Assembly (NCBI RefSeq): GCF_004331685.1
Contig: NZ_SJSM01000006.1
Span: 1-64,000 of the forward strand
Source of the DNA: Pedobacter hiemivivus
Lineage (GTDB): Bacteria > Bacteroidota > Bacteroidia > Sphingobacteriales > Sphingobacteriaceae
Length of the DNA: 64,000 bases
Direction: 5' to 3'
Shown: positions 1 to 64,000 of the stretch, piece after piece
Numbering within the stretch: the first letter of the stretch is position 1
Layout: each line of letters begins with the position of its first letter
Notes under the pieces: model-generated
What the model was told of the DNA's origin: nothing
Seen by the model: the letters and a program-made list of their open reading frames with translations, nothing else
Database searches by the model: none
Translations under genes and position numbers: made by a program

Positions 1-192
1 AACTTCACGGCTACTTGTGCATTTGTTCAATGCGCAGTATAGCATCGTTATTAAATGGGTATAAGTGTCAAAATGCTTATAGTAGTGATCGTGTTTACCG
101 GCACGGGCAATGGATTTAATCTTGCCCCGATCCAGCAAATTTAACAGTTGATTTAGTATGGGCTGTCCGGTAAAAAATATACTTTTGCTCAT
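1..192 (-). CDS. IS4-family transposase, N-terminal part (cut by window edge)
   Basis: Sixty-four codons read from an ATG at 192 to the left edge. The product begins MSKSIFFTGQPILNQLLNLL and continues with YYKHFDTYTHLITMLY, which matches the DUF4372 N-terminal domain of one group of IS4-type DDE transposases. The catalytic core lies outside the window, so activity cannot be judged. It is transcribed away from lutB, so the element's 5' end faces the chromosomal gene. The call rests on family recognition of the N-terminus only. Confidence 0.85.
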   Translation of the reverse strand, partial: MSKSIFFTGQPILNQLLNLLDRGKIKSIARAGKHDHYYKHFDTYTHLITMLYCALNKCTSSREV

Positions 193-233
193 GTTGATGT
201 TTTTAAGTGTGGTAACTCAAATATATCAACAAT

Positions 234-255
234 GGGCTAGCTTAACAGCTAGCCC
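234..255. repeat. 8-bp hairpin at the IS end
   Basis: GGGCTAGC (234-241) and GCTAGCCC (248-255) are perfect inverted copies with a 6-base loop. It lies between the transposase start and the presumed IS tip. It may be a subterminal structure, or a block to transcription entering the element from outside. Confidence 0.6.
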
Positions 256-418
256 AAAATTTTATCCGGACAACAGTGAAATAAATTCAGGATGACGACT
301 GCATTACATTAATGGTACAACCCTAATGATACAACCCTTTTTTATCCAAAACATAGCGTTTCCCAGTAAACAAAAGGTAATATAAACCCAACATGCAAGT
401 CATAAACTTAATTATTTT

Positions 419-426
419 TATATTTG
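419..426 (+). promoter_or_regulatory. Possible -7 box for lutB
   Basis: TATATTTG fits the Bacteroidota -7 consensus TAnnTTTG exactly and ends 7 bases before the lutB ATG. No TTTG or TTG is seen 19-23 bases upstream. If used, transcription would begin at or next to the start codon, giving a nearly leaderless message. The region is AT-rich, so chance is possible. Confidence 0.35.
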
Positions 427-433
427 GAAGCAT

Positions 434-1822
434 ATGAAGGTATCTGAGGATTTTTTGGCAAAGGCAGATGAGAAGGCCTTTGATTTAGGGCATCGCACAA
501 CTATTAATTATAATATCGGCAAGTATAACGCTGCCGTTGAGCGAGGTTTGTCTAAATTCGAAAATCTAGAGAACTCCAAAAAGAAGGCTCATGTGATTAA
601 ATGGCGGGTGATGGAACACCTGGATAAATTTTTACCTGAGTTCGAGTCCAACTTCCAACGCAGAGGCGGCAAAGTAATATGGGCCAATACCGCTGAAGAA
701 GCTCAAAAAGAAATCCTCAATATCATCAAAAAAAACGGTGGTAAAACCGTAATTAAATCAAAATCCATGACTACCGAAGAGATTCACCTCAATGAATTTC
801 TAGGAGAAAACGGGATTGAATCATTGGAAAGTGATTTGGGAGAATACATAGTTCAGCTACTTGGACAACCTCCCTACCACATTGTAACTCCTGCAATGCA
901 CCTCAATAAAGAGGATATTGCGAAGCTGTTTCATGAGAAATTTGGTACTCCACTTGACTTTACGCCACAACAACTAACTCAAAAGGCACGTGAGCTTTTG
1001 AGAGAAAAATACCTCAATGCAGATATTGGAATTAGTGGTGGAAACTTTCTGATTGCCGATACCGGAAGTATTGCATTAACAGAAAATGAAGGGAATGCGA
1101 GACTTTGCACCACCTTCCCTAAAATCCACATTGCTATTGTGGGCATTGAAAAGATTATTCCTTCGATGGCCGACCTCGACTTGTTCTGGCCACTGCTTGC
1201 CAGTCATGGCACTGGGCAAAACTTAACGGTGTACAATACCATATTAAGCGGTCCTAAACGTGGTGAAGAAACCGATGGCCCGGAAGAAATGTATGTGATA
1301 TTGCTCGACAATGGCCGAACCAACCTATTGGCTCAAAAAGACCAACGTCAAGGTTTGTATTGCATCAGATGTGGGGCTTGTTTAAACGCATGTCCTGTTT
1401 ACAAAAACATTGGTGGCCATACTTACAATACGACCTATAGCGGCCCAATTGGCTCCATCATAACCCCTCATTTAAAAGGAATGAAGGACTTTAAACATTT
1501 GAGTTATGCTTCCAGCTTATGCGGAAAATGTTCTGAAGTTTGTCCCGTTAAAATCGACATACATAAAATGCTACTGCTAAACCGAAGGGATGCAGCTGCA
1601 ACGCATGAGAATACAAAAAAAGAAGAAATTGGTTGGAAGCTTTGGAAAACCGGAATGCTAAAAAGGTCAAGAATGGACTGGTTTGGCGGAAAATTCAAGA
1701 ATTTCCTGCTTAAATTCCTCTTTAAAAAGTCAGCAGGGAAATATCGCGAAATGCCTACCGTTGCTCCCAAATCTTTTGCTAAATTATACGAAGAAAAAAA
1801 TAAGGGAAATAAAGACCTCTGA
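434..1822 (+). CDS. lutB: LutB-like lactate utilization iron-sulfur protein
   Basis: The protein (462 residues) combines an N-terminal LUD domain (about 60-300, with the glycine-rich GISGGNFLIADTGSI near 200-215) and a ferredoxin-like domain with two 4Fe-4S motifs: C310-x2-C313-x2-C316-x3-C320-P and C363-x2-C366-x3-C370-P. This is the architecture of LutB, a subunit of the LutABC complex that oxidises L-lactate to pyruvate in the cytoplasm. Length is normal for the family. LutA and LutC are not beside it: an IS end lies upstream and the E1 fusion gene starts 2 bases after its stop, so the two are probably co-transcribed. The substrate is inferred from family; some LUD proteins act elsewhere. 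Confidence 0.85.
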   Translation: MKVSEDFLAKADEKAFDLGHRTTINYNIGKYNAAVERGLSKFENLENSKKKAHVIKWRVMEHLDKFLPEFESNFQRRGGKVIWANTAEEAQKEILNIIKKNGGKTVIKSKSMTTEEIHLNEFLGENGIESLESDLGEYIVQLLGQPPYHIVTPAMHLNKEDIAKLFHEKFGTPLDFTPQQLTQKARELLREKYLNADIGISGGNFLIADTGSIALTENEGNARLCTTFPKIHIAIVGIEKIIPSMADLDLFWPLLASHGTGQNLTVYNTILSGPKRGEETDGPEEMYVILLDNGRTNLLAQKDQRQGLYCIRCGACLNACPVYKNIGGHTYNTTYSGPIGSIITPHLKGMKDFKHLSYASSLCGKCSEVCPVKIDIHKMLLLNRRDAAATHENTKKEEIGWKLWKTGMLKRSRMDWFGGKFKNFLLKFLFKKSAGKYREMPTVAPKSFAKLYEEKNKGNKDL

Positions 1823-1824
1823 CC

Positions 1825-3801
1825 ATGACCTTCGACAGAAAAGATAAAGATAACGCAACACTGCTAAATTTATATTTACGCTTACTTTACCCTCGAATGG
1901 TAGAGGAAAAGATGCTTATCCTACTTCGTCAGGGTCGCATAGGAAAATGGTTTTCTGGTATTGGACAAGAAGCAATTGCTGTAGGCAGTACACTTGCCAT
2001 GCACAATGAAGAGTACATCCTTCCCATGCACAGAAATCTGGGGGTTTTTACCTCCAGGAATATTCCACTCACAAAATTAATGGCCCAGTGGCAGGGTAAA
2101 GTCACCGGCTTTACCAAGGGCAGAGACCGCTCTTTTCATTTTGGCACACAAGAACACCGCATCATCGGGATGATCTCTCACCTCGGTCCTCAAATGGCTC
2201 TTGCTGATGGCATTGCATTAGCTGATTTGATTGAAAAAAAAAAGCAAGCAACCTTAGTTTTTACGGGTGAAGGTGCCACCAGCGAAGGTGATTTTCATGA
2301 AGCCATTAATGTTGCCGCAGTATGGAACCTTCCGGTCATCTTTTTAATAGAGAACAATGGCTACGGACTTTCCACCCCAATTAACGAGCAGTTTAAATGC
2401 AAAAATCTGGTCGACAAAGCTATTGGATATGGAATTGAAGGCTTTCAGGTGGATGGCAATAACATTCTCGAAGTGTACGACCTGATTAATCAGGTTGCTA
2501 CAAGTATGAGAGAAAATCCAAAACCAGTACTGATCGAATGTTTAACATTCAGAATGCGCGGTCATGAAGAAGCCTCGGGAACAAAATACGTCCCGCAGGA
2601 ATTATTCGAAGAATGGGCCGCCAAAGATCCGGTTAGAAATTTTGAACAATACCTGCAGGAACAGCAAGTCCTCACAATCGAATCCATAGCTGAAATAAAA
2701 ACAAGGTTTAAAAGCCAGATTGAACAAGATGTTGAAAATGCCTTTAATGAAGATGAGCCTGAAGTAAATACCGAAGTAGAACTTGAGGATATGTATTTCC
2801 CTTACGTTTCGACAACCATACCAGCTACCAAAGCAGCAACAGAAATGCGGTACCTTGATGCCATATCAGACGGGCTTAAAGTTGCCATGCAAAAACACAA
2901 AAACCTGGTATTAATGGGGCAGGATATTGCAGAATATGGCGGTGCTTTTAAAATTACGGATGGTTTTGTACAGGAATTTGGAAAAGCCAGGGTACGCAAT
3001 ACGCCGATCTGCGAATCAGCTATTGTTGGTGCAGCATTGGGGCTCTCTATCAATGGCTGTAAAGCGATGATGGAAATGCAATTTGCTGATTTTGCCACCT
3101 GCGGTTTTAATCAAATTGTAAACAACCTTGCCAAAACCCATTACCGATGGGGAGAAAAGGCCGATGTTGTGGTACGGATGCCTACTGGCGCAGGTACCGG
3201 TGCTGGCCCCTTCCATTCGCAAAGCAATGAAGCCTGGTTTACTAAAACCCCCGGACTAAAAGTAGTTTATCCAGCTTTCCCTCAGGATGCCAAAGGTCTT
3301 TTGCTGGCCTCAATCGAAGACCCGAATCCGGTCATCTATTTCGAGCATAAATACTTATACAGAAGCTTAAGTGGCCCGGTTCCGCAGGGCTTTTATACCT
3401 TTGAAATCGGCAAAGCAAATGTTTTAAAACAAGGTGAGCAATTTTGTATCATCACTTATGGCTTGGGTGTACATTGGGCACTATCCTATTTGAGTGAGAA
3501 TCCTGACCACTCAGCGACTTTAGTAGATTTACGAAGTTTGCAGCCTTGGGACAGAGAAGCGGTCGCCAATGCAGTTAAAACAACAGGAAGAGTACTTATT
3601 TTACATGAAGACACACTGAGTTCTGGTTTTGGAGCCGAACTGGCTGCCTGGATCTCTGAACATTGCTTTGAATACCTGGATGCCCCGGTAATGCGTTGCG
3701 CGAGCAGTGATACTGCAATTCCAATGAGTAAAGTTTTAGAAGATGATTTTCTTGCAAAAAGTCGTCTGCAAGACACTGTTAAACGGTTATTGGCTTATTA
3801 A
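1825..3801 (+). CDS. 2-oxo acid dehydrogenase E1, fused alpha and beta subunits
   Basis: This thiamine-diphosphate enzyme (658 residues) holds both E1 chains in one polypeptide. The alpha part (about 1-320) has the cofactor motif G148-E-G150 ending in N177-N178. The beta part (about 340-658) has the catalytic-type glutamate E397 in TPICESAIVGAALG and a C-terminal transketolase-like domain. It would decarboxylate a 2-oxo acid and pass the acyl group to the lipoyl arm of an E2. The branched-chain (2-oxoisovalerate) substrate is the usual assignment for such Bacteroidota fusions but is not proven here. It starts 2 bases after lutB. Its 3' end faces the sprT-like gene with only 2 bases between stops, and no terminator is visible. 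Confidence 0.88.
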   Translation: MTFDRKDKDNATLLNLYLRLLYPRMVEEKMLILLRQGRIGKWFSGIGQEAIAVGSTLAMHNEEYILPMHRNLGVFTSRNIPLTKLMAQWQGKVTGFTKGRDRSFHFGTQEHRIIGMISHLGPQMALADGIALADLIEKKKQATLVFTGEGATSEGDFHEAINVAAVWNLPVIFLIENNGYGLSTPINEQFKCKNLVDKAIGYGIEGFQVDGNNILEVYDLINQVATSMRENPKPVLIECLTFRMRGHEEASGTKYVPQELFEEWAAKDPVRNFEQYLQEQQVLTIESIAEIKTRFKSQIEQDVENAFNEDEPEVNTEVELEDMYFPYVSTTIPATKAATEMRYLDAISDGLKVAMQKHKNLVLMGQDIAEYGGAFKITDGFVQEFGKARVRNTPICESAIVGAALGLSINGCKAMMEMQFADFATCGFNQIVNNLAKTHYRWGEKADVVVRMPTGAGTGAGPFHSQSNEAWFTKTPGLKVVYPAFPQDAKGLLLASIEDPNPVIYFEHKYLYRSLSGPVPQGFYTFEIGKANVLKQGEQFCIITYGLGVHWALSYLSENPDHSATLVDLRSLQPWDREAVANAVKTTGRVLILHEDTLSSGFGAELAAWISEHCFEYLDAPVMRCASSDTAIPMSKVLEDDFLAKSRLQDTVKRLLAY

Positions 3802-3803
3802 GA

Positions 3804-4424
3804 TTATGTTCCTGTAGCCGCTAACGTAACCTCTGCAAGTGGGTTAAATAGGTAAATATTCCCGTTATCCAGACAAACACAACGATACCTTTTTCTCAGC
3901 TTTTCGCCCTTTTTAAACTGCCTTCCATCTTTAATCGTAAACACAGCATGTAATGGGAGTTCTTCCAGCCTTGAAGCGTCTAGCAGCTCATCGTATTTTT
4001 TTAAGGCTCGGGAAAGTTTTAAATCTGTACAGCTCGCAGCAGAAGGATTACTTAAATAACTAATGATCGCTTGTTTAACATCATCAGGAAAAATGTTTTG
4101 TTCCAAAAAAGGAACCATCATTCTCTTAAAATTATACTTCCACTCAGTTCCATGAGGCTTCACCCTGTTTTTATGATCGTTCCAGGTTAACAGGTGAGCA
4201 AATTCATGAACTGTAGTTACCAGAAACGCATAAGCATTAAGGTTATTATTTACAGAAATTTTATGCCCATTACCTTTATAAGGATGCCTGTAATCGCCAA
4301 GCTTCGTAGCCCTCCCTTTGGAGATCTTAAATTCACATTGAAAATAATCAATCCATTTAGCTATGATCGGTGCAGCATCTATGGGCATATATTGTGATAA
4401 GACTTTCTCCTTTTCCACGATCAC
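3804..4424 (-). CDS. SprT-like zinc metallopeptidase domain protein
   Basis: The protein (206 residues) carries the zincin motif H73-E-F-A-H77 followed by H91 (KPHGTEW), the ligand pattern of SprT/SprT-like domains. The C-terminal part, where many SprT proteins have a zinc ribbon, ends in a short beta-rich segment (LRKRYRCVCLDNGNIYLFNP) and lacks four clear zinc cysteines. The first start in frame is GTG at 4424, 12 bases after the feoB stop. A second GTG (4418) and an ATG (4388, residue 13) are alternatives. It is the last gene of the feoA-feoB run. The physiological substrate is unknown; eukaryotic relatives cleave DNA-protein crosslinks. Confidence 0.8.
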   Translation of the reverse strand: MIVEKEKVLSQYMPIDAAPIIAKWIDYFQCEFKISKGRATKLGDYRHPYKGNGHKISVNNNLNAYAFLVTTVHEFAHLLTWNDHKNRVKPHGTEWKYNFKRMMVPFLEQNIFPDDVKQAIISYLSNPSAASCTDLKLSRALKKYDELLDASRLEELPLHAVFTIKDGRQFKKGEKLRKRYRCVCLDNGNIYLFNPLAEVTLAATGT

Positions 4425-4436
4425 AATATAGCTAAA

Positions 4437-6554
4437 TTACTTTAAAAGCTGATAAGCGATTAAACTGGCCACATAAGCCAGCGAAGTCATATAGACCAAC
4501 TGAGTAACCGGCCATCGCCACGATTTTGTTTCCCGATAAACTACAGCCACTGTACTCATGCACTGCATCGCAAAAGCATAAAACAACATTAAAGAAAATG
4601 CCGTAGCAAATGTAAACACAGGCAATCCCGTTTCGGCATTCTTGGCACTCCTCATCTTGTTCCTTATTGTAGCCACTTCTTCATCTCCCCCATCAACGCT
4701 ATAAATAGTCGCCATGGTACCCACAAAAGCTTCTCTGGCTGCAAATGAAGTGATCAGGGCAATCCCGATCTTCCAATCAAATCCTAATGGCTTAATCGCG
4801 GGCTCAATAGCATGACCCAATATTCCGGCATAAGAATTTTCCAATCTTTCAGCAGCCCTATCTCTCTCCAGCGTACTAATCTGCACACTATCTTTTTGCG
4901 CCTCTATGGCCGCATATTTTTTGTCTATCTCCGCAAACCGTTCAGAAGGTCCGTAAGTAGCCAATACCCAAAGAATAATTGAAATGGCGATAATCACCTT
5001 ACCGGCTTCTACAACAAAGGTTTTAGATTTTTCATACATGGTGTAAAGCACATTGCTCCAACGCGGCTTCCGGTATACCGGCAACTCCATAATAAAGTAT
5101 GATTTCTCCTTAGCCTTGATCAAAAAGTTCATCACAAACGCTACGAGGATGGCCGTAACAATACTGATCAGATACATCCCCATCAAGGTTAATCCCTGCA
5201 AATTGATAAAGCCCCAAATCATTTTCTCGGGCACTACCAATCCAATCAATAAGGTATAAACTGGTAATCTGGCCGAACAACTCACCAACGGAGCGACCAT
5301 AATCGTAATGATCCGGTCTTTCCAGCTTTCAATGTTCCTTGCACTCATGATAGAAGGAACGGCACAAGCCAAACTACCAATCATTGGTACAACAGATTTA
5401 CCACTCAATCCAAACTTACGCATGATCTTATCCATCATAAAAGTCACGCGAGCCATATAGCCAGTATCTTCCAGAATAGAAATAAAGGCAAAAAGTATTG
5501 CAATCTGCGGAATAAAAATCACTACACCACCTAAACCTGCAAGTATACCATCCAAAAATAAATTGGTAAGAATCCCCTCAGGAAGATGTTGATGACCGTA
5601 TTCCGTAAGCCATACAAAAGTATATTCAATCAACTCCATCGGGTACGAAGACCAGGAGAAAATCGAATTGAAAATAAAAAATAATATGCCAATGAAAATA
5701 ATGAACCCCCAAAAGCGGTTGGTCAGGACAGCATCAATCTTATCACTAAAGACAAACTTCTTCGCTGCACCTGTATCTTTTACTATCCCAGTGAGTATAG
5801 TTCCCAAGTAACGGTAACGGGCTATCGTTTCGGCAGCCTGTAATTTCGACGAGTCGAAATGATACTCCTTTTTAATCTGATCAAATACATTTCTGTCTAT
5901 GGCAGAAAAAACATCGAGCGTTTCATACTGATGAAGCACCTGCAATGCAAAATAATCGTTGTCTGTTTTTAAATGTTTTTTGGCCAAATCTATGGCCTCG
6001 GGAGCCAGTACGTGCACATCAGCACCATCAACCTGGGTAGGTATTTTGGTGGTATTACTGATGGCTTCCTTTAGCTGATCCAAACCTGAATTACTTCTGG
6101 CGGATATAGAAACAATCTGGATCCCCAATCTTTGCGAAAGCTGATCTATATCGATTTCTATCCCCTCCTTTTTGGCCATGTCTGTCATGTTCAAAGCCAA
6201 AACAACAGGTAGCTTCAAATCAGCAACCTGCGAGTAAAGGAGTAAATTTCTTCTAAGGTTTGTAGCATCAGCTACCAATACCACTACGTCAGGATGACTA
6301 GCATTATTTTTATCCGCCAATACCTGAAAAACGATACTCTCGTCTTTACTTTTCGGATATAAGCTATAAGTACCAGGTAAATCTATGACCTCAGCCTGTT
6401 TACCATTGTTCAACTTGCAGTAACCTACTTTTTTATCTACTGTAATCCCTGGAAAGTTTCCAATCTTTTGATTTAATCCGGTAAGGAGATTGAAAAGTGT
6501 AGATTTTCCAGTATTGGGATTACCAACTAAGGCAATTTTTATATCTCTTCCCAA
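4437..6554 (-). CDS. feoB: Ferrous iron transporter FeoB
   Basis: FeoB (705 residues, usual length) imports Fe2+ across the inner membrane. It has an N-terminal GTPase domain with the P-loop GNPNTGKST at 11-19, DLPGTYSL as G3 and NMTD as G4, then a helical regulatory domain. From about residue 280 come hydrophobic segments with the two gate motifs, including the conserved cysteine in LACAVPSIMSARNI. The only start ahead of the P-loop is TTG at 6554; the frame closes at a TAA 15 bases upstream, and the next ATG lies deep in the GTPase domain. It begins 4 bases after the feoA stop, which suggests translational coupling. Confidence 0.95.
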   Translation of the reverse strand: MGRDIKIALVGNPNTGKSTLFNLLTGLNQKIGNFPGITVDKKVGYCKLNNGKQAEVIDLPGTYSLYPKSKDESIVFQVLADKNNASHPDVVVLVADATNLRRNLLLYSQVADLKLPVVLALNMTDMAKKEGIEIDIDQLSQRLGIQIVSISARSNSGLDQLKEAISNTTKIPTQVDGADVHVLAPEAIDLAKKHLKTDNDYFALQVLHQYETLDVFSAIDRNVFDQIKKEYHFDSSKLQAAETIARYRYLGTILTGIVKDTGAAKKFVFSDKIDAVLTNRFWGFIIFIGILFFIFNSIFSWSSYPMELIEYTFVWLTEYGHQHLPEGILTNLFLDGILAGLGGVVIFIPQIAILFAFISILEDTGYMARVTFMMDKIMRKFGLSGKSVVPMIGSLACAVPSIMSARNIESWKDRIITIMVAPLVSCSARLPVYTLLIGLVVPEKMIWGFINLQGLTLMGMYLISIVTAILVAFVMNFLIKAKEKSYFIMELPVYRKPRWSNVLYTMYEKSKTFVVEAGKVIIAISIILWVLATYGPSERFAEIDKKYAAIEAQKDSVQISTLERDRAAERLENSYAGILGHAIEPAIKPLGFDWKIGIALITSFAAREAFVGTMATIYSVDGGDEEVATIRNKMRSAKNAETGLPVFTFATAFSLMLFYAFAMQCMSTVAVVYRETKSWRWPVTQLVYMTSLAYVASLIAYQLLK

Positions 6555-6558
6555 ATCA

Positions 6559-6774
6559 CTATTGTATTATAATAACAGATGCTTCACTTTTACGTAAACA
6601 AAGTTGATAACCCGCCACCCGAATCGCGATCGGGCAACCAAGTGGCGCAAACCGTTCAACTTCTACAATCTCGCCAGGCAAACAACCCATTTCCATTAAT
6701 TTTAGAGACATCTCTAAATCTGTAAATGCTACAATAGTTCCTTGTTCTCCTGGATTAAGCTGTGAAAGTTTCAT
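6559..6774 (-). CDS. feoA: FeoA, small SH3-like partner of FeoB
   Basis: This 71-residue protein matches the FeoA fold: MKLSQLNPGEQGTIVAF, then GCLPGEIVEVERFAPLGCPIAIRVAGYQLCLRK. FeoA is a cytoplasmic accessory protein needed for FeoB-dependent Fe2+ uptake. It has an ATG start at 6774 and sits immediately upstream of feoB. About 110 bases separate it from the strong hairpin at 6885-6932, so it probably has its own promoter there. I saw no full TAnnTTTG box or convincing metal-regulator site in that interval. Confidence 0.93.
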   Translation of the reverse strand: MKLSQLNPGEQGTIVAFTDLEMSLKLMEMGCLPGEIVEVERFAPLGCPIAIRVAGYQLCLRKSEASVIIIQ

Positions 6775-6884
6775 CTATATTAAGGTTTTTATAAATCAAC
6801 CAAGAGCTTCATTTTTAAAGGGTAGACCCATGATTTACTGCGTGGTATGATAGGGGCGCAATTTAGACTTAATTTATAATAATT

Positions 6885-6932
6885 CCAAATAAAGACCGTA
6901 TAGGAAAGCCATCCTATACGGTCTTTATTTGG
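6885..6932. terminator. Perfect 21-bp hairpin, probable terminator
   Basis: Arms 6885-6905 and 6912-6932 are perfect reverse complements of 21 bases with a 6-base loop. Each arm ends in an A/T-rich segment (AAATAAAG...CTTTATTT), so it can act in either direction. On the minus strand it follows the gcvH, vanZ-like and small lipoprotein genes and separates them from feoA. Confidence 0.75.
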
Positions 6933-6973
6933 TCATTTTATGCACTATTGAGGTCCTAACCTCAAAGGATAAA

Positions 6974-7096
6974 CTATCGCCTGGGATAATTGTTATAACT
7001 CACCTTTGGACATTTGCAGCCTCCTTTAAAAACGCTGCAACTGCTTACCAGGCAAACCAACAACAATAAACCTAGCTTAATGATCAGTCTTTGCAT
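6974..7096 (-). CDS. Small (40-residue) predicted lipoprotein
   Basis: The reading frame starts with ATG at 7096 and stops with TAG at 6974. The product begins MQRLIIKLGLLLLVCLVSSC: a charged start, a hydrophobic core and a lipobox V17-S-S-C20. The mature part would be only about 21 residues and contains CKC (C27, C29) and a basic end (YPRR). It overlaps the last 20 bases of the VanZ-like gene in another frame and lies before the terminator at 6885-6932, so it is likely co-transcribed with gcvH and the vanZ-like gene. I do not recognise a family. A spurious frame is possible at this length, but the signal peptide and lipobox argue for a real gene. Confidence 0.6.
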   Translation of the reverse strand: MQRLIIKLGLLLLVCLVSSCSVFKGGCKCPKVSYNNYPRR

Positions 7097-7481
7097 AATT
7101 TGATTTATGTAATAATACATAGCTAAAAACTCCCATAAACACACCGATCATATCACAACCAAAATCCCACCATTCGGCAGATCTGTAGCTGAAAAACTTC
7201 CATTGTAACAATTCTATTCCTCCACCCAAAGCGGCAGTAATTACAATGATTTTAAAGATAGTTAAGGAGCTAAAACTATAATTGTGTTGATAGTTAATCT
7301 TGCCGTAAAACAAGAGTATAGTTAGCACAAAAAAGAAGCCCATATGGACAAATTTATCAAAGCCTTGAAAAAAGAAGCCACCGCTACCGCCCGAAGGCAT
7401 TCTCATGCAGCAAAGCACAACAATGACAATGGTCCATAGCACGGCCCAAATTTGATACTTTAATTGTCCAAAGATGCTCAT
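7077..7481 (-). CDS. VanZ-like membrane protein
   Basis: This 134-residue integral membrane protein has about four hydrophobic segments. It shows the VanZ-like signature residues: a DKFVHMGFFF motif after the first helix, GGGIELLQW in the middle, and RSAEWWDFGCDMIGVFMG near the end. The function of VanZ-like proteins outside glycopeptide resistance clusters is not known, and there is no van gene here. It begins 3 bases after the gcvH stop, so the two share a transcript. Its 3' end overlaps the small lipoprotein gene. Confidence 0.82.
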   Translation of the reverse strand: MSIFGQLKYQIWAVLWTIVIVVLCCMRMPSGGSGGFFFQGFDKFVHMGFFFVLTILLFYGKINYQHNYSFSSLTIFKIIVITAALGGGIELLQWKFFSYRSAEWWDFGCDMIGVFMGVFSYVLLHKSNYAKTDH

Positions 7482-7484
7482 TTA

Positions 7485-7865
7485 TTAAGCGCCTACCAGT
7501 GCTTTGTAAGCATCAGCGGTCAACAGTCCATCTACTTGAGATGCATCTGAAATAGCCACTTTTACCATCCATCCCTGGCCATAAGGATCAGAGTTTACCA
7601 ACTCAGGATTATCATTTAAAGCAGCATTGATTTCTAATACTGTACCTGTTACCGGCATAAACAAATCTGAAACAGTCTTAACCGCTTCAACAGTACCGAA
7701 AACCTCGTCTTTACCTACTTCGTCACCTACAGTATTGATATCAATATATACAATATCACCTAACTCACGTTGTGCAAAATCAGTAATACCGATAAAAGCT
7801 TCATTACCTTCAACTTTAACCCATTCGTGATCTTTTGTGTACTTTAATTCTGATGGAAAATTCAT
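7485..7865 (-). CDS. gcvH: Glycine cleavage system H protein
   Basis: GcvH (126 residues, normal length) is the lipoyl carrier that shuttles the aminomethyl group between the P, T and L proteins of the glycine cleavage system. The lipoylated lysine is K63 in [14 protein letters not shown]. The protein is complete from [20 protein letters not shown] to its C-terminus. No gcvT or gcvP is nearby; separate location is common in this phylum. It is the first gene of a three-gene unit with a well-formed promoter at 7935-7966. No glycine riboswitch is apparent in the roughly 60-base leader. Confidence 0.96.
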
Positions 7866-7934
7866 TTTTTTAATATTATATGTTAGTTGCTATATTTTAA
7901 TTCAAAATCAGGTAAGCTTATACCCAATCCGCGT

Positions 7935-7966
7935 CAAAGGTAATTAAATCTCATCATTTAAAACAA
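7935..7966 (-). promoter_or_regulatory. Promoter of the gcvH operon
   Basis: On the minus strand the -7 box TACCTTTG (7942-7935) fits TAnnTTTG exactly. A TTG (7966-7964) stands 21 bases upstream at the -33 position. Transcription would start near 7928, giving a leader of about 60 bases. The promoter sits immediately after the sprA stop codon. Confidence 0.7.
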
Positions 7967-7968
7967 CT

Positions 7969-10900
7969 CTAATTCAGCGTAATCCTTAGGCTAAAGCCGA
8001 AATTACTAAACGAAGTATTAAACGATTGTGAGGTATACGGCTTGGTAACATTGGAATCATAAAACACCCTCACATTAAATCGCTGATTTAGTATGTAATC
8101 AACACTTGGTCGTAAGGTAATGTTTTTAGCCCCCGAAGAAACCTCTGCCTCTGCAACATCGGATCTGTAAATAACGGTCTTGTTATCTCTCACGGCGACA
8201 TCCAACTTAAAGTCCATGTTGTTATCCATTTTCAATTCCTTAAACAAACCGAAAGGGAACCTGAATTTAGTCGTACGGTAACCTAAACCAAAGACCATGT
8301 TGTTTTCCGATAGCTGCGCCAGCTGACTATTGGCCAAACTTAGCCCCAGCATCCGTGTGCGTCCTATTTCAAAATTAGCCGTCATGTTGTTTTTTAACCG
8401 TGTATCTACCCCAATTAGTGGCGAGAACTGCTCGGCAATAGTCACCTGAGTATATTGATAGTATGGTAAAAAGTTTCTGTTTTCATCTCTGGTCACTACA
8501 GCACCATTATCTTCCTTATAACGAATCAAGGAATTAAAACCATTGATACTATATACGGAGCGATACGAATGTCGAAGATCTATCGAACTGAATGTTTCCG
8601 CAAGGAAACCAATCCTGGTAAGCCCCCTATAATTCAATCGCCAGTTTGGCAATGGAATCTTTGGCTGAGAATTCAAATTGATTGATGATGCGCTCTTCCC
8701 GCTATAAGCAGCCAAAAATGCCGAGACAATCACATCCTGAGAATTCTTGTCATAACCATCGGCATAACCACCAGCGCTGCCAACAGAGTTGGCATTTTGC
8801 CTACCCAAACGTTGAGAAATCACTTGCCTATTGTCCATAAACTGACTAAACAATTTAGAAACCAAACTGCCTTGTTTTTCAGAAAACGCTGTTCCAATAG
8901 AGATGTAGGAAATACTATAATCTCCAGTTGTAAAAGGACTCATACTCTGGAAATCCGATATGGTTTGGTCATATCTAAAATTAGTAGAGTAATTTAAGGT
9001 CCTGTTTTTATTCGCCGTAAGTGTAATACTCAAATCTTTAATCGGCTCAATTAATCCTGTTAAACTTAAATCCTCTCTTAAAGTATTGATGTAAAGTTGT
9101 GTTTGTAAAGTGTCTCTGGTAATCCAATTGTGGCTTAAAGCCATTTCCCTGATGTCCCGCTGACTACCAAACACAAAGCCTAACCCTGGTGCCCCAGTAG
9201 CTTCGTCCAAACCAAAATAACTTACTCTCGGTAGGTAGCCCGGTAAAAATGTCCCCTGAGTTTTAGTATAAGCCGCATTTACATTCTTGATGCTGGTTAA
9301 TAAACCAACAAGGAATGAACCACTCGGTGGATTATCGCCACCAGCATTTGCACGCCTTACAAAACCGAATTTATTATATAAACCAGCAAGATTAAGTGTT
9401 GGATTTAACTGTATCGTTCTAGAGTTTTGTATCGTATTCCCCAGATCAATCAATGGATCTCTTAAGGTCGATAGCGCTTCCGTTTGCCAGTTAAAGTTAG
9501 TTCCATATCTAGTTGCCACAGTTACCCAATCCATGCCAGGAATCTTATTTAATGGCAGGGAATAGGTAATGTTCATGTTGTGGTTATAGTCGGTTGTTCT
9601 ACCCAGGCGTTTTAAATTATTCCATACCGTATCACGCTTCATTCCCTCAATCTTACCTTCTGGTTCATCAATGATGGAGTAGTTTGTCGCATCAAAATCC
9701 AGCGTTAACGACTTCGTTAAGTTCCATGAAATACCATAAACCCGCGTAACCAAAAAGTTCTTATTAAAGGTCGTATTGATAGGGATATAATTATTCGGAT
9801 CGTTATTTCTCAATGTATTTTCCGAATAATAACGGTCTACATCAATTCTGAAGTTCAAGGCATTTGGCAGTATATTGAAATTAAAATCTCTTAATAAAGC
9901 TAATGTATTCGACTTGATGATCTTTGCAAAAGGCTCAACCGTTTTCGACTGTCCAGCGTAATTATAAGCCAGCGACCCTCTGTAAGTTTGCTGGATATTC
10001 TTTTCGTTGATAAAATCACGGTGTGCAAACTTCGTATAAGCATAACTTACATTAAAGTTCTCAATATCCCATACCTGAGGCTTCTTATCAGGATTTGTGC
10101 GCTCCTTGCGTACATTGGTAAAGTTGATAGAATTTCTTGTTGTATAATCCTGAGCATACTCTAAAATCGCTTTCTTCTCAGAACTTGATGCTTTTGACAA
10201 AGCATTGCTCAACTCAATATCAGGTGTTTTAGGGTCGTACTGAGGCGTACTCACCTGGCTTGAATAACTCACAAACATAGGAATCTTGATCCCAGTTTTT
10301 TGAGGGAAGAATTTTCCAAGCTCCATGCTTGAAGAAATATCAAAAAACACATTATCTGCGCGATTTCTTTCGCTTACTCGTTTTTCTAATGATCCAAATC
10401 CTATTGTTGATTTACTACCTGATACATTCACATCTGCAAAATCAGCAAGCTTGGCATTCATCCTTGCGGTAGCAGCCCAACCCCCACGTTCGTCAAACTC
10501 AGTCAGTCTCATTTCATTGAACCAGACCTGCGCATTCTTATCCAAACCATCATCACCATTGCCATTTGCATTGTTCCGGGATGGATTCAGTACGCCGAGC
10601 ATATACACCCGAACCTTGCTCATATCAGGCTGCCCCTTTACAATAATTGTTCTTCCATCAACTACATACTTAAAAGGCTTGCTAATGTTCCATGGAAATC
10701 CATCCACATCCAATGCCTTATTCCGCTCCAACTTTGCTTTCTGGAACAGCTCCAACTCAATGTCCATCTTATTCTGATCTGGCCAAATTGCATATGGATC
10801 ACTCGTGCCTGGTCTGGTCACTTTCAAAGGCAATGAATATTCGTAGTAGTTATCCTGGTTATCCGTTCCTATTCTTAAAAAAGCATGCAGGTCGTTATCA

Positions 10901-13900
10901 TTTAATATCGCGGTACCCAATGCCTCGAGGTGAATATACATCTCCAGGTGCTTGTATGACCTGAAGTCGTTCAGTGCAGTTTTAAATGTTGCCCTTCCAT
11001 AACCATCACGTAGGCTCTTTATTGTTGCGGCAAGCGATTGCTCATTCTGTCTCGTATCCCCACGGTAATTGCTAAAATCACGTTCGCGCTCAATACCCGG
11101 TGGCACTACGTAAGGAATAGGTGTTCTCTTACCGTTCTCCTCAATATTTACTGTTGATATTTCAATGGTTGAATTATCAGGACCCAAATTTTGCAAAGGT
11201 GGATCAAGGATCACCTGCGAGGCCTCATTAGCCGCATTGTACTGTCTCCACTCTCCTCTCACTAACTGAATCTTTCCAAACCTCAACACCGTTGTATCGG
11301 CGAAGTTTGTCATGAACATTCTGATGAATCTAATCGATTTAAAATCCTGAATGTTTCCTACCTTTTGCTGGTATTGTGCCAATGGAATGCGAACCTGATA
11401 CCAGGTTACCGCTTGAGTTTGTCCGTTGGCCAACTTCACCTGCGAAGTAACCTTATCCGTAACAAAGTTCTGTCCAACCATTAAATCGCCAGGACGCATA
11501 GAAACTTTATACTGAAAATACTCGTCGCTCTGGGTCATGTTGTTGTCCCTATTGATATCCTCGCCATCAGGCAAAGACGTAGAAGCAGAATTGTCTACGC
11601 CGAAGTCTTCCATCGATTGCTGTGAAGTCTTCGAATTTCCTTCCGGACCATTATAACGTTGGTAGCGTCTCAATATTCCGGCATTAGCCTGATCCTGTTG
11701 TCTACCCCTAAAATATGCATAATCATCCGATGAAGGGTCATTATCAAACTCAGCCGCAGCATCAGGATTTAATTGACCCTTTATCTGATTGATCAGCGTA
11801 GAAAACTTCGCTTTCTCATTTGCATTAGATAATCCATCCAATCCTACATCCTGTACTTTTCTGGCAGCAGGATCATTATCAAACGCTTGTACCACTGGTT
11901 GTAACTTTGGTACTCTACCCCAGGTGGTTTCATCATAAGCATTTGGATCACCATTTGCAGGTAAACCATTTTCTAATGATTTACGACCATCCTTTAAAAT
12001 ATCCTCAGAGATATTTCCAAGGTTGAAATATAAATCACCTCCCGTCGAATTTGGCTTATAAATATTTGGGTCCATCACCCAAAGTTCAATGTATTCAATA
12101 TTCAAGGCTTGGAAATCGGTTGTTTCAATTTTCCTGAACAAGCCACCCCATCTTGATCTAGGGTTAGTCAATGTTCCATTGGCATTAAATCCTGTAGTCG
12201 TATAATTATAAGGACCGCGAACAGTAGGATAAAAAGCAACATCAAGCGTTGGTAAGGTATAAGCCTGTCCGGTGCTCGTTTCTTTAAAAGGAAAAACCTC
12301 TTGCTCAATAATCTCACGCACATAATGATTGGAGCGTTCATTTACATTATTCCTAAGGCTTGCAGGTAAATCTCCCGAACTCCGGTTATAGAAAATTGGG
12401 TCTATGTTATAAAATGCAATTCTGGCCCGGTTAAAACCGTAGCTTAAATCGTCCATTCTGCTTGCTTCTGGAAAAAGTTGAGGTGTTCCCGACAACTGCC
12501 AAGCGATAGCACTTTTCAAATCTATCACCGAACGTGAAGCTTCAAAGTCATCAAGGTAACTTACTCCACCCTTTTGTCCACCAAAATTTAATGCACTCGG
12601 ATGTCCTGGAATTAACTGCGCAAACTCACCGGCAAAAGTAATATTCGATGGCGCCTTGGTAGAAAGGAATGGTAATTTATCCACCAACTTAGTCAAAAAT
12701 CTTGAAGGTGAACTGTAGCTCATATCCAATCCCCACATAGTGTTCGAAATCGGTTCTTCACCAATATTCACTTTAGGGGTAAGCGGCTTCTCGGTAAGGT
12801 TCATTAAAGTACCCCCCAGATTTAATTTGCTGTTTACCTTATAATCTAATCGCGTACCAAATAACGACCGCTGCTGTAATCCAAACAACTCATTATTTTC
12901 TGTAGTGATCCTGATCGGTTGTCCCGAACTTAATAAAGCCGGATTGATAATCCTTACCCTACCACCCTGGTAATCTACTGTAAAGTCAATACCTTCCTGC
13001 AAAGGAATCGTGCCGGCAAATACTTTCACGGATCCTTCTGGAACGTTGATCGCATTTAAACTAAACTCAGAAGCAATTTCTGATTGATAAGCCCCTTTAA
13101 TGATGTACCTATTTTGGTTACTAAACAATTGCTGAGCAACCACCTTCGTTGAATCATAAAGTGCTGTAAAAGTATACCTGTCGCTAAGCGCTTGTTCTGA
13201 TGGCAAAAACTGACTGGCAAGGTCCCTACCAAAAGGTTCGATAATAGGGAATATAATCCGGCCATTTAATGGATCTATCGTAATGTAACCATTAACGGTA
13301 TTGGTGGAAAAATTTACCAGGCTATTCGTCGTACCGCTAGTATTACCCGCATTACCAAATGAAGTGTTCTGTCCGTTACTTCCATTAGAGCCAAATGGCT
13401 TGTTTTCTGTCTGGAAATCAAATACCGCATCTGGTTTACGCTCATTTTGCTGGTTCAGCCTATCCAAGCCTGTGATCTGTATCCACTGCTTGCCATTAAG
13501 TGGCTTACGGTCAGCATCCAGTTTTTCTCCCTCCTGTATCAGTGGTTTTTCAACACCTGTTTTCTCGTCAATTCTAAAAATATCCAATTTAAAATTCTGC
13601 TGACTGATTTGATAACCGCCAATAGAATAGATGTTTTTCATCATCAATCCCCAGGTTGGTAAATTGGTTTTTATCGTTTCGTTTTTCAGTAATTTGGTAT
13701 ACAAAACCTTAGGTGTTGCCGGATCAAAAGGAACATCCGTAGAAAACTCACCAACCTGATACTCCACACCATTAAAAGTATATCGGTAAGCTACCGTAAG
13801 TACCTCATCACTATTCAATCCATTATTTAAGGATATATAACCCAGCTGGGGATGAAAAGTATATTCTCTATCAGCCAGCTTCCTTGCATAAGTTAACTTC

Positions 13901-15153
13901 GCGTAGTTATCTGTTTTGCCTTTATCCTCGAAATAGCCAATGATCGCATTTGAATTGGTGTTACGAGAATCAGCCGGAATCTTATCAAAAAGGTCATTGG
14001 AGTTCCTAGGAAATACCGGATTTGTAAAACCCGAAGGCAGTACCGATCTCCCACCTGCTATTGCCGAATTATAAGGCCTATTTTCACCAAGATCCAGAAA
14101 ACCCAATACGTCCCGTGAATCTTGTGTACTTCCTGCCCTATTGGTAATCCAAACCTCTATTTTAGTAATTGACACCCCCGAAGTGATGGTTGGGGCATTA
14201 GATTGTGATTTATTATAATTATCCCTGAAATATTGAGCCAGGAAAAAGTGTTTATTTGCTTCGTAATTGTCTGCGCTCAATCTATACTCATTTTGTTGCG
14301 CGCCATTATTGATCTGTATTTGTCTGGATTGAGATTTCTGTTGCGTAAAAACGGTACTTACGTTTAGTTTACCAAACTTCAACTGTGTTTTTACCCCAAA
14401 CAGCGCCTGCGTACCACTGATCAGTGTTGTATTTAGCGGTAAACTCACATTACCCGCTTCTATTTTTTGTATAATATCATCTTCACCACCAGTATAATCC
14501 AGCTTAACCTGGTTTTCAAAATCAAATTGAGCTTCCGTATTGTAGTTCATGTTGATCTTTAACTTGGTACCGATATTACCAATCACATCCATCTGTATGC
14601 GTTGGTTAAAATCAAAATTCCCTTGTACCCGCTGACGCTCGTTAAATAAAGGGTTTTCGTTTTTATTGATTCTTCCTAAAAAGGTAAGTTCTGCTTCACC
14701 ACGTGGTTGAATATCGATCGTTGTACCTCCAAATATCCTTTCAAAAGCCTTACTGTTAATCTTCAAACTTGGAATAATCCCGGTCTTTCTTACATCATTT
14801 ACCTCCTGATCAGAAAGCACACGCCAATTATCTCGCTTAATTTCGCTGTTTACCAAACGCAAGTACTCCTCTACGGTTAGGTATTGCACTGTACCGAATG
14901 GCTTATCACCAACCAGTTCCTGAATGATATATCTTTTATTTACGGCATCATATTCTACGTTTCTATGCACATTGTCTGGCAATGGAGAAAAGGAATTAGA
15001 CAAAGACCTGATTCCAAGTCTTTGTTTCTCTTTCAAGCCGAAAGAATTTTTTACGGTATCCTGTTTCGCCTTCTTAGGTCCAACTTGCGAAAAAGCCTGC
15101 TGTCCACCCAGACAAACAGTCAGGAAGAGAAATAGCGTCAATAAGGTTTTCAA
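7969..15153 (-). CDS. sprA: SprA, outer-membrane translocon of the type IX secretion system
   Basis: This 2394-residue protein has the size and sequence character of SprA/SovA, the giant beta-barrel through which type IX secretion cargo leaves the cell, first described as a gliding protein in Flavobacterium. Residues 1-22 form a signal peptide (MKTLLTLFLFLTVCLGGQQA). The rest is rich in aromatic, Asn/Asp and Ser/Thr barrel-type segments and ends in SLRITLN, typical of an outer-membrane barrel. The start is TTG at 15153: a TAA lies 12 bases upstream in frame and only CTG or TTG falls between. It begins 9 bases after the ruvA stop, so it is probably the last gene of a maeB-ruvA-sprA transcript. 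No other type IX gene is in the window. Confidence 0.93.
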   Translation of the reverse strand: MKTLLTLFLFLTVCLGGQQAFSQVGPKKAKQDTVKNSFGLKEKQRLGIRSLSNSFSPLPDNVHRNVEYDAVNKRYIIQELVGDKPFGTVQYLTVEEYLRLVNSEIKRDNWRVLSDQEVNDVRKTGIIPSLKINSKAFERIFGGTTIDIQPRGEAELTFLGRINKNENPLFNERQRVQGNFDFNQRIQMDVIGNIGTKLKINMNYNTEAQFDFENQVKLDYTGGEDDIIQKIEAGNVSLPLNTTLISGTQALFGVKTQLKFGKLNVSTVFTQQKSQSRQIQINNGAQQNEYRLSADNYEANKHFFLAQYFRDNYNKSQSNAPTITSGVSITKIEVWITNRAGSTQDSRDVLGFLDLGENRPYNSAIAGGRSVLPSGFTNPVFPRNSNDLFDKIPADSRNTNSNAIIGYFEDKGKTDNYAKLTYARKLADREYTFHPQLGYISLNNGLNSDEVLTVAYRYTFNGVEYQVGEFSTDVPFDPATPKVLYTKLLKNETIKTNLPTWGLMMKNIYSIGGYQISQQNFKLDIFRIDEKTGVEKPLIQEGEKLDADRKPLNGKQWIQITGLDRLNQQNERKPDAVFDFQTENKPFGSNGSNGQNTSFGNAGNTSGTTNSLVNFSTNTVNGYITIDPLNGRIIFPIIEPFGRDLASQFLPSEQALSDRYTFTALYDSTKVVAQQLFSNQNRYIIKGAYQSEIASEFSLNAINVPEGSVKVFAGTIPLQEGIDFTVDYQGGRVRIINPALLSSGQPIRITTENNELFGLQQRSLFGTRLDYKVNSKLNLGGTLMNLTEKPLTPKVNIGEEPISNTMWGLDMSYSSPSRFLTKLVDKLPFLSTKAPSNITFAGEFAQLIPGHPSALNFGGQKGGVSYLDDFEASRSVIDLKSAIAWQLSGTPQLFPEASRMDDLSYGFNRARIAFYNIDPIFYNRSSGDLPASLRNNVNERSNHYVREIIEQEVFPFKETSTGQAYTLPTLDVAFYPTVRGPYNYTTTGFNANGTLTNPRSRWGGLFRKIETTDFQALNIEYIELWVMDPNIYKPNSTGGDLYFNLGNISEDILKDGRKSLENGLPANGDPNAYDETTWGRVPKLQPVVQAFDNDPAARKVQDVGLDGLSNANEKAKFSTLINQIKGQLNPDAAAEFDNDPSSDDYAYFRGRQQDQANAGILRRYQRYNGPEGNSKTSQQSMEDFGVDNSASTSLPDGEDINRDNNMTQSDEYFQYKVSMRPGDLMVGQNFVTDKVTSQVKLANGQTQAVTWYQVRIPLAQYQQKVGNIQDFKSIRFIRMFMTNFADTTVLRFGKIQLVRGEWRQYNAANEASQVILDPPLQNLGPDNSTIEISTVNIEENGKRTPIPYVVPPGIERERDFSNYRGDTRQNEQSLAATIKSLRDGYGRATFKTALNDFRSYKHLEMYIHLEALGTAILNDNDLHAFLRIGTDNQDNYYEYSLPLKVTRPGTSDPYAIWPDQNKMDIELELFQKAKLERNKALDVDGFPWNISKPFKYVVDGRTIIVKGQPDMSKVRVYMLGVLNPSRNNANGNGDDGLDKNAQVWFNEMRLTEFDERGGWAATARMNAKLADFADVNVSGSKSTIGFGSLEKRVSERNRADNVFFDISSSMELGKFFPQKTGIKIPMFVSYSSQVSTPQYDPKTPDIELSNALSKASSSEKKAILEYAQDYTTRNSINFTNVRKERTNPDKKPQVWDIENFNVSYAYTKFAHRDFINEKNIQQTYRGSLAYNYAGQSKTVEPFAKIIKSNTLALLRDFNFNILPNALNFRIDVDRYYSENTLRNNDPNNYIPINTTFNKNFLVTRVYGISWNLTKSLTLDFDATNYSIIDEPEGKIEGMKRDTVWNNLKRLGRTTDYNHNMNITYSLPLNKIPGMDWVTVATRYGTNFNWQTEALSTLRDPLIDLGNTIQNSRTIQLNPTLNLAGLYNKFGFVRRANAGGDNPPSGSFLVGLLTSIKNVNAAYTKTQGTFLPGYLPRVSYFGLDEATGAPGLGFVFGSQRDIREMALSHNWITRDTLQTQLYINTLREDLSLTGLIEPIKDLSITLTANKNRTLNYSTNFRYDQTISDFQSMSPFTTGDYSISYISIGTAFSEKQGSLVSKLFSQFMDNRQVISQRLGRQNANSVGSAGGYADGYDKNSQDVIVSAFLAAYSGKSASSINLNSQPKIPLPNWRLNYRGLTRIGFLAETFSSIDLRHSYRSVYSINGFNSLIRYKEDNGAVVTRDENRNFLPYYQYTQVTIAEQFSPLIGVDTRLKNNMTANFEIGRTRMLGLSLANSQLAQLSENNMVFGLGYRTTKFRFPFGLFKELKMDNNMDFKLDVAVRDNKTVIYRSDVAEAEVSSGAKNITLRPSVDYILNQRFNVRVFYDSNVTKPYTSQSFNTSFSNFGFSLRITLN

Positions 15154-15162
15154 TGGCAGTTT

Positions 15163-15747
15163 TTATAAATTCTTCAATGCTATTTTTATCATTTGTTCAA
15201 CAGACAAATCCTGTCCACCAACCTTCACCGCATTGTCTATTGCCTTTTCAGAAGCAGGCTTGGCAAAACCCAGCATCGTTAATGCCGATATCGCTTCCTC
15301 TCTTGTTGTATTGTTCAGCGGAGCGGCCATTAAAGAGCCCGAGCCCTCCTTCTTTAGTTTGTCTTGCAACTCAAGCACCAGTCGCTGTGCAGATTTAACC
15401 CCTATCCCTTTAATTCTTTGAATGAGTGCCAAATCAGCATTTACAATTGCTGTCTGAATTTCAATAGGTGTTATGGACGACAACATCATCCGCCCTGTAT
15501 TCGGTCCGATCCCGGAAACCGAAATTAAATGTAAAAAAAGCCTACGCTCCCCTTCATCGGCAAAGCCATAAAGGGTATGCGCATCTTCTTTTATGTGCAG
15601 CCAGGTATAAATCTTACACCTTTCGGTATTAGCAAGGCTACTATAAGTATTTAAAGATATATTGAGATGATAGCCAACACCACCAGCCTCCACAACAATA
15701 TAGGTAGGACATTTAAATGCTAACTTACCATCAATATATTCGAACAT
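15163..15747 (-). CDS. ruvA: Holliday junction DNA helicase subunit RuvA
   Basis: RuvA (194 residues) binds the four-way junction as a tetramer and loads the RuvB motor for branch migration. The N-terminal OB fold spans about 1-62 (MFEYIDGKLAFKCPTYIVVE). Two helix-hairpin-helix motifs follow (LISVSGIGPNTGRMMLS and IQRIKGIGVKSAQRLVLEL). The C-terminal RuvB-contacting domain is at about 145-194. Length and domains are normal. It begins 2 bases after the malic enzyme stop and sprA follows 9 bases after its own stop. The order ruvA-sprA is a familiar Bacteroidota arrangement. Confidence 0.97.
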   Translation of the reverse strand: MFEYIDGKLAFKCPTYIVVEAGGVGYHLNISLNTYSSLANTERCKIYTWLHIKEDAHTLYGFADEGERRLFLHLISVSGIGPNTGRMMLSSITPIEIQTAIVNADLALIQRIKGIGVKSAQRLVLELQDKLKKEGSGSLMAAPLNNTTREEAISALTMLGFAKPASEKAIDNAVKVGGQDLSVEQMIKIALKNL

Positions 15748-15749
15748 AA

Positions 15750-18065
15750 TTATTTCTTAGCTATTCTTTTTAATAAACCGCCTTTCTTCGCATTTGCTTC
15801 TTGTTCTTTACCCTGAACATCTAAAACAGCTAAGGTAACCATATTTACAATTTCTCTTACCGAACTTCCAAGTTGAACAATATGAACGGGCTTATTCAAG
15901 CCCAACAAAATTGGTCCAATAGCTTCAGCTTCACCCAATTCCTGCAACAACTTATAAGCAATATTACCAGATTCCAGGTTAGGGAAGATTAATGTATTTG
16001 CCGGTCCATCTACCAATCTGCTAAAAGGGAAATTGTCTTTCAATAGCTCATGGTTCATCGCAAAATTACCCTGCATTTCGCCATCAACCACAATGTGCGG
16101 ATGCTGTTCATGCAATATCTTCACTGCCTTTCTTACTTTTTCAGGAACCACACCTTCGTTAGAACCAAAGTTAGAATAAGATAACAAGGCAACGCGTGGA
16201 TGAATGTTAAATTTACTAACCGATTGCTCAATAAGTAAAGTTAAATCAACCAGTTCCTCTGCAGTAGGATCAACATTTACTGTTGTATCTCCAAAAAACA
16301 CAGGCCCTTTTTTGGTCATCATCATGTACATACCCGCAACACGGTTTACACCAGGCGCCGTACCGATTACCTGTAAAGCAGGCTTAATGGTCGAAACATA
16401 GTTCCTTGTCAAACCAGAAATCATCGCATCAGCCTCACCAAACTCTACCATGGATGCACCGAAGTAGTTCCTATCGCGCATTAATTTAGTAGCTTCAAAT
16501 AAAGTTAAGCCTCTACGTTGTCTTTTTTCATACAAGAACTTACCGTATTTCTGCATCAATTCAGGCTCCTTAAATGGATCAATGATCGTTACACCTTCCA
16601 AATCCAGTGCACTTTCTTCAATGATCCGTTCAATCACCTCTTTATTTCCCAGTAAAATTGGAATCGCGATGTTCTCGTCTTTCACGATCTGGGCAGCCTT
16701 TAATATTTTATAATGATCTGCTTCAGCAAAAACAACACGCTTAGGATCAGATTTAGCTTTATTCGTAATTGCACGCATAATCGCATCATCCATCCCTAAC
16801 CTGTTTTTCAGCTCTTCTATATAAGCATCCCAGTCGGTAATCACTTTACGTGCGACACCTGATTCAATTGCAGCCTTAGCTACGGCGGTCGAAACATTCG
16901 TCATCAACCTCATATCCATTGGCTTCGGAATGATGTACTCCTTACCAAACTTAATATTTTTCTCGTTATAGGCCATGTTTACAGCCTCAGGAACAGATTT
17001 CTTAGCTAGTTCAGCAATCGCTCTAACCGCAGCAATCTTCATCTCCTCATTGATCGCAGTGGCCCTTACATCAAGTGCTCCTCTAAAAATATAAGGGAAA
17101 CCCAATACGTTGTTCACCTGATTAGGATAATCAGAACGGCCAGTAGCCATGATGATATCCTTACGGGATTTAATCGCCAACTCGTAAGCAATTTCTGGGT
17201 TAGGATTAGCCATTGCAAATACAATCGGATTTTTCGCCATTGATTTCAGCATATCCTCAGTTACGCAATCTGCGGATGACAAACCAATAAACACATCAGA
17301 ATCCTTCATTGCTTCTTGAAGCGTATTCAGATTTCTTGAAGTTGCAAACTCTGCTTTTATAGCATCCAGGTTAGCCCTGTCAGCTCTGATCACGCCCGTA
17401 CGGTCGCACATCACAATATTTTCTTTTTTTGCACCTAAAGAAACGTATAAACGGGAGCAGGAAATTGCCGCAGCACCTGCACCATTCACCACGATTTTAA
17501 CTTTATCCATTTTCTTTTTCTGCAACTCGCAGGCATTTAACAATGCTGCAGCAGAAATAATGGCGGTACCATGCTGATCATCGTGCATTACAGGAATATT
17601 CATTTCCTGTTTCAAACGACGTTCAATTTCAAAACACTCAGGTGCTTTAATATCTTCTAAGTTGATCCCACCAAAAGTAGGCTCCAATGCTTTTACGATT
17701 TTAACAAAATCATCAACGTTTGTGGTATCCAGTTCAAGGTCAAAAACGTCAATATCTGCAAATATTTTAAATAACAATCCCTTGCCTTCCATTACCGGCT
17801 TACCAGCCTCAGGGCCAATATTACCTAGTCCTAAAACAGCGGTACCATTACTAATTACAGCTACAAGGTTACCTTTGGCTGTATATTTATAAACATCTTC
17901 TTTATTCTCTGCTATGCTTAAACAAGGCTCTGCAACTCCTGGCGAATAGGCAAGAGCCAGATCTCTTTGGGAGTTTGTTGGCTTGGTTGGTATAACCTGA
18001 ATTTTTCCCGGCCGCCCTTGCGAGTGGTAGTCTAATGCATCTTGCTTTCTATTAATCTTACTCAT
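15750..18065 (-). CDS. maeB: NADP-dependent malic enzyme with phosphotransacetylase-like domain
   Basis: The protein (771 residues) has a malic enzyme N-terminal domain (about 1-160, with [17 protein letters not shown]), an NAD(P)-binding domain with [10 protein letters not shown] (about 160-420), and a C-terminal phosphate acetyl/butyryl-transferase-like domain (about 430-755). This is the MaeB architecture, which converts malate to pyruvate and CO2. The transferase domain is thought to be regulatory, sensing acetyl-CoA in the E. coli enzyme. It leads the maeB-ruvA-sprA group. A -7 box is present at 18088-18095. Confidence 0.95.
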
Positions 18066-18087
18066 AAAATGATCCTATGTAAAGCGC

Positions 18088-18095
18088 CAAAGTTA
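18088..18095 (-). promoter_or_regulatory. -7 box upstream of maeB-ruvA-sprA
   Basis: TAACTTTG on the minus strand matches TAnnTTTG exactly and ends 22 bases before the maeB ATG. No TTTG or TTG stands at the usual -33 distance, so the promoter is only half supported. Confidence 0.45.
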
Positions 18096-18139
18096 CAATT
18101 CTTTTGATAAGCCATAAATAAAAAAAGATTAGAAAAGAA

Positions 18140-19369
18140 TTAGCCCTTCATTGGCCTCGTTACATGCTTGCTTTCTGCTTGATGATAGATCTTTAGCCGC
18201 TGTCCAGGGACAATTGAAGATCCTTTTAAATTATTCCAAACTTTCAGGTCCTGCACTTCAACATTATACTTGTTTGCAATGGTACTCAGGTTCTGTCCTG
18301 AGGCAACCTTATGATATGAAATTGATGGTTTATGAACTGTTATTTTAGCTTTCTTCGTTGTCTTACCATCATTCGAAGCCAGTACAATGTGCTTATCTAC
18401 TTCCAGCTCCTCTTCATTCAACAGCTGATATACTCTTGTAAAGCTGGCAAGATCTACCTTAGGCAGGATCACACGCTTGGGTGCTTGCACAGAACCATTT
18501 ACAATCTTCTTTTTATAGGAAGGATTCAAGCTCCACAACTCATCCACATCAATATTCATGGCTTCTGCCAATGAAGGAAGGGAAACGAACCGATTTACCT
18601 GGATGGTATCCGTGTTTTTAAGAAAAGGCGATTTCTGGGCTTTGATTTGATGACTGCCCGAATAATTCATAACATATACCGCTGCAATAAAGGCAGGGAC
18701 ATAATTCCGTGTTTCCATAGGAAGGAACCTTCTTATTTCCCAAAAATCTCTGGAATCAGCTTTAGCAATAGCCCGGTTTACATTTCCCATTCCGCAGTTA
18801 TAAGCAGCAATGGCTAACAACCAATCACCCAGCTCTTCATAAGCATCTCTAAAATAAGCCGCAGCTGCATAGCTCGCCTGTATAGGATCCTTACGCTCAT
18901 CCACAAAATTATCCATGTTTAGGCCGTAACCCTTTGCTGTTGCAAACATAAACTGCCATAAACCCGTAGCGCCAACCCGAGATACGGCGTGAGCGTTCAT
19001 AGAAGACTCTATAATAGGAAGATATTTAATCTCCTCAGGAATATTATAACTTTTAAGTGCTTTTTCAAAAATCGGGAAGTAATAACTAGAAAGACCAATC
19101 ATCTTACCCATCATGTCTTTACGACCAGCGTAAATATCTATATAGTTTTGAACAAACTCATTATAAGTAAGCGGCACAGTTTTCTGGATAGAATCGAGTC
19201 TGGCCTTATAAACATAGTTATGGTTATGGAAAGTTGGGGTTTCGTCTACAACTGGTACATAGGTGGTGTCGGTTATAGCCAACTTTTGCTGTTGTTGCGC
19301 AGTTGCAGAAAAGCTGGTAAAAGCCACAGCGCAAGCGGATACAAAGCATATTAATATCTTCATAGGCAT
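18140..19369 (-). CDS. MltD-like lytic transglycosylase with LysM domain
   Basis: The protein (409 residues) has a signal peptide (1 to about 24) and a family-1 lytic transglycosylase domain (about 90-240). The catalytic glutamate is E121 in PIIESSMNAHAVS, followed by GATGLWQFM and AYNCGMGN. A C-terminal LysM domain (about 352-396, ASGQNLSTIANKYNVEVQDL) is preceded by a weaker LysM-like segment (about 253-300). It would cut peptidoglycan glycan strands in the periplasm, forming 1,6-anhydromuropeptides. Met codons at 19369 and 19363 are both possible starts. It follows gatA by 60 bases and could be co-transcribed. Confidence 0.9.
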   Translation of the reverse strand: MPMKILICFVSACAVAFTSFSATAQQQQKLAITDTTYVPVVDETPTFHNHNYVYKARLDSIQKTVPLTYNEFVQNYIDIYAGRKDMMGKMIGLSSYYFPIFEKALKSYNIPEEIKYLPIIESSMNAHAVSRVGATGLWQFMFATAKGYGLNMDNFVDERKDPIQASYAAAAYFRDAYEELGDWLLAIAAYNCGMGNVNRAIAKADSRDFWEIRRFLPMETRNYVPAFIAAVYVMNYSGSHQIKAQKSPFLKNTDTIQVNRFVSLPSLAEAMNIDVDELWSLNPSYKKKIVNGSVQAPKRVILPKVDLASFTRVYQLLNEEELEVDKHIVLASNDGKTTKKAKITVHKPSISYHKVASGQNLSTIANKYNVEVQDLKVWNNLKGSSIVPGQRLKIYHQAESKHVTRPMKG

Positions 19370-19429
19370 ATTATTTCCTTTTTATCGGTTAATAAAATCT
19401 ATTTCAGGCTTTATAAAAGCGGTGATGGT

Positions 19430-20884
19430 TTAGTTCGCCTGGTTCGTCAATTGCTCAACATTCTTGCTGCTTAAAAAAGCATGGGATAAAGACAATAGGT
19501 CTTGTTCCCCGAAATGCCTGGCCATCAACTGCATACTTAACGGTAAACCGTTATTATTATTGCCCAAAGGAATAGCAATCGCTGGAATTCCTGTCAAAGA
19601 TGCCAATACAGTAAATATATCAGCCATATACATGACCAAAGGATCGTCGATATTTTCGCCGATATTAAACGCTGGTGTAGGTGTAACAGGACTAATTACT
19701 AGGTCAAAGCTGCTTAGCATCTCTTCCATCTTTTCCCTGATCAGTCTTCTTACCTGCTGTGCTTTCTGATAATAAGCATCATAATAACCAGCACTCAAAA
19801 CAAATGTTCCCAATAAAATACGACGCTTCACCTCCTCACCAAAACCTTCGGCTCTGGATTGTTTATAAAGCTCGTTTAAACTGACAGCTTCCAGGTTACG
19901 GTGACCATAATGCACCCCATCGTATCGGGAAAGGTTAGAAGAGGCCTCAGCGGTAGTTAGCACATAATAAGCAGGCACTAAGTAATCTAATAAATCAAAA
20001 GAGACATATTCGACTGTGTGTCCTTGACTTTTAAGGGCCTCAATAGCCTTTAATATCGTTTCCTTTATATCTGTGTCTAGCGCGTCACTTTCCAAAGTTT
20101 CTTTCAAAACAGCAATCCTTTTAGGTGCAGTGTTTTTTAATCCATCTAAGTACGCTGGAACTACATGCTTAGAAACCGTACTATCGTGATCATCTGCGCC
20201 AGCCAAAACCTCTAGTAAAATTGCAGCATCACTAACAGAAGAAGTAATGGTGCCCACCTGATCAAAGGACGATGCATAAGCAATCACCCCATATCTGGAG
20301 ATCCTGCCATAGGTAGGTTTTAAACCTATGCAACCGCAAAAAGCAGCAGGCTGCCTTACTGAGCCACCGGTATCAGTACCCAGAGCAGACAGGCATAAGT
20401 CGGCTTGAACAGCAACAGCTGAACCGCCAGAAGAACCACCGGCCACCTTCGTGTGATCAGCAGCGTTTTTTACCGCACCATAATAAGAAGTTTCATTAGA
20501 ACCGCCCATCGCAAATTCATCACAGTTCAGCCTGCCAATAATTACGGCATCTTCACTAATTAGTCTTTCTACAACGGTAGCAGAATAGGGAGAAACAAAG
20601 CCCTCCAACATTTTAGATGAAGCAGTTACCTGATGATCTTTATAGCAGATATTATCTTTTATACCAATCACCATCCCTGCCAATCTACCTGCCGTCCCGG
20701 CGGTTATCTTTTCCTGTACAAGCTTAGCCTGTTGAGCTGCAGAATAAAAAAACACCTCATTAAACGCGTTGAGGTGTTCATTTTTTTCTATTTGCTTAAA
20801 ATAATAGTCTAATAACTCTGGCAAACTGAGCATTTTCTGCTCAATAAGAGCTTGTACCTCTTTTAAGGAGTTATACTTCTTCAA
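19430..20884 (-). CDS. gatA: Asp-tRNA(Asn)/Glu-tRNA(Gln) amidotransferase subunit A
   Basis: GatA (484 residues) is the glutaminase subunit of GatCAB, which converts misacylated Glu-tRNA(Gln) and Asp-tRNA(Asn) to the correct amide forms. The amidase-signature triad is in place: K76 (VIGIKDNIC), S151 (AGGSSGGS) and the nucleophile S175 (GTDTGGSVRQPAAFCG), with the expected spacing. The start appears to be TTG at 20884, because a TGA lies 6 bases upstream in frame. An ATG at residue 18 would remove conserved N-terminal sequence. GatB and GatC are not in the window. Confidence 0.95.
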   Translation of the reverse strand: MKKYNSLKEVQALIEQKMLSLPELLDYYFKQIEKNEHLNAFNEVFFYSAAQQAKLVQEKITAGTAGRLAGMVIGIKDNICYKDHQVTASSKMLEGFVSPYSATVVERLISEDAVIIGRLNCDEFAMGGSNETSYYGAVKNAADHTKVAGGSSGGSAVAVQADLCLSALGTDTGGSVRQPAAFCGCIGLKPTYGRISRYGVIAYASSFDQVGTITSSVSDAAILLEVLAGADDHDSTVSKHVVPAYLDGLKNTAPKRIAVLKETLESDALDTDIKETILKAIEALKSQGHTVEYVSFDLLDYLVPAYYVLTTAEASSNLSRYDGVHYGHRNLEAVSLNELYKQSRAEGFGEEVKRRILLGTFVLSAGYYDAYYQKAQQVRRLIREKMEEMLSSFDLVISPVTPTPAFNIGENIDDPLVMYMADIFTVLASLTGIPAIAIPLGNNNNGLPLSMQLMARHFGEQDLLSLSHAFLSSKNVEQLTNQAN

Positions 20885-20925
20885 ACTTCAAGAATAGATT
20901 AAATTAAAAAATAGGGTTTGTAAAC

Positions 20926-21132
20926 CTACAATGGTTTATTAGTGTTGCTACGGTTCTGATCAACAGCATCGTCAGCACCATCTTTTCCATCTTTAAATTC
21001 TTTAATTCCTTTTCCAAGGCCACGCATCAATTCAGGAATTTTTTTACCACCAAAAAGTAGCAATACAATTACTACAATGACAGCAATCTCTCCGCCGCCT
21101 AATCCAAAAGCCAATATTGTTGTATCAAACAT
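20926..21132 (-). CDS. tatA: TatA-type twin-arginine translocase subunit
   Basis: This 68-residue protein has one transmembrane helix (about 13-27, [17 protein letters not shown]), the hinge and amphipathic helix [21 protein letters not shown], and an acidic, polar tail. This is the TatA/TatE pattern. TatA oligomers form the pore-like part of the folded-protein export pathway in the inner membrane. It lies 11 bases after another TatA-like gene. No tatC is present nearby, so the partner must be elsewhere. Confidence 0.9.
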
Positions 21133-21142
21133 GATATTTTAA

Positions 21143-21535
21143 TTAAATTTTAGTTTTATCTGTTTCTATTTTTGTGTTCTCGTTATCTACAGCTGGTTCA
21201 GCTTTATTAAAGTCTATTGCTGGTTTATCTGTATCGTCATGATGGGCATTATCCTCAGGCTTATATTCATAAGGATGATGTCTGCTGTTATCAGCATCAT
21301 TAAAGGTAGATTTAAAATCATTGATTTCATCGGTAATACCTACGGAATTAATATTCCTGTGGATTTCGCGCTTAACCCCTTCCGATGCATCCTTAAAATC
21401 TCTCAAACCTTTTCCAAGTCCTCGAGCCAATTCGGGCAATTTTTTACCTCCAAATAACAAAAGTACTACACCAAGGATTAGCATAATCTCGCCACCCCCC
21501 ATGTTTAAAAACTCTATTAACGTCCCTGAATACAT
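21143..21535 (-). CDS. Second TatA/TatE-like protein with long acidic-polar tail
   Basis: This 130-residue protein has the same helix-hinge-helix start as its neighbour ([31 protein letters not shown]). It then continues with about 75 residues of His-, Asp- and Lys-rich sequence ([16 protein letters not shown]) that looks disordered. The long tail gives it a TatB-like length, but the FGGKKLPEL hinge is TatA-type. ATG at 21535 was chosen; a second ATG at residue 12 directly precedes the conserved GGGEI and could be the true start. A -7 box lies 27 bases upstream. Confidence 0.85.
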
Positions 21536-21562
21536 CTTGATCTCTATTTTACTTCTTTAAAA

Positions 21563-21570
21563 CAAATATA
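21563..21570 (-). promoter_or_regulatory. -7 box ahead of the two tatA genes
   Basis: TATATTTG on the minus strand fits TAnnTTTG exactly within the 54-base gap between the envC-like stop and the first tatA-type gene. No -33 element at proper distance is seen. It may be an internal promoter of the long operon. Confidence 0.4.
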
Positions 21571-21589
21571 AACAATTAATTGCAATAGT

Positions 21590-22924
21590 TTATTTAGCGA
21601 TCCATGATGCAGGATTCTGCGCCACAGCTCCTCTATAAATCTGAAACATCAATTCTGGCATATCACCCGAAGTAGCTACCGTTCCAATATTCTGTTTTGT
21701 ACTTACTTCATCACCTGCACTTACGCTTACTGATCTTAAGTTCTGATACACAGTAAAGAACTGCCCATGCTTAATCAGCACATAATGTCTACCCAATGCA
21801 CTTCCCACTTTACTCACCTTTCCATTAAACACTGCTCTTACGCCCGCGCCTTCCGAAGTTTGAATGGTTATCCCTGCGTTGTCATAACTCGCCTGACCTT
21901 CCTTATGCTTTCCGAAACTCTCCGTAATTGATCCAGATGTTACTGGCCAAGGTAAAGCACCTCTATTACTTTCAAATGCGGCCGACAACTTTGCAGCCTC
22001 AGGCGTTGCAGCTAAATAACCACTGCTACTTGGTTTTGGTTTTGCAACTGCTACTGGTGCGACTGCAGCTGGTGCAGGTTTATTTTCAGCCTTCGCTTTT
22101 GCCGCAGCGGCGGCAGTAGCGGCAGCAGCCTTCGCTTTTGCAGCCCTTTCGGCCTTTTCCGCAGCTATCCTTGCGGCTTCCAGTGCACGTTTTCGCTCCA
22201 GTTCAATCTCACGAACAATTGCCGCCCGGATATTCCGGTCAATCTGTGCCTGTTGTTTTTTACGGGTAGCAATATCCTGACGGAATTGCTTTTCCTGCTT
22301 ACTGTACTTATTCAGCACAGCCGATTGTTCAGACTTATTCTTACCCAACTTATCCTTTTCATTCTCCTGCTCATGCAAAAGATTACTTTTTTCTTTCAGG
22401 TTCTTATCTAAAATAACAATTTTATAGTTTAGATCTTTCTGTGTCCCCTGTATGTATCCCGCCTGTTTTTTACGGTACTGCCCAAATTGCTGCAAATATT
22501 TGATCCGCTTATAAGCCTGATTAAAATCCTTTGCTGCAAAAATAAACATCATCTTATCATAGGCATTCTTATTCCGCTGGGCAAACCTGATCATTGCACC
22601 ATATTCCTTTTTCAGTTGCCCAAGCTGCCCTTTCAGATTAATTACAGTATTGGTATTTTCATGAATCTGGTTGTCCAGATTCTTCATTTCAGAGTTAATC
22701 ACCGAAATCTTATCTTGCATTAACTTGATTTTAGTATTTAATGCATTAATTTGGCCTAAGGTTAACTTTTTATTATTGGCCGTTTTTTTCAGGTTTCGCT
22801 GCAACAGATCAATCTCTCTTTGTATCGCCTCTTTTTTTCTTTTAAGTTCCGAGCTGCTTTGGGCAAATGCAACCGATGTGGATAATATAAATAGGAGGAG
22901 GAAAAGAAATCTGCTTAGCTTCAT
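21590..22924 (-). CDS. EnvC-like murein hydrolase activator with degenerate LytM domain
   Basis: The protein (444 residues) has a signal peptide (1-21), a long coiled coil (about 25-240), an Ala/Lys-rich linker (about 245-290) and a C-terminal LytM/M23-like domain (about 315-444). The zinc-ligand motifs of active LytM enzymes are missing: the HxGxD position reads YDNAGITI, and the HLHFE position reads ELMFQI. This is the state of E. coli EnvC and NlpD, which activate amidases at division instead of cutting peptidoglycan. It sits downstream of the DUF4292 lipoprotein gene by 22 bases, within the long operon from 29107. Confidence 0.88.
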   Translation of the reverse strand: MKLSRFLFLLLFILSTSVAFAQSSSELKRKKEAIQREIDLLQRNLKKTANNKKLTLGQINALNTKIKLMQDKISVINSEMKNLDNQIHENTNTVINLKGQLGQLKKEYGAMIRFAQRNKNAYDKMMFIFAAKDFNQAYKRIKYLQQFGQYRKKQAGYIQGTQKDLNYKIVILDKNLKEKSNLLHEQENEKDKLGKNKSEQSAVLNKYSKQEKQFRQDIATRKKQQAQIDRNIRAAIVREIELERKRALEAARIAAEKAERAAKAKAAAATAAAAAKAKAENKPAPAAVAPVAVAKPKPSSSGYLAATPEAAKLSAAFESNRGALPWPVTSGSITESFGKHKEGQASYDNAGITIQTSEGAGVRAVFNGKVSKVGSALGRHYVLIKHGQFFTVYQNLRSVSVSAGDEVSTKQNIGTVATSGDMPELMFQIYRGAVAQNPASWIAK

Positions 22925-22946
22925 TGGGTCAAAAGTATAAAAAAAA

Positions 22947-23735
22947 TCAGTTTATTACTTCATACTTCCCAGGAACACTAAACGGGAAATCAAGTGGAAC
23001 ATTGCGCTCTACATTATAATATTCAAGCTCAATGTTTACAATCTTGTTTCCTGTCATCGAATTTATCGTCAATCCCTTGGGAAACAATGAGCCCCCCAAA
23101 TCCTGGTAAACTCCATTATACAGAATTTTTAAAGCCTGACCAGCAGCAACATCATTAACATTGCTTTCACTAACCTTCATTACACCATCAAAAAGCACCT
23201 TATAAATAAGCGCTTCTTTTTCACCCTGCAATATCCACTGACCATCCGTTTTCTCAATTTTCGCCTGATCGTTCAAAAAATAAGGGATCGTATTACCTAA
23301 TAAAATAGATTCCAACCAGTCAAAACTTACCTGCTTATTGGTATACTTATGGATATAACTGAAAGGTTGTTTTAAATATACACCCTGAAAATTGTTGCGT
23401 ACCTTAATGCTATCTGGTGTAATTAAGGCCCTAGCCACCTCAATACCGGCCAATGCAGTAACGCTCACCCAAATACGGCGCCCCTTTTCCATTCGGATGT
23501 TCATCGTTGCATTGTTTTTGCTACCACCCAGATCCAACTTCGCCTTTGCCTTAACTGACAAGGTGCTAAAAACTAAATCCTTAGACTTCAACAATTGAAT
23601 ATTCTCGGCGACCTTACTACTTAATTCAGTTCCGGGCTGCTTAGCGGGCACTGTTACTTTCCTAGTTTTACAAGCCAACAAGCTCGTTGAAAGCAAAGCT
23701 ACCCACAATAAATTATTCCAAATATTTCCGCTCAT
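22947..23735 (-). CDS. DUF4292 lipoprotein, possibly LolB-like
   Basis: The protein (262 residues) begins with a lipoprotein signal ending in STSLLAC, with Cys22 as the lipidated residue. The mature part opens with KDLVFSTLSVKAKAKLDLGG and runs as alternating beta segments, including WVSVTALAGIEVARALITPDSIKV. Function is unassigned for DUF4292. The pattern resembles the half-barrel of LolA/LolB lipoprotein carriers, but that is my inference from residue pattern only. Its first 23 bases overlap the end of the TPR gene, and the EnvC-like gene follows, so it belongs to an envelope-biogenesis cluster. Confidence 0.75.
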   Translation of the reverse strand: MSGNIWNNLLWVALLSTSLLACKTRKVTVPAKQPGTELSSKVAENIQLLKSKDLVFSTLSVKAKAKLDLGGSKNNATMNIRMEKGRRIWVSVTALAGIEVARALITPDSIKVRNNFQGVYLKQPFSYIHKYTNKQVSFDWLESILLGNTIPYFLNDQAKIEKTDGQWILQGEKEALIYKVLFDGVMKVSESNVNDVAAGQALKILYNGVYQDLGGSLFPKGLTINSMTGNKIVNIELEYYNVERNVPLDFPFSVPGKYEVIN

Positions 23736-24774
23736 AGATCTTTTTATTTAGTTTTTCTGAGCCGTTACCAGCTGCTTTTGCTTTTTTCCATTCTACCACA
23801 GCCCGTTCTTTATCACCGTTTACAAACAAAACATCGCCATATAATTCCAGATAAATCCCATTATCGGCATCCAGCTGCAAGGCCGACTTCACATGGGGTA
23901 AAGCCAGGCTATTTTGATTATCCTGATGCAATGCTAAAGCCATAAAGTAATATAAAATAGCCTGGTTAGGATAAATATCCAGTGCCGCCTCGGCGGTTTT
24001 TATAGCCTCTTTATAATGCTTTAAAAGCAATTGTATGTTCAAAGCTTGCTCCCAGGCTCTATAAGGATGTTCTTCCCCTTCCAACACCGTTTTAAACTGG
24101 GCCAATGCTCCAGGTAAATCGCCTTTTTTATATAAGCTTTCACCAAGTAACATGGTTTGTTCAACAGCCGTCAGCTCCGACTTCCCACGCTCTTCATTAC
24201 GTTCCTCTTCAGCAGATGCATTTATCTTTCCCCCTGAAGTTACACGCCTTCTTGCACGGGCAAGCTCATCAGAGGCCCCAAACTTTTTCTCCAGCTCATC
24301 ATAGCCCTTCATCGCCTCCGCAGTTTTACCTGCCATCAGATAAGCATTGGACCTATCGAAATAATAATCAGGTTTATCTGGCGAAAGTCGGATCAGCTGG
24401 TTCAAAACCCCAGCCATGGCATTCATATCGCCCTTACGCTTATACAATTCAGCCATCAGCATCCAATACCAGGTATTATTGGTCTCCAAAGCCGTAGCCT
24501 TCTTTATGGCCATTTCTGCTTCATAAAGATTATTCTGCCTATAGTTTACAATCGCTATCTCATAATAAACAGCAGCATTCTTAGGATCCAATTGTAGTAT
24601 TTTGTTGAAACTCTCGTTCGCCCTACTGTAATCTTCATTCAGTTTATCACGCAAACCAGCAAAAAAAAGCACTTTTATCATTGCCGTATCTGCCAATGGC
24701 ACGGCAGGCTTTTGAGCAAACAATGCAGAAGCACTACCCAACAACATCAATAAAAGCACTTTTAATCTTTTCAT
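23713..24774 (-). CDS. Secreted tetratricopeptide-repeat protein
   Basis: The protein (353 residues) has a signal peptide (1-20, MKRLKVLLLMLLGSASALFA) and repeated 34-residue TPR units in two groups (about 35-160 and 205-345; for example YYEIAIVNYRQNNLYEAEMA and LYYFMALALHQDNQNSLALP). TPRs mediate protein-protein contact, so it is likely a periplasmic scaffold. The two groups are joined by a charged linker with a glutamate-rich stretch (about 183-200). It starts immediately after the dut stop and overlaps the DUF4292 gene. Confidence 0.85.
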   Translation of the reverse strand: MKRLKVLLLMLLGSASALFAQKPAVPLADTAMIKVLFFAGLRDKLNEDYSRANESFNKILQLDPKNAAVYYEIAIVNYRQNNLYEAEMAIKKATALETNNTWYWMLMAELYKRKGDMNAMAGVLNQLIRLSPDKPDYYFDRSNAYLMAGKTAEAMKGYDELEKKFGASDELARARRRVTSGGKINASAEEERNEERGKSELTAVEQTMLLGESLYKKGDLPGALAQFKTVLEGEEHPYRAWEQALNIQLLLKHYKEAIKTAEAALDIYPNQAILYYFMALALHQDNQNSLALPHVKSALQLDADNGIYLELYGDVLFVNGDKERAVVEWKKAKAAGNGSEKLNKKIYERKYLE

Positions 24775-25206
24775 TTATTTACCTGTATGTCCATAACCAC
24801 CCGCACCACGAGCCGTATCACTTAATTCTTCAACTGTATTCCAGGCAATGGTCTCATGTTTTGCAATCACCATTTGCGCAATTCTATCGCCATTGTTAAC
24901 TACAAAATCAGTATCCGACAAATTAACCAATAGCACCTTAATCTCTCCACGGTAATCCGCATCGATGGTACCTGGTGAATTCACAATACTGATGCCATGT
25001 TTATAAGCCAAACCACTACGCGGACGGATCTGTGCTTCGAAACCAACCGGAAGTTCAATATATAAACCAGTTGGAACCAAAACACGTTGCAAAGGTTTAA
25101 TCGTAATTTCAGTTTCTATAAAAGCGCGCATATCCATCCCTGCCGCATGAGCAGTTTCGTATTGAGGCAATGGATGACCTGAATTGTTAATGATATTTAT
25201 GTTCAT
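24775..25206 (-). CDS. dut: dUTP diphosphatase
   Basis: This 143-residue trimeric-type dUTPase hydrolyses dUTP to dUMP and pyrophosphate, keeping uracil out of DNA and feeding thymidylate synthesis. Conserved motifs are all visible: [32 protein letters not shown] with the catalytic aspartate, and the C-terminal [11 protein letters not shown] that closes over the nucleotide. It overlaps the flippase gene by 4 bases (ATGA-type coupling) and abuts the TPR gene. Confidence 0.97.
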
Positions 25207-26675
25207 CGTTTTTTTAATATTAATTTCAACTGATCTTTTTCAAAATAGACCACACCCACCAAAAAGACCAATAGCAAGGCATTACCAATATAAAGATTCC
25301 TATTAAATACCCAAAAAGAAAGCACCACCAGTACAACCGAAACCAACAGGTAAGCAAGCATCCTTTTCAAATCATAAGGTATAGGATAATGCTTCTGTCC
25401 AAGTATATATGAAATGAACATCATCACAAAATAAGCCAGCATAGATACCCACGCAGAGCCCATATAGCCATACTTTGGTACAAGAACAATGTTCAATACA
25501 ATGGTGGTTATTGCGCCGACGACAGAGATATACAAGCCAAATTTTGTTTGATCTGATAATTTATACCAGATAGATAGGTTCACATAAATTCCCAGAAACA
25601 CATAACCAAGCAGCAAAAAGGGCACAGCGTTTAATCCCACCCAATATTCCCTATCAATAAAATACTTAAGGATATCGATATTTGCAATCAGGCCGACAAA
25701 AATAACTGCCAGAGCAATGACGAAATAATTCAAAATCATCGCATAGGTTTGTTTGGCATTTGCACTTTTAGCATGACTAAAAAAGAAAGGTTCTGCACCC
25801 AATCTAAATGCGGTAATAAACAAACTTAAAAATACGGCAATTTTACAAACAGCACCGTAAATCCCCAGATTATATTCAGAAACCCCGAGCTGGGTGATGA
25901 TCATTTTATCCAGATTTTCATTCACCACAAAAGAGAGATTAGCCACTAAAACCGGCCATGAATAGGAAACCATTTTACCAAAAAGCTCCTTATCAAACTT
26001 AAGCTGCAGCTTCATCAATTCGGGCAAAAGCAAGATCAAAGTCAGCACACTTGCAATCAGATTTGAAATAAACACATATCCTATCCATTCTGCTCTGTAC
26101 CATGAACCAAACCATTCCCCTATCGGGCCGCCAAATTTAATGATAGCTGGAACAGCAAATAAAAAGAATAGATTGAAGCCAATAAAGCTGCCAATATTCA
26201 GGAATTTGATCAAACTATACCGCATAGGACGCTCATCAGCTCTAACTTTTGCAAATGGAATTACGCAAATGGCATCTATGAAAAGTAACCATACAAAATA
26301 GTGCACATACTTTACATAATCAGTCATTTCATCCGGTCCACTGGCAAAATATGCGGCTATAGGTGACGAGAATACAATACCTGAGATTAAAAAGAGTGTG
26401 GCGATAAGGGCAACACAGAAAAATGTGTTGTTGTAAACCTCTTGTTTTTTATCCTCATGCTTATTCAGGTATCTGAAAAACGTGCTTTCCATACCAAAAG
26501 CAAGAATCGCATTGATCATGGACGCCGAGGCATACATCTTCGTAAAGATCCCATATATTCCAGGTTGAAATACGCCCGTAAAAAGTGGCGTAAGTATAAA
26601 ATTAAATAGCCTGGAAACTACGGTTGTCACACCATAAATAGCTGTCTGTCCAAGAAATCTCTTTATCGATGACAT
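25203..26675 (-). CDS. Polysaccharide flippase (Wzx/MurJ-type MOP superfamily)
   Basis: This 490-residue inner-membrane protein has about 14 hydrophobic segments and the start [30 protein letters not shown], typical of the oligosaccharide flippase (PST/Wzx) branch of the MOP superfamily. Such proteins move lipid-linked sugars across the inner membrane. The substrate is unknown: it is not in a sugar-synthesis cluster but in a tight operon with acylphosphatase and dUTPase. Lipid II or another undecaprenyl-linked sugar are possible cargos. Confidence 0.85.
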
Positions 26676-26954
26676 CTATTTCTTAATGATTTCAAAATTC
26701 TGATAGTTTTTGACAGATCCCGGTGTAATCTCTACGTTCTCAATCTTAGCACGATCTGTCCCCTCGTTACACCAATCCGTAAAAACTTCCAGCAAAGTAT
26801 CATCCCCTTCGGCCTCTATGTAGACACTACCGTCTACTTCATTTTTAATCATCCCCCTAATCCCCATCTGGTCAGCTACAACCTTGGTTACAGCCCTAAA
26901 AGAAACACCTTGTACCTTTCCAGTAATCTTAATTTGTATATGTTTTATTTCCAT
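26676..26954 (-). CDS. acyP: Acylphosphatase
   Basis: This 92-residue enzyme has the family signature GKVQGVSFRAVTKVVADQ, including the phosphate-binding arginine R20, and the catalytic asparagine N38 in GMIKNEVDGSVYIEAEG. It hydrolyses acyl phosphates such as acetyl phosphate or 1,3-bisphosphoglycerate; its role in bacteria is unclear. Its stop directly abuts the flippase ATG, and the nitronate monooxygenase stop is 8 bases upstream of its start. Confidence 0.94.
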   Translation of the reverse strand: MEIKHIQIKITGKVQGVSFRAVTKVVADQMGIRGMIKNEVDGSVYIEAEGDDTLLEVFTDWCNEGTDRAKIENVEITPGSVKNYQNFEIIKK

Positions 26955-26962
26955 GTATACTT

Positions 26963-27910
26963 TTATAATTTAATCAATGCTATCCGCTCTTTCTCCCTCA
27001 AAAACTCCGCCCAAATTGATGCTAATATCTCTGCTGCCGGCTTTATCTCTTTCAACATTGCCGACACTTGACCTATTTCCAATTCTCCTTGCTCAATATC
27101 GCCCTCAAACATACCTAATTTAGCGCGTGCCCTGCCTAAAATTCTCACCAGTGTATCCTTATCTGCACCATCAGCTTCCGCCTGCACAATCACATCTGCA
27201 AACTCATTTTTAAGCAGCCGAACAGGAACGACTTTCTTCATCGTCAATTTCGTATCCCCCTCCGCAGCATCTATAATCTTCTCTTTAAACTGAGGATGCC
27301 CTGACGATTCTTCAGCAACAGCAAATGCCGAGCCGATCTGAACCCCATCAGCACCTAAGGCCATTGCCGCGAGCATTGCCCTGCCGCTTCCAATCCCACC
27401 GGCAGCAATAACGGGTATTTTAACTATATCGCACACCATAGGAATCAAGCACATTGTCGTAGTTTCTTCTCTCCCGTTGTGTCCCCCAGCTTCAAAACCT
27501 TCGGCAACAATAGCGTCCACACCGCAAGCTTCTGCTTTTAACGCAAATTTGGTATTGGCAATTACGTGTACAACGGTGATTCCTCGCCCTTTTAAAAAGT
27601 CTGTCCAAAGAGCTGGATTACCCGCAGATGTAAACACAATACGCACACCTTCATCAACAATGATCTTCATCACGTTCTCCACATTCGGGTAAAGCAAAGG
27701 TACGTTTACCGCGAAAGGTTTTGTGGTAGCCGCTTTACACTTCCTAATATGATCCAGCAAAACATCGGGATACATTGATCCGGCTCCAATAATACCCAAA
27801 CCACCAGCATTAGCAACCGCCGAAGCCAGTCGCCAACCACTACACCACACCATTCCGGCTTGGATTATCGGGTATTTTATCCCAAATAGTTCAGTAATTC
27901 TATTCGCCAT
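26963..27910 (-). CDS. Nitronate monooxygenase family FMN enzyme
   Basis: The protein (315 residues from the ATG at 27910) is an FMN-binding TIM barrel of the NMO/2-nitropropane dioxygenase family. It starts MANRITELFGIKYPIIQAGM, has GFEAGGHNG in the substrate region and the phosphate-binding GGIGSGRAMLAAMALGADGV. Members oxidise nitronates; relatives (FabK) reduce enoyl-ACP, so the substrate is not certain. A GTG four codons upstream (27922) is possible, but the ATG fits the conserved family N-terminus better. It is the second gene of the run that begins with the amidohydrolase. Confidence 0.85.
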   Translation of the reverse strand: MANRITELFGIKYPIIQAGMVWCSGWRLASAVANAGGLGIIGAGSMYPDVLLDHIRKCKAATTKPFAVNVPLLYPNVENVMKIIVDEGVRIVFTSAGNPALWTDFLKGRGITVVHVIANTKFALKAEACGVDAIVAEGFEAGGHNGREETTTMCLIPMVCDIVKIPVIAAGGIGSGRAMLAAMALGADGVQIGSAFAVAEESSGHPQFKEKIIDAAEGDTKLTMKKVVPVRLLKNEFADVIVQAEADGADKDTLVRILGRARAKLGMFEGDIEQGELEIGQVSAMLKEIKPAAEILASIWAEFLREKERIALIKL

Positions 27911-27928
27911 ATTGTTGATCACCTTTCA

Positions 27929-29107
27929 TTAAAACAATCGCTTTACCATATCTCCTAAAATCACTGCCCCATCCTTTTCCGTAAATTCAACCAGGTTAAT
28001 ACCTGGCTGTTTCCCCAATTCAAAACTGCCAAAACGCCTGTCGATTCCCAAAAATTCCGCCCCGTTAAAGGTAGCCCATTTCAGTAATTGTTCAGTTGGC
28101 ACATCAAAGCGTTCCTGCAGTAAGTTCATCTCCGAAAGAATACTTAAACTATCATTACTAGCCAGGCTATCTGTCCCTAAAGTAATCCTTATACCCGCAG
28201 CCCTCATCATGTTTACATCAGGCAACATATTTTCTATATATAAATTTGCATGTGGACATAAGCACCAATACAAATTGGGATGAATACTTGTGGCAAAAGC
28301 TACATCAGCAGCTGTGGTATAGGTATTATGTACCAGTAAGGTTTTCAAATCCGATGATAGCAGCGGCAGATAAGTCTGCAGCGATGTTTTTCCTGAGGGC
28401 TTAAAAAAGCTAATATCCTGTCCTAAAAACTTAAAAAGTGCTAAAAAACCACCTGTCTTTTGTTCAAAAAAAGCGTTTTCATCCGCTGTCTCCTGATTAT
28501 GAATCGTCAATGGCCCATCCTGATATTGCGCATAGACATTCAGTTCCTGAAACAATTCGGGAGATACGGAATAAGGAGCATGAGGCACAATAGAAACTGG
28601 CAAAGGACTCAGATCATCTTTAAACTGCTTAGCCCTTTTCATTGCTTCTTTAGCCAGATCTGGATTAAAACCCATAATCTCCAAAAACGAGTGATAATAA
28701 ACAGGGGTATTCACTTTCAACGCTTTTGAAATGAGTTGATTACAAATATCTCCAACGGCAACTATCCCATTTTCATACATCTCAATATCGGCCTTTAATA
28801 TGGCTAGATTTAACTCATATTCGTCAGAAGTTCTCAGTTTAATCACCGACTTCACAAAGTCAGGCAAGCCTGTATGCTTCGGAATTTGACCTTTAAGATT
28901 CGACAACTCGATATGGCAATGTGTATTTACAAAACCAGGAACCAACAAGCCTTCATGAAATTGAATGTCATTTATTTGCTTTTCCTTCGCTTCCTGAGGG
29001 GTATAAACACCTTTAATAGCACCGATCGAATCAATCGAAAGCACTCCATTTTTTATTGGCGGACCAACTACAGGATAAACATAGCTTGCTGAAATATGAG
29101 AAATCAT
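27929..29107 (-). CDS. Amidohydrolase family metal-dependent deaminase or hydrolase
   Basis: This protein (392 residues from ATG 29107) belongs to the ATZ/TRZ-type branch of the amidohydrolase superfamily. It shows GFVNTHCHIELSNLKG as the metal-binding HxH, HAPYSVSP and HNQET as further ligand and substrate positions, LVHNTY, and LGTDSLASN with the catalytic aspartate. Family members deaminate nucleobases, aminodeoxyfutalosine or triazines; the sequence alone does not tell which. ATG 29107 was preferred over a TTG two codons upstream. It is divergent from the WYL regulator (85 bases apart) and is the likely first gene of the long operon reaching the tat genes. Confidence 0.8.
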   Translation of the reverse strand: MISHISASYVYPVVGPPIKNGVLSIDSIGAIKGVYTPQEAKEKQINDIQFHEGLLVPGFVNTHCHIELSNLKGQIPKHTGLPDFVKSVIKLRTSDEYELNLAILKADIEMYENGIVAVGDICNQLISKALKVNTPVYYHSFLEIMGFNPDLAKEAMKRAKQFKDDLSPLPVSIVPHAPYSVSPELFQELNVYAQYQDGPLTIHNQETADENAFFEQKTGGFLALFKFLGQDISFFKPSGKTSLQTYLPLLSSDLKTLLVHNTYTTAADVAFATSIHPNLYWCLCPHANLYIENMLPDVNMMRAAGIRITLGTDSLASNDSLSILSEMNLLQERFDVPTEQLLKWATFNGAEFLGIDRRFGSFELGKQPGINLVEFTEKDGAVILGDMVKRLF

Positions 29108-29168
29108 ACGCAAATAAAAGATTTTTCCATCTAAAAACTACTATAGGCTATTTTATATAGAGATCAAT

Positions 29169-29176
29169 TATATTTG
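29169..29176 (+). promoter_or_regulatory. -7 box of the WYL regulator gene
   Basis: TATATTTG matches TAnnTTTG exactly and ends 15 bases before the ATG at 29192. A purine-rich AGGGAG (178-183 of the 29 kb segment) lies between as a likely ribosome binding site. No clear TTTG is present at -33. The site lies in the divergent interval shared with the amidohydrolase gene. Confidence 0.45.
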
Positions 29177-29191
29177 TAGGGAGAACAACTT

Positions 29192-29884
29192 ATGAACCGA
29201 ATAGACCGACTTTTTGGAATACTTTTATTACTACAAACGAAGAAATATATTTCTGCGGATAAAATCGCGGATCAATTTCAAATTAGTACCCGAACGGTCT
29301 ATCGTGACATTAAGGCTTTGCTAGAACAAGGTGTTCCCATCAGTTTCGAACAACCCAGGGGATATTATATTGTTCAAGGATATTTCTTACCGCCAGTTTC
29401 TTTTTCTTCAGATGAAGCGAATGCCTTACTGATCATGGAGCGAATGGTATCGCGTTTTGCAGACAAATCCATCTTCACCAATTACACTTCGGCGCTAAAC
29501 AAGGTCAAGGCGGTATTGAAACATGCTCAAAAGGAAAAACTGGAACTCCTTAATGAAAGCATCAAATTTCAACTGAACCACGAATGGATGAATGAGGAAT
29601 TTGATCATCTGGCTGATCTGCAGAATGCCATTTCGGGCAAGTATATCATCGAGATCGACTATCAGAACCAAAATAAAGAAAGCAGCAAGCGCGAAGTTGA
29701 GGCGATTGGACTCGTATTTTACGCATACAACTGGCACTTGATTGCCTGGTGCCATTTGCGTAATGAGTACCGTGACTTTAGAGTTTCCCGTATTGTAAAG
29801 GTCCGCAACCTTGAAATCCCTTACCGTAAAACGGTCCATATGGCATTAAATGAATACATGAAGTCGCTGCCGGTAAATTATTAA
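29192..29884 (+). CDS. WYL-domain transcriptional regulator (YafY-type)
   Basis: The 230-residue protein has an N-terminal winged helix of the DeoR/HTH_11 kind (about 3-60; ISADKIADQFQISTRTVYRD) and a C-terminal WYL domain (about 135-215; YAYNWHLIAWCHLRNEYRDF). The eponymous motif reads W-H-L here. WYL domains bind nucleic-acid-like or other small ligands and control DNA binding. It is divergent from the amidohydrolase operon, so that operon is one plausible target. The DinB-like gene 98 bases downstream on the same strand is another. Confidence 0.88.
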   Translation: MNRIDRLFGILLLLQTKKYISADKIADQFQISTRTVYRDIKALLEQGVPISFEQPRGYYIVQGYFLPPVSFSSDEANALLIMERMVSRFADKSIFTNYTSALNKVKAVLKHAQKEKLELLNESIKFQLNHEWMNEEFDHLADLQNAISGKYIIEIDYQNQNKESSKREVEAIGLVFYAYNWHLIAWCHLRNEYRDFRVSRIVKVRNLEIPYRKTVHMALNEYMKSLPVNY

Positions 29885-29981
29885 ATAATTTAATTGTAAT
29901 TCAAAAAACAGACTGCCATAGGGTTGTCAGCGCCCCTTCTTTAATTTGTGTTATTAATCCAAACATTAAAAACACAATATT

Positions 29982-30473
29982 ATGAGCAGAATTAAAATGT
30001 TCCTTAAAGAAATGGAAGAGACAGCAGTAACCACCCGTAAAATGCTGGAAAGGATACCAAACGATAAATTTGACTGGCAGCCACATCCTAAAAGCATGAC
30101 GGTAAAAAGACTGGCCACCCACATTGCTGAACTTCCGTCCTGGGTTCCCATGGCCCTGACGACTGATGAGCTTGATTTTGCAGACAATCCTTATCAGCAG
30201 GAAAACGTAAATACCACAGAAGAGTTGCTAGCTTACTTCGAAAGATCATTGCAGGATGGACGCAGCCACCTTATCGAAAAGTATGAAGAAGTTCTGGACA
30301 AAGACTGGACGCTACGAAATGGAAAACAGGTTTATAGTGTAGAGCCTAAGGCCGATGTAATCCGTATGAGCTTAAATCAAATTGTGCATCACCGGGCCCA
30401 GCTAGGTGTGTATCTAAGATTAATGGATATCCCTATTCCGGGTAGTTACGGACCAAGTGCCGATGAAATGTAG
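29982..30473 (+). CDS. DinB-family protein
   Basis: This 163-residue four-helix-bundle protein has the DinB/YfiT metal-binding pattern: a histidine in LATHIAELPSW and the HHR pair in SLNQIVHHRAQLGVYLR. Members are thiol-dependent transferases (for example using bacillithiol) or have no known activity. The name DinB comes from the B. subtilis damage-inducible gene and does not mean DNA polymerase IV. It is downstream of the WYL regulator in the same direction. Confidence 0.85.
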   Translation: MSRIKMFLKEMEETAVTTRKMLERIPNDKFDWQPHPKSMTVKRLATHIAELPSWVPMALTTDELDFADNPYQQENVNTTEELLAYFERSLQDGRSHLIEKYEEVLDKDWTLRNGKQVYSVEPKADVIRMSLNQIVHHRAQLGVYLRLMDIPIPGSYGPSADEM

Positions 30474-30511
30474 GCTTAAAGTTCAAAGCATAAAAATATT
30501 TTTATAGTTTA

Positions 30512-30555
30512 TATGGGTATAAATTGATTCCTTTGTAAATAAATTTATACCCATA
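30512..30555 (+). promoter_or_regulatory. 14-bp inverted repeat bracketing a -7-like box ahead of rluF
   Basis: TATGGGTATAAATT (30512-30525) is repeated in perfect inverted form at 30542-30555, with a 16-base spacer. Inside the spacer TTCCTTTG (30528-30535) matches seven of eight positions of TAnnTTTG. The second arm ends 3 bases before the ATG of the pseudouridine synthase gene. This could be a repressor operator over the promoter, or a hairpin in the message leader masking the start. Confidence 0.55.
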
Positions 30556-30558
30556 CCC

Positions 30559-31599
30559 ATGTCTGACTCTACCACACGGTTAAATAAATACATTAGTGAA
30601 AGCGGTTTATGCTCGAGAAGAGCGGCCGACAGATATATTGAGCAAGGAAATGTATATATCAACGGCAGAAAAGCCAAAGTAGGTGACAAGGTATATTTTG
30701 GTGACGTCATCACTGTCAACGGACAGACGATAGAGCCAAAAGAGGTTGACAGCACTATTTTAATCGCTTATAACAAACCTGTAGGAATAACCAGCACAAC
30801 TGAAGCTGGAGTTAAAAGCAATATGGTTGACCATGTGAACCATAGCGATAGAGTATTCCCTATCGGACGTCTGGATAAAGACTCACAAGGACTGATCTTC
30901 TTAACAAATAATGGCGACCTGGTAAATAAAATTTTAAGGGCTGGCAATAATCACGAAAAAGAATACCTGGTTACTGTAAATAAACCAATTACCGAATCTT
31001 TTATTTCCGGTATGGCTAAAGGCGTTCCGGTATTGGGCGTGATGACAAAAAAATGTAAGGTAAAACAAGAGAGTACTTTTGTATTTAGAATTATATTGGT
31101 TCAAGGCCTAAACCGTCAGATCAGGAGAATGTGTGAGCATTTTGGATTTGAGGTAACCAAACTGGAAAGAGTAAGGATCATGAACGTTAGCTTAAAGGGT
31201 ATTCCTGTAGGCGAATGGAGAGAACTTACACCAGAAGAGCAAACTGAGATATTTAACCTTGTTGCAAAATCAAGCGCATTAGAGGCTGCATCGGCTCCTA
31301 AACGTGTAAATAAAAAACCTAAGGCACAAGCTGAAGAAGATTTATCGGAGAATGTTACGCCTGGAAGAACTAAAGGAAAAAGACCTGGTAAAAAAGCTCC
31401 TGGTTCTGTGACCAGAGAAGAGCGTGCACCTGGTGGAAAGGGTAAATCTTTTGGTAAAGTGCCGGCAAGCAAATCAAGAGGAGGAGGCGCAGCGAGTAGC
31501 GATTGGTTTAAAGCAGGTGGTCCTAGCAAAAGACCAGTTAAACCTGGTAATGGTAGATCTGGAGCTCCGGCTGCAAAAACCAGAAGCCCTAAACGATAG
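30559..31599 (+). CDS. rluF: 23S rRNA pseudouridine synthase, RluF/RluB type, with basic tail
   Basis: The protein (346 residues) has an S4 RNA-binding domain (about 5-55; [20 protein letters not shown]) and an RsuA/RluB/RluF-family synthase domain with catalytic D106 in [15 protein letters not shown]. It isomerises uridine in 23S rRNA; RluF (U2604) is the closest named type by feel, RluB being the alternative. Residues from about 245 to 346 form a low-complexity tail rich in Lys, Gly, Pro and Arg, absent from E. coli enzymes of this family. A perfect inverted repeat stands just upstream. Confidence 0.87.
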
Positions 31600-31648
31600 G
31601 CTTTTATACCTTTACCCCACAATTACAATCTGTATTGCATTTTTTTGG

Positions 31649-31656
31649 TAACTTTG
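31649..31656 (+). promoter_or_regulatory. Possible -7 box for rlmN
   Basis: TAACTTTG fits TAnnTTTG exactly and ends 7 bases before the rlmN ATG, the same geometry as at lutB. No -33 element is seen at the usual spacing. If used, the message would be almost leaderless. Confidence 0.4.
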
Positions 31657-31663
31657 CATTTAA

Positions 31664-32713
31664 ATGCCTACTACAAATAAAATAGATATTCGTTCATTAG
31701 ACCTGCCACAGCTTCAACAGCACTTTACGGCTATGAAGGAACCTGCCTATAGGGCAAAACAGGTCTACCAGTGGCTTTGGGAAAAATCAGCCCGTTCATT
31801 TACAGAAATGAGCAATCTTTCCAAAGACCTTAGAAATAAGTTGGATGAGCATTATGCGATTAATGTTGTAGAGGTAAACAACTCACAGTTCAGCAACGAC
31901 CATACTATCAAAAATGCATTTAGACTGTACGATGGAAATATCGTAGAGGGTGTTTTGATTCCAATGGAAGACCGCATGACTGCTTGTGTAAGCTCACAAG
32001 TAGGTTGTAGTTTAACCTGTAAGTTCTGCGCCACAGGTTATATGGATCGCAAACGAAATCTAAATGCTGACGAAATTTATGACCAGGTCGTACTGATCGA
32101 TCAACAGGCAAAGAAAAACTATAATGTTCCCCTTACCAATATTGTTTACATGGGTATGGGAGAGCCACTGCTAAATTATGCCAATGTGATGAAATCTATT
32201 GAGCGCATTACTGCTCCTGATGGATTAAATATGTCGTACAAACGCATCACGGTTTCTACAGCGGGTATTGCTAAAATGATAAAAAAACTTGCCGATGATG
32301 GTGCTAAATTTAATCTGGCCCTGTCACTTCATGCGGCGAATGACAAAAAGCGAAATGAGATTATGCCAATTAATGAGGCCAATTCATTAAAAGCACTTGC
32401 GGAGTCGTTAAAATATTATTTTGCCAAAACTAAGAACCCTGTAACCTACGAATACATCGTTTTCAATAATTTTAATGATGAAATTGAGGATGCAATGGAA
32501 CTGGCAAAGTTCTGTAAACATGTACCTTGTAAAGTAAACCTGATTGAGTACAACCCTATCCAGTTTGCTGATTTCCTTAATGCTGAAGGAGACAAGATAG
32601 ACGCGTTTTCTAACTACCTAAAAAATCAAGGCATCACAACAAACATCAGACGCAGTCGTGGTAAAGATATTGATGCTGCCTGTGGACAACTAGCCGTTAA
32701 GGAACAAAATTAA
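31664..32713 (+). CDS. rlmN: Dual-specificity RNA methyltransferase RlmN
   Basis: RlmN (349 residues) is a radical-SAM enzyme that methylates C2 of A2503 in 23S rRNA and A37 of some tRNAs. The iron-sulfur cluster ligands are C115-x3-C119-x2-C122 (GCSLTCKFCATGY). The two catalytic cysteines expected for RlmN/Cfr fall at C108 and C340, with spacing matching the E. coli enzyme (C118, C355). MGMGEPLLNY is the SAM-binding motif. It is complete and follows the pseudouridine synthase gene on the same strand. Confidence 0.97.
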   Translation: MPTTNKIDIRSLDLPQLQQHFTAMKEPAYRAKQVYQWLWEKSARSFTEMSNLSKDLRNKLDEHYAINVVEVNNSQFSNDHTIKNAFRLYDGNIVEGVLIPMEDRMTACVSSQVGCSLTCKFCATGYMDRKRNLNADEIYDQVVLIDQQAKKNYNVPLTNIVYMGMGEPLLNYANVMKSIERITAPDGLNMSYKRITVSTAGIAKMIKKLADDGAKFNLALSLHAANDKKRNEIMPINEANSLKALAESLKYYFAKTKNPVTYEYIVFNNFNDEIEDAMELAKFCKHVPCKVNLIEYNPIQFADFLNAEGDKIDAFSNYLKNQGITTNIRRSRGKDIDAACGQLAVKEQN

Positions 32714-32759
32714 GCGCCCTTTTAACCAGTGTAACCCTAAAACACATTAGATTGACAGC

Positions 32760-33458
32760 ATGATGCTGTTTAACCGTTTTTTAGGCGACCTCGTTGCCCT
32801 CTTATTCCCCAACCTATGTTGTGGCTGTTACACCTCTCTATATCATGGTGAGGACCAGTTATGCACTAGATGTATTTATCATCTTCCTTATACCGATCAT
32901 CATCTCCATAAAGAGAATGGAGCCGCCAGACAGTTGTGGGGCCGTCTACCCTGCCATGCAGTCATGTCATTACTCTATTTTAAAAAGGGAGCTCGCACAC
33001 AAAACATCATCCATCATCTAAAGTACCGGGACCGCAAAGATCTAGGAATAAAGCTTGGGGGCATGATTGCTCAAAAGCTATTGATGAATCCTGCGTATGA
33101 TGATGTCGATTTGATTATCCCAGTGCCGTTGCATCGCCGCAGGGAACACCAAAGAGGCTACAACCAAAGTTTATGTGTAGCGCAAGGAATTTCATCGACA
33201 TTAAAAATCCCGGTAAACACCCGTTGTTTGTTGCGTACACAAGCAACCACAACTCAAACTAAAAAAGGACGATACAAACGATTTGAAAATATGAAGCAAG
33301 TATTTTCAATTGTGGAGTTAGCCAGCCTTAAAGACAAGCACATTTTACTGGTTGATGATGTCATAACAACCGGCGCTACATTAGAAGCTTGCGGGATCGT
33401 TTTGTTTGAAGCTGGAATTAGCAAGCTCAGCATTGCCACTGTTGCATTTGCCAAGTAA
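32760..33458 (+). CDS. ComF-family amidophosphoribosyltransferase-like protein
   Basis: The 232-residue protein has an N-terminal zinc-finger-like set of cysteines (NLCCGCYTSLYHGEDQLCTRC) and a C-terminal type-I phosphoribosyltransferase domain with the PRPP loop LLVDDVITTGATLEAC (about residues 198-213). ComF is needed late in DNA uptake in naturally competent bacteria, perhaps acting on incoming single-stranded DNA; many non-competent bacteria carry it too. No other competence gene is in the window. A hairpin at 33472-33508 follows the stop. Confidence 0.88.
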   Translation: MMLFNRFLGDLVALLFPNLCCGCYTSLYHGEDQLCTRCIYHLPYTDHHLHKENGAARQLWGRLPCHAVMSLLYFKKGARTQNIIHHLKYRDRKDLGIKLGGMIAQKLLMNPAYDDVDLIIPVPLHRRREHQRGYNQSLCVAQGISSTLKIPVNTRCLLRTQATTTQTKKGRYKRFENMKQVFSIVELASLKDKHILLVDDVITTGATLEACGIVLFEAGISKLSIATVAFAK

Positions 33459-33471
33459 AAATCTTTCCTAA

Positions 33472-33508
33472 GGAAAACAGGCTCTCTTCTCATTAGAGCC
33501 TGTTTTCC
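33472..33508 (+). terminator. 14-bp hairpin after comF-like gene
   Basis: GGAAAACAGGCTCT (33472-33485) pairs perfectly with 33495-33508 across a 9-base loop, 13 bases after the stop codon. It lacks a clean T-run on the plus strand, so termination strength is uncertain. Confidence 0.6.
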
Positions 33509-33548
33509 CCGAAAAAACAATTTTATGACAAAAAAAACTTCCAATATA

Positions 33549-33579
33549 TTTGGCAATTCAAAAATAATTCCCACCTTTG
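33549..33579 (+). promoter_or_regulatory. Bacteroidota-type promoter with no coding gene downstream
   Basis: TTTG (33549-33552), a 19-base spacer, then CACCTTTG (33572-33579), which differs from TAnnTTTG only at the first base. This is one of the best two-part promoter matches in the window. The next feature on the plus strand is a hairpin with a T-rich tail, not a gene, so it may drive a small RNA. Confidence 0.55.
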
Positions 33580-33585
33580 TTGCGA

Positions 33586-33643
33586 GAGCGTTAATTTAAG
33601 GGTCGATAAACTCATTCTTTGAGTTATCGGCCCTTTATCTTTT
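33586..33643 (+). ncRNA. Candidate small RNA (about 55-60 nt)
   Basis: Between the promoter at 33549-33579 and the end of the convergent sensor-kinase gene, the plus strand would give a short transcript of about 55-60 bases ending in a hairpin and a T-rich tract. No open reading frame fits inside. The start is placed about 7 bases after the -7 box and is approximate. The alternative is that the hairpin is simply the terminator of the sensor kinase and the promoter match is chance. Confidence 0.35.
33600..33643. terminator. Hairpin with T-rich tail between convergent units
   Basis: GGGTCGATAA-A-CTCA (33600-33614) pairs with TGAGTTATCGGCCC (33620-33633), with one bulged base and one G-T pair. 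TTTATCTTTT follows on the plus strand. On the minus strand it lies 41 bases beyond the sensor-kinase stop and is followed by T-rich sequence, so it could end transcription both ways. Confidence 0.6.
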
Positions 33644-33683
33644 ACCCCAAAAAGAGTATCCATTCCGCTATTTTTATAAGATT

Positions 33684-36461
33684 TTATTGGTATAAATGAA
33701 TGGAGAGCAGTTCTCTGATTTCTTCAGGTTTGAATGGTTTTAAAATATGTCCATTCATTCCCGATTCTTTAAACTTCCTGTATTCGTTCTGAAGGGTTGA
33801 GGCTGTTAAAGCAATAATGGGAACCATTTTAAAATAATTATCAGGCTGACTTCGAATAATTCGGGTGGCTTCAAAACCGTCCATTCCAGGCATTTTAATA
33901 TCCATAAACACCAAATCATAGCGCTCATCCTTAACCTTATGTATGGCCTCTTCGCCATTAAGGGCAAAATCAATATTCAGCCCAAACTTCCCCAGGATTC
34001 TTTTGGCAATTAACAGATTGATTTCATTATCGTCTACGATAAGTATCCTTTTACCTGTAAATGCTTCGGCTTGCGCAATCAGCTCTCCCCCAGTAGCGAG
34101 CAGAGATGATTTTAAAAAGTTCAAAGTAAAAGAAAAGCAAGTCCCTTCGTCTTCTATACTTTTAACCTCAATCTCGGAATTGTACAACTCCAATAACCTT
34201 TTGGTGATGGCCAGCCCCAAGCCTGTACCGCCATACTTTCTTGAAATATCCGTTTTAGCTTGTGTAAAAGCTTCAAAAATGTAGCTGAGCTTATCTTCAG
34301 GTATACCTATCCCGTTATCACTTACCTCAAAATGAATGGCTATATACTGCTCATCACTCGCTATAAGTTTAAGCTGAAGGATGATTTTACCCTGATATGT
34401 AAACTTAATGGCGTTGCCTAACAAGTTCATCAGAATTTGGTAAAGCCTGGTCTTATCGCCCGAAACAAGCTTAGGGATTTCCTCGTCATATAGCAACACC
34501 AGCTCATTCTCTCTCTTACTCGCATTGACACCTAAAGAAGTCACAATATCCGTAGTTAACGCTTTCATGGAGAACGGCATTAGCTCCAAATGCAGATTAC
34601 CCGTCTCTATTTTTGTGAAGTCCAGGATATCATTAATAATATTGAGCAAATTTTCGCCTGAAAACTTCAGGATATTCAAATCTTCGATTTGCGAAGGCTT
34701 CGGATCATTATCCATCAACAGATGCGTCATCCCTATGACCGCATTCAATGGGGTCCTGATCTCATGACTCATTACAGAAAGAAACATTTCTTTAGCCTCA
34801 CTCAATTGCAAGGCCTGCTCTTTGGCCTCAACCATTTCCCGCTCTACTTGCTTACGCTGAGTAATATCTGTGATTAGGTCAATCTGCCTTTCGAGTTTCC
34901 CTGTCAGCCCCAAAACCGGTGTGGTGGCTACAGAAAGCCAAACCATTGTCCCATCTTTTTTCTTTGCCTCAACTTCTATAGAATAGGCCTGCTTATTTTG
35001 TGCTTTTTCTCTTGCTTCATTAATTAATTGCTGTTGAGCATCATCACTTTCGGCACAAAGTATGTCCCCCAATCTAAATCCATTAAGTTCGGTAGCGGTA
35101 TACCCCGTTAATCGTTCCAGAGATTGATTGACCCAGGTGGTATAACAGTTAGCATCAGAGATGTTGACACCAGTATTCGTCTCACTAGCAACTAATGATA
35201 AGACCTGCAACTCCTCTTCGGCATTTTTCTTGTCAGTTATATCAATAATGATTTCTACTTCTATCTCGACTTTTCCCGCCTCATTAAATACTACAGTATT
35301 ATAAATAGAGATCCATATTGGCTGCTTATCTTTACGGTAAGCCAAGAGGTCGACTGTAAAAGATTGGTTTCTTTTAGTCAACTCCCTTGCGTGTTCCAAA
35401 AGTTCCATATCTGTTCTTGGCCCCGAAATCAAATCCCCTAAACGCTTTCCTTTCAGATCATTCAGATTAAAGCCGGTAATTTTCTCAAAAGCCTCATTTA
35501 CCCAGGTTACATGGTTATTGGCATCGTTTATAACAACCGCATTGTTCACCTTACTGGCGACAAAGGAGAGCTTCATCAGCTCATGCTCCACCTTTTTATT
35601 TTCAGTAATGTCTCTACCATAAGCATACCACTTTTCATTCTTGGTAACCATTGTCCAACTGATCCAGCGAATAACGCCGGATTTACTGACAATCCTAAAG
35701 TCATTCTCGAATTGCTTAATCCCTTTCCTGAGCCCATCTTCAATCGTATTGATCACTCTATTGAGATCTTCACGATGACAAAAACTCCAGATATTTAAAC
35801 CTTCAGCTTCCTCAACACTATATTCCAGCAGATTAGTAACAGCATTATTAATAAACAAGACTATGCCCATTTTATCCAGAATACAATGTATTTCGGGAGA
35901 TACTGCGGAAATATTAAGCAATTCTTCAAAGCGCTGTGCATGAGCAGCGAGTTCCTCACTTTTCCTTTGTAAGGATATATGGGTCATGACTTCCTTAGCC
36001 AGCGTTTGCAGTCCTTCTTTCTGAGCGCTGGTAAATTCCCGTGGCACCGTATCAAAAACACAGACTGTACCCAACTTAAAGCCATTCTCGTCTATTAAGG
36101 GGGCACCGGCATAGGATCTTACATAGGGGATTTCTATTACGGATGGATGATTTTTAAACCGATCATCCTTCAGGGCATCATAAACTTCAAAAACATCATC
36201 ATTCTCGCTGATGATGGTATGTTCACAAAATGAGATTCCTCGCGGAATCTCATTAAATGTAATGCCTATTGAGGATTTGAACCAGACCCTATTTTCATCA
36301 ACCAATGCAATCAATGCAATAGGTGCGCTGCATACAAGTGATGCAAGCTTGGCTATATTATCGAACTGATACTCCGAAGGGGTATCCAGGATATGATAAC
36401 CATGCAGCGCGCTAACGCGATTATTTTCACTAGTTGATGAACGCTGGTCTTTTGATAACAT
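33684..36461 (-). CDS. Hybrid sensor histidine kinase (GAF, three PAS, HisKA, HATPase, receiver)
   Basis: This 925-residue protein has a GAF domain (about 15-170), three PAS domains with PAC extensions (about 180-295, 300-420, 425-545), a dimerisation domain with phospho-acceptor H566 in SHEIRTPLN, an ATPase domain (about 670-795; DNGIGI, GTGLGLAITKRL), and a C-terminal receiver (about 808-920) with D854 in FMDIKMPGMDGF. It has no transmembrane segment or signal peptide, so it senses a cytoplasmic cue. No response regulator or DNA-binding output is encoded next to it. It starts 17 bases after the glyA stop, so read-through from glyA is likely. Confidence 0.92.
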   Translation of the reverse strand: MLSKDQRSSTSENNRVSALHGYHILDTPSEYQFDNIAKLASLVCSAPIALIALVDENRVWFKSSIGITFNEIPRGISFCEHTIISENDDVFEVYDALKDDRFKNHPSVIEIPYVRSYAGAPLIDENGFKLGTVCVFDTVPREFTSAQKEGLQTLAKEVMTHISLQRKSEELAAHAQRFEELLNISAVSPEIHCILDKMGIVLFINNAVTNLLEYSVEEAEGLNIWSFCHREDLNRVINTIEDGLRKGIKQFENDFRIVSKSGVIRWISWTMVTKNEKWYAYGRDITENKKVEHELMKLSFVASKVNNAVVINDANNHVTWVNEAFEKITGFNLNDLKGKRLGDLISGPRTDMELLEHARELTKRNQSFTVDLLAYRKDKQPIWISIYNTVVFNEAGKVEIEVEIIIDITDKKNAEEELQVLSLVASETNTGVNISDANCYTTWVNQSLERLTGYTATELNGFRLGDILCAESDDAQQQLINEAREKAQNKQAYSIEVEAKKKDGTMVWLSVATTPVLGLTGKLERQIDLITDITQRKQVEREMVEAKEQALQLSEAKEMFLSVMSHEIRTPLNAVIGMTHLLMDNDPKPSQIEDLNILKFSGENLLNIINDILDFTKIETGNLHLELMPFSMKALTTDIVTSLGVNASKRENELVLLYDEEIPKLVSGDKTRLYQILMNLLGNAIKFTYQGKIILQLKLIASDEQYIAIHFEVSDNGIGIPEDKLSYIFEAFTQAKTDISRKYGGTGLGLAITKRLLELYNSEIEVKSIEDEGTCFSFTLNFLKSSLLATGGELIAQAEAFTGKRILIVDDNEINLLIAKRILGKFGLNIDFALNGEEAIHKVKDERYDLVFMDIKMPGMDGFEATRIIRSQPDNYFKMVPIIALTASTLQNEYRKFKESGMNGHILKPFKPEEIRELLSIHLYQ

Positions 36462-36478
36462 TTAGCTTTGTAAAGCCG

Positions 36479-37750
36479 TTATTTATACAACGGAAAACGA
36501 CTTACTAAATTTATCACTTTTTCTTTTACTTGCGCTAAATTACTTTCATCTTCTGCATTTGTCAATACCTGATCAATCAAGTCAACAATTTCTGCCATTT
36601 CGGTTTCTTTAAAACCTCTTGTTGTAATAGCTGCAGTACCAACTCTAATTCCTGAGGTTACAAATGGAGATTTGTCATCAAAAGGAACCATGTTTTTATT
36701 TACTGTGATCTCTGCTTTTTCCAATGCATTTTCAGCAAGCTTACCAGTGATATTTTTATTACGTAAATCGATCAACATTAAATGATTATCTGTACCACCA
36801 GAAATGATACCGTATCCTTTAGCTACAAAAGCTTTGGCCATTGCCTGTGCGTTTGCTTGTACTTGTTTAATGTAAGTTAAATATTCATCACTTAAAGCTT
36901 CGCCAAATGCGATTGCTTTAGCCGCAATAATATGTTCTAACGGACCACCTTGAGTACCTGGGAAAACTGCCATATCTAATACAGATGACATCATTCTGGT
37001 TTCTCCTTTAGGCGTTTTTAATCCGAATGGATTTTCAAAATCTTTACCCATCATGATCATACCACCACGAGGTCCACGTAATGTTTTATGCGTAGTTGTA
37101 GTAACGATATGGCAATGAGGAAGTGGGTTTTGTAATAATCCACGGGCAATTAAGCCTGCTGGATGAGAAATATCGGCCATTACTAATGCACCAATCTTAT
37201 CAGCCACCTTGCGTACAAATGCATAATCCCATTCTCTGGAATAAGCAGAAGCACCAACGATAATTAATTTAGGACGTTCTGCAAGGGCTAGTTCTTCCAG
37301 CTTTGCATAATCGATCCTACCATCTTCTTTTGTCACACCATAAAATAACGGCTGATACAATTTTCCTGAAAAGTTAACCGGAGATCCGTGTGTTAAATGT
37401 CCACCATGTGAAAGATCAAAACCAAGGATTTTATCACCTGGCTTAATCACTGCAAGCATTACTGCAGCATTTGCTTGTGCACCCGAATGCGGTTGTACGT
37501 TTACCCATTCTGCACCAAAAAGTTTTTTAGCACGTTCAATAGCTAAGGTCTCTATAGTGTCAACCACTTGGCATCCACCATAATACCTTTTACCTGGTAG
37601 TCCTTCAGCATATTTATTAGTTAAGCAAGAACCTGCAGCCTCCATCACTTGTTTGCTCACAAAGTTTTCAGACGCGATCAGTTCCAAACCATGTTCCTGA
37701 CGGGCCAATTCTTTGTCAATCAAATCAAAAATTAATGTATCTCTAGTCAT
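36479..37750 (-). CDS. glyA: Serine hydroxymethyltransferase
   Basis: GlyA (423 residues, normal length) interconverts serine and glycine while making 5,10-methylenetetrahydrofolate, the main source of one-carbon units. The pyridoxal-phosphate lysine is K222 in [15 protein letters not shown]. Other conserved stretches include [20 protein letters not shown] and [17 protein letters not shown]. The ATG at 37750 is divergent from dxs with under 100 bases between the starts. Confidence 0.98.
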
Positions 37751-37843
37751 TTATCAATGTATTTTTTTGTAAAATTAGCGATTTTCCTTCTTAGTTTAAT
37801 AACAAAATACCTTACTTTGTACTTTCTATTCTATAAAGCCTGC

Positions 37844-39772
37844 ATGGAAGACAATAACGGTCCGTTTTTACCCAATATAAATTATCCCGCTGATTTAAAG
37901 CGGTATAAAGAACAAGATTTAGAGCAAATAGCACAGGAACTTCGCCAATATATTATTGATGTAGTGAGTGTAAATGGCGGACATTTTTCATCAAGTCTTG
38001 GTGTGGTAGAATTAACAGTTGCTTTACATTACGTATTAAACACCCCTTATGATAAACTGGTATGGGATGTTGGTCACCAAGCTTATGGTCATAAAATATT
38101 AACCGGAAGGAAATCTGTATTTCATACCAACCGAATCCTTAACGGAATCAGTGGTTTTCCGAAAATCAGTGAAAGTGAATACGATACCTTTGGTGTTGGG
38201 CACTCTTCTACCTCTATTTCTGCAGCACTAGGTATGGCTGTTGCTTCGCACTACAAAGGCGAAACTGACCGTCAACATGTAGCCGTAATTGGCGATGGTG
38301 CAATGACCGCAGGTCTTGCCTTCGAAGGATTAAATCATGCGGGTATTGAAAACTCTAACCTACTGGTAATTTTGAACGACAATTGTATGTCGATCGACCA
38401 GAATGTTGGCGCTTTAAAAGAATATTTAACGAGCATTACGACTTCGAAATCCTACAACCGCTTTAGGGATGATATTTCGCAAGTATTAATTAAACTTTCT
38501 GAGCTTGGGCCAAATGCGCACAAGTTTGTAAAGAAAATGGAAAAAAGCATTAAAGGCACTTTACTCAAACAAAGTAATTTCTTTGAGGCACTAAACTTCA
38601 GGTATTTTGGTCCGGTTGACGGCCATGATGTACAACGTTTAGCGCAAGTGATCAGGGATTTAAAAGATATTCCTGGCCCTAAGCTTTTACATATTGTGAC
38701 TTTAAAAGGCAAGGGCTTCGCTTTAGCCGAGAAAGACCAAACCAAATGGCACGCGCCAGGTTTGTTCGATAAAATCACTGGTGAAATCAAGAAATCAGTA
38801 TCTGATAAACCACAACCTCCAAAATATCAGGATGTTTTTGGACATACCCTGGTAGAACTTGCTGAGGCGAATAAAAGGATTGTGGGTATTACGCCTGCTA
38901 TGCCTTCAGGTTCATCGATGAACATTATGATGAAAGCGATGCCAAACCGTGCATTTGATGTGGGGATTGCAGAACAGCATGCAGTAACCTTCTCTGCAGG
39001 TTTAGCTACACAAGGCCTTGTTCCATTTTGTAATATATACTCCAGCTTTATGCAAAGGGCTTACGATCAAGTAATTCATGACGTAGCCATTCAGAACCTC
39101 AATGTGGTATTTTGTCTAGACCGTGCCGGTGTTGCCGGATCTGACGGAGCTACACACCACGGGGCTTATGATCTTGCTTATATGCGTTGCATCCCAAACA
39201 TGACTATTGCAGCTCCAATGAATGAAGAAGAGCTACGCAACCTTATGTATACTGGTCAGCTAGAAAATGCAGGCCCTTTCTCTATCCGTTACCCAAGAGG
39301 AAATGGTGTTATGCCTGATTGGAAACGTCCATTTAAAGCAATTGAGGTAGGCAAAGGCAGGAAGATCTGTGATGGTGAAGATGTAGCCATATTAACAATT
39401 GGCCATGTTGGCAATTTTGCTGTTGAAGCCTGTAAGGAACTAAACAGTGAAGGCATACACCCTGCGCATTATGATATGCGCTTTGTAAAACCTCTAGACG
39501 AAGCCATACTCCATGATGTGTTTAAACGCTATAAACATGTAGTAACGGTTGAAGATGGTTGCTTACAAGGCGGCATGGGTAGTGCTATACTGGAATTTAT
39601 GGCTGATCACAAATACAATAGCCAGGTAATTAGATTGGGCATCCCTGATGAGTTTATAGAACATGGCGAGCAGCCTGAACTATGGGCACTTTGTGGCTAT
39701 GACACCAATGCGATCATTACAACCGTAAAGAAAATTGCAGTAGGCAGAACCACCGCCACCATAGCGTCTTAA
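37844..39772 (+). CDS. dxs: 1-deoxy-D-xylulose-5-phosphate synthase
   Basis: Dxs (642 residues from ATG 37844) condenses pyruvate and glyceraldehyde 3-phosphate, the first step of the MEP isoprenoid pathway, and also feeds thiamine and pyridoxal synthesis. It has [17 protein letters not shown], the thiamine-diphosphate motif G150-D-G152 ([18 protein letters not shown]), and the catalytic glutamate E377 in [15 protein letters not shown]. The frame is open upstream to 37757, but those 29 residues are hydrophobic and not part of the family, so the ATG giving [10 protein letters not shown] was chosen. TTACTTTG at 37812-37819 is a seven-of-eight -7 match 24 bases upstream. Confidence 0.96.
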
Positions 39773-39836
39773 CTCCAAAAATTCATTCTTCAGCAAATCA
39801 ATGTGTTAGAAAATGAATGTTATTACATGACATTCC

Positions 39837-39870
39837 TTTGACATTATTAATTCTATTAAGGCTATTTTTG
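39837..39870 (+). promoter_or_regulatory. Near-ideal promoter for the outer-membrane protein gene
   Basis: TTTG (39837-39840), a 22-base spacer, then TATTTTTG (39863-39870), an exact match to TAnnTTTG. The start site would be near 39876, giving an AT-rich leader of about 40 bases before the ATG at 39918. This is the best complete promoter in the window and agrees with the restricted codon use of the gene it precedes. Confidence 0.8.
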
Positions 39871-39917
39871 CAGCCTTAAATATTAGAATTTACAATTATT
39901 TAACAATTAACACATTT

Positions 39918-40628
39918 ATGAAAAAATTATTACTTTCGTTTGGTGTTGCTATTTTAGGTTTAGCAGCTCAAGCACAAGACTTTAAACCAGCTAAAGGTGA
40001 TGTAACTACTGAATTTGGTTTAACAGGTGGTATCAACAATACTAACTTCAATTTAAACAATGGCGCTGGTTTATTGCGTTTCCGTTACTTCCAAAAAGCT
40101 GATTTAGCTTTCCGTTTAGGTTTTAACGTTGAAAGCACTAGCGATACTAAGAATGCTTATGGTATTGTAGGTTCTCCAAACGAAGGTAAAGATGGATCTT
40201 CTACTAACAGAGGCACTAACTTTTTAATTAACTTAGGCGTTGAGAAACACTTTACTGGTACTGACCGTTTGTCTCCATATGTAGGTGCTGACATTCTTTT
40301 CGGAACAGGATCTCAAAAGAATACTTACGACAACACAGCAGGTTATGGTTCATCAGTTTACGTTGATAACCAAAGCGGAGAAACTAAAGGTCCAGGTTAC
40401 ACTTCTTTCGGTTTACGTGGTGTAATTGGTGCTGATTACTATATCGCTAAACGTTTATTCTTAGGTGTTGAAGCAGGTTTAGGTTTTGATTATGCTACTG
40501 CTGGAAAAAGAACTGAAACTACTACAGTTGCAGGAACAACAACTACAGTTAAATCTAAATCAACTGGAAACGGTTTTGATTTAGAGGCAAATGTAATCAC
40601 TGGTGTTCGTATTGGTTTTGCATTCTAA
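39918..40628 (+). CDS. Outer-membrane beta-barrel protein, probably abundant
   Basis: The 236-residue protein has a signal peptide (MKKLLLSFGVAILGLAAQA, cleavage near residue 19) and alternating amphipathic strands that end in GVRIGFAF, the C-terminal aromatic signature of outer-membrane barrels. It resembles the OprF/OmpW-like PF13505 class (porin family, about 8 strands), but no specific ligand can be named. Codon use is strongly biased (GGT, GCT, TTA, ACT), which with the near-perfect promoter and strong terminator suggests high expression. Confidence 0.85.
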   Translation: MKKLLLSFGVAILGLAAQAQDFKPAKGDVTTEFGLTGGINNTNFNLNNGAGLLRFRYFQKADLAFRLGFNVESTSDTKNAYGIVGSPNEGKDGSSTNRGTNFLINLGVEKHFTGTDRLSPYVGADILFGTGSQKNTYDNTAGYGSSVYVDNQSGETKGPGYTSFGLRGVIGADYYIAKRLFLGVEAGLGFDYATAGKRTETTTVAGTTTTVKSKSTGNGFDLEANVITGVRIGFAF

Positions 40629-40658
40629 ATAAAACACTGATTTAATCAGTTATTATAT

Positions 40659-40694
40659 AAAAAAAGCTGAGCAGATATCTGCTCAGCTTTTTTT
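40659..40694. terminator. Bidirectional terminator, perfect palindrome
   Basis: Seven A, then GCTGAGCAGAT, its exact reverse complement, then seven T: a perfect 36-base inverted repeat with no spacer. It lies 31 bases after the outer-membrane protein stop and 6 bases from the stop of the convergent rhamnose regulator, so it serves both. Confidence 0.9.
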
Positions 40695-40699
40695 ATGCG

Positions 40700-41731
40700 C
40701 TACAACGAAGCCCGCAGCGTTAGATGGAATGGAACTTCCAGATGCTCCTTAGAGTTATCGAGAATAAGCTTAGCCGTCATCTCTCCCATTTGCCTGAAAT
40801 CTGTAGAGATCGTTGTTATTCCGTTTAAAATGATCTTCTTTAGCGGCGTTTCATTGTAAGAGATCACCCCTACATCTTTACCTAACTTCAATTTCATATT
40901 GATGAGCCTCTCGATCAAGATCACCAGATCATCTTCCATCAAATTAATATACACCTCTCCTTCTGCAATCTCTTCTGTAAGGATTTGATTGACCACCTTT
41001 GGCGTAAAGGCATATTGCTGACAAAAGCGATAAAATCCTTTCAAAATTTCGACAGGATAATAGCTTCGTTTAGGCATAATAATCTTAATGGTATGATATT
41101 TCCCTAAATGTTCTCTTGCTTGATCCAGCGCATTATAAATGTCATCCTCAAAGTTTTCATAGACCGCAGCATATTCGCCACTTACCCCCGGAACCAGTTT
41201 ATCCAAGATCACCAGTTTTTCCTTAGGGATCAGGTTAATCACCTCATGCACGTGGTCGTGTCCCTCCATAAAATGAGGAATGATCACATAATGCGAGTAA
41301 TCTTCCTTTTTATTGGAAAGCAGCTTTTTAAAGAGGTTAAAATCGTTGTTATAGATGTAAAAATCTACCGCTACATGATCCCCCAAAGCCTTAATAAAGG
41401 CATCGTAAATGATCTTTTTATGGGAGCTGAGTTTGTTGAAAAGCAGAAATATTTTAAGTGTCCTTCTAAAATCAGTACTGATGATGTAGTAGCCTTTGCC
41501 CGGGACAGAGCCTACTACACCAATCTTTTTAAGGTATTTATATCCTTTTTCTGCTGTATCTCTGGAAATTTCCAGCTCGTAACTCAATTCGTTGATGGAA
41601 GGCAGCAGGTAATCCTTCTGAATCGTGCCGGATTCTATCGCACTAAGAATAGAGTTAGTTAGCTGTAAGTACTTTGGCGTTGAAGAATATTCATCAACAT
41701 GGATATAGTCAGAAAATTTCACCGGCTTCAT
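40700..41731 (-). CDS. GntR-type regulator with sugar-binding-like domain, probable rhamnose regulator
   Basis: The 343-residue protein has an N-terminal GntR winged helix (about 8-78; LPSINELSYELEISRDTAEK and GSVPGKGYYI). A C-terminal domain follows (about 85-340) with the fold pattern of periplasmic-binding/LacI effector domains (KIIMPKRSYYPVEILKGF, DVGVISYNETPLKKII, STDFRQMGEMTAKLIL). It is the last gene of the rhamnose operon, 20 bases after the kinase gene. It probably senses a rhamnose-pathway sugar and acts at the repeat near 47722-47739. Ligand and activator or repressor role are inferred from context. Confidence 0.82.
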   Translation of the reverse strand: MKPVKFSDYIHVDEYSSTPKYLQLTNSILSAIESGTIQKDYLLPSINELSYELEISRDTAEKGYKYLKKIGVVGSVPGKGYYIISTDFRRTLKIFLLFNKLSSHKKIIYDAFIKALGDHVAVDFYIYNNDFNLFKKLLSNKKEDYSHYVIIPHFMEGHDHVHEVINLIPKEKLVILDKLVPGVSGEYAAVYENFEDDIYNALDQAREHLGKYHTIKIIMPKRSYYPVEILKGFYRFCQQYAFTPKVVNQILTEEIAEGEVYINLMEDDLVILIERLINMKLKLGKDVGVISYNETPLKKIILNGITTISTDFRQMGEMTAKLILDNSKEHLEVPFHLTLRASL

Positions 41732-41750
41732 CAGGTTAAGATAGGACTAT

Positions 41751-43154
41751 TTAATGCAAAACAGTTCCTCCGGCATAATATTTTAATTCAATGATATCAT
41801 TTGGTAAAGGTTTTGTGTTCCATGATTTATGGATGGCGAGGGCTGCTCCAACAGCAGTTGCTTGCGCCATATAGGCTGCAAACACTTCCAATTCTGGAAA
41901 GGCAGCAGCCAATAAATTCATAAATATGGAATTCTTACTAAACCCGCCATCTACAAATATGCGTTTTACAGTTGTTCCCTGTAAAACTCTATTAGTAGAG
42001 ATGTATTGTTGATTCACCAAATCAAGAATCAACTGATGATAAGCCATCACATCTGTCGGGTAATCATCAAGATGGCGACTACCAAATGGAGATTCTTTAA
42101 GGCCTGTAATCGTATGCGCTTCAAGATCGACTACTTTATCCATTCGTTGTAATTCCTCTATAATTTTAGCATCAAAAGGAACGGAGCGATAAGCAATCAC
42201 ATCTGTATTGTAATGGGCTGCAATACGCTTTACTTGTTGCTCATGCTCATACCCAGCAAAAAGACGCGAAGCTTTTACCGGCTTTCCTTCATACTGTAAA
42301 TAACACAGGCAATCATTTTCCAATTCTTCCGTAGTAAGCGGTGTTGAATTGAAAGGATTTAAACTGATGCACCAGGTGCCGGTAGACAACAAGATAAAGG
42401 GTTCATGGAAATTAACCAAATAAGGCACCAATGCTGCTGAGCTATCATGAAAGCCAGGACCAACAGCATAGTTATTTCCGGGAAAAGCCGCTGGAAGCAC
42501 ACTATCCGAAGGAACGATAGGCGCTAACTTATCGCTCAAGCCTTCTTTCCCTACCCATTCATGGTAATCGTTTTTAGTAAAATCCCACAAATTAGTGTGA
42601 CAGCCAATACTGGTAATGTCAGAGTACGCTTCACCAGAAATCAGGTAACTTAAATATTGTGGCAGGTGAAGTGCATATTTAATCTGCGCAAACAGCTCAG
42701 GCTTTTCATACTTGATGCGGTAAAGTTGCATCCCCGAATTTAGGCTCCCTAAAACCGGAGATGCAGTAAGGTTTGAAAACACTTCTTCGCCCCCATAAGT
42801 ATTGTAAAACTGATTTTTTAAAGCTTCAGGGTATTCCTTAAGATAATTATATAACGGGGCCAATGGATTTCCATGCTCATCAATATATACAAAGCTTGCT
42901 CCATAAGTCGCAAAGTTGATTGATTTGATCTCAAAAGCAGGGTTTTTAAATACCTCCCTTAGCGAATCAAAAATCGACAACCTTAAGCTTTCCAGATTTT
43001 CGCAAGGATCACCATCCTCATCTACAGTCTCCAGAAACCTGGCCGATCTTTCGAAAACAATTTTATACTGTTCATCAAAAAGGAACAACTTTTTATTTGT
43101 CTTACCTACATCAAACACAGCTATTACAGGAGTGGCCTTCATCTTTAATCCCAT
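41751..43154 (-). CDS. rhaB: FGGY-family sugar kinase, probable rhamnulokinase
   Basis: The 467-residue protein is an FGGY kinase: an N-terminal ATPase phosphate-1-type motif (VIAVFDVGKTNKKLFLFD), a middle GPGFHDSSAALVPY with the catalytic-type aspartate, LLSTGTWCISLNPF, and RIFVDGGFSKNSIFM as the adenosine motif. In the rhamnose operon it should phosphorylate L-rhamnulose at C1. Fuculokinase is the main alternative on sequence alone. ATG 43154 lies 3 bases after the isomerase stop; an ATG four codons further in (43142) is also possible. Confidence 0.87.
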   Translation of the reverse strand: MGLKMKATPVIAVFDVGKTNKKLFLFDEQYKIVFERSARFLETVDEDGDPCENLESLRLSIFDSLREVFKNPAFEIKSINFATYGASFVYIDEHGNPLAPLYNYLKEYPEALKNQFYNTYGGEEVFSNLTASPVLGSLNSGMQLYRIKYEKPELFAQIKYALHLPQYLSYLISGEAYSDITSIGCHTNLWDFTKNDYHEWVGKEGLSDKLAPIVPSDSVLPAAFPGNNYAVGPGFHDSSAALVPYLVNFHEPFILLSTGTWCISLNPFNSTPLTTEELENDCLCYLQYEGKPVKASRLFAGYEHEQQVKRIAAHYNTDVIAYRSVPFDAKIIEELQRMDKVVDLEAHTITGLKESPFGSRHLDDYPTDVMAYHQLILDLVNQQYISTNRVLQGTTVKRIFVDGGFSKNSIFMNLLAAAFPELEVFAAYMAQATAVGAALAIHKSWNTKPLPNDIIELKYYAGGTVLH

Positions 43155-43157
43155 TAA

Positions 43158-44432
43158 TTATAATCCAGTTGCTACAGTTTTTAAACCACGGCTTTTAATC
43201 AATTCTTGTCTAACATTACTCGCTCTAAACAACTCCAGTGGAGCCAAAGCTGCACCAGCACGTAAACGAGCTTCGGCTACTAGTGGACGTAAATCTGTAC
43301 GGAATGCCTGTTGTAAGATTTCCTGCGCGCGAGCTACATCATTTTCATCTTGTGCTTTTTGTAAAGCCACACGGTCTACAGATAAAGCCTGTGCATAGGC
43401 TAACATAATTGCTTCTACCGATTGCAAAAGATCTTCAAGAGGATCTTTAACATTATGTGAGGCATCAATCATCCAAGCCAAATCTTCTCTGTGGTTCATT
43501 CCACGTGCATCCATTCCTTCAACCAATTCATTAAAGATCAGGAACAACTGGTAAGGCTTCATACTGCCCGCAGTTAAATCGTCATCTCCGTATTTTGAAT
43601 CATTAAAGTGGAAGCCGCCCAGCTTTCCTTCCATCAACAATAAAGAGACGATTTGCTCGATATTTGCATTTGGCAGGTGATGACCAAGATCAACCAGCGT
43701 AAAGGCTTTAGGACCTAGTTTATTTGCGTACAATAAAGACTGACCCCAATCTCCTACTGTTGTAGAATAGAAGTTTGGCTCGAAAGCTTTGTATTCTACA
43801 AATACTTTCCAATCAGCTGGCAAAGCAGCATATATTTCTTGCAAGCTTTCTAGTGTATTTTGGAAAGCTTTTCTAAAGTTCAATTGTCCGGGGAAGCATG
43901 ATCCATCCGCCAACCAAACGGTAAGCGCTTTAGAACCCAACTCTACACCCTGACGGATCACCTCAATATTGTGCTCAATTGCTTGTTTCCTTACCGCTTT
44001 ATCTACATGCTGCAAAGATCCGAACTTATAGCTGTGGGCCGAACCTGCCTGATCCTGAAAAGTATTGGAGTTCATGGCGTCAAATACTAAACCATGCTGT
44101 GCAACCAATGCTTTTATAGCAGGTACATTTTCAGCAGTATCCCATGGAATATGAAGCGAGATTGCGCCACTTGCTGCATTTAACTTATGCAATAAGCCGA
44201 TATCTTCAATCTTTTCTTCGATGTTACGAGGTTCTCCTCCTGAAGAAAAACGTCCGAAACGTGTTCCACCTGTACCTAAAGCCCAGCTTGGAATACCAAT
44301 TTGGAAATCAATCAGCTTTTGTACGATACCTTCTGCGTTTGCAACTTCATCTTTAATAAAAGCTAGCTTCCGCTGATGCTTAGGCAAAAGCTCGCTGTTA
44401 TGTGATTCTATTTGATAATTTTCTAAGTTCAT
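43158..44432 (-). CDS. rhaI: L-rhamnose isomerase (RhaI type)
   Basis: The 424-residue protein is a TIM-barrel sugar isomerase of the rhizobial/Pseudomonas RhaI kind, not the E. coli RhaA kind. It shows FQIGIPSWALGTGGTRFGRF at the start, WLADGSCFPGQ, VEYKAFEPNFYSTTVGDWG, LVDLGHHLPNANIEQIV and GGFHFNDSKYGDDDL, which carry the metal-binding Glu, Asp and His residues. It converts L-rhamnose to L-rhamnulose using divalent metal. It lies 11 bases after the aldolase-dehydrogenase gene. Confidence 0.93.
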   Translation of the reverse strand: MNLENYQIESHNSELLPKHQRKLAFIKDEVANAEGIVQKLIDFQIGIPSWALGTGGTRFGRFSSGGEPRNIEEKIEDIGLLHKLNAASGAISLHIPWDTAENVPAIKALVAQHGLVFDAMNSNTFQDQAGSAHSYKFGSLQHVDKAVRKQAIEHNIEVIRQGVELGSKALTVWLADGSCFPGQLNFRKAFQNTLESLQEIYAALPADWKVFVEYKAFEPNFYSTTVGDWGQSLLYANKLGPKAFTLVDLGHHLPNANIEQIVSLLLMEGKLGGFHFNDSKYGDDDLTAGSMKPYQLFLIFNELVEGMDARGMNHREDLAWMIDASHNVKDPLEDLLQSVEAIMLAYAQALSVDRVALQKAQDENDVARAQEILQQAFRTDLRPLVAEARLRAGAALAPLELFRASNVRQELIKSRGLKTVATGL

Positions 44433-44443
44433 AGTTCAAGGTT

Positions 44444-46564
44444 TTAACGGACAAAGGCATTTGCTACACCACCATCCACATTTAGTACATTTCCAGTTGA
44501 TTTGTTCAATAGCCCGCCCACAAATGCAAAACAAGCATTAGCAATATCATCCGGTAAAATTATTTCATTTAGCAAGGTACGTTTTGCATAATAAGCAGGC
44601 AACTCCGCCACGGTAATTCCGTAGGCTTTTGCACGACCCTCTGCCCATCCACCAGCCCAGATATTACTATCACTGATCACTGCATCCGGGTTTACTACAT
44701 TCACACGAATACCATCAGCACCCAGTTCCGCAGCATTTAATCTGCTCAAATGTAACTGAGCCGCTTTAGCACTACCATAACCTGCATTATTTGGTCCGCT
44801 AACCAATGCATTTTTGCTCACAATATTCAGGATATCACCCCCAATTTCTTGTTTCTGCATCACCGCTGCTGCAGCCTGAGTCACAAAAAACTGCCCTTTC
44901 ACCAATACGTCATACAACAGATCCCAATCCTTTTCAGTATGATCAGCTATTGTTTTTGAAATAGAAAGACCTGCATTGTTGATCACGATATCCACACCAC
45001 CAAAAGCGAGTGCCGCAATATCAAAAGCGCTTGCGATGTCTTCAGCACTGGTTACGTTCAATACCGCAGTAGCATAGCTGTCCTTACCAAATTTACCTTC
45101 AAACTCATCAGCAGCACTTTGCAAACGCTCTGCATTCATATCATTTAGCACCACTACCGCTCCTTCTTCCACAAACTTACGAGCAATAGCCTTTCCAATA
45201 CCACCTGCACTACCAGTAATCAGGGCAATTTTTCCTGAAAGCGGCTTAGCTTTAGGCATTCTTTGCAGTTTTGCTTCTTCCAACAACCAGTATTCAATGT
45301 TAAACGCTTCCTGTCTCGGTAAAGAAGTGTATTCAGAAATGGCTTCTGCGCCTTTCATAACATTAATGGCATTGGTATAAAACTCTGCGGCTACCCTTGC
45401 TGTTTGTTTGTCTTTTGAAAAAGAGAACATTCCGATACCAGGATAAAGGATAATTACCGGATTGGCATCACGTATTGCGGGGCTATTGCTGTGTTTGCAT
45501 GAATTATAGTATTCAGCATACATCTTTCTGTAAGCTTCAAATTCCGGCGCTAATCTTTCTTTTAATGCTTTAACATCACTAAGATCTTCATTAGGCTCCA
45601 ATTTCAGTACCAGTGGACTAATTTTGGTGCGTAAAAAGTGATCGGGACAACTGGTTCCCAATGGGGCTAGACGATCCAGATCATTCGAGTTGATAAACTC
45701 TAATACCCTTGCATCATCCGTAAAATGACCCACCATATGTTTTTCGATCGAGCAGAAACCTCTCAATATAGGAGCAATAGTTGCCGCCTGTTTTGTACGT
45801 TGTTCTTTTTCGGCACTTTCTATTTGCTGTCCGCCAAATACCGGACCTTTTTTACCATAATTCTCTTCCAGGTATTCTGCACATCTTTCAATCACCTCGA
45901 GCGTGTTCATATAGCTTTCATAAGCTGTATCACCCCAGGTAAACAATCCGTGCGAACCTAACATAATCCCTCTGATTCCAGGATTTTCATCCAGGCATTT
46001 GCGCAACATCAGTCCCAGTTCAAAGCCTGGTTTCTGCCATGGCACCCAGCCAATCGTTCCGTTAAATAATTCTTTGGTGATGCGTTCTCCATCTTTAGCA
46101 GCCGCAATCGCAATTGCCGCATCTGGATGCAAGTGATCGATATGCGCAAATGGCAAGAAACCATGTAAAGGCGTATCAATAGATGGCGCTTTAGATTTCA
46201 GATCATAAATGCAATGGTTAAAAAGCTCAACCATTTCATCTTCGTGTGCCAATCCCCTGTAAACATTTTTAAGGTCACGCAGGCGATCTACATACAAAGC
46301 TGCAAGGCCACTACTTTTTAAAGTACCCAAATCTCCTCCAGATCCTTTCACCCACATCACCTCGGCTTCCTTTCCGGTTAATGGATCTTTAGCGATGGCC
46401 TTACATGAGGTATTTCCACCTCCATAATTGGTTAAGCGCAAATCTGCACCTAATAAATTTGAACGGTAGATCAACAGTGCAACTTCATCCCCGGCCATTT
46501 CAGCAGCCTTTGCATCATCCCACAAATAGCTTACATGTTTAAAATCGGTAGTTCGAGTACTCAT
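44444..46564 (-). CDS. rhaD: Bifunctional rhamnulose-1-phosphate aldolase/short-chain dehydrogenase
   Basis: The 706-residue protein joins a class-II aldolase/adducin domain (about 15-420; AHIDHLHPDAAIA and GSHGLFTWGDTAYESY with metal-site histidines) to a short-chain dehydrogenase (about 440-706). The latter has the cofactor loop T450-G-S-A-G-G-I-G457 and the active-site pair Y596-x3-K600. The aldolase should split rhamnulose 1-phosphate into dihydroxyacetone phosphate and L-lactaldehyde; the dehydrogenase is placed to oxidise or reduce lactaldehyde. Such fusions are known in rhizobia, Bacillus and Bacteroidota. Confidence 0.94.
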   Translation of the reverse strand: MSTRTTDFKHVSYLWDDAKAAEMAGDEVALLIYRSNLLGADLRLTNYGGGNTSCKAIAKDPLTGKEAEVMWVKGSGGDLGTLKSSGLAALYVDRLRDLKNVYRGLAHEDEMVELFNHCIYDLKSKAPSIDTPLHGFLPFAHIDHLHPDAAIAIAAAKDGERITKELFNGTIGWVPWQKPGFELGLMLRKCLDENPGIRGIMLGSHGLFTWGDTAYESYMNTLEVIERCAEYLEENYGKKGPVFGGQQIESAEKEQRTKQAATIAPILRGFCSIEKHMVGHFTDDARVLEFINSNDLDRLAPLGTSCPDHFLRTKISPLVLKLEPNEDLSDVKALKERLAPEFEAYRKMYAEYYNSCKHSNSPAIRDANPVIILYPGIGMFSFSKDKQTARVAAEFYTNAINVMKGAEAISEYTSLPRQEAFNIEYWLLEEAKLQRMPKAKPLSGKIALITGSAGGIGKAIARKFVEEGAVVVLNDMNAERLQSAADEFEGKFGKDSYATAVLNVTSAEDIASAFDIAALAFGGVDIVINNAGLSISKTIADHTEKDWDLLYDVLVKGQFFVTQAAAAVMQKQEIGGDILNIVSKNALVSGPNNAGYGSAKAAQLHLSRLNAAELGADGIRVNVVNPDAVISDSNIWAGGWAEGRAKAYGITVAELPAYYAKRTLLNEIILPDDIANACFAFVGGLLNKSTGNVLNVDGGVANAFVR

Positions 46565-46588
46565 AAAAATATTTAAATTAATTGTTTT

Positions 46589-47668
46589 TTATTTGATTGA
46601 ATTTCCATAACCCACAATGAGTATAGATAAAATAAGGATTACTATTCCAGAGATTACAGTACCAAAAGTCCGCTTCTTTACACCACTCCATTCTTTAAAG
46701 AATAACCCCCATCCGTTAGCGACCAGAATAATACAAGCCATATGTAAAATCCATCCACTAGCTCCGTTACCCAACTTACTTTCGCCCATTCCATAAAAAA
46801 AGAACTGCAAAAACCAGGTTGTACCGGCAAGTGCAGAGAAAATATAGTTTTTAAGTAATGGCGCTTTTTTATCTGTATAATCTCCAAAAGTTTTATTACG
46901 ACGGTTCAACAGCATACACCAGAATAAGTTGGTGGTTAAGCCTCCCCATAAAATAACAACATAGGTCACATTGTTTTGAAAAAGAAATTCTCCCTGTTCG
47001 GGATTAATTGCTTTCCATGCTTCGTTGGCATGGTGCGCCATATCTTTACCGGCATCAATACCAAAGGCAAAGCAAGCACTTAGTACACCTGATACAATAG
47101 ATACAATTAGTCCAATGCCCAGTTTATACTCCTTATTAGATGGATCCGCTTTCCCTGAGGCTACCAGATCTTTCTCTTTCATACTACCCGCCAATCCACA
47201 TACTACGATACCGATTACGCAAACCAATAATCCAAGCAACACCATTTGTCCCCAATGACTGTTAGCCATATCAGACAAACTATCTTTTCCTGCGGTTGGA
47301 TTGAAATCATAATAAAGAGAAGGGATCAAAGCGCCAAATACAGAGCAAAGACCAAGAATTATGGTACTACCTAGTGATATACCGAGGTAGCGTACACCCA
47401 AACCATAGGTTAATCCGCCAATTCCCCATAGCAAACCAAAGAAATAAGTCAATAGTAATATTTTACCGTCCGTCTGAACAATGATGTCCATAAAGCCCGG
47501 AATAGTTAACCAGGCAGCCAATGGCGGAACGATTAACCAGGAAAACAATCCACCAACGATCCAATACGTTTCCCAAGCCCAGCTTTTGACTTTCTTGAAA
47601 GGGATATAGAAACTACCGGAAGCAAAGCCGCCGATGAAATGGAAAATAACTCCGAGAAGTATCTGCAT
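46589..47668 (-). CDS. rhaT: L-rhamnose/proton symporter
   Basis: RhaT (359 residues) is an inner-membrane protein of the drug/metabolite transporter superfamily with about ten membrane segments. It begins MQILLGVIFHFIGGFASGSFYIPFKKVKSWAWE, typical of RhaT. The motifs WGIGGLTYGLGVRYLGISLG and ITLGLCSVFGALIP-like helices agree with E. coli RhaT. It is the first gene of the operon, preceded by the repeat and -7-like box at 47695-47739. No outer-membrane SusC/D pair for rhamnosides is nearby. Confidence 0.95.
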   Translation of the reverse strand: MQILLGVIFHFIGGFASGSFYIPFKKVKSWAWETYWIVGGLFSWLIVPPLAAWLTIPGFMDIIVQTDGKILLLTYFFGLLWGIGGLTYGLGVRYLGISLGSTIILGLCSVFGALIPSLYYDFNPTAGKDSLSDMANSHWGQMVLLGLLVCVIGIVVCGLAGSMKEKDLVASGKADPSNKEYKLGIGLIVSIVSGVLSACFAFGIDAGKDMAHHANEAWKAINPEQGEFLFQNNVTYVVILWGGLTTNLFWCMLLNRRNKTFGDYTDKKAPLLKNYIFSALAGTTWFLQFFFYGMGESKLGNGASGWILHMACIILVANGWGLFFKEWSGVKKRTFGTVISGIVILILSILIVGYGNSIK

Positions 47669-47694
47669 AGTTTAGGTTTTTAAATTTGGTACGC

Positions 47695-47739
47695 CTAAAA
47701 TAGAAGAATCACACTATACTTCTGTCATGTACTGTCATG
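47695..47739 (-). promoter_or_regulatory. Probable rhamnose operon promoter with tandem operator half-sites
   Basis: Two copies of CTGTCATG (47722-47729 and 47732-47739, plus strand) are spaced by TA, a period of 10 bases. On the minus strand TATTTTAG (47702-47695) is a seven-of-eight -7 match, and the nearer repeat begins 19 bases upstream of it, where the -33 element should be but is absent. This layout is typical of an activator that replaces the -33 contact. The GntR-type protein at 40700-41731 is the obvious candidate to bind. Confidence 0.55.
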
Positions 47740-47741
47740 CC

Positions 47742-48467
47742 CTAAAAAAGCATTTTATTTTTGAAAGGGTAATTGCCTATCATTTTATATAGCTTTCCTG
47801 TGCAAATTAAATCCTGAAGTTCTTTTAGATGCGTGCTATGATGTAAATCCGTTCCAGCAAAATCATAGTAATTCTTTTTTAAAAGGCGTTGTGCTACTGA
47901 TTTTACCTCAGGTCCATAATATCCTGCCAGGGCCAATAGATTTAATTGAAATAAAACGCCCATATCTTTTAACCTGTCGTACCGTTCTAACTTTTTATGG
48001 TAAAAGCCATATCGCTCAGGATGGGCAAGAATCACCTTACATCCTGCCAACTGAAGATCAAAGACAACCTTTTCAATCTGAGGCATTTCTGACAAATAAG
48101 ACATTTCTATCAGTATGTGTTGATCGGGTAAGCACAATAAGTTTTTAGCAACCTTAAAAGTTTCATCCACCATGTATTCCGCAGCAGCATCGATTTCGAC
48201 CTTCAAATTCGTTTTAACCAAGGCTGCTTTAACATCCTTTAGGGCATGAGTAATGGTTTCAGCGGTATTGGGATACAACTCCGTAAAAATATGTGGTGTA
48301 CAAAAAAATTTATGGAATCCCAGCTCAGTCAATTCTTTGATAAAATCTACAGATTGTACGAGGTCTATGGCCCCGTCATCAATACCTGGCAATAAATGGC
48401 TATGCATATCAACACCTAGCCATTCCACATCACGTACATAATTTTTTCTCCTAAAAAACGAAATCAT
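47742..48467 (-). CDS. PHP-domain tyrosine-protein phosphatase (CpsB/YwqE type)
   Basis: The 241-residue protein has PHP-domain metal motifs: DMHSHLLPGIDDG, FFCTPHIF, ILAHPERYG and GTDLHHS. CpsB/Wzb-like PHP enzymes dephosphorylate the tyrosine cluster of Wzc-type kinases and so control polymer length and export. A matching kinase (Wzc-like) is encoded divergently at 50097. It starts 10 bases after the GT2 gene stop, so the two minus-strand genes form a small operon facing away from the main polysaccharide operon. Confidence 0.9.
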   Translation of the reverse strand: MISFFRRKNYVRDVEWLGVDMHSHLLPGIDDGAIDLVQSVDFIKELTELGFHKFFCTPHIFTELYPNTAETITHALKDVKAALVKTNLKVEIDAAAEYMVDETFKVAKNLLCLPDQHILIEMSYLSEMPQIEKVVFDLQLAGCKVILAHPERYGFYHKKLERYDRLKDMGVLFQLNLLALAGYYGPEVKSVAQRLLKKNYYDFAGTDLHHSTHLKELQDLICTGKLYKMIGNYPFKNKMLF

Positions 48468-48477
48468 GAGCTATTCT

Positions 48478-49227
48478 TTAACCTATAAACTGTCCTACCT
48501 TCCTTAACGGCTTTAGGACAAGACCCAGGAAGGGCATGCCTATATTATTATTAGTCATTGCTCTAAAATCACATCTCCAGGCTTTGATACGATTCAATAA
48601 ATTTTGATTACTCACACCACCCTGCGTCATATTAACTATTACTTTATTTAAATAACAAACCTTAGCCTTATTTGTGTGCATAAAACGGAGCATCAATTCA
48701 TAATCCGCAGCCGTACCATACCTGGAATTATATAAACCCAGCTGCTCAAACATTTCTCTTTTTGCATAAAAAGTTGGGTGAGGAGGCATCCAACCCCAAT
48801 TAAATTTACCTGGGGAATAATTACCAGATCGCCATCTGCGCAGCACCTTGCCATTCGGGTTTACATAATCTAAATCGGCATATAAAATATCGGCATTATT
48901 TTGCACAAAAGACGCTACTATTTCACTGATTACATTATCATTAGCAAAATAGTCATCTGCATTTAACAGTCCTACAACATCTCCTGTAGATTTCATAATT
49001 CCTTTATTCATGGCATCATAAATTCCATCATCTGCTTCTGATTTAAAGTAATGAATATGCACTTTATTTTGCCGAATTATATCCGCCGTTCCATCGCTAG
49101 AATTTCCGTCAATAATGATGTACTCAACGTTTTTATAGGTTTGTCGAGCTACCGAATCAATGCACTGTTGTATTGTTTTTGCTGCATTGTATGTTACTGT
49201 AACTAGCGAAATTTTTACATTAATCAT
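48478..49227 (-). CDS. Family-2 glycosyltransferase
   Basis: The 249-residue protein is a GT-A fold enzyme: KISLVTVTYNAAKTIQQCID at the start, IIIDGNSSDGTADII, and LLNADDYF with the DxD-like nucleotide-sugar site. It resembles WcaA/WfgS-type transferases that add a sugar to lipid-linked polysaccharide intermediates. No membrane helix is evident. It is divergent from wza with 96 bases between starts and probably belongs functionally to the same locus. Confidence 0.88.
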   Translation of the reverse strand: MINVKISLVTVTYNAAKTIQQCIDSVARQTYKNVEYIIIDGNSSDGTADIIRQNKVHIHYFKSEADDGIYDAMNKGIMKSTGDVVGLLNADDYFANDNVISEIVASFVQNNADILYADLDYVNPNGKVLRRWRSGNYSPGKFNWGWMPPHPTFYAKREMFEQLGLYNSRYGTAADYELMLRFMHTNKAKVCYLNKVIVNMTQGGVSNQNLLNRIKAWRCDFRAMTNNNIGMPFLGLVLKPLRKVGQFIG

Positions 49228-49272
49228 GACAACGAATTTAATGATTAATTACAATTATTTATATTTAATATG

Positions 49273-49280
49273 TACTTTTG
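49273..49280 (+). promoter_or_regulatory. -7 box of the polysaccharide operon
   Basis: TACTTTTG fits TAnnTTTG exactly. The predicted start site near 49287 lies downstream of an in-frame ATG at 49270, which supports using the later ATG at 49324 for the Wza-like gene. The -33 element is weak or absent. Confidence 0.5.
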
Positions 49281-49323
49281 GCGAATTGGCGTATTGCTAT
49301 GGGAATTAAGGCAGTTTTTTAAT

Positions 49324-50097
49324 ATGTGTTTCATTAAGAAAATCATCAATTTATTGATCGTTTCTACAATTCTATTTGCTAGTTTTTCTTGCGCTAACAG
49401 ACAAAAACAGGCGCTTTTTGAAAAAAAATCCACCGCAAACAATTCCCCAAAAAAGGAATTAACCCCGCCCAATTATCAGATAAAACCAGGGGATTTGTTA
49501 CAGGTAAAAAACCTGCAAAACAGAAACCTCATTGTTAATGAATCCTTTACAAAAGAAAAAGAAGCATCAAACAACAACCACGAGCAGACTTACCTGGTTG
49601 AACAAGATAGTACTATTGGGCTACCTATACTTGGACGTGTAAAAGTTGGAGGGCTCACACGCAGAGACGCCGCAAATCAAGTACAATCACTTTATAGGAA
49701 AGAACTCAAAGATCCAATCATTGAATTGAAAATCATTAACTTAAAAGTAACCTTACTCGGAGAAGTCAAGAATCAAGGCATATACAACCTCTTAAAAGAC
49801 CATACTTCCTTGATTGAAATCATTGGAGAAGCAGGTGGCCTTACCGATAAAGCAAGCAGCAACAATCTGAAAATAATTCGGGGTGGGATGCAAAATCCGC
49901 AAATTATCAACCTTGACCTGACCGACATCAGCACACTTTCTGACTCCAGAACTTTACTAGAGAATAACGATATCATTTACATCGCCCAAAATAAACGAGC
50001 GATCCGATCCGAGAAACTACAAAGCATGTCGGCCATTTTGCAACCGGTTATTGCTTTATTAAATACAGCATTACTCATCTATACAATTACACGTTGA
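49324..50097 (+). CDS. Wza-like outer-membrane polysaccharide export lipoprotein
   Basis: The 257-residue protein (from ATG 49324) has a lipoprotein signal ending FASFSC with Cys23. A Poly_export domain follows (YQIKPGDLLQVKN... QDSTIGLPILGRVKVGGLTRRDAANQV), then one SLBB domain (KVTLLGEVKNQGIYNL...LIEIIGEAGGLTDKASSNNL) and a hydrophobic C-terminal segment (ILQPVIALLNTALLIYTITR) that may span the outer membrane. It would form the outer-membrane exit of a Wzc-dependent capsule or exopolysaccharide. It overlaps wzc by one base (TGATG). Confidence 0.9.
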   Translation: MCFIKKIINLLIVSTILFASFSCANRQKQALFEKKSTANNSPKKELTPPNYQIKPGDLLQVKNLQNRNLIVNESFTKEKEASNNNHEQTYLVEQDSTIGLPILGRVKVGGLTRRDAANQVQSLYRKELKDPIIELKIINLKVTLLGEVKNQGIYNLLKDHTSLIEIIGEAGGLTDKASSNNLKIIRGGMQNPQIINLDLTDISTLSDSRTLLENNDIIYIAQNKRAIRSEKLQSMSAILQPVIALLNTALLIYTITR

Positions 50098-52457
50098 TGC
50101 AGGAAGAAAAGGTTCAAAAAAGGAGCGACGCCAAGGAAATTGACTATTTAAAAATAGCGCGAATATTACTTAGTCGTTGGTATATATTGGCTGGATCAAT
50201 TTTAACTGCACTATTAATTGCCTATGCTTATCTATGGTTTACACCAAAAACATATGCCACATCGGGCATTCTAAAGTTTGAGGAAAAGAAATCGGAACTA
50301 TCTGACCTTGTTAATGCAATGAGCAACTCGGGCCGCAGCCCTGCTAGTTTACAAAGCGAAAAATTCATATTACAGAGTAGAAACTTACTATTAAGTGCCA
50401 TTAAACAACTGGACTATCGCATTAGTTTTTACATCTCCGGCAGGCTACGTGACTACGACCTGTACCCTAAACAGCCGCTTCACATCAATCTTTTGAAACT
50501 TGACAGTTTAAATTTTTATCAGGGCGCTATTGCATTTAAACCTATAAACGAAAAGACATTTAACCTCAGTTGGAGCGCTTCTGGCAAGGAAGTACAAAAA
50601 GTCTGCACTTACAATACCCCCCTAAGCATTGGGAATGTAGGATTTACCATTAAATATCCTGGCCCAATCCAACCAAATATTGTTTATATGTTTAAGTTCA
50701 ACACTCCTGAAAGCCTTCTAGGTAGGGTAAATGAAGGATTGCGAACAAGTGAAGCGGCTAAAAATTCCAATATCGTCAGCCTTCAACAAACGGATTCCAA
50801 TCCTCGCTTTGCGGCCGATATATTAAATGCAATCATGTCCGGCTATCTGGATTACGACAGAAACCAAAAAGCCCAATCGGCTACTCAGATGATTCGTTTT
50901 ATCAATGAGCAGCAAGAATATCTCTCTTCGAAAGTAAAAGGATCTGAGAGGTCTTTGGAAAAATACAAACAGCATTCCGGCATCATGGACGTCAATTCAT
51001 CGGCTAGCGTTGCCTTATCTAAAGTGACTGAGCTCGAGTCGCAGCGTTCTTTATTAAAAATACAACTGATGGCCATTGATCAGTTAAAAAAACAAATCAG
51101 CAACGAGAAACACCATGCAAGCCTCAATTTTAATCTGGAAGGCAACATTGATCCCTTACTGGGGACCCTGATTAGCAAGCTGAATGACTTACTTACGGAT
51201 AAAAATGCACTGTTAAAAACATACAACAGCACCTCTGAAACGGTAGAAGAGGTAAACAGCCAAATTGCTAAGGTCAAAAATGCGGCATTACAGAATATTA
51301 ATGCCTCCAACCAACGAATTCAAAAGAATATAGCTTACATCAATACCCAATTATCGCAAGTTGATCAGCAAGTATCGTCATTTCCCGCTGCCGAAAAAGA
51401 TATGATTAGTTTACTTCGGGATTTCGAAATCAATGAAAAAGTATATTCATTTTTATCAGAAAAGAAGCTTGAAGCACAGATAAACAGGTCCGCAATTCTT
51501 CCTGGCGCAACAATCATTGAGCCTGCGCAAGTTAATGACACGCCAATATCACCTAATGTCCCCAAGATTTACCGCAGCGCGATTATCTTTGGCCTGTTAG
51601 CAGGATTGGCAATTATAGCGTTTATCCGGATATTAAATCCGTTCATCTATGATAAGGAATCTGTCGAAAACATGACGACAATACCCATTGTAGGTATCAT
51701 CAGAAAATATTCAGGTCCCAGCCCAAGGTCTATCTTTGCCGAATCTGTGCGGGCCGTACGTACCAACCTTAATTTTCTAGCTTCAGATCAAAAGAGCAAA
51801 GTGATCTGCATTACTTCGGAAGTCGCCGGAGAAGGGAAATCTTTCGTTGCCCTTAACCTTTCAAACACACTTGCCCTAATTGACAAAAAAGTAGTATTGA
51901 TTGGCGCAGACCTGCGACGCCCTAAACTTCACCACACTTTTGGAAGTGCCAATAGCAAAGGTTTGAGCAATTACCTGGTCAACCAAGCTACGGTTGATGA
52001 GATTATCCAACATACAGATCACAATAATCTTGATTTTATCAGCTCAGGACCAATTCCGCCTAATCCATCTGAATTACTCCACCATGAGCGACTTACAGGT
52101 TTATTAAATGAACTTAAAAAGCGGTATGAAATCATCATGATCGATACTGCGCCTGTTGGCCTGGTATCCGATTCCATCCCTTTAATTTGTAGGAGCGACA
52201 TCAATATTTTTGTGATCCGATATGGGAAATCAAAGCACAATGCAGCCTTGATCCCTCAAGCCCTGGCAAAGGAATACAATTTAAACAATATGGCGATTGT
52301 ATTGAACGCCTTTGAGGAGAACGTTTTGCAATCGGGCTATTACAAGAGCAGCACAAGCCAAGGTAGGCTTCACTATTATGCTGATTACAATAGCCATCAG
52401 CATTCGGGTTATTATGAGGATGAAAAAAAATCAAAATGGTGGAGCATCAGAAGATAA
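50097..52457 (+). CDS. Wzc-like polysaccharide co-polymerase and tyrosine autokinase
   Basis: The 786-residue protein has a Wzz domain with a first membrane helix (about 28-48), a long periplasmic coiled coil (about 250-455) with a GNVR-type end, a second helix (about 490-510) and a cytoplasmic BY-kinase. The Walker A motif is S574-E-V-A-G-E-G-K581-S582, and the Walker A-prime strand reads VVLIGAD605LRRP. The tail (about 740-775) is rich in tyrosine, the autophosphorylation cluster. The usual first acidic residue of the A-prime motif is glycine (G603). The ATG at 50097 overlaps the wza-like stop; a TTG just before it is less likely. Confidence 0.92.
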   Translation: MQEEKVQKRSDAKEIDYLKIARILLSRWYILAGSILTALLIAYAYLWFTPKTYATSGILKFEEKKSELSDLVNAMSNSGRSPASLQSEKFILQSRNLLLSAIKQLDYRISFYISGRLRDYDLYPKQPLHINLLKLDSLNFYQGAIAFKPINEKTFNLSWSASGKEVQKVCTYNTPLSIGNVGFTIKYPGPIQPNIVYMFKFNTPESLLGRVNEGLRTSEAAKNSNIVSLQQTDSNPRFAADILNAIMSGYLDYDRNQKAQSATQMIRFINEQQEYLSSKVKGSERSLEKYKQHSGIMDVNSSASVALSKVTELESQRSLLKIQLMAIDQLKKQISNEKHHASLNFNLEGNIDPLLGTLISKLNDLLTDKNALLKTYNSTSETVEEVNSQIAKVKNAALQNINASNQRIQKNIAYINTQLSQVDQQVSSFPAAEKDMISLLRDFEINEKVYSFLSEKKLEAQINRSAILPGATIIEPAQVNDTPISPNVPKIYRSAIIFGLLAGLAIIAFIRILNPFIYDKESVENMTTIPIVGIIRKYSGPSPRSIFAESVRAVRTNLNFLASDQKSKVICITSEVAGEGKSFVALNLSNTLALIDKKVVLIGADLRRPKLHHTFGSANSKGLSNYLVNQATVDEIIQHTDHNNLDFISSGPIPPNPSELLHHERLTGLLNELKKRYEIIMIDTAPVGLVSDSIPLICRSDINIFVIRYGKSKHNAALIPQALAKEYNLNNMAIVLNAFEENVLQSGYYKSSTSQGRLHYYADYNSHQHSGYYEDEKKSKWWSIRR

Positions 52458-52948
52458 AGAAGTGGCTACCGGTTTACACCAAGTCCCGCGCTGAAAAGAA
52501 GGCGCAGCAAGCTTTGTTGGGCAAAAATATTGAAGCCTACCTGCCGCTTCAGCGTCAGCTGAAACAATGGAGCGATAGAAAAAAATGGGTTGATGAACCA
52601 TTGATCAAATCATATCTATTTGTTCATATTGAGCCAGGCCAGCAAACTGAGGTATTGATGACCAATGGCATTTCCCGTTTCATTTATTTTTCGGGAGAGA
52701 TTGCAGCGATGCCAGACAAACAGATTCAAGACCTTAAATTATTATTGGCTAGCCCCTATGAATTGGAAATTACAGAAGAGCGGCTACAACCAGGCGAGAA
52801 AATAGAGATCAAAGCAGGCCCTTTAAAAGGAATCATCGGCGAGATCATTGAATATAAATCTCAAAAGCAATTGCTGTTGAGATTAGGAGACCTACAACAT
52901 TCCATCGTTGTGAATGTTGCAGCATCCTTAATTGAAAGAATACCTTAA
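52436..52948 (+). CDS. UpxY-type transcription antiterminator (NusG paralogue)
   Basis: The 170-residue protein has a NusG N-terminal domain (about 8-100; KKWLPVYTKSRAEKKAQQAL, KSYLFVHIE, ISRFIYFSGEIAAMPDKQI) and a C-terminal KOW domain (about 118-165; IKAGPLKGIIGEIIEYKSQ). UpxY and RfaH-like proteins bind RNA polymerase early in a polysaccharide operon and suppress premature termination. It overlaps the wzc end by 22 bases and precedes a structured 120-base leader and the glycosyltransferase run, which is consistent with that role. Confidence 0.88.
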   Translation: MVEHQKIKKWLPVYTKSRAEKKAQQALLGKNIEAYLPLQRQLKQWSDRKKWVDEPLIKSYLFVHIEPGQQTEVLMTNGISRFIYFSGEIAAMPDKQIQDLKLLLASPYELEITEERLQPGEKIEIKAGPLKGIIGEIIEYKSQKQLLLRLGDLQHSIVVNVAASLIERIP

Positions 52949-53068
52949 AAGTTAAACGCAATTACAATAGCGTTTAGCACCTGAAAAGCATAAAAAGCAA
53001 TAAGTCAATAAAAATGTGACTTAGGGAGCGAAGCTATGGATTAACCGCAGCATCGAGAGGGTGATGTA
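52949..53068 (+). promoter_or_regulatory. Structured leader between the antiterminator gene and the glycosyltransferases
   Basis: Two perfect 7-bp hairpins: TAAACGC (52953-52959) with 52970-52976, and TAAGTCA (53001-53007) with 53017-53023. A weaker one follows (GCTATGG 53033-53039 with CCGCAGC 53045-53051, one mismatch and one G-T pair). None has a T-run, so they are not ordinary terminators. They may be pause or recruitment sites for the antiterminator. AGAGGG just before 53069 is a good ribosome binding site. Confidence 0.45.
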
Positions 53069-54199
53069 ATGTCGAAAAGAATATTATTCCTTACACTGGA
53101 AACATTCAGCGCAGCTGGTGGCATCCAAAGCATGAACCGAACTTTGGCATATTCGCTATACGAGCTATGTAAAAAAAATAACTGGGACATTAAACTATAT
53201 TGTTTAAATGACCTGTCTGCCGATGTAAAGCCAAAATACCTGCCATTTTTTTGTTTCAAAGGGTTCGGCAAAAACAAGGCCATGTTTACTTTAAAAAGCA
53301 TAATGAATGGAATGAACACGGACCTGGTACTGCTGAGTCACGTTAATCTTTCTATAATCGGCCTTGCCATTCGACTTCTAAATCCCAACTGTAAAATATG
53401 GCTGATAGCACATGGGATCGAGGTTTGGCAACCATTAAAGGGCTGGAAAAAACGCATCTGGAATACTGCAAATCGCGTGATATGTGTTAGCCAATTTACA
53501 AAATCAAAAGTGATGAAGCTACACGGTGCAAGCCCATCACACTGCGTCGTTTTAAACAACGTCTTAGATCCTTTTATAAAACTGCCAGAAAATTTTGACA
53601 AGCCTGAATATCTTTTAAGACGATATGGATTAAAGCCTGGTGACCCGGTGGCTTTCACGTTAACACGGATCAATCTTGCAGAAAAATTTAAAGGCTATGA
53701 CCAGGTCATCACTGCTGTTGCCCGAATCAAACAATACCTACCTTCGATTAAATACATCCTTGCTGGTCCCTGTGAGCCTACCGAAAAAAGTAGAATTGAA
53801 CAGCTGGTAGCAGATCAGGGGCTCAGCAACAATTTTATCCTCAGCGGATATATCGAAGAAAAAGAACTGGCAGATCATTATCTGCTAGCAGATTTGTTTG
53901 TACTACCCAGCAAAAAGGAAGGTTTCGGAATTGTATTTATAGAAGCTATGGCTTATGGCTTACCGGTTATCTGTGGCGATGTGGACGGGAGCATTGATGC
54001 GGTTCGCAATAGCGAGATGGGAATGGCAATTGACCCCGACGATATTGACGCACTGGAAATGGCCATCATTCAGAAATTAAGCATGAACTTAACGATAGAT
54101 GATCGGAAAAACATTCAGGGCCAATGCCTAAAGCATTTTAACGAAACCAATTACAGGGATATTTTAGAGAAATTGATTATAAATGAAACCGTTGACTGA
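53069..54199 (+). CDS. Family-4 glycosyltransferase
   Basis: The 376-residue protein is a GT-B enzyme. The N-terminal half starts RILFLTLETFSAAGGIQSMN, the linker has VICVSQFTKSKVMKLHG, and the C-terminal half has FTLTRINLAEKFKGYD and the donor-binding E-x7-E motif KEGFGIVFIEAMAYGLPVI. Retaining transfer of a sugar to a lipid-linked oligosaccharide is the expected reaction; donor and acceptor are unknown. Its last 17 bases overlap the ABC permease gene. Confidence 0.9.
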   Translation: MSKRILFLTLETFSAAGGIQSMNRTLAYSLYELCKKNNWDIKLYCLNDLSADVKPKYLPFFCFKGFGKNKAMFTLKSIMNGMNTDLVLLSHVNLSIIGLAIRLLNPNCKIWLIAHGIEVWQPLKGWKKRIWNTANRVICVSQFTKSKVMKLHGASPSHCVVLNNVLDPFIKLPENFDKPEYLLRRYGLKPGDPVAFTLTRINLAEKFKGYDQVITAVARIKQYLPSIKYILAGPCEPTEKSRIEQLVADQGLSNNFILSGYIEEKELADHYLLADLFVLPSKKEGFGIVFIEAMAYGLPVICGDVDGSIDAVRNSEMGMAIDPDDIDALEMAIIQKLSMNLTIDDRKNIQGQCLKHFNETNYRDILEKLIINETVD

Positions 54200-55046
54200 A
54201 GAAGATTGGGATATTGAGATTAAACCACTAAACAATCTACTGGACTTAAAACTAAGGGATGTTTGGCATTATAGGGATTTGTTATTGCTATTGGTCAAAC
54301 GAGATTTCGTTTCGTTTTACAAACAGACGATATTGGGACCATTGTGGTTTTTTATCCAGCCGCTCTTTACCACCATCATATTTACATTTGTTTTCGGCAA
54401 TATGGCTGGCATCTCTACGGATGGCCTTCCCCAGCCTTTATTTTACATGGCCGGGATTACCACATGGAATTACTTTGCAGAATGCTTAAATAAAACCAGT
54501 ACCGTATTTAAAGACAATGCAAACCTGTTCGGAAAGGTTTATTTCCCAAGATTAATTATGCCTTTAAGCATTGTCGCATCCAACTTAGTTCGCTTTGGTG
54601 TACAAATGCTCTTATTCCTATTGATGATGCTGTTCTATCTGGGCACAGATGTGCAATTTAGTCCAAACCGGTATATCCTGTTATTTCCTTTACTTGTGGT
54701 TTTGATGGCATGTTTAGGCCTGGGCTTAGGCATGATCATCTCTGCAATGACAACTAAATATCGTGACCTCGCATTCCTGGTTACGTTTGGCGTACAATTG
54801 CTAATGTATGCCACAACGGTAATTTATCCTTTATCTACTGCTTTAGCTAAATATCCAACCTACGCCTGGATTATTGAATACAACCCGATGACGCCTATTA
54901 TCGAGGCATTCAGGTATGGTTTTCTGGGTAAGGGCAGCTTCAGCTGGCAAAGTCTTGGCTATTGTACCACCATCACACTTTCTATTATGGTTATAGGGCT
55001 GATTGTCTTTAATAAAGTAGAGAAAACATTTGTAGATACCGTTTAA
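54183..55046 (+). CDS. ABC-2 type polysaccharide export permease (Wzm-like)
   Basis: The 287-residue membrane protein has six hydrophobic segments and the family start YRDLLLLLVKRDFVSFYKQTILGPLWFFIQPL, followed by FGNMAGISTDGLPQPLFYMAGITTWNYFAEC. This is the Wzm/TagG/KpsM-type permease that exports completed lipid-linked O-antigen or related polymers through the inner membrane. It is paired with the ATPase gene 22 bases downstream. Confidence 0.92.
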   Translation: MKPLTEEDWDIEIKPLNNLLDLKLRDVWHYRDLLLLLVKRDFVSFYKQTILGPLWFFIQPLFTTIIFTFVFGNMAGISTDGLPQPLFYMAGITTWNYFAECLNKTSTVFKDNANLFGKVYFPRLIMPLSIVASNLVRFGVQMLLFLLMMLFYLGTDVQFSPNRYILLFPLLVVLMACLGLGLGMIISAMTTKYRDLAFLVTFGVQLLMYATTVIYPLSTALAKYPTYAWIIEYNPMTPIIEAFRYGFLGKGSFSWQSLGYCTTITLSIMVIGLIVFNKVEKTFVDTV

Positions 55047-55068
55047 CATTGGTTTATCCTATAGATTT

Positions 55069-56289
55069 ATGAGTAACCTAGCAATCAAAGTAGAGAATCT
55101 TTCAAAAGCCTATCAATTAGGCGAAATAGGTACCGGAACCCTGTCGCGTGATCTGGAACGTTGGTGGGCAAGCATACGAGGCAAGGAAGATCCATTTTTA
55201 CGTATTGGCGAAACCAATGACAGAAGCGCTAAAGGAACGAGCAACGTTGTATGGAGCTTAAAGGACCTAAATTTGGAGATCAAACAAGGTGATGCTGTTG
55301 GCATTATTGGCCGTAATGGTGCTGGAAAAAGTACATTACTAAAAATATTGAGTAGGGTAACGGCTCCTACCACAGGCTCCGTGAAAATCAAGGGGCGTAT
55401 TGCCAGTTTACTGGAAGTTGGTACAGGCTTCCATCCTGAGCTTACAGGGCGAGAGAATATCTTTTTAAATGGCGCTATCCTGGGGATGCGCAAAGCGGAG
55501 ATTAAACGGAAGTTTGATGAGATTGTTGATTTTGCAGGCGTAGAAAGGTATATCGATACACCGGTAAAACGATACTCCTCGGGTATGTATGTTCGTCTCG
55601 CTTTTGCGGTGGCAGCACATCTGGAATCTGAGATCCTAATCGTCGATGAAGTCTTAGCGGTTGGAGATGCGGAGTTTCAGAAGAAGTGTTTAGGAAAAAT
55701 GGGCGAAGTAAGCAAGGGAGAAGGAAGGACAGTGTTATTTGTAAGTCATAATATGAGTGCCATAGGAAGTTTATGCCAAAAAGGCATATTATTAGACCAG
55801 GGAATTCTTAAATCTTTTGGTGAGCAAAGTACAATCATCGACCACTACAACTCACTAAATATCACAAGTAATACACCAAAGCGAAAGCATTATTTTGGAC
55901 AGCATTCTGTTTTGGAAATACTTGAATATGATGTTACAAGCAATGATATTGTATTAACATTTAAAACAAAACTTTCAGACCATGAAGTTTTCAAATCACT
56001 GGTTATTATAATTACCGACGTTTTAGGTAATCGAATATCGTTAATTGATTTACGGGAAAAATTAGGGACAACAGCGCATCATAACCTAACTGAGGTCCTT
56101 ATTGATCACACGCCTCTGGTTGAAAACACTTATTACATCGGAATCAGCATCGAAACCTCTCTAAAATGGTACGATCTAAAGGAAATCCTTTTATGTGAAA
56201 TTCCCATAAAACAAACTTCGACAATACAATACGAACCAAACCTAAGAGGTTATGTAACACTCTCCTCATCATACGGCATAACATGTTAA
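55069..56289 (+). CDS. ABC polysaccharide exporter ATPase with C-terminal substrate domain (Wzt-like)
   Basis: The 406-residue protein has an N-terminal ATPase with Walker A G81-R-N-G-A-G-K-S-T89, signature YSSGMYVRLAFAVA and Walker B ILIVDEVLAVGD. A separate C-terminal beta domain runs from about 265 to 406. That extra domain marks the Wzt class, where it recognises the capped end of the O-polysaccharide. This suggests chain-terminated polymer export. Its end overlaps the next glycosyltransferase gene by 7 bases. Confidence 0.92.
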   Translation: MSNLAIKVENLSKAYQLGEIGTGTLSRDLERWWASIRGKEDPFLRIGETNDRSAKGTSNVVWSLKDLNLEIKQGDAVGIIGRNGAGKSTLLKILSRVTAPTTGSVKIKGRIASLLEVGTGFHPELTGRENIFLNGAILGMRKAEIKRKFDEIVDFAGVERYIDTPVKRYSSGMYVRLAFAVAAHLESEILIVDEVLAVGDAEFQKKCLGKMGEVSKGEGRTVLFVSHNMSAIGSLCQKGILLDQGILKSFGEQSTIIDHYNSLNITSNTPKRKHYFGQHSVLEILEYDVTSNDIVLTFKTKLSDHEVFKSLVIIITDVLGNRISLIDLREKLGTTAHHNLTEVLIDHTPLVENTYYIGISIETSLKWYDLKEILLCEIPIKQTSTIQYEPNLRGYVTLSSSYGITC

Positions 56290-57119
56290 CTGATCAAATT
56301 ACGCTACTAATCTTTACTTGTGAAGGACGTGAGCATTTATTAAAAGAAACCATTGCGTCCTTCAAAAAAAAGTGCAGGTATCCTTTTGCAAAAACCATTT
56401 TAGCTGTTGATGGACAAATCAACAACAATACTATAGATTGGATTAATCCAGATTTAGTCATACAAAGTCCTGTAAGAAAAGGTTATGTAAACAGCATTCT
56501 TCACGCGATTAAACAAGTGGATACCGCTTATTTTTTTTGGCTGGAAGACGACTGGGAATTCCCATACGACATTCCAATTTGCGAATTAGCTTTACAACTA
56601 GATGCGGATCCACAACTTATCCAAATTGTATTGGCTAAAGCGAAAAAAGAAACCATGCAAATTGAATTAACTAACCCATCCTCGTCTTTCAGTGCTAATC
56701 CGGGTTTATGTAATGCTATGTACATAAAAAATGGATTTCAGCTGCTCCAGAAATCTAAAAAGATATATGATATGGGATTTGAAGATTTCATGAAGCATTT
56801 TATGGAAATAGAACAGCTCTCCGCTTACTACATTTACCAAAACAATGGCCCATTTGTTCATCATTCAGGTTATTTAGAAAGTACCGCCAGAGAATATCAT
56901 ATGATTAGCTCAATAGATGCGGAGTTAAGCCTTATTGGAAAAAAATATATATCAGGGTATGGTAATGATAAAATCATCACCGTAAAAAATAAACTATTAT
57001 TAGTTCCCAGACTGTGGCTCGCTACAACTATCCTAGCCTTAAAGCTTTTTCGAAATAGACAGTCATACGATTTTGCTTTGAGAATTTACTTCTCCTATTT
57101 AAGGAACTTCAAGTATTAA
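56283..57119 (+). CDS. Putative glycosyltransferase (GT-A-like)
   Basis: The 278-residue protein opens ITLLIFTCEGREHLLKETIA, reminiscent of a GT-A nucleotide-binding fold, and has an acidic WLEDDWEFP stretch (near residue 90) at the position of a DxD motif. The C-terminal part has a hydrophobic segment (LLVPRLWLATTILALKLF). It is not a standard GT2; the specific family is not recognised. Position in the operon supports a glycosyltransferase role. Confidence 0.65.
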   Translation: MLTDQITLLIFTCEGREHLLKETIASFKKKCRYPFAKTILAVDGQINNNTIDWINPDLVIQSPVRKGYVNSILHAIKQVDTAYFFWLEDDWEFPYDIPICELALQLDADPQLIQIVLAKAKKETMQIELTNPSSSFSANPGLCNAMYIKNGFQLLQKSKKIYDMGFEDFMKHFMEIEQLSAYYIYQNNGPFVHHSGYLESTAREYHMISSIDAELSLIGKKYISGYGNDKIITVKNKLLLVPRLWLATTILALKLFRNRQSYDFALRIYFSYLRNFKY

Positions 57120-57123
57120 TGAT

Positions 57124-58104
57124 ATGATGATTGAAACTGTAAACAGACAAATCTTAACTATAGCCAATACGAAGAAAGCATATTTTGATATGGCGATAAA
57201 TTTGGCAAGATCATTTATCTGGTGGCATCCTGACAGCAATATCAAATTTAAAATAGTCACAGACCTTTCCGAAAATTTACCCTCCGATCTGGAAAATCTC
57301 ATACAATTACAACGTGTGCGACCAGGCGAACTGGGCATTGGCTTTTCCGCTAAACTCCACTTAGACAGACTTGCTGATGATGGGCAAACCTTATTCATTG
57401 ATAGCGACTGCTTAATTTTTGGTAATCTGGACTTTATTTTTGAGCGCTTTAAAAACCATAAGGTATCTGTTATCGGCAGCTATATCACAGAGGGGGAATG
57501 GTTTGGTTCCATAAAAGAAGTGTGCGATCTATTTAACGTCCCGCACTTACCGAAATTTAACGGGGGTATCTATTATCTCGAAAAAGGTAAAGCAGCTGCT
57601 GATGTATTTTTAACAGCCCGTACACTCGAAAAAAGATATGACGAAATCGGCTTCATAAGGCTCAGAAACAACCCCAATGATGAAATGTTGATGGCCTTAG
57701 CGATGCAGCTACATGGCCATACACCTATACCAGATGATGGCATGATGATGAGCGACCCACAAGCCTGCCCCGGAGGATACGCTATCGATGTGATTAGGGG
57801 AAACAGGTGGTTATTAAATCCACCAGCACCTAGTCTTAAACACCAGGATTGGTACCCATTTCTAAAGGTCTCCCCCGTAATATTTCATTTTTTGGGTTAT
57901 TATACGCAACATCACCCTTACAAACGAGAAACATATAGGTTAAAAATGAGAGCCAAAAACCGATTAAACCATTTTACAGAGGGGTATGCAGTCATAAAAT
58001 TTACTGTCCCCGAATATTTTAAAAGTAAATTAAAAGATAGGCTTAGGCCATTATACCGTTTCCTTTTTGGAGTACGAAAAATAAAACCTTCAAACCGCAT
58101 TTAA
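57124..58104 (+). CDS. Putative glycosyltransferase (GT8-like DxD enzyme)
   Basis: The 326-residue protein has TIANTKKAYFDMAINLARSF, then a run ending LFIDSDCLIFGNLDFIFE, where DSD is the metal and nucleotide-sugar motif, and KFNGGIYYLEKGKAA as found in GT8 and related enzymes. The C-terminal region is basic (SKLKDRLRPLYRFLFGVRK), perhaps for membrane contact. Met codons at 57124 and 57127 are both possible. It overlaps the next gene by one base (TAATG). Confidence 0.75.
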   Translation: MMIETVNRQILTIANTKKAYFDMAINLARSFIWWHPDSNIKFKIVTDLSENLPSDLENLIQLQRVRPGELGIGFSAKLHLDRLADDGQTLFIDSDCLIFGNLDFIFERFKNHKVSVIGSYITEGEWFGSIKEVCDLFNVPHLPKFNGGIYYLEKGKAAADVFLTARTLEKRYDEIGFIRLRNNPNDEMLMALAMQLHGHTPIPDDGMMMSDPQACPGGYAIDVIRGNRWLLNPPAPSLKHQDWYPFLKVSPVIFHFLGYYTQHHPYKRETYRLKMRAKNRLNHFTEGYAVIKFTVPEYFKSKLKDRLRPLYRFLFGVRKIKPSNRI

Positions 58105-59036
58105 TGAATGTAAGTATCATTATTCCAACCTATAATCGTCTGTGGTGCTTACCTCATGCTATAGACAGTTGCAGAAATACAAAATGCAAAACAGAAATTA
58201 TAGTGGTAGATGATGGAAGTACAGATGATACCTGGGAGTGGTTATCCCAGCAAAAAGACTTAACCATTATCAAACAAAACCACTTGGGTAAATGCTGGGC
58301 TGCAAACCGGGGATTCGAAATTGCCACTGGAAAATATATCCGGTTTTTAGATTCCGACGACCTATTGACCAAAGGTGTGATCGACGAACAATTTCAACTG
58401 GCAGAAGACCAGCATAGCGATGTGGTAGTAAGTGGTTATCAAATTATAGATCAGCAAGAAAATCTGGTGCATAAACAATTGTGGCTATCCTGCAATGATT
58501 TTGTTGCGCAACAACTTGGAGAGTGTGATGGGTCACATTACTCTGCCTTCCTATTTACACGGGAATTACTCATTGACATTCCGCACCGACCAGACTATGC
58601 TTTTAGAGACGATAGAATGTTAATTTTGGAGGTAGCGATTAAGAATCCCAAATTGGCTGTTCACAGCGGATATGCCTTATTACACAGGGCACATGAAAGC
58701 GACAGGCTGCAATTCACTTCCGGATTGCAGCATTCGGTGCAAAACCACCAACACCTGGCTATCTATAGATACATCATTGATAGGCTAAAATCCTATGATG
58801 CATTAACGTATCGCAGGATTTCAGCAGCAATAAACATACTTTGGCCATTATCACATTGGATGGCAAAGCATCATTTAAATGACGCCATAAGACTATTTAA
58901 TTGGATAAAAGAGCTTGACCCCGAATTTAAATTCCCTGAAAAAGGAGGCCTACTACTGGCCTACAGAATTCTCGGTTTCAAAAAAACGCAACAATTGCTG
59001 AGGTTGAGAAGGTTATTAAAACCGAAATGGCTATAA
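58104..59036 (+). CDS. Family-2 glycosyltransferase
   Basis: The 310-residue protein starts NVSIIIPTYNRLWCLPHAID, followed by IIVVDDGSTDDTWEWL and IRFLDSDDLLTKG, the three hallmarks of a GT2 GT-A domain with its DxD-type site. The acceptor region is at about 120-230 and no transmembrane helix is obvious. The sugar added is unknown. It overlaps the following gene by 10 bases. Confidence 0.9.
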   Translation: MNVSIIIPTYNRLWCLPHAIDSCRNTKCKTEIIVVDDGSTDDTWEWLSQQKDLTIIKQNHLGKCWAANRGFEIATGKYIRFLDSDDLLTKGVIDEQFQLAEDQHSDVVVSGYQIIDQQENLVHKQLWLSCNDFVAQQLGECDGSHYSAFLFTRELLIDIPHRPDYAFRDDRMLILEVAIKNPKLAVHSGYALLHRAHESDRLQFTSGLQHSVQNHQHLAIYRYIIDRLKSYDALTYRRISAAINILWPLSHWMAKHHLNDAIRLFNWIKELDPEFKFPEKGGLLLAYRILGFKKTQQLLRLRRLLKPKWL

Positions 59037-60040
59037 AACCGCTTAATATATTTTATAAAGAACCGGATCCCGACAGGTGGTTTAAATACGACCGTTATCT
59101 CAGATCGGTTATTCGCTACCTGATAAGAGGCAAACAACGTCCTGGTGGAGTCATGTTAATCGCCCTTAGTTTAATGAAGGGTCTGGATAAATTGGGCATT
59201 CCCTATCGGTTTAATGATTTCGCTCATATCCGCAAACATCCTGACGAAATAGCTTGTATTATAGGCAAGCCTCATCTATTGTTTGAAAGGAGCTGGATCA
59301 ATCCAGTGATATTTGGAGCCGGGGTCTTTGCTCACCCAATCGACCACCCTGATTTGTTCAGTAAATACCCAAATGTGAAACGATTTTTGGTGCCGGGAGA
59401 TTGGATGAAAAAGATGTGCGAACCTTACTATGGGGATAAAGTACTAGCATGGCCAGCAGGAATTGATACAGACCATTGGTCGCCATCATGGAATGCCGAT
59501 AAAGAATTTGACTTTCTGATTTATGATAAAAGAGGGAAGACTGATCTGCCAGCTCAAAACTTTATGCATACTATCCTTAGCGAATTTGCTAAAAAACAGT
59601 TAAAACATCAACTCATCAACTATGGAAACTATAGTCCGGCAGAATTAAAGACCAAGCTGGCCAATTCAAAAGCTGTGCTATTTTTATCCAGGCATGAAAC
59701 ACAAGGCCAGGCTTACCAACAAGTCTTATCCACCAACACCCCCATACTTGCATGGGATAAAGGCGGATATTGGCAAGACCCTGCCTATTTCCCGTATAAG
59801 GTTAAATATGAGCCTGTAAGTGCTGTCCCTTATTGGGATGAACGCTGCGGACTCAAATTTTCTGAGATTGAAGAGTTTCCCCTTAAACTGACACAGTTTC
59901 TTAAAAATATACCTGAATATAAACCCAGGCAGTATATTCTTGAACAGCTTACCCTGGAAAAGAGTGCCCAAATGTATTGCAACATTGTTGAACAAGTGCG
60001 TAAAGAATGCCAACAAAGTCCAATCCCCCTCTCCGTATAG
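59027..60040 (+). CDS. Putative GT-B glycosyltransferase
   Basis: The 337-residue protein has a C-terminal half resembling the donor domain of GT4 enzymes: FDFLIYDKRGKTD, NYSPAELKTKLANSKAVLFL and SRHETQGQAYQQVLSTNTPI. The N-terminal half is divergent, with PGGVMLIALSLMKGLDKLGI as a probable acceptor-side helix. The usual E-x7-E motif is replaced by ETQGQAYQQ. It shares 34 bases with the next gene in another frame. Confidence 0.72.
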   Translation: MAIKPLNIFYKEPDPDRWFKYDRYLRSVIRYLIRGKQRPGGVMLIALSLMKGLDKLGIPYRFNDFAHIRKHPDEIACIIGKPHLLFERSWINPVIFGAGVFAHPIDHPDLFSKYPNVKRFLVPGDWMKKMCEPYYGDKVLAWPAGIDTDHWSPSWNADKEFDFLIYDKRGKTDLPAQNFMHTILSEFAKKQLKHQLINYGNYSPAELKTKLANSKAVLFLSRHETQGQAYQQVLSTNTPILAWDKGGYWQDPAYFPYKVKYEPVSAVPYWDERCGLKFSEIEEFPLKLTQFLKNIPEYKPRQYILEQLTLEKSAQMYCNIVEQVRKECQQSPIPLSV

Positions 60041-61074
60041 CCATAACCGCTGATCCTCAAATCCCTGTTCCACCAGTTTTTTATGGTGGTATCGAACGTA
60101 TTGTACATCTGCTCGTAACGGCACTCAGCAAACAAGGTCATGAGGTTACTTTATTTGCACATCCAGATTCAAAAGTATGCTCCAAATTAATTGGATACTC
60201 AAATGCAACTGGCAACAGCACAATCGATCAACTTCAAAATACCTGGACCATTAACAAAACGATACTCAGTAAAAAGTTCGACCTGGTACACAGCTTTGGA
60301 AAACTAAGTCACCTATTACCGATGCTGCCACTAGGTATCCCCAAGCTCATGAGTTACCAGCGCGAACCAACCCTTGCTCAAATCAAAAAAGCAGTTCGTA
60401 TTTCCCGAAAAGACAGCTTATGGTTTACAGGTTGCAGCAATTATATAGCTGATCAAATTAAACCTCATGCACCTGCATATGCCATTTACAATGCAGTAGA
60501 AATGAACAAATACATTCCACAGGTTGAATTATCTGCAAATGCGCCTTTGGTATTTCTAGGCCGAATTGAACCCATCAAAGGCACACATATCGCCATTCAA
60601 GCAGCCTTAAAAACCGGCAAAACGCTGGTGATTGCAGGCAATATCTCTCCCGGTCATCAGGATTACTTTGATCAACAGATAAAGCCATTTTTAAACGCTG
60701 CGATCACCTATGTCGGACCTGTAAATGATCATCAAAAAAACGAACTCCTTAGAAATTCAACAGCGCTATTGATGCCTATTGAATGGGATGAACCTTTCGG
60801 AATCGTTATGGCAGAAGCCTTGGCTTGTGGAACACCTGTAATTGGCTTTAAAAGAGGGGCCGTTCCAGAGATCGTAAAACATGGGCTCAATGGATTCATC
60901 TGCTCCACAATAGCTGAGATGACGCACTTTATCCACCGTATATCCGAAATAGACAGAAAAGAAGTTAGAATGGATGCTGTACTTCGTTTTTCATCCGAAG
61001 TTATGGTTAGCCAATACCTAAAAATTTATGCAGATCTTATTAATTACAAGCGGTCAACCCTCCTTAAATCCTAG
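60007..61074 (+). CDS. Family-4 glycosyltransferase
   Basis: The 355-residue protein has the GT4 N-terminal pattern PVPPVFYGGIERIVHLLVTA (glycine-rich acceptor loop), FLGRIEPIKGTHIAIQAAL at the domain junction and the donor motif EPFGIVMAEALACGTPVIGF. The start MPTKSNPPLRIAITADPQ overlaps the previous gene by 34 bases, and its end overlaps the next by 47 bases. Donor sugar unknown. Confidence 0.9.
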   Translation: MPTKSNPPLRIAITADPQIPVPPVFYGGIERIVHLLVTALSKQGHEVTLFAHPDSKVCSKLIGYSNATGNSTIDQLQNTWTINKTILSKKFDLVHSFGKLSHLLPMLPLGIPKLMSYQREPTLAQIKKAVRISRKDSLWFTGCSNYIADQIKPHAPAYAIYNAVEMNKYIPQVELSANAPLVFLGRIEPIKGTHIAIQAALKTGKTLVIAGNISPGHQDYFDQQIKPFLNAAITYVGPVNDHQKNELLRNSTALLMPIEWDEPFGIVMAEALACGTPVIGFKRGAVPEIVKHGLNGFICSTIAEMTHFIHRISEIDRKEVRMDAVLRFSSEVMVSQYLKIYADLINYKRSTLLKS

Positions 61075-62257
61075 ATTGGTAAAGGAAGCCGATGCGTTGA
61101 GTTCCGCAGGGCACAACGTAACGGTACTCTACGCCTACTGGAATGAATGGGGAACTAAGTTTGATCATGCTTTGTTAAAATCTAAAAAATGGAAAGCAAT
61201 ACGCATTGGCGGGGCACCTAAACGAAATAAAGCTTCCTATTTCCTTACCCGACTGATTCATAAATTAGCAACAATAGGCGCTAAAAAAGTAAGTATTCCT
61301 TTTTTTGCAGAAACAGCCATTGCAAGAAGCAGTTTTATGCTTTCTATGGCTGCAAAGAAGTATCAGGCCGACCTTTATATTGCTCATAATCTGGGTGCGC
61401 TACCAGCTGCTGTAAAGGCCGCCCAACACAACCGAAAGCCTTGTGGATTTGATGCCGAAGATTTCCACAGAAATGAAGTTAGTGATGATCCTCATAACTT
61501 TGATGTAAAGTTAAAAACCTATATAGAGCAGAAGTACCTGCCCAAAACCAGCTATTTAACCGCAAGTAGTCCTCAAATCACAGCTGCTTATCAAGTCCTA
61601 TTTCCGTCCAAAGCTATCGTTACCATACTTAATGTTTTTAGTTCTGTTTCTGCTGTCAGTATCCCTAAAACAGACCCTATTTCGCCTATAAAACTCTTCT
61701 GGTTCTCTCAAACAATTGGCAGCCAACGAGGGATTGAAACATTAATTCAAACACTAAATATTTTACCTGCCGGAAGTTTTGAATTGCATTTACTGGGCGG
61801 CTTCCAACATCAAGGTAGCAAAGCCTACTTTGAAAAACTAAGGGCACCAAACTTATATGACTTACATTTTCATCCACCTATCGCGCCCGATGAATTGATT
61901 AATTTTGCCGCGCAATTTGATATAGGACTAGCCCTGGAGCCTTCTTTCTCCAAAAACAACGACCTCGCACTAAGCAATAAAATTTTTACATACCTACAAG
62001 CCGGATTAGCCGTAATTGCCAGTAATACCACTGCACAACGTCATCTTTTAACCACCCATCCGGAATTTGGCCGCTTATATGAAACGGGCGATACAAGATC
62101 TCTTTCCAATGCACTTTTGCAATATACCGAAAACAGGGATCAGCTTGATCAAGCCAGACAGGCATCTTTAATGCTAGCACGCAACAAATTCAACTGGGAA
62201 ATTGAACAGGTCAAATTCTTAAAAGTTATTCAGCAAACCTTAAATCTTGAATCCTAA
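61028..62257 (+). CDS. Family-4-like glycosyltransferase
   Basis: The 409-residue GT-B protein starts MQILLITSGQPSLNPRLVKE, with CGFDAEDFHRNEV in the N-terminal half and LFWFSQTIGSQRGIETLIQT followed by ALEPSFSKNNDLALSNKIFT in the donor half. The N-terminal 15 codons lie inside the end of the preceding gene in another frame; the conserved Rossmann start makes this overlap real. Donor and acceptor are unknown. Confidence 0.85.
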   Translation: MQILLITSGQPSLNPRLVKEADALSSAGHNVTVLYAYWNEWGTKFDHALLKSKKWKAIRIGGAPKRNKASYFLTRLIHKLATIGAKKVSIPFFAETAIARSSFMLSMAAKKYQADLYIAHNLGALPAAVKAAQHNRKPCGFDAEDFHRNEVSDDPHNFDVKLKTYIEQKYLPKTSYLTASSPQITAAYQVLFPSKAIVTILNVFSSVSAVSIPKTDPISPIKLFWFSQTIGSQRGIETLIQTLNILPAGSFELHLLGGFQHQGSKAYFEKLRAPNLYDLHFHPPIAPDELINFAAQFDIGLALEPSFSKNNDLALSNKIFTYLQAGLAVIASNTTAQRHLLTTHPEFGRLYETGDTRSLSNALLQYTENRDQLDQARQASLMLARNKFNWEIEQVKFLKVIQQTLNLES

Positions 62258-63530
62258 AGTCCTCCTAATTTCGCCCTACTTTGCCCCTTCTAATGCTGCA
62301 GACACGCATCGCATACGGATGAGCCTGCCCTATTTTGCACAAAATGGCTGGGATGCGGAAGTCGTTATCGTGAACCAACAGCATTCTGATCTGATGAAAG
62401 ATGAATTGTTAAAACAGAGCATCCCTGCTGGTATCAAAATTCATGAGGTCTCAGCATTTAATAAAAAGTGGACCGCCAAATTTGGCTTGGGAAGCCTGGC
62501 CTTAAGATCCATGTGGTTCTATAAACAAAAGGTTGATCAATTACTTAAAACACAGAAATATGAGTTGATCTATTTTTCAACTACCCAATTTCCGCTTTGC
62601 ATTTTAGGCGCTTATTGGAAAAAACGCTTTGGAATTCCCTATGTGATAGATATGCAGGATCCCTGGCATTCTGACTATTATCAGGATAAGCCTAAAAATC
62701 AGCGGCCAGCCAAGTATTGGTTTTCCTATCGCTTAAATAAATACCTGGAACCACTCGCTATGAAACATGTCGATGGGCTGATTAGTGTATCAGCCGCTTA
62801 TCTCTCCGTTTTACAAAAGCGTTATCCCCGCATTGCGCGCATTCCTTCTGCAGTGATTACATTCGGAGTGCTTGAAGCGGACTTTGTGATCGCAAAATCC
62901 AACAAGCATCAATTTAAAGAACTGCTGAATCCTGGGAAAGTTAACATTGTATGCGTAGGTCGCGGAGGAGCGGATATGCAGAAGCCGGTAAGCCTGGTAT
63001 TTGAGACTTTACAAAAAGGATTGCAGGAAGAGCCCGGCTTGTTTAATCAATTACATTTTTACTTTATTGGAACTAGCTATGCACCTTCCGGTCGGGGCTT
63101 GCCAACCATACTACCCATCGCCACCAAATACCAGGTTCAAGACCATGTAACAGAGATTACTGACAGAATCAGCTTCTACCATACCTTGCTTAGCCTTCAA
63201 CAAGCAGATGCCTTATTTATTCCCGGCTCGGACGATCCACAATATACCGCTTCGAAAATATATCCTTATCTACTCAGTAAAAAACCTTTACTGGCCATAT
63301 TTCATCAAGACTCCAATGCCATTGATGTGATCAATGAATGCAGCACCAATACCACTTTAATTAAGTTCTCTGATGAGGACAGCAATAGTAAACTGTCCCG
63401 TGTTTTAACCGATTGGGCAAATATGTCCTTAGTCCCACTGCAACTTACCCCACAGATAAAGAAGTACAGCGCAGCCCATCTCACATTACGGCAAACCGAA
63501 TTGTTTAACAGAGCCATTCATCAACGGTGA
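62247..63530 (+). CDS. Family-4-like glycosyltransferase with TTG start
   Basis: The 427-residue GT-B protein begins at TTG 62247 (MNPKVLLISPYFAPSNAADT). The next ATG would delete this conserved Rossmann strand and SPYFAP loop, so the TTG is preferred; it overlaps the previous gene by 11 bases. YVIDMQDPWHSDYY is typical of WbuB-like transferases. The C-terminal donor domain has LFIPGSDDPQYTASKIYPYL. Confidence 0.85.
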   Translation: MNPKVLLISPYFAPSNAADTHRIRMSLPYFAQNGWDAEVVIVNQQHSDLMKDELLKQSIPAGIKIHEVSAFNKKWTAKFGLGSLALRSMWFYKQKVDQLLKTQKYELIYFSTTQFPLCILGAYWKKRFGIPYVIDMQDPWHSDYYQDKPKNQRPAKYWFSYRLNKYLEPLAMKHVDGLISVSAAYLSVLQKRYPRIARIPSAVITFGVLEADFVIAKSNKHQFKELLNPGKVNIVCVGRGGADMQKPVSLVFETLQKGLQEEPGLFNQLHFYFIGTSYAPSGRGLPTILPIATKYQVQDHVTEITDRISFYHTLLSLQQADALFIPGSDDPQYTASKIYPYLLSKKPLLAIFHQDSNAIDVINECSTNTTLIKFSDEDSNSKLSRVLTDWANMSLVPLQLTPQIKKYSAAHLTLRQTELFNRAIHQR

Positions 63531-64000
63531 AGAAACTAGCCATCATTACTACACACCCTATTCAATACTATGCACCAGTATTTAAACTATTGGCGGGCAC
63601 TGAGCAATTGAGCATTAAGGTTTATTATACCAGAGGCGAAGAAACGCTGCAACAGTTTGAACCAGGCTTTGGGAAGGTGATCAGCTGGGATATTCCTTTA
63701 TTGGAAGATTATTCATACCAATGGGTACAAGCAAAGGATCTAACAGTACAGGTGGCGACCTGGCAACCAGATGCCGTACTGGTATATGGCTGGGCCTTTA
63801 AAGGTCACTTGAAATGCTTACGTTTTTTCAAAAACAAGATCCCTGTATATTTCAGGGGTGACTCTACACTATTAAACGAGCCAAAATGGTTAAAAAAATT
63901 ATTGAGGACGCTGTTTTTAAGATGGGTCTACAAACATATAGATCATGCATTTTATGTTGGAACCAACAATAAAGCATATTTTAAAAAACATGGTTTAAAG
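63527..64000 (+). CDS. Glycosyltransferase-like protein, N-terminal part (cut by window edge)
   Basis: An open frame of 158 codons starts at GTG 63527, overlapping the previous stop as GTGA, and runs to the window end. It begins KKLAIITTHPIQYYAPVFKL, the N-terminal GT-B pattern of many capsule-locus GT4 enzymes, and continues with QPDAVLVYGWAF and IPVYFRGDSTLL. The donor domain is outside the window. The tight overlap shows the polysaccharide operon continues to the right. Confidence 0.8.
   Translation, partial: MKKLAIITTHPIQYYAPVFKLLAGTEQLSIKVYYTRGEETLQQFEPGFGKVISWDIPLLEDYSYQWVQAKDLTVQVATWQPDAVLVYGWAFKGHLKCLRFFKNKIPVYFRGDSTLLNEPKWLKKLLRTLFLRWVYKHIDHAFYVGTNNKAYFKKHGLK

Follow-up and report, generated by a model that had tools for sequence, protein, structure and literature searches.

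A putative family of small RNAs with a near-invariant 5' leader in Pedobacter, with copies in viral contigs

Between a comF-like gene and a sensor-kinase gene of Pedobacter hiemivivus lies a short intergenic stretch (33549-33643, all positions referring to the window, i.e. the whole 64,000 nucleotides of DNA analyzed) that raises two questions: whether a stand-alone small RNA (sRNA) is made there, and what such an RNA could do. The upstream comF-like gene was recognized as an ORF on the plus strand (32760-33458), and the downstream ORF (33684-36461, minus strand) encodes a hybrid sensor kinase with Pfam matches to GAF, PAS, HisKA, HATPase_c, and receiver domains. The primary-sigma promoter consensus of Bacteroidota consists of TTTG and TAnnTTTG elements with a spacing of approximately 19-21 nt. 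The letters of the two-part promoter claimed in the original prediction, TTTG-N19-CACCTTTG, are indeed present on the plus strand (33549-33579), with a putative -33 element TTTG at 33549-33552 and, after a spacer of 19 nt, a -7 element CACCTTTG at 33572-33579; it lies one specified base off the consensus, the first T of TAnnTTTG being a C. Downstream lie the 15 bases GAGAGCGTTAATTTA (33584-33598, plus strand), a leader that is near-invariant among genome copies and related loci and that represents the proposed seed, and subsequently a terminator hairpin (33598-33635, plus strand), whose sequence differs among family subgroups, and a T-rich tail (33636-33643, plus strand), the predicted RNA 3' end. 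Hairpin and tail had also been anticipated, and folding of 59 nt yielded -22.2 kcal/mol for the hairpin, with a z-score of -5.75 that none of 200 shuffled sequences equalled; in the predicted fold the leader is unpaired, 5' of the hairpin. The reported lack of a reading frame was upheld, in that no plus-strand ORF of at least 40 aa crosses the unit, the mechanically listed minus-strand ORFs being one of 46 aa that covers the unit (33523-33663) and one of 106 aa that covers the promoter (33254-33574).

The sum of these parts is a predicted stand-alone sRNA of approximately 60 nt (33584-33643, plus strand). A transcript of this length, convergent with the kinase gene, had been expected, and this part of the prediction is supported, the predicted first base being 33584 and not 33585 as originally proposed. 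The unit can be regarded as separate from comF, since that gene already ends at its own terminator-like hairpin (33472-33508), which folds with TTTT near the 3' end on both strands. A sigma-70 promoter scan of the window, which gave 11 sites versus 13.9 expected, was of no help in picking out the unit, and a generic terminator scan of the window had neither the sRNA hairpin nor the comF hairpin among its entries. It is the recurrence of the unit across genome and genus that places it above chance.

In the 6.58-Mb genome, the 15-base leader occurs at 15 exact places, and at 33 places if up to two mismatches are allowed, as opposed to 14 for the reversed pattern. A fold of -13 kcal/mol or lower then follows in 15 of 15 exact places, in three of three one-mismatch places, and in one of the 12 two-mismatch places that were fetched and folded (three more lie outside this count). 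Because a strong hairpin directly follows the leader, 19 copies were judged real (15 exact and four near), which suggests a family of approximately 19 members in this genome. The whole 33549-33643 stretch, used as a query, recovered two other places in the genome; among matches to the whole stretch, promoter and leader are common, and the hairpin less so.

All 36 Pedobacter genomes searched for the exact 15-mer carry it, in 4-15 copies each, and the whole stretch matched 99 of 99 genomes of the genus at the lax limit of E<=1. A pattern scan gave at least 116 stretches, and 74 of the 80 named records among the matches listed belong to Pedobacter. At the family level, the exact 15-mer was present in 75 of 201 genomes and in 10 of the 25 genera that these represent, mostly as a single copy outside Pedobacter, with two matches in total for the reversed control. 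A covariance search for the hairpin in related genomes had been proposed, and model R1, built from 22 non-Pedobacter copies, matches 228 of 300 genomes of the order at E<=0.01, although the match is weak in many genomes outside Pedobacter, as it is in two large genera (g14 and g16). The listing covers 110 Pedobacter genomes, with 3-16 R1 matches apiece by row count, and leaves out 52 genomes that gave no match; the counts are limited by the scoring of at most 17 candidates per genome; in the window genome R1 found 10 copies versus 15 exact 15-mers. Beyond the family the leader is absent or at chance level in the genomes sampled: an 18-mer form was detected in four of 395 genomes of the phylum, all four within the family, and TTTG plus leader, also sought in 395 phylum genomes, was found in three Pedobacter genomes and in two outliers (G339 and G431) that are attributable to chance, as the control also gave two. 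A search of plasmids gave no match. Two typical copies (L117 and L150) lie in a record titled Flavobacteriaceae bacterium PS02338, which may be mislabelled.

The neighborhoods of these copies provide an indication of where the family could have originated. Among 24 loci from other genera that carry the 15-mer, read by eye, 17 resemble the window in having rlmN or comF upstream and/or, on the downstream side, glyA or a gene for a sensor kinase or response regulator; of the remaining seven, five follow a lipoprotein-like gene that is also present at some of the 17, and two display neither feature. A search guided by comF, relatives of which were found in 27 of 28 further genomes, revealed one-mismatch copies in L343 and L350, 96-126 nt 3' of comF, and no other acceptable copy among the 28. 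In Pedobacter relatives the comF locus often holds two tandem copies, of which one has an ECF-like promoter and the other a promoter of the TTTG type, and the window genome keeps the TTTG kind at this locus. The site between comF and the convergent sensor kinase, that is, the window locus, therefore looks like the ancestral one on the basis of synteny, and the other copies would have arisen in Pedobacter through duplication under other promoters. It is of note that the gene calling employed was crude, having missed comF beside the window copy, and that neighboring genes were named by eye unless an HMM match is given.

The promoters associated with the leader are of more than one type. ECF-sigma promoters consist of an AAC element, a near-fixed spacer, and a GTA element. 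The related-locus set, which comprises 30 loci fetched by similarity to the window (L002 and L003 left out), contains 50 copies within two mismatches, of which 49 are exact, copies with more than two mismatches being uncounted. In 24 of these copies a TTTG lies 3-6 nt before the leader, accompanied by a T(T/G)G at -33 in 22, and the other 26 display an ECF-like AAC-CGT/GGT arrangement; either type is thus present in 50 of 50 copies, compared to 6.1% of shuffled upstream stretches. The strict primary-sigma consensus is matched by only 35 of 128 TTTG-type copies, and the proportion of this type in Pedobacter (128 of 169) is biased, because most loci were fetched with a TTTG pattern. Outside Pedobacter, AAC-N17/18-GTA, which is not the promoter type of the window copy, precedes 27 of 27 copies versus 4.7% of shuffles, at nine bases from the leader in 24 and at eight or ten in the other three; four of four copies from one more genus bring the total to 31 of 31 non-Pedobacter copies tested. 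Since different promoter types, as well as the end of one predicted phage tRNA, abut the same base, the RNA probably begins at the first base of the leader, a G (33584 in the window). A common upstream arrangement, ACAATAT-N14-C(G/A)TCT, is displayed by nine similar copies of the window genome that have scattered neighbors (L033-L037, L039, and L043-L045, on contigs C1, C7, C17, and C29), which suggests that a single dedicated sigma factor or regulator acts on them. A hairpin-capable AAGGGGTGAGAGCC-like stretch takes the place of the promoter in L092 (a Pedobacter genome), L139 (a Sphingobacteriaceae MAG), and L429 (a viral contig).

Evidence for selection at the RNA level comes from the hairpin. 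In the 22 non-Pedobacter copies of set A2, two-sided compensatory changes occur at five of 11 hairpin pairs; RNAalifold found no common structure in the mixed set A1. The invariance of the leader columns in the profile, A1, and A2 is not evidence regarding the leader, since it stems mostly from the choice of rows by the 15-mer. In a strict test for leader, hairpin, and T tail, 171 of 196 distinct copies scored positive, as opposed to 14 of 2000 random genome stretches, the latter drawn from three contigs and mostly coding. The 196-copy set includes seven near copies pre-filtered for a fold of -12, and omits loci L210-L340, identical copies, locus-end copies, and near copies whose fold falls short of -12. 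Of the 25 failures, 24 still show, by eye, a hairpin with a tail that is T-rich to a varying degree, L186 being the one without, and T-rich positions lie 3' of the hairpin across the family copies. Promoter, first base, leader, and hairpin recur throughout the family, and the stand-alone plus-strand sRNA of the original prediction is thereby well supported. The window unit is most likely a trans-acting sRNA.

The leader is also present in viruses. The 18-mer GAGAGCGTTAATTTAGAT was detected in 31 IMG/VR contigs, three of them small Microviridae, and its reversed letters in none; a fold of -13 kcal/mol or lower follows the leader in 28 of the 31. All nine viral contigs tested have adjoining genes of phage structural families, including three Microviridae capsids, head maturation proteases, a major head protein, a portal, head-morphogenesis proteins, and a tape measure (weak match). 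In L407, of 4987 nt, the unit lies 3' of the capsid gene with its own -7-like TATATTTG box; many other viral copies have no clear promoter, and a hairpin precedes the leader instead. In L418 (2802-2893), a predicted tRNA-Met ends at the base directly before the leader, and the sRNA 5' end could thus come from tRNA 3' maturation. Apart from L418, tRNA genes lie within approximately 350 nt of the leader in six of 17 viral contigs scanned (L417, L419, L422, L425, L429, and L431), with a tRNA-Cys in four of the six, and no common pairing between the leader and the tRNAs near viral copies was found. By eye, a GC-rich hairpin occupies the usual promoter position in L402, L411, L412, and L419-L425, where it may reflect RNA processing that frees the 5' end; in several of these contigs the hairpin loop looks pairable with pre-leader bases, in pseudoknot-like fashion. 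Two viral copies used as queries against named phages gave no convincing match. A tentative proposal, which we hold to be possible without regarding it as the probable course, is that unrelated phages, ranging from Microviridae of approximately 5 kb to tailed phages, have acquired the 18-nt leader of a host riboregulator family, that the same 5' end is reached through a promoter, a tRNA 3' end, or a structured hairpin, and that a host sRNA regulon (e.g., envelope or receptor mRNAs) is switched in this manner during infection.

The joint reading that we consider probable combines these elements as follows. RNA polymerase would make a transcript of approximately 60 nt that ends at the hairpin, and the leader would act as a 5' seed, pairing with several mRNAs close to their starts. 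Pairing would probably be aided, or competed against, by one of the three RRM-domain (RRM_1) proteins that Pfam models identify in the genome; an RRM partner is proposed because a Pfam search of the genome gave no match to Hfq. Different signals would reach one target set through the two kinds of promoter, primary-sigma-like and ECF-sigma-like, as with paralogous sRNAs elsewhere, and leader-bearing phages would address these host targets too. The sequences themselves show a promoter, a near-invariant leader (15 nt, and often 18 nt) that starts at the predicted first base, and an intrinsic terminator whose sequence is free to vary.

Pairing partners were sought at translation starts within 2.46 Mb, or 37%, of the window genome. 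Complements of the GC-rich half of the leader were not clearly enriched there, and leader-target duplex energies were within the range of those of 12 shuffled leaders. Perfect 8-nt runs were in excess (62 versus 23.7, with two of 100 shuffles as high), an excess that comes from the AT-rich half of the leader, which is common before starts in any case; a single k-mer, AATTAACG, stood out (10 versus 3.5). In a simple duplex model of the same 37% of the genome, 21 susC-like starts were no better than those of other genes (-9.04 versus -8.92 kcal/mol). Secreted-protein genes constitute 60% of the top 25 predictions versus 40%, with one of 40 shuffles as high in this post hoc test, and the excess fades at the top 100 (46% versus 40%, eight of 40 shuffles as high); the result is weakly suggestive of such genes as targets. 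Complements of 10-11 nt were scattered, mostly inside or antisense to genes, and pairing with the 16S locus equalled that of shuffles (51 of 100 as good). Among 11 tRNAs in the fetched part of the genome, tRNA-Cys formed the best duplex (six of 100 shuffles as good), and was rejected since it involves one 7-mer only, which is missing from the other tRNA-Cys of the genome and from phage tRNA-Cys genes.

Because these searches were essentially negative, a protein-binding or decoy role must be taken as a serious rival, albeit one that we deem rather unlikely: the leader would bind a protein, with an RRM or of another kind, which the RNAs would titrate with no mRNA pairing. Such a role would account for 15-18 near-invariant bases without clearly matching targets; many copies of one motif fit a sponge, and RRM proteins exist in the genome, as does a precedent in the RRM protein RbpB, which is reported to bind the FopS RNAs of Bacteroides (PMC11697453). 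Each RNA, however, holds a single motif rather than repeats, and the unpaired position of the leader ahead of the hairpin in the predicted fold is equally fitting for a seed. Far less probable is conservation at the DNA level, in which positions +1 to +15 would be a site for a regulator or sigma factor, or an initially transcribed sequence. The spacing between the promoter elements and the start of the block is indeed near-fixed, but the block is common to unrelated promoter types, is directly followed by a terminator, and in phages often lies 3' of a hairpin, and once of a tRNA, in place of a promoter.

The seed-bearing sRNA is also to be preferred to three further readings. It is highly improbable that the unit is a mobile or repeated element, or the core of a phage attachment site, and carries the hairpin by chance. 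Phages often integrate into small RNA genes, copies are many and partly in viral contigs, and nine genomic copies are near-identical in hairpin and upstream part; against this, hairpins differ among subgroups whereas the leader is constant, and the viral copies tested adjoin head, portal, capsid, or tape-measure genes, that of L407 having its own -7-like box. The idea that the hairpin is simply a terminator, for the convergent kinase or for comF, is more doubtful still. The suggestion that it might end the kinase message was not supported, given that on the minus strand it is followed by the leader complement AAATTAACGC, which is not a run of T; a hairpin of its own already lies behind comF, and a terminator needs neither a conserved leader nor a promoter, even if the hairpin does lie between convergent genes, an arrangement seen for 14 of the 19 genomic copies, the window copy included. 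A better terminator candidate for the kinase message would be the comF hairpin (33472-33508), with its TTTT on both strands. Within 33472-33660, the message would, if it does end there, run antisense through the entire sRNA gene. Finally, a role as attenuator or leader for a downstream gene is a negligible prospect. Same-strand genes do follow five of the 19 copies, at 124-1137 nt, but the next gene is convergent in the other 14, and for the window copy gene orientation largely refutes this reading.

To our knowledge, post-transcriptional control in environmental Bacteroidota has been little studied. An sRNA family that spans a genus with its leader fixed, uses two or more promoter systems, has phage-borne copies, and has a likely ancestral locus open to clean deletion would provide a direct handle on what the leader recognizes. 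Such a family would also bear on RRM proteins as RNA partners outside Bacteroides.

Comparison with known systems points to an undescribed family of RNA regulators. Rfam 15 gave no match above curated thresholds in the window or in 20 copy-bearing loci, nor a match named FopS at E<=10, and the open-access literature searched contains no description of the family, the letters of the leader being printed in no paper found. The best Rfam match to the stretch at E<=10, a plastid psbA 3' UTR model (26.1 bits, E 0.005, cut-off 55.8), was taken as a chance hairpin match. In enterobacteria, sigma-E-dependent sRNAs of the RybB/MicA type similarly have a stress-sigma promoter and then directly a 5' seed; they are Hfq-dependent single genes. 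Pedo-repair (Rfam RF01715, 211 positions) is likewise a non-coding motif listed for Pedobacter (PMC2864571), and was rejected here since nothing in the genome exceeded the cut-off; one weak place (15.4 bits) lies on contig C28, where no leader copy was found. Rfp18 of Flavobacterium psychrophilum is likewise a conserved Bacteroidota sRNA, but in the accessible part of its description pairing is predicted via the third stem-loop rather than a 5' leader, and it is not called multi-copy (PMC9723704). GibS of Bacteroides shares a conserved single-stranded 5' seed, an intergenic location, and a 3'-end terminator, and differs in its length of approximately 145 nt, middle hairpins, and two seeds (PMC7366714).

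The closest known system, by architecture, is FopS, a family of paralogous sRNAs in Bacteroides thetaiotaomicron with 14 members, 12-15 paralogues being reported per genome; the comparison is one in which the letters of the FopS R1' seed have no part (PMC11697453). FopS is reported to pair with susC-like translation starts and to occur in one phage (PMC11697453). For the family described here no susC preference was found in 37% of the genome; it occurs in 31 viral contigs, belongs to the Sphingobacteriaceae lineage, and has ECF-like promoters in its non-Pedobacter copies. In both families an unpaired conserved stretch at the 5' end precedes a terminator hairpin, seen here by folding and alignment; both also have many paralogues (14 there and approximately 19 here), promoters that in part resemble the primary-sigma type, and RRM proteins in the genome, of which three RRM_1 matches are found here (PMC11697453).
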